Part shown: positions 1 through 6,812 of the stretch, piece after piece
Position numbering within the stretch: the stretch's first letter is position 1
Layout of the letters: each line of letters starts with the position of its first letter
Assembly (NCBI GenBank): GCA_003519645.1
Contig: DOWI01000264.1
Coordinates: forward strand, 502 to 7,313
DNA: 6,812 nucleotides
Direction: 5' to 3'
Origin: Oscillospiraceae bacterium
GTDB taxonomy: Bacteria; Bacillota_A; Clostridia; Oscillospirales; Acutalibacteraceae
Translations under genes and position numbers: made by a program
Notes under the pieces: generated by a model
Told to the model about the DNA's origin: nothing
What the model saw: the letters and a program-made list of their open reading frames with translations, nothing else
Database searches by the model: none

Positions 1-472
1 CGCTGTCGAATACAGCAACATCTCCGGGGCGGGCAATTGCCAACGCCTTTTCTCTGCTGTCTGCCGCAACATCAATCAGCAGCTTATCAAGTGAAACCGC
101 TTTCGTCTTTTCCTCTTCCTTACATTGATGCACCGCTTTACCGCCCAACACACCGGTATGGCCGTTCACCTTCACGCGCTTTCCGTAAATCACAGAAGAA
201 TCAATTCCCCCGACCGCTGAAAATCGGAGGTAGCCTTCCTCTGTCACACCTGTAATAATGAAACCAACCTCATCCATATGGGCGGCAAACAAAAGGGTGC
301 AGTCTGTGCGTTTTCTACCCTCCACCCGTGCAATCACATTACCGAGGGCATCTACCGAAATAGTCATTTCAGCCGGTGATGAAGCCAATTCCTGAAGGAT
401 ATATTTTCGAACCGCATCTTCCCGCCCCGATACACCCTCAAGCGAGCAGAGCTGCTTCAGCCTGGTTATCAC
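1..472 (-). CDS. M42 family metallo-aminopeptidase, N-terminal part (runs off left edge)
   Basis: This is a second M42-type (glutamyl aminopeptidase/endoglucanase-like) peptidase; 157 N-terminal codons are visible and the gene continues beyond base 1. Members of this family are dinuclear-metal aminopeptidases that form large cytoplasmic complexes and trim peptides. Visible family marks are the opening LKQLCSLEGVSGRED (residues 5-19), the DALGNVIA segment (41-48) and the first metal site AAHMDEVGF (63-71, ligand His65 with Asp67). The later metal ligands lie outside the window. The start is GTG at 472-470, overlapping the TGA of the upstream M42 gene as GTGA, with GGGGAG (483-488 on the complement) 10 bases ahead. 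This points to translational coupling. Sequence similarity to the upstream M42 is clear in the first 100 residues, so the pair may be an old tandem duplication (inference). Confidence 0.9.
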   Translation of the reverse strand, partial: MITRLKQLCSLEGVSGREDAVRKYILQELASSPAEMTISVDALGNVIARVEGRKRTDCTLLFAAHMDEVGFIITGVTEEGYLRFSAVGGIDSSVIYGKRVKVNGHTGVLGGKAVHQCKEEEKTKAVSLDKLLIDVAADSREKALAIARPGDVAVFDS

Positions 473-1497
473 AGTTCACCAACTCCCCTCTTTGCAAACA
501 ATGCCATAAGCTGTCCCACCCGCTGAACATCACGTATATCAATCATTTCCACCGGTGTATGCATGTAGCGAAGTGGGACCGAAAGAAGGGCTGTGCGGGT
601 GCCGCTACGCGCATCCGAGATGCTCTCGGCATCGGTACCGGTAGAACCGCCCATAACTTCATTCTGGTATTCAATATCATGTTCTTCAGCAATGCTGATT
701 AATTTACGTGTCATTGCGTCATCCAGAGTCGGTGACCATCCGACCATTGGCCCACCGCCCAGCTTTCCGCATTTGGCACAGTCTGCATCCGGTGTATGTG
801 CAAAGCTGACATCAACCGCCACTGCATAATCCGGATTCACACGATATGCCGATACGGCCGAACCCCTGCAACCAAGCTCTTCCTGAACAGCAAAAACCAC
901 CGCTATATCAAATTCCGGCTCTGCCCCTTCCTTTTTCAACAGGTCAAGACAATATAGAATAGAAGCAACCCCCGCGCGATCATCCAGCGACTTGCCGCAA
1001 ACCACAGTTTCATTTATTTGTTTGAAATTTGGTTTAAACGATATGCGGTCACCCTGCTGAATATGAAGGCGTGCTGTTTCTGCATCCATTCCTATGTCAA
1101 TTCCTAAATCCGGGATTTCGGGCAGGGTATCCTTGTCCTCCTTCTTTTTCAAGTGTGGAGGTGTGGAACAAAACACGCCGAGATAGGGCTTGTCCCCATG
1201 AAGAATGACTTCAGCCGCAGGCAGCGAACGTCTGTCAACACCACCGCAGGCAGCGGCGTGAACAAACCCCGAATCATCAATGCTTGTGACAATTAAACCG
1301 ATCTCATCAATATGGGCTTCCAGCATCAAAACCGGTGCATTTTTGCGAACGCTTTTTTTTCTGCCGATTACATTCCCCAAAGCATCAATTTCTACCTCAT
1401 CACAATATTCCCGCAGCATATCTGCAGCTAGGTGTGAGGCTTCTGTTAAACCGCCTACTCCTGCGGCATTACTCAACTTCTCAAGACATGAAACCAT
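469..1497 (-). CDS. M42 family metallo-aminopeptidase, complete
   Basis: A full-length M42 peptidase of 342 residues, within the usual 340-360 range. All family active-site elements are present: AHIDEIG (61-67; His62, Asp64), KSLDDRAG (169-176; bridging Asp), VQEELGCRGS (204-213; catalytic Glu and metal Glu), AVDVS (227-231; Asp229) and RYMHTPVEM (310-318; His313). It should therefore be an active metal-dependent aminopeptidase in the cytoplasm. I choose ATG 1497-1495 because GGAAG (1507-1511 on the complement) lies 9 bases before it. An ATG 12 codons further out (1533) has no ribosome site and adds an unconserved stretch. The gene follows murD by 55 bases with no terminator between them, and its stop overlaps the next M42 start, so the three are probably cotranscribed. 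The physiological substrate cannot be told; annotations such as 'endoglucanase M' for this family are misleading. Confidence 0.95.
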   Translation of the reverse strand: MVSCLEKLSNAAGVGGLTEASHLAADMLREYCDEVEIDALGNVIGRKKSVRKNAPVLMLEAHIDEIGLIVTSIDDSGFVHAAACGGVDRRSLPAAEVILHGDKPYLGVFCSTPPHLKKKEDKDTLPEIPDLGIDIGMDAETARLHIQQGDRISFKPNFKQINETVVCGKSLDDRAGVASILYCLDLLKKEGAEPEFDIAVVFAVQEELGCRGSAVSAYRVNPDYAVAVDVSFAHTPDADCAKCGKLGGGPMVGWSPTLDDAMTRKLISIAEEHDIEYQNEVMGGSTGTDAESISDARSGTRTALLSVPLRYMHTPVEMIDIRDVQRVGQLMALFAKRGVGEL

Positions 1498-1552
1498 TAA
1501 GTCAAACTTCCTTTCTAACCAGTAGGCAAGCATTTAATTGCAGTTTGGTATA

Positions 1553-2950
1553 TTACAGCGCCATTACAAGCCTCTTAAAATGATCGCCGCGTTCTTCAAA
1601 GTTTGCATACAAATCAAAGCTTGCGCTTGCAGGCGACATGAACACAATATCCCCGCCCTGCGCAATTTTCCGAGCGGTGAGGACAGCCTCTTCCATTGAC
1701 GACACGCGGTGAACAGGCAGTTTGGAATTCTTGCGGATCACCGCTTCTATGGCATTCGCAGTAGCCCCCAGCAGTATGGCTTCCTTTACCGTTTTCGCGG
1801 CGGCAGGCCCCAGCGGATCATAAGGGATATGCTTATCGTAGCCGCCCGCAATCAATATTACTTTACGATGAAAAGCCTCAAGCCCAGCAATGGTTCTTGA
1901 CGGGCTTGATCCGATTGAGTCATTATACCACTTAACGCCGTTAAGCTCACGAACAAGCTCACAGCGATGAGGTACGCCTCCAAAGCTTCGGGCATAATCT
2001 GCGATTATCTCGGGAGGAACTTTCCCCCATACTGCCGAAATCGCTGCCAGATAGTTTTCAATATTATGAACACCGGGCAAACGAATTTCATCCGCTGCTA
2101 TCACGGGCGTATCGACACCTTTTTGGGTGAGGGTTAAGATACCGTCGTTTGAAAGCCATGCTCCGCACTCCGGCTTGCTTTTTCGTGAAAACATCAATCG
2201 CTTTCCCTGAGTAGTGGTTGAAAAGGATGCGGTATATTCATTGTCGGCATTTAATACCGAAATGTCCGAGGAATCTTGCCAGGCAATCAGGTTTTTTTTG
2301 GCATCAATATATTCCTGCATATCGGTATGCCAGTCAAGATGGTTTGGAGCAATGTTGGTAATAACCGCTGTCTGCGGACTTTGTTTCATACCTGTAAGCT
2401 GAAAACTGGAAAGCTCGACAACCACTCTATCTTCCGATTCAATATCCTCAACAACCGGTAGCAATGGCCTACCAATATTCCCCCCCAAGTGAACACGAAA
2501 TCCTGCAGCCTCCAATAGTCCGGCGATAATGGTAGTCGTCGTTGTCTTGCCGTCCGAACCGGTAACTGCCGTAATATGGGCAGGACAAAGCGAGAAGAAC
2601 ATCTCCATTTCAGAAGTAACGGTTATCCCCCTGCGGCGGGCTTTCTCAAATTGAGGTAAATACGGCTTCATCCCCGGAGTCCGTAAAATCATATCCCAAC
2701 CCGTCTCAGTAAGCGAGTCTAGATAACCGTCACCAAGACACAATGATGCACCCGCGGCTTCCAACTCATCTGCGATATTACCCAATTGTTCGCGGGTTCG
2801 TTTATCGCAGCCTGTTACCACGGCTCCGTGTAATAAAAGCTGGTATATTATGGGTATGTTGTTCTTGCCCACACCGCATACCGCAATACGCTTTCCCTTT
2901 AATCCCCTGAAAAACTCCGACGCTTTGTTGCTTCTGCCCAATTTGCTCAT
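1553..2950 (-). CDS. murD: UDP-N-acetylmuramoyl-L-alanine--D-glutamate ligase MurD
   Basis: MurD adds D-glutamate to UDP-MurNAc-L-alanine using ATP, the second amino-acid step of cytoplasmic peptidoglycan precursor synthesis. From the chosen start it is 465 residues. Order of parts: N-terminal Rossmann-like UDP-binding domain with GKRIAVCGVGKNNIP (19-33), ATP P-loop TGSDGKTTTTT (130-140), GGNIGRPL (156-163), VELSSFQL (178-185), ITNIAPNHLDWH (197-208), the probable carbamylated lysine in YIDAKKN (Lys218), GVHNIENY (293-300), GVPHRCE (325-331), WYNDSIGSSPSRT (341-353) and the C-terminal FMSPASASFD (437-446). NDSI instead of NDSK is, to my knowledge, usual in clostridial MurD. Start choice: ATG 2992 is the outermost, but it lies at or before the transcription start predicted from the promoter at 2995-3023. 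The tandem ATGs at 2953 and 2950, after GGTAAGG, or a TTG at 2941 are better. The exact codon is uncertain. Confidence 0.97.
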   Translation of the reverse strand: MSKLGRSNKASEFFRGLKGKRIAVCGVGKNNIPIIYQLLLHGAVVTGCDKRTREQLGNIADELEAAGASLCLGDGYLDSLTETGWDMILRTPGMKPYLPQFEKARRRGITVTSEMEMFFSLCPAHITAVTGSDGKTTTTTIIAGLLEAAGFRVHLGGNIGRPLLPVVEDIESEDRVVVELSSFQLTGMKQSPQTAVITNIAPNHLDWHTDMQEYIDAKKNLIAWQDSSDISVLNADNEYTASFSTTTQGKRLMFSRKSKPECGAWLSNDGILTLTQKGVDTPVIAADEIRLPGVHNIENYLAAISAVWGKVPPEIIADYARSFGGVPHRCELVRELNGVKWYNDSIGSSPSRTIAGLEAFHRKVILIAGGYDKHIPYDPLGPAAAKTVKEAILLGATANAIEAVIRKNSKLPVHRVSSMEEAVLTARKIAQGGDIVFMSPASASFDLYANFEERGDHFKRLVMAL

Positions 2951-2994
2951 CATCCTTACCAAGTGATACAAAGGAAATCTATCCCAATGCATTG

Positions 2995-3023
2995 ATTATA
3001 TAGTATACTTATTGCAAGGTCAA
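2995..3023 (-). promoter_or_regulatory. Sigma-A type promoter of murD-M42-M42 operon
   Basis: On the minus strand TTGACC (3023-3018) is followed by a 17-base spacer and a perfect TATAAT (3000-2995). This predicts a transcription start near 2988, about 35 bases before the tandem ATGs of murD. The match to the housekeeping consensus is close (5/6 and 6/6 with ideal spacing), so strong constitutive expression is expected. The start of transcription itself is not shown by sequence. Confidence 0.8.
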
Positions 3024-3188
3024 TTATCAATTTCGGCCTGCTACTTTTTAAAAATAAATATGTAAGTTTTTTTAATAGGTGAATATCGACCAAATAAGCT
3101 TAATCAATTCCAACATTTTTTGCATGTTATTTGTTTACTATTACCAATATAAGTCTTTTCAATTAGAAAATTAGGAGAAATTTCAATA

Positions 3189-3211
3189 AACACTTGTAAA
3201 ACAAAAGTGTT
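3189..3211. repeat. Inverted repeat overlapping the -35 box (operator candidate)
   Basis: AACACTT (3189-3195) and AAGTGTT (3205-3211) form a perfect 7-base dyad with a 9-base centre. It covers the -35 hexamer (3194-3199) and part of the spacer of the plus-strand promoter, the usual place for a repressor or other dimeric regulator. The binding protein is unknown, and short dyads of this AT content can occur by chance. Confidence 0.4.
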
Positions 3212-3222
3212 AAAAGTATAAT
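3194..3222 (+). promoter_or_regulatory. Candidate sigma-A promoter of the DUF5317/agr/GGDEF gene set
   Basis: TTGTAA (3194-3199, 4/6 to the -35 consensus), a 17-base spacer and a perfect TATAAT (3217-3222) predict a transcription start near 3229, about 30 bases before ATG 3261. It is the best plus-strand promoter in the intergenic region and points into the signalling genes. AT-rich DNA gives chance matches, so this is moderately supported. Confidence 0.6.
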
Positions 3223-3260
3223 GTATTAAGTAAGAATATAATTAGGTGTGGATTGCATTT

Positions 3261-3827
3261 ATGATCTTTCAGGTACTGATGGCGGCGATTGTAGCAAAAA
3301 TAAGAAAACTTGAAGTTTTGAAAGCACTTATTAAACCTGTTTTTTATCCTTTTTATATTGTTGAGCTTGTTTATATCTTTTTTCAAATTAACGTATTTTT
3401 AGGAAATTATCAATTTGTTTCCTATGCATCTATATTAAAAACTGCCACCCTATATTCCCTTCTTATACCTATATTTGTGTACAAGCTCTACCTCCCCGCT
3501 TTGGCAGGCTCAGGCTTTATATTTGTAGGTTCCATACTCAATGAGATGGTTAAACATGCAAACGGCGGGAAAATGCCTGTTTATCCTACGCTCTCTCGTT
3601 TGACCGGATACTTCAAGGAGGGAATGCTGGACAACTCTTCCTTACATATTATAGGTACACCTGATTCGCATTATAAATTTTTAAGCGACTATATCGATGT
3701 AGGTTACAGTATTTTAAGTATTGGAGATTTATTTGTACATTCTTTTGTGTTCATCGTTTTTTATTATGGAATTAAGGCCGTTACACGGATGTTAAATGGA
3801 GGAAATCTCATTGAATCAGATTCTTGA
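3261..3827 (+). CDS. DUF5317-like integral membrane protein
   Basis: A 188-residue membrane protein that I match to DUF5317, a family of unknown function found mostly in Clostridia. Support comes from two conserved-looking stretches: NGGKMPVYP (101-109) and FLSDYIDVGYSILSIGDLF (140-158, containing the SIGD motif). About four hydrophobic segments are visible (27-44, 59-76, 80-94, 148-172), plus a short N-terminal one. Start: a GTG at 3246 directly follows an in-frame TAG, but no ribosome site precedes it. ATG 3261 has AGGTG (3244-3248) 12 bases ahead and gives the short N terminus typical of the family, so I prefer it. The next gene starts inside its 3' end, implying coupling. No catalytic motif is visible; a role in sensing or in modulating the GGDEF-HD-GYP protein downstream is only inference from location. 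Confidence 0.75.
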   Translation: MIFQVLMAAIVAKIRKLEVLKALIKPVFYPFYIVELVYIFFQINVFLGNYQFVSYASILKTATLYSLLIPIFVYKLYLPALAGSGFIFVGSILNEMVKHANGGKMPVYPTLSRLTGYFKEGMLDNSSLHIIGTPDSHYKFLSDYIDVGYSILSIGDLFVHSFVFIVFYYGIKAVTRMLNGGNLIESDS

Positions 3828-4278
3828 ACAAATCGCATTATTTTTATTTGCATATTTATATCAAAGTTTTATCTATGTATTTGGGATACATCTTTTTAGC
3901 AAACATCAGATTAAGTGGAAACCGTTTTTCATTTGTGCCGCAGCTTCAATGGCGATAACATATTTTGTTCGCATATTCTTAACTTTTGGAAACCATACAC
4001 TATTCAGCCTTATTTTCTTAATTATTCTATCAATTATTTTACTAAAAATTCCTGCTCAAAAAGCAGTAAAAAGTGCATTATTTATTGCTATCATTACTTT
4101 CATTTTTGAGGGTGCTATTTTCTTTGTATTTTCCGCTTTTATAGGAATTGATCCTTTTAAAAAGTTCTTAGAAACAAATTTGGGGAAAATATCAATAGGT
4201 CTTCTTTGTAATGTTATGTTAACAATTTTTTTATTATTGATGTATTTTTATAAAAAAAGAAATAAGAAACTCTCTTAA
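3811..4278 (+). CDS. Small five-helix membrane protein, resembling a kinase-less AgrC-type sensor domain
   Basis: A 155-residue, almost wholly hydrophobic protein with five predicted membrane helices (about 8-29, 37-58, 62-80, 88-112, 127-147) and a basic tail (KKRNKKLS). I do not recognise it as a named family. Helix spacing and the segment AVKSALFIAIITFIFEG (85-101) resemble the N-terminal membrane sensor of clostridial AgrC-like GHKL kinases, but no dimerisation helix or ATPase domain follows: it ends 14 bases before agrB. Start: TTG 3811 has a strong GGAGG (3798-3802) 8 bases ahead. The ATG at 3796 is part of that ribosome site context and has none of its own. The gene overlaps the 3' end of the DUF5317-like gene by 17 bases. 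Peptide receptor, export helper or AgrB partner are all possible; none is shown. Confidence 0.8.
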   Translation: MNQILEQIALFLFAYLYQSFIYVFGIHLFSKHQIKWKPFFICAAASMAITYFVRIFLTFGNHTLFSLIFLIILSIILLKIPAQKAVKSALFIAIITFIFEGAIFFVFSAFIGIDPFKKFLETNLGKISIGLLCNVMLTIFLLLMYFYKKRNKKLS

Positions 4279-4292
4279 GTTCAGGTGAATAA

Positions 4293-4898
4293 ATGGAAAC
4301 GTTCGTCAATAAACTAGCATCAATTATTACATCACCTTTACAATATGATGAAGAGAAACGTGCTGTTGTCCAATATGGATTGTTTGCTATTATCCAAATT
4401 GTTATAGTTGCTATTATTATTTCATCATTTGGTGCTTTAACTGGATGTTTTTTAGAATGCTGGATTGTTTATCTAACAGTCGCCATTTTAAGGAAATCAA
4501 CAGGAGGAGCACATGCACGCACTAGCAATGGGTGTCTGTTAGTAAGCGTCATTGTTATCGCCATTTTGGGACTTCTCTCACGCTACCTTTATTTAATGCC
4601 CTATGGTTTTGAAATTTGTTTATTCTTATGTCCTTTTACTTTTTTTACAGGCTGTCTTATTATTTATAAATTTGCTCCTGTTGATTCAAAAAACAAGCCA
4701 TTAAAATCTGAAAAAAAGATTAAAAATCTAAGAAAGCAAAGTTTTATCACCTTACTTTTCTATGCAATAATTACATGTCTGATTGTTTTATATTCACTAC
4801 ATAACAGACACTACATCGGTTTTGCTGTAGGTATTACACTTTCGGTACTATGGCAGTCAATTACATTATTGATAGCCGTCGCAAATAAAAATTGGTAA
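4293..4898 (+). CDS. agrB: Accessory gene regulator protein B (AgrB), autoinducer peptide processing protease
   Basis: AgrB is a membrane cysteine endopeptidase that cuts the C-terminal tail from AgrD and forms the thiolactone ring, aiding release of the autoinducer peptide. This protein has 201 residues, close to the family size. The catalytic pair is visible: His74 in RKSTGGAHA (68-75 region) and Cys81 in SNGCLL, separated by seven residues as in staphylococcal AgrB. Hydrophobic segments surround it (about 30-48, 50-66, 81-100, 103-125, 150-167, 174-196), with a basic loop KNKPLKSEKKIKNLRKQ in between. AGGTGA at 4283-4288 precedes the ATG. It lies between the five-helix protein (14-base gap) and agrD (42-base gap), so enzyme and substrate are adjacent. 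The active site is intact, so the gene should be functional. Confidence 0.96.
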   Translation: METFVNKLASIITSPLQYDEEKRAVVQYGLFAIIQIVIVAIIISSFGALTGCFLECWIVYLTVAILRKSTGGAHARTSNGCLLVSVIVIAILGLLSRYLYLMPYGFEICLFLCPFTFFTGCLIIYKFAPVDSKNKPLKSEKKIKNLRKQSFITLLFYAIITCLIVLYSLHNRHYIGFAVGITLSVLWQSITLLIAVANKNW

Positions 4899-4920
4899 CA
4901 CTTTTTTTATTTCTTATAAA
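4892..4920 (+). promoter_or_regulatory. Possible internal promoter for agrD
   Basis: TTGGTA (4892-4897), overlapping the last codons of agrB, a 17-base spacer and TATAAA (4915-4920) would start transcription near 4927, just before the agrD ribosome site. An extra promoter would allow more peptide precursor than processing enzyme. The hexamers match 4/6 and 5/6 in a T-rich stretch, so chance is a real alternative. Confidence 0.35.
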
Positions 4921-4940
4921 TTAATGAAAGGAGAACAAAC

Positions 4941-5075
4941 ATGAAAAAGTATTTTAAACCCCTGATGGCTGTTGCCGCAATGGTTTGCTCCTTTGTTGCA
5001 ACAACAATGGCATCCTCCGCGTGCATGATTTTCTACTATCAGCCCGAAGAGCCCAAATCACTGCAGGATCGCTAA
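4941..5075 (+). CDS. agrD: AgrD, cyclic thiolactone autoinducer peptide precursor
   Basis: A 44-residue propeptide with the three AgrD parts. The N-terminal basic and amphipathic leader (MKKYFKPLMAVAAMVCSFVA) anchors it at the membrane. The signal core is SSACMIFY (25-32). The acidic recognition tail is YQPEEPKSLQDR (33-44), which carries the QPEEPKSL motif of clostridial AgrD. Cys28 is the ring cysteine. By alignment from memory with the C. perfringens peptide (ring CLWFT before HQPEEPKSL), AgrB should cut after Tyr32, giving a five-residue ring Cys28-Met-Ile-Phe-Tyr32. The N-terminal cut and the length of the exocyclic tail cannot be read from sequence. AAAGGAG (4927-4933) lies 7 bases before the ATG. 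It follows agrB by 42 bases and precedes the hairpin at 5092-5134. Its base composition is more GC-rich than agrB. Confidence 0.95.
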   Translation: MKKYFKPLMAVAAMVCSFVATTMASSACMIFYYQPEEPKSLQDR

Positions 5076-5091
5076 GTCTTGGATTCTATTG

Positions 5092-5134
5092 GAATATGGG
5101 CGGACATCCAAATAGGATAAGTCCGCCCATATTC
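5092..5134 (+). repeat. Strong hairpin between agrD and the GGDEF-HD-GYP gene
   Basis: GAATATGGGCGGAC (5092-5105) and GTCCGCCCATATTC (5121-5134) are perfectly complementary over 14 bases. Inside, ATCC (5106-5109) can pair with GGAT (5115-5118), leaving an AA bulge and a five-base loop, so the stem is nearly continuous. No T tract follows (the next bases are TATATAATCACC), so it is not a classical intrinsic terminator. It may stabilise the upstream agrBD mRNA 3' end, slow polymerase or mark a processing point that sets agrD above the downstream gene. The structure is seen directly; the role is inference. Confidence 0.8.
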
Positions 5135-5195
5135 TATATAATCACCATTCTGTACACGCTAATCGCACTATGATCTGAAAGATGGTTAATTGGTC

Positions 5196-6812
5196 ATGAA
5201 TAAATCATTTGATAAATACAAAAAAGAACAGATTGGCTCAATGTTTTTTATATTGAGGATTTTAACGCTTTTCTTTTGTGCTTCACCGATTTTTCAAGGT
5301 ATTTTTAAAGGATTAACTTCTGATGAGGCTTTAGGTTTAAACTTTTTTGCAGTCGCCGTTGCCTTAGTTGTCCTCTCTATCGTTATGCTTATATGGTTTT
5401 CGATTGACAAAAAAAAGAAAAACAATAAATTACTTAGTATCCTCGAAATGGCGATTTTTTTTAGTCTATGTGCATTTTCCGTAATCATGAGCGGAATGCA
5501 TCAAAGCAGCTATAAATTTTTATTTATATTCTTGATTGTCGCCTATACAATTGAATATAATATGAAAATCGGACTAGTCATTGCTGGTTGTTCCTCAGTA
5601 TTTGTACTGGCGATTGATTTATTACATAAATCAAATCAGTCTGTCAATATATACTTTGAAAACGACCTCGCTCTGTCCTCCATGTTTATTGTTGTTGCCT
5701 GGACGCTTGGGTATTATGTCCAGTTAGAGAGAAATCATATTGATACACTTCTCACCTTTGTAAACAGAGACGGGCTTACAAATTTATATAACCATCGGTA
5801 TTTTCATGAATACCTCAAAGACTATTTTAAAAAACAGGATATCGATAAAAAACCTGTATCTTTGATTATGATGGATTTGGATGGATTTAAAGCCTACAAT
5901 GATATATTCGGTCATCAGCAGGGAGATCAAGTTCTGCGGACTGTCGCACGTCTGATAAAACAGAATATTAAAAAAGGACAGATTGCCTGCAGATATGGCG
6001 GCGAAGAGTTCGGTCTGATCTTAACCGATGTTACAAAAGAACAAGCTGCTGAATTCGCATCACATTTAAAAGAAATTGTTGATTCATATGTATTTGAAGG
6101 TCAGGATCATCTGCCAAGACATAACCTAACGATCTCTGCCGGTGTCTCGCAGTCCATGGGGAAAGATGACACCCCGGTGGCACTGATAGACCGTACAGAT
6201 GCAGCTCTCTATCGGGCAAAATTTTTACGCAGCAATCGTGTTGAAATGTTCGCCTCCATTTTCGACGAATTTTCTCATAACCATGGCGAAGATGGGCAAC
6301 TTCTCAACGCTTTGCAGCCTATCAAAACTCTTATTACGGTTATTAATTCACGTGACAGGTATACTTACAGCCATGTTGAACGCGTTGTCCTTTTTTGTGA
6401 AAAGGTAGCAGACTATATGAAAATGGATTATGAAACCAAGAAAAAGCTGATATGTGCTGCTTACCTGCATGATTTGGGGAAAATCAATGTGCCGAAAGAA
6501 TTACTGATTACCGACGAAAAACTCACTGTCGAGCAGTGGGAAGAGCTCAAGAAGCATCCCAAGGACAGTGCCGAAATCATTGCGCATATACCTGAACTTA
6601 AGAATCTTGTCCCCATTGTCCTAAGTCACCATGAGCGCTATGACGGCAATGGCTACCCGAACGGGATGAAAGGCGAAGAGATACCTTACCTGGCACGCTT
6701 GCTTACCCTTGCCGACAGCTTCGATGCCATGACGCACCGTCGCCCTTATAAGCCTACTAAAACGGTTGAGCAGGCATACCAAGAAATCCGCCCCCATTTT
6801 AATTCGCTGGCT
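5196..6812 (+). CDS. Membrane GGDEF and HD-GYP protein: diguanylate cyclase / c-di-GMP phosphodiesterase (runs off right edge)
   Basis: The visible 539 residues hold three parts. Residues 1-180 have about six membrane helices (16-37, 46-69, 79-99, 106-120, 124-144, 160-178), presumably a sensor. The GGDEF domain (about 190-350) has RDGLTNLYNHR, the metal aspartate in MDLDGFKAYND (Asp227) and an active-type signature RYGGEEF (266-272). The RxxD inhibitory site is replaced by KKGQ (259-262). The HD-GYP domain (about 375 onward) has His393, HDLGK (425-429), His454, HH (478-479), GYP (486-488) and LADSFD (505-510), so the phosphodiesterase site appears complete. Both making and breaking c-di-GMP are therefore possible. 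The last part of the HD-GYP domain and the stop are outside the window. ATG 5196 follows an in-frame stop (5187) and has only a weak GATGG upstream. It lies 120 bases after agrD, with the hairpin between. Confidence 0.95.
   Translation, partial: MNKSFDKYKKEQIGSMFFILRILTLFFCASPIFQGIFKGLTSDEALGLNFFAVAVALVVLSIVMLIWFSIDKKKKNNKLLSILEMAIFFSLCAFSVIMSGMHQSSYKFLFIFLIVAYTIEYNMKIGLVIAGCSSVFVLAIDLLHKSNQSVNIYFENDLALSSMFIVVAWTLGYYVQLERNHIDTLLTFVNRDGLTNLYNHRYFHEYLKDYFKKQDIDKKPVSLIMMDLDGFKAYNDIFGHQQGDQVLRTVARLIKQNIKKGQIACRYGGEEFGLILTDVTKEQAAEFASHLKEIVDSYVFEGQDHLPRHNLTISAGVSQSMGKDDTPVALIDRTDAALYRAKFLRSNRVEMFASIFDEFSHNHGEDGQLLNALQPIKTLITVINSRDRYTYSHVERVVLFCEKVADYMKMDYETKKKLICAAYLHDLGKINVPKELLITDEKLTVEQWEELKKHPKDSAEIIAHIPELKNLVPIVLSHHERYDGNGYPNGMKGEEIPYLARLLTLADSFDAMTHRRPYKPTKTVEQAYQEIRPHFNSLA

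Follow-up and report, generated by a model that had tools for sequence, protein, structure and literature searches.

A Kinase-Free AgrC-Type Receptor Domain in a Conserved agrBD Cassette: A Possible Direct Route from an Agr Peptide to c-di-GMP

We describe a five-gene cassette of Clostridia in which the Agr signaling genes agrB and agrD stand between a five-helix membrane protein (FIVE), which shares homology with the receptor portion of AgrC-type kinases, and a GGDEF-HD-GYP enzyme with a six-helix membrane input domain (SENSOR). We consider it fairly probable that the Agr cyclic peptide, sensed by FIVE together with SENSOR, directly sets the balance between the GGDEF and HD-GYP activities of this enzyme, and hence c-di-GMP. 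The window analyzed here is the whole 6,812-nucleotide stretch of DNA from an Oscillospiraceae bacterium in which the cassette was found.

Results and Discussion

A Five-Gene Cassette on One Strand

Between positions 3246 and 6812 of the window, the forward strand carries genes for a DUF5317 protein, FIVE, AgrB, AgrD, and the SENSOR-GGDEF-HD-GYP protein, in this order and with all five frames open. A preliminary description of this DNA had reported an intact agrB and agrD on the same strand as membrane proteins and a GGDEF-HD-GYP protein, which is confirmed by the open frames and by the Pfam and TIGR matches given below. Positions 1–6796 of the window are 99.9% identical to a genome contig, on which the GGDEF-HD-GYP frame, leaving the window at 6812, can be completed to 560 aa. 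An antiporter-like gene and a gene of 111 aa lie downstream of it on this contig. The preliminary description had also allowed for an agrC/agrA pair just past 6812, which would speak against its interpretation; the genome contig rules this out, with no agrC or agrA found on it downstream of the cassette.

The first gene (3246..3827, + strand) encodes a membrane protein of 193 aa with a DUF5317 match (PF17248, E = 4.2e-20, 72.7 bits against a cut-off of 25), read from a GTG codon at 3246 with an alternative ATG at 3261. Among DUF5317 loci of Clostridia, an HD-GYP gene adjoins in 23, and AgrB in none, of the 30 high-scoring among 47 matches, a count that does not include the lower-scoring matches, the window's own copy among them. 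We consider DUF5317 unlikely to be a true Agr component because its usual neighbor among these 30 loci is HD-GYP; it may instead be a membrane helper of the HD-GYP module. The same observation counts against our leading model, as the high-scoring DUF5317 proteins are mostly partners of HD-GYP with no agr genes nearby.

AgrB (4293..4898, + strand; 201 aa; PF04647, E = 2.1e-41) is a peptide-processing membrane protease whose His74 and Cys81 are invariant among 25 aligned sequences. AgrD (4941..5075, + strand) is a precursor of 44 aa that passes the cut-off of TIGR04223 (E = 3.6e-9). Reading the ring from 35 cassettes, we predict a thiolactone ring Cys-Met-Ile-Phe-Tyr (C+4), followed by YQPEEP, where the ring size is our assumption, taken from staphylococcal AgrD.

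These 35 cassettes, used in all pairwise comparisons, are drawn from 41 nonduplicate five-gene loci; those left out have a truncated or split SENSOR, a split FIVE or AgrB, or masked letters, or are locus L102. The gaps between DUF5317 and FIVE and between FIVE and agrB are all below 120 nt in the 35 cassettes, an operon-like spacing, and with longest-frame starts FIVE and agrB overlap in 24 of them.

FIVE and the Receptor Half of AgrC-Type Kinases

FIVE (3796..4278, + strand; 160 aa) is modeled by AlphaFold as five long helices (pLDDT 94). Searched against Pfam, it belongs to no family, the SpoIIGA match having an E-value of merely 0.04, under its cut-off. Profile comparisons show its homology to the receptor half of the AgrC-type kinases that adjoin agrB in other Clostridia. 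The next family matched by a profile of 43 cassette FIVE proteins is that of the agrB-linked kinases (E-values down to 3.7e-9), and, in the reverse direction, a profile of the kinase N-termini finds FIVE with E-values down to 7e-13 (2.4e-5 for the window copy), the first cassette family other than FIVE appearing only at 0.77. The corresponding hhalign comparisons gave E-values of 2.5e-13 and 2.9e-6 for FIVE against the kinase sensor halves, and 0.003 or worse against AgrB, DUF5317, and SENSOR. The agrB-linked kinases themselves match staphylococcal AgrC (NF046015) over most of their length, although far under the naming cut-off. In 16 of 39 AgrC-type loci, the FIVE domain is fused to the kinase. 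Among the 62 agrB loci linked to SENSOR, by contrast, 58 have FIVE as a separate protein, none has it joined to a kinase, and four gave no FIVE.

Several observations temper this assignment. An unrelated pair, the kinase halves and SENSOR, reached an hhalign E-value of 0.0013, and with AgrC-type kinases farther from it, FIVE shows only modest homology (88% probability at 11% identity). Three of the five full-length kinases scanned score higher with other kinase models than with the AgrC model. Furthermore, no FIVE match is found in 22 of the 39 AgrC-type loci.

Judged by this homology, FIVE is an AgrC receptor domain without its kinase, and we propose that it is the peptide-binding subunit. 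The earlier statement that no AgrC/AgrA is in sight therefore holds only in part: the locus contains neither the kinase nor AgrA, but a homologue of the AgrC receptor domain is present.

SENSOR as a Putative Input Hub of the c-di-GMP Enzyme

The last gene starts at a TTG codon (5190) or an ATG (5196) and begins with SENSOR (5190..5759, + strand), for which the AlphaFold model (pLDDT 87) shows six helices, the final one extending toward the GGDEF domain. Foldseek searches of the FIVE and SENSOR models against the PDB returned no confident match. The diguanylate cyclase domain (5763..6236, + strand; PF00990, E = 1.7e-41) carries the GGDEF motif as RYGGEEF, and the HD-GYP phosphodiesterase domain (6327..6812, + strand; HD_5, E = 6.4e-38) carries HDLGK and HHERYDGNGYP, so that the catalytic motifs of both domains are intact in the window. 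Across the 35 cassettes, RYGG(D/E)EF is found in 34, with one deviating from the GGDEF signature, and HD, HHE, and GYP are kept in all 35, although two lack the Asp/Asn of the extended GYP motif (HHExxDGxGYP).

The output attached to SENSOR is not constant. In 6 of the 62 SENSOR-linked agrB loci, it is a PAS-histidine kinase (PAS-HisKA-HATPase) rather than GGDEF-HD-GYP. SENSOR therefore resembles an input hub whose output can be exchanged. The preliminary description had named two routes by which the peptide might act, the five-helix neighbor and the six-helix sensor, and sequence comparison favors both, the former through the homology of FIVE to AgrC and the latter through the output swap. 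A simpler arrangement, in which SENSOR alone is the peptide receptor of a one-component switch and FIVE, as a remnant of AgrC, aids processing or export by AgrB or tunes sensitivity, appears unlikely to us, yet deserves the most serious attention among the alternatives.

Conservation across Clostridia

The neighborhood was also compared in relatives, as had been suggested with the preliminary description, and the cassette proved to be conserved: of 77 loci retrieved by a profile of window-like AgrBs, 37 carry the five genes in identical order and on one strand. As the profile came from an alignment of such AgrBs, this figure should not be read as a prevalence. One further locus of the 77 has the five genes reordered, and 11 have a partial set, nine of these being cut by a contig end. 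Since the ordered set recurs in this way, a chance neighborhood is ruled out. Isolates with the cassette include Proteiniclasticum ruminis. In a less biased survey, a Pfam search for AgrB in 197 genomes of the order, for which 29 of 31 matches were used (two below the cut-off being dropped), the cassette was found at two loci, an AgrC-type kinase within 3.5 kb at 17, and neither at 10. On an AgrB tree of 118 of 122 rows, the other four having fewer than 175 aa, the three locus classes are explained by two changes.

The SENSOR profile has matches in 6 of 394 genomes of the order and 21 of 391 genomes of the class, and AgrD adjoins 18 of the 24 matches in the class. The association is not without exceptions: one AgrB locus has a FIVE fragment, agrB, and agrD but lacks SENSOR over the 2.6 kb beyond agrD, and in another agrB is followed by neither agrD nor SENSOR. 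Mirror-tree analysis of the 35 cassettes gave weak partial correlations, from which no pair stands out (AgrD with FIVE being closest, at 0.23, and AgrD with SENSOR at −0.07).

A Recurring Hairpin 3′ of agrD

An RNA hairpin lies 3′ of agrD (5092..5134, + strand), with perfect 14-bp arms (5092–5105/5121–5134) and an additional inner 4-bp stem, and with no U-run after the stem. Its fold has a z-score of −4.4 and was matched by none of 200 shuffles. Of 64 SENSOR-linked loci, 53 have a perfect stem of at least 10 bp at the corresponding place, compared with 9 of 231 control windows. The 53 do not include the window's stem as it appears in its own genome, where a bulge interrupts it. Such a hairpin would set unequal expression of the signal genes and the output enzyme, although 12 of 35 AgrC-type loci also have a hairpin after agrD.

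No RNA family reaches its gathering score in the window, the two matches obtained with lax thresholds both being far under the gathering scores of their families, and a c-di-GMP riboswitch lies near the cassette in just 1 of the 28 loci searched. Twelve GGDEF matches and six c-di-GMP-I riboswitches were counted in the genome, and c-di-GMP in the source organism probably acts partly via riboswitches.

Proposed Mechanism and Alternative Explanations

In the mechanism that we propose, AgrB would cut and cyclize AgrD to the ring Cys-Met-Ile-Phe-Tyr, and the ring peptide would be exported and then sensed at the membrane by FIVE, as a kinase-free AgrC-type receptor domain, together with SENSOR. The bound peptide would alter a FIVE-SENSOR helix bundle, and this change would pass along the last SENSOR helix to both catalytic domains, where it would tilt c-di-GMP turnover toward synthesis or breakdown. 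Peptide binding, the contact between FIVE and SENSOR, and the effect on c-di-GMP with its sign are what we infer for this locus.

The cassette could instead hold co-expressed modules that make no contact, an unlinked AgrC-type kinase reading the peptide and the GGDEF-HD-GYP protein sensing something else. We judge this improbable, although for agrB1D1 of Clostridioides difficile PMC10602386 reports neither an apparent cognate agrC/agrA nor a known receptor of AgrD1. SENSOR also occurs apart from agr, 6 of its 24 matches in the class (three of them in one genus) having no AgrB or AgrD in the flanks of 1.5 kb or less on each side, and the genome is 73% complete. However, no AgrC-like kinase or AgrA-like regulator was recognized in this 73%: judged by eye, its two HATPase_c_5 matches are not AgrC-like and its two LytTR proteins are not AgrA-like, the latter being ~150 aa long and therefore too short for a receiver domain. 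Moreover, the association is found repeatedly in Clostridia, with SENSOR remaining beside agrBD even where its output has been exchanged.

Signal flow in the reverse direction, in which the c-di-GMP state, set through another input of SENSOR, governs AgrB activity or peptide release, would agree with the operon-like closeness of the genes. It is nevertheless very improbable, given that a Pfam search of the window AgrB found no added regulatory domain, and that the loci with a PAS-kinase, a protein with no GGDEF or HD-GYP match, retain the agrB-agrD-FIVE-SENSOR set. Least credible of all is that AgrD gives rise to a cyclic peptide with antibacterial action, against which FIVE or DUF5317 confers immunity, the c-di-GMP enzyme merely regulating it; the rings of the 35 cassettes are indeed strongly hydrophobic and mostly aromatic, but FIVE groups with kinase receptor domains and the high-scoring DUF5317 genes mostly adjoin HD-GYP genes away from agr.

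Relation to Known Systems

In Gram-positive bacteria, peptide quorum sensing is known to rely on kinases with response regulators or on the import of the peptides. The cassette shares AgrB and AgrD, with their expected features, with the agrBDCA systems of staphylococci and clostridia, but its receptor has no kinase and no LytTR response regulator adjoins, FIVE instead lying directly 5′ of agrB in the slot that a whole AgrC-type kinase occupies in several other Clostridia. Its output is GGDEF-HD-GYP, with a PAS-kinase on SENSOR in a minority of loci. In the RpfC-RpfG system, a quorum signal likewise acts on an HD-GYP enzyme, as proposed for the cassette, but the path runs via a histidine kinase and an HD-GYP protein of the response-regulator type, and the signal is a fatty acid. 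NspS-MbaA resembles the cassette in pairing a separate sensing protein with a membrane c-di-GMP enzyme that answers an extracellular signal, but differs in that its sensor is a periplasmic binding protein and its ligand a polyamine. The phosphodiesterase domain of this system is EAL, unlike the HD-GYP domain of the cassette.

As predicted for the cassette enzyme, a six-helix membrane module precedes the nucleotide cyclase in 6TM adenylyl cyclases and in the CqsS-Rv1625c fusion, which is stimulated by the quorum signal CAI-1 (PMC4821796); that fusion is engineered, makes cAMP, and answers another kind of autoinducer, whereas the cassette occurs naturally and combines a peptide signal with c-di-GMP. 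Partial agrBD loci that lack agrC/agrA, such as agr1 of C. difficile (PMC10602386, PMC3754575, PMC8428550), share with the cassette the absence of a kinase/regulator pair, and to these the cassette adds a receptor-like domain beside agrB and a candidate output enzyme in the gene run. For C. difficile R20291, PMC3754575 reports that agr affects GGDEF/EAL genes at the level of transcription, as seen in an agrA mutant. The literature searched (preprints and most subscription journals lying outside the search) held no description of the cassette, nor did the available sections of PMC3754575, PMC8428550, PMC10602386, PMC10308117, and PMC4821796.

Conclusions

Our confidence is evenly divided on a more specific reading of the locus, by which a kinase-free AgrC receptor domain has become a peptide-binding subunit docked on the SENSOR of a c-di-GMP enzyme, with SENSOR later replugged to a histidine kinase in one lineage. 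If this reading is true, the cassette would be, to our knowledge, the first peptide quorum-sensing circuit with a second messenger as its immediate output. As outputs have been swapped on a constant input hub, the coupling should be open to simple testing with chimeras. For agrBD loci that have no agrC, the cassette would offer a new form of answer to how their peptide is read, namely, to seek a receptor domain without a kinase. If our model holds, a single gene run would let cell density act directly on c-di-GMP, the messenger behind the choice between motile and settled life.

Conservation and Gene Content of the Cassette

The cassette comprises, all on the forward strand of the window, a DUF5317 gene (3246–3827), the gene for a 160-aa membrane protein without a Pfam family (FIVE, 3796–4278), agrB (4293–4898), agrD (4941–5075), and the gene for a membrane GGDEF-HD-GYP protein, running from 5190 past the window end, whose six-helix N-terminal input domain we term SENSOR. 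The preliminary description of agrB, agrD, membrane proteins and a GGDEF-HD-GYP protein on one strand thus holds for five genes in 3246–6812. Contig C105 of the window's own genome (a 73%-complete assembly of 210 contigs) matches window positions 1–6796 at 99.9%; the final 16 bases (6797–6812) lie outside this match, so the point at which the enzyme stops in the window is not its real terminus. On C105 the enzyme is complete at 560 aa. An antiporter-like gene and one of 111 aa come after it, with a transporter-like gene on the other strand (names assigned by eye), and no agrC or agrA follows the enzyme gene on this contig by the same naming, contrary to the suggestion that this pair could lie just past 6812. 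We note that positions 1–2992, on the reverse strand, hold two genes resembling M42 aminopeptidases (by eye) and one for a MurD-like ligase, seemingly unrelated to the cassette.

Using the window's AgrB as a query, we obtained 30 proteins with E values of 0.001 or lower; 24 of them, aligned with the window's own sequence into a 25-member profile, drew 77 distinct loci from genome contigs. The link proposed for Clostridia is conserved: 37 of the 77 loci carry the complete five-gene set with order and strand kept, a count that, given selection by likeness to the window, shows conservation and not frequency. The set is complete but reordered in one further locus (L102), partial in 11 and absent from 28. 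Across 197 genomes of the order searched with Pfam, the agrB loci examined number 29, and two of them are cassettes. Named isolates that carry the five-gene set are, among others, Proteiniclasticum ruminis, P. aestuarii, [Clostridium] fimetarium, Anaerobium acetethylicum, Clostridium nigeriense, C. sartagoforme, C. tertium, C. gallinarum, Neobittarella and Bittarella, and genome G100, from a different family of the window's taxonomic order, likewise has the five genes (locus L044). The short gaps and overlaps recur as well: measured with the longest frame per gene in 35 cassettes, FIVE overlaps agrB in 24 and DUF5317 overlaps FIVE in 13, with all gaps up to agrB below 120 nt. Such conservation gives strong support to the predicted coupling between agrBD and a c-di-GMP enzyme.

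Among the 37, a contig end truncates the SENSOR gene in L074, L078 and L086, the last of these ahead of any detected output domain, and L066 has a split SENSOR frame. Contig ends also cut 9 of the 11 partial loci, while no DUF5317 was detected in L095 and L098, although these loci are long; L095 has a 926-aa GGDEF-HD-GYP gene upstream (4349–7129). L072 and L103, both from the 28, are telling exceptions. Locus L072 (2–2819) holds a FIVE fragment, agrB and agrD, then an unrelated 570-aa gene, with no SENSOR in the next 2.6 kb, and is a broken or different arrangement. In L103, agrB occurs with no detected agrD or SENSOR; in L108 (1–2924), its closest relative on the AgrB tree, a GGDEF-HD-GYP gene (start cut by the contig) precedes DUF5317-FIVE-agrB instead of standing behind agrD, and the contig then ends. 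L111 (940–3896) has a tandem pair of SENSOR-GGDEF genes behind agrBD, the second leaving the contig.

The DUF5317 family, found in 41 of 196 genomes of the class, directly adjoins HD-GYP in 23 of the 30 high-scoring loci covered (of 47 matches) and AgrB in none; the copy in the window has a lower score and falls outside these 30. In this light the cassette seems to combine an Agr part (FIVE, agrB, agrD) with a c-di-GMP part (DUF5317, SENSOR-GGDEF-HD-GYP). In L199–L201, DUF5317 lies within open frames of ~540–580 aa behind an HD-GYP gene, and these frames carry an extra domain.

FIVE as a Putative Kinase-Free Receptor Domain

An iterated FIVE profile also reached kinase-sized proteins (~340–480 aa) encoded at agrB loci in other Clostridia, aligning with their N-terminal halves. 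As a control for profile drift, a profile built solely from 43 cassette FIVE proteins found, after FIVE-like short proteins, agrB-linked kinases next (E 3.7e-9, 2.5e-8, 5.1e-8 and weaker). The reverse profile, from the first 175 residues of 17 kinase-sized proteins, finds cassette FIVE (best E 7e-13; window copy 2.4e-5), and its matches at E <0.01 are solely FIVE or other kinase-sized proteins at agr loci; a 51-aa frame follows at 0.02, and no other cassette family appears before SENSOR at 0.77. In hhalign comparisons, FIVE aligned with the profile-found kinases at 2.5e-13 and, at 2.9e-6 (probability 88%), with 11 kinases missed by the FIVE profile, a set reached via the kinase profile and so not fully independent; FIVE against AgrB, DUF5317 and SENSOR gave 0.003 or worse, and the best unrelated pair overall was the kinase halves against SENSOR (0.0013).

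All five full-length kinases scanned have GHKL-type ATPase domains. They match the staphylococcal AgrC model, mostly across the greater part of their length (L116 weakly, E 1.1e-5) and all well below the naming cut-off, and on the kinase half of three of them it is outscored by other kinase models. FIVE stands directly before agrB, as do several of these kinases. An informative intermediate is the split AgrC of L118 (6597–9535), where a lone FIVE, a separate 283-aa kinase and agrB are followed by a LytR-like response regulator. These comparisons identify FIVE as a predicted AgrC-type receptor domain minus the kinase, with putative peptide binding. In 525 of 595 cassette pairs, none of the other three membrane parts is as poorly conserved as FIVE (median identities: FIVE 0.25, SENSOR 0.33, AgrB 0.34, DUF5317 0.41, GGDEF 0.47, HD-GYP 0.51), a pattern expected for a specificity-determining receptor, other causes being possible.

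The cassette has two of the defining parts of the Agr system, but neither an AgrC kinase nor AgrA. The proposed absence of AgrC/AgrA therefore stands in so far as no AgrC-like kinase or AgrA-like regulator was recognised in the 73%-complete genome, where incompleteness limits such statements, but not for the AgrC receptor domain, present as FIVE. This genome has one AgrB match, two HATPase_c_5 matches (both in kinases not AgrC-like by eye) and two LytTR matches, in proteins of ~150 aa with no room for a receiver domain.

SENSOR and the Distribution of Outputs

Searching 391 genomes of the class gave 24 SENSOR matches in 21 genomes, the window's included. AgrD lies beside 18 and AgrB beside 16 (up to 1.5 kb each side, less at contig ends), and neither was found in this range of six (L169–L171, L173, L174, L175), of which L174 nevertheless has a FIVE fragment. 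In L169–L171, from three genomes of one genus, SENSOR-GGDEF-HD-GYP proteins without nearby agr genes are encoded just behind a large uvrC-like gene; SENSOR may for this reason have another ligand. The outputs of the 24 are GGDEF and/or HD-GYP in 17 (called by motif, three checked with Pfam), a histidine kinase in six, and none in L162, where SENSOR stands alone with a separate kinase gene adjoining.

Our 122 agrB rows contain 62 SENSOR-linked loci: 55 of c-di-GMP type, six with a kinase output on SENSOR (counting L102) and one cut off. FIVE is stand-alone in 58 of these, not found in four, and kinase-fused in none; in the 39 AgrC-kinase loci, FIVE-type sequence is kinase-fused in 16, stand-alone in one (L118) and undetected in 22. 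Of the other 21 rows, 19 are unclassified, including four with a lone FIVE on a contig that ends; the remaining two, L108 and L136, have a GGDEF-HD-GYP gene next to them but no SENSOR call. The pattern is that FIVE is free of a kinase where SENSOR supplies the output, and SENSOR itself appears to be a swappable input hub.

In an AgrB tree built by a quick method from 118 rows, two changes, the minimum, account for the AgrC-kinase, SENSOR-c-di-GMP and SENSOR-kinase classes. When all six labels are counted, unclassified loci among them, the tree needs 19 changes where shuffles need 54.1, SENSOR-c-di-GMP alone taking eight and AgrC-kinase 10. SENSOR-kinase rows are nested in a group with SENSOR-c-di-GMP rows (SH-aLRT 96). 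Because the root was not inferred, we can only infer the order of events, from AgrC-kinase to FIVE with SENSOR-c-di-GMP, and then to a kinase on the same SENSOR. Locus L136 (a Thermanaeromonas MAG), with FIVE-agrB-agrD and then a GGDEF-HD-GYP protein whose N-terminus matches SENSOR marginally (5.7 bits), may be a deep relative.

Hairpin, Signal and Enzyme Motifs

After agrD, a hairpin with perfect 14-bp arms (5092–5105 and 5121–5134) lies in a region with a fold z of -4.4, equally stable shuffles numbering 0 of 200. Perfect stems of at least 10 bp, up to 90 nt past the agrD stop, occur in 53 of 64 SENSOR-linked loci (50 of 64 at a shuffle P of 0.01 or less), compared with 12 of 35 AgrC-type loci and 9 of 231 control segments of equal length taken within agrB at SENSOR-linked loci. 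The own-genome copy of the window's stem is interrupted by a bulge and scores only 8 in the strict test. Stem sequence varies by lineage with pairing retained (by eye), and there is no U-run at the window hairpin, where a terminator was not called. The hairpin may separate expression of the signal genes from that of the output gene.

AgrD in the cassettes has a cysteine, four variable yet hydrophobic, mostly aromatic ring residues, one further residue and then QP, giving CMIFY as the predicted ring in the window. RYGG(D/E)EF is intact in 34 of 35 cassettes (exception L109), and HD, HHE and GYP are kept in all 35, the Asp position of the GYP motif being D in 27, N in six and G in two (L079, L084). 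Both cyclase and phosphodiesterase activities look intact, and therefore the sign of the response is not predictable.

Proposed Mechanism and Biological Context

In the best-supported account from these sequences, the peptide would be sensed by FIVE together with SENSOR, and the signal would pass to GGDEF/HD-GYP; the identity of the peptide-binding protein is less certain than the coupling of agrBD to the c-di-GMP enzyme. According to PMC10602386, C. difficile agrB1D1 lacks an apparent agrC/agrA and the receptor of AgrD1 is elusive, and the agr–c-di-GMP link reported for that species in PMC3754575 is transcriptional; no description of the present cassette was found in the literature searched.

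Locus L088 (1–1002, reverse strand) has a c-di-GMP-I riboswitch before a secreted surface-like protein, 3.4 kb from the cassette, and in the window's own genome tandem c-di-GMP-I riboswitches (contig C52, near 23031–23196) precede a secreted surface-like protein (by eye); the two proteins are alike by eye. As the own genome has 12 GGDEF matches and six c-di-GMP-I riboswitches, some followed by a pilin-like gene or a large secreted-protein-like gene (by eye), c-di-GMP is probably a working messenger in this organism, and the riboswitch-preceded surface-like protein may be an output of the circuit.
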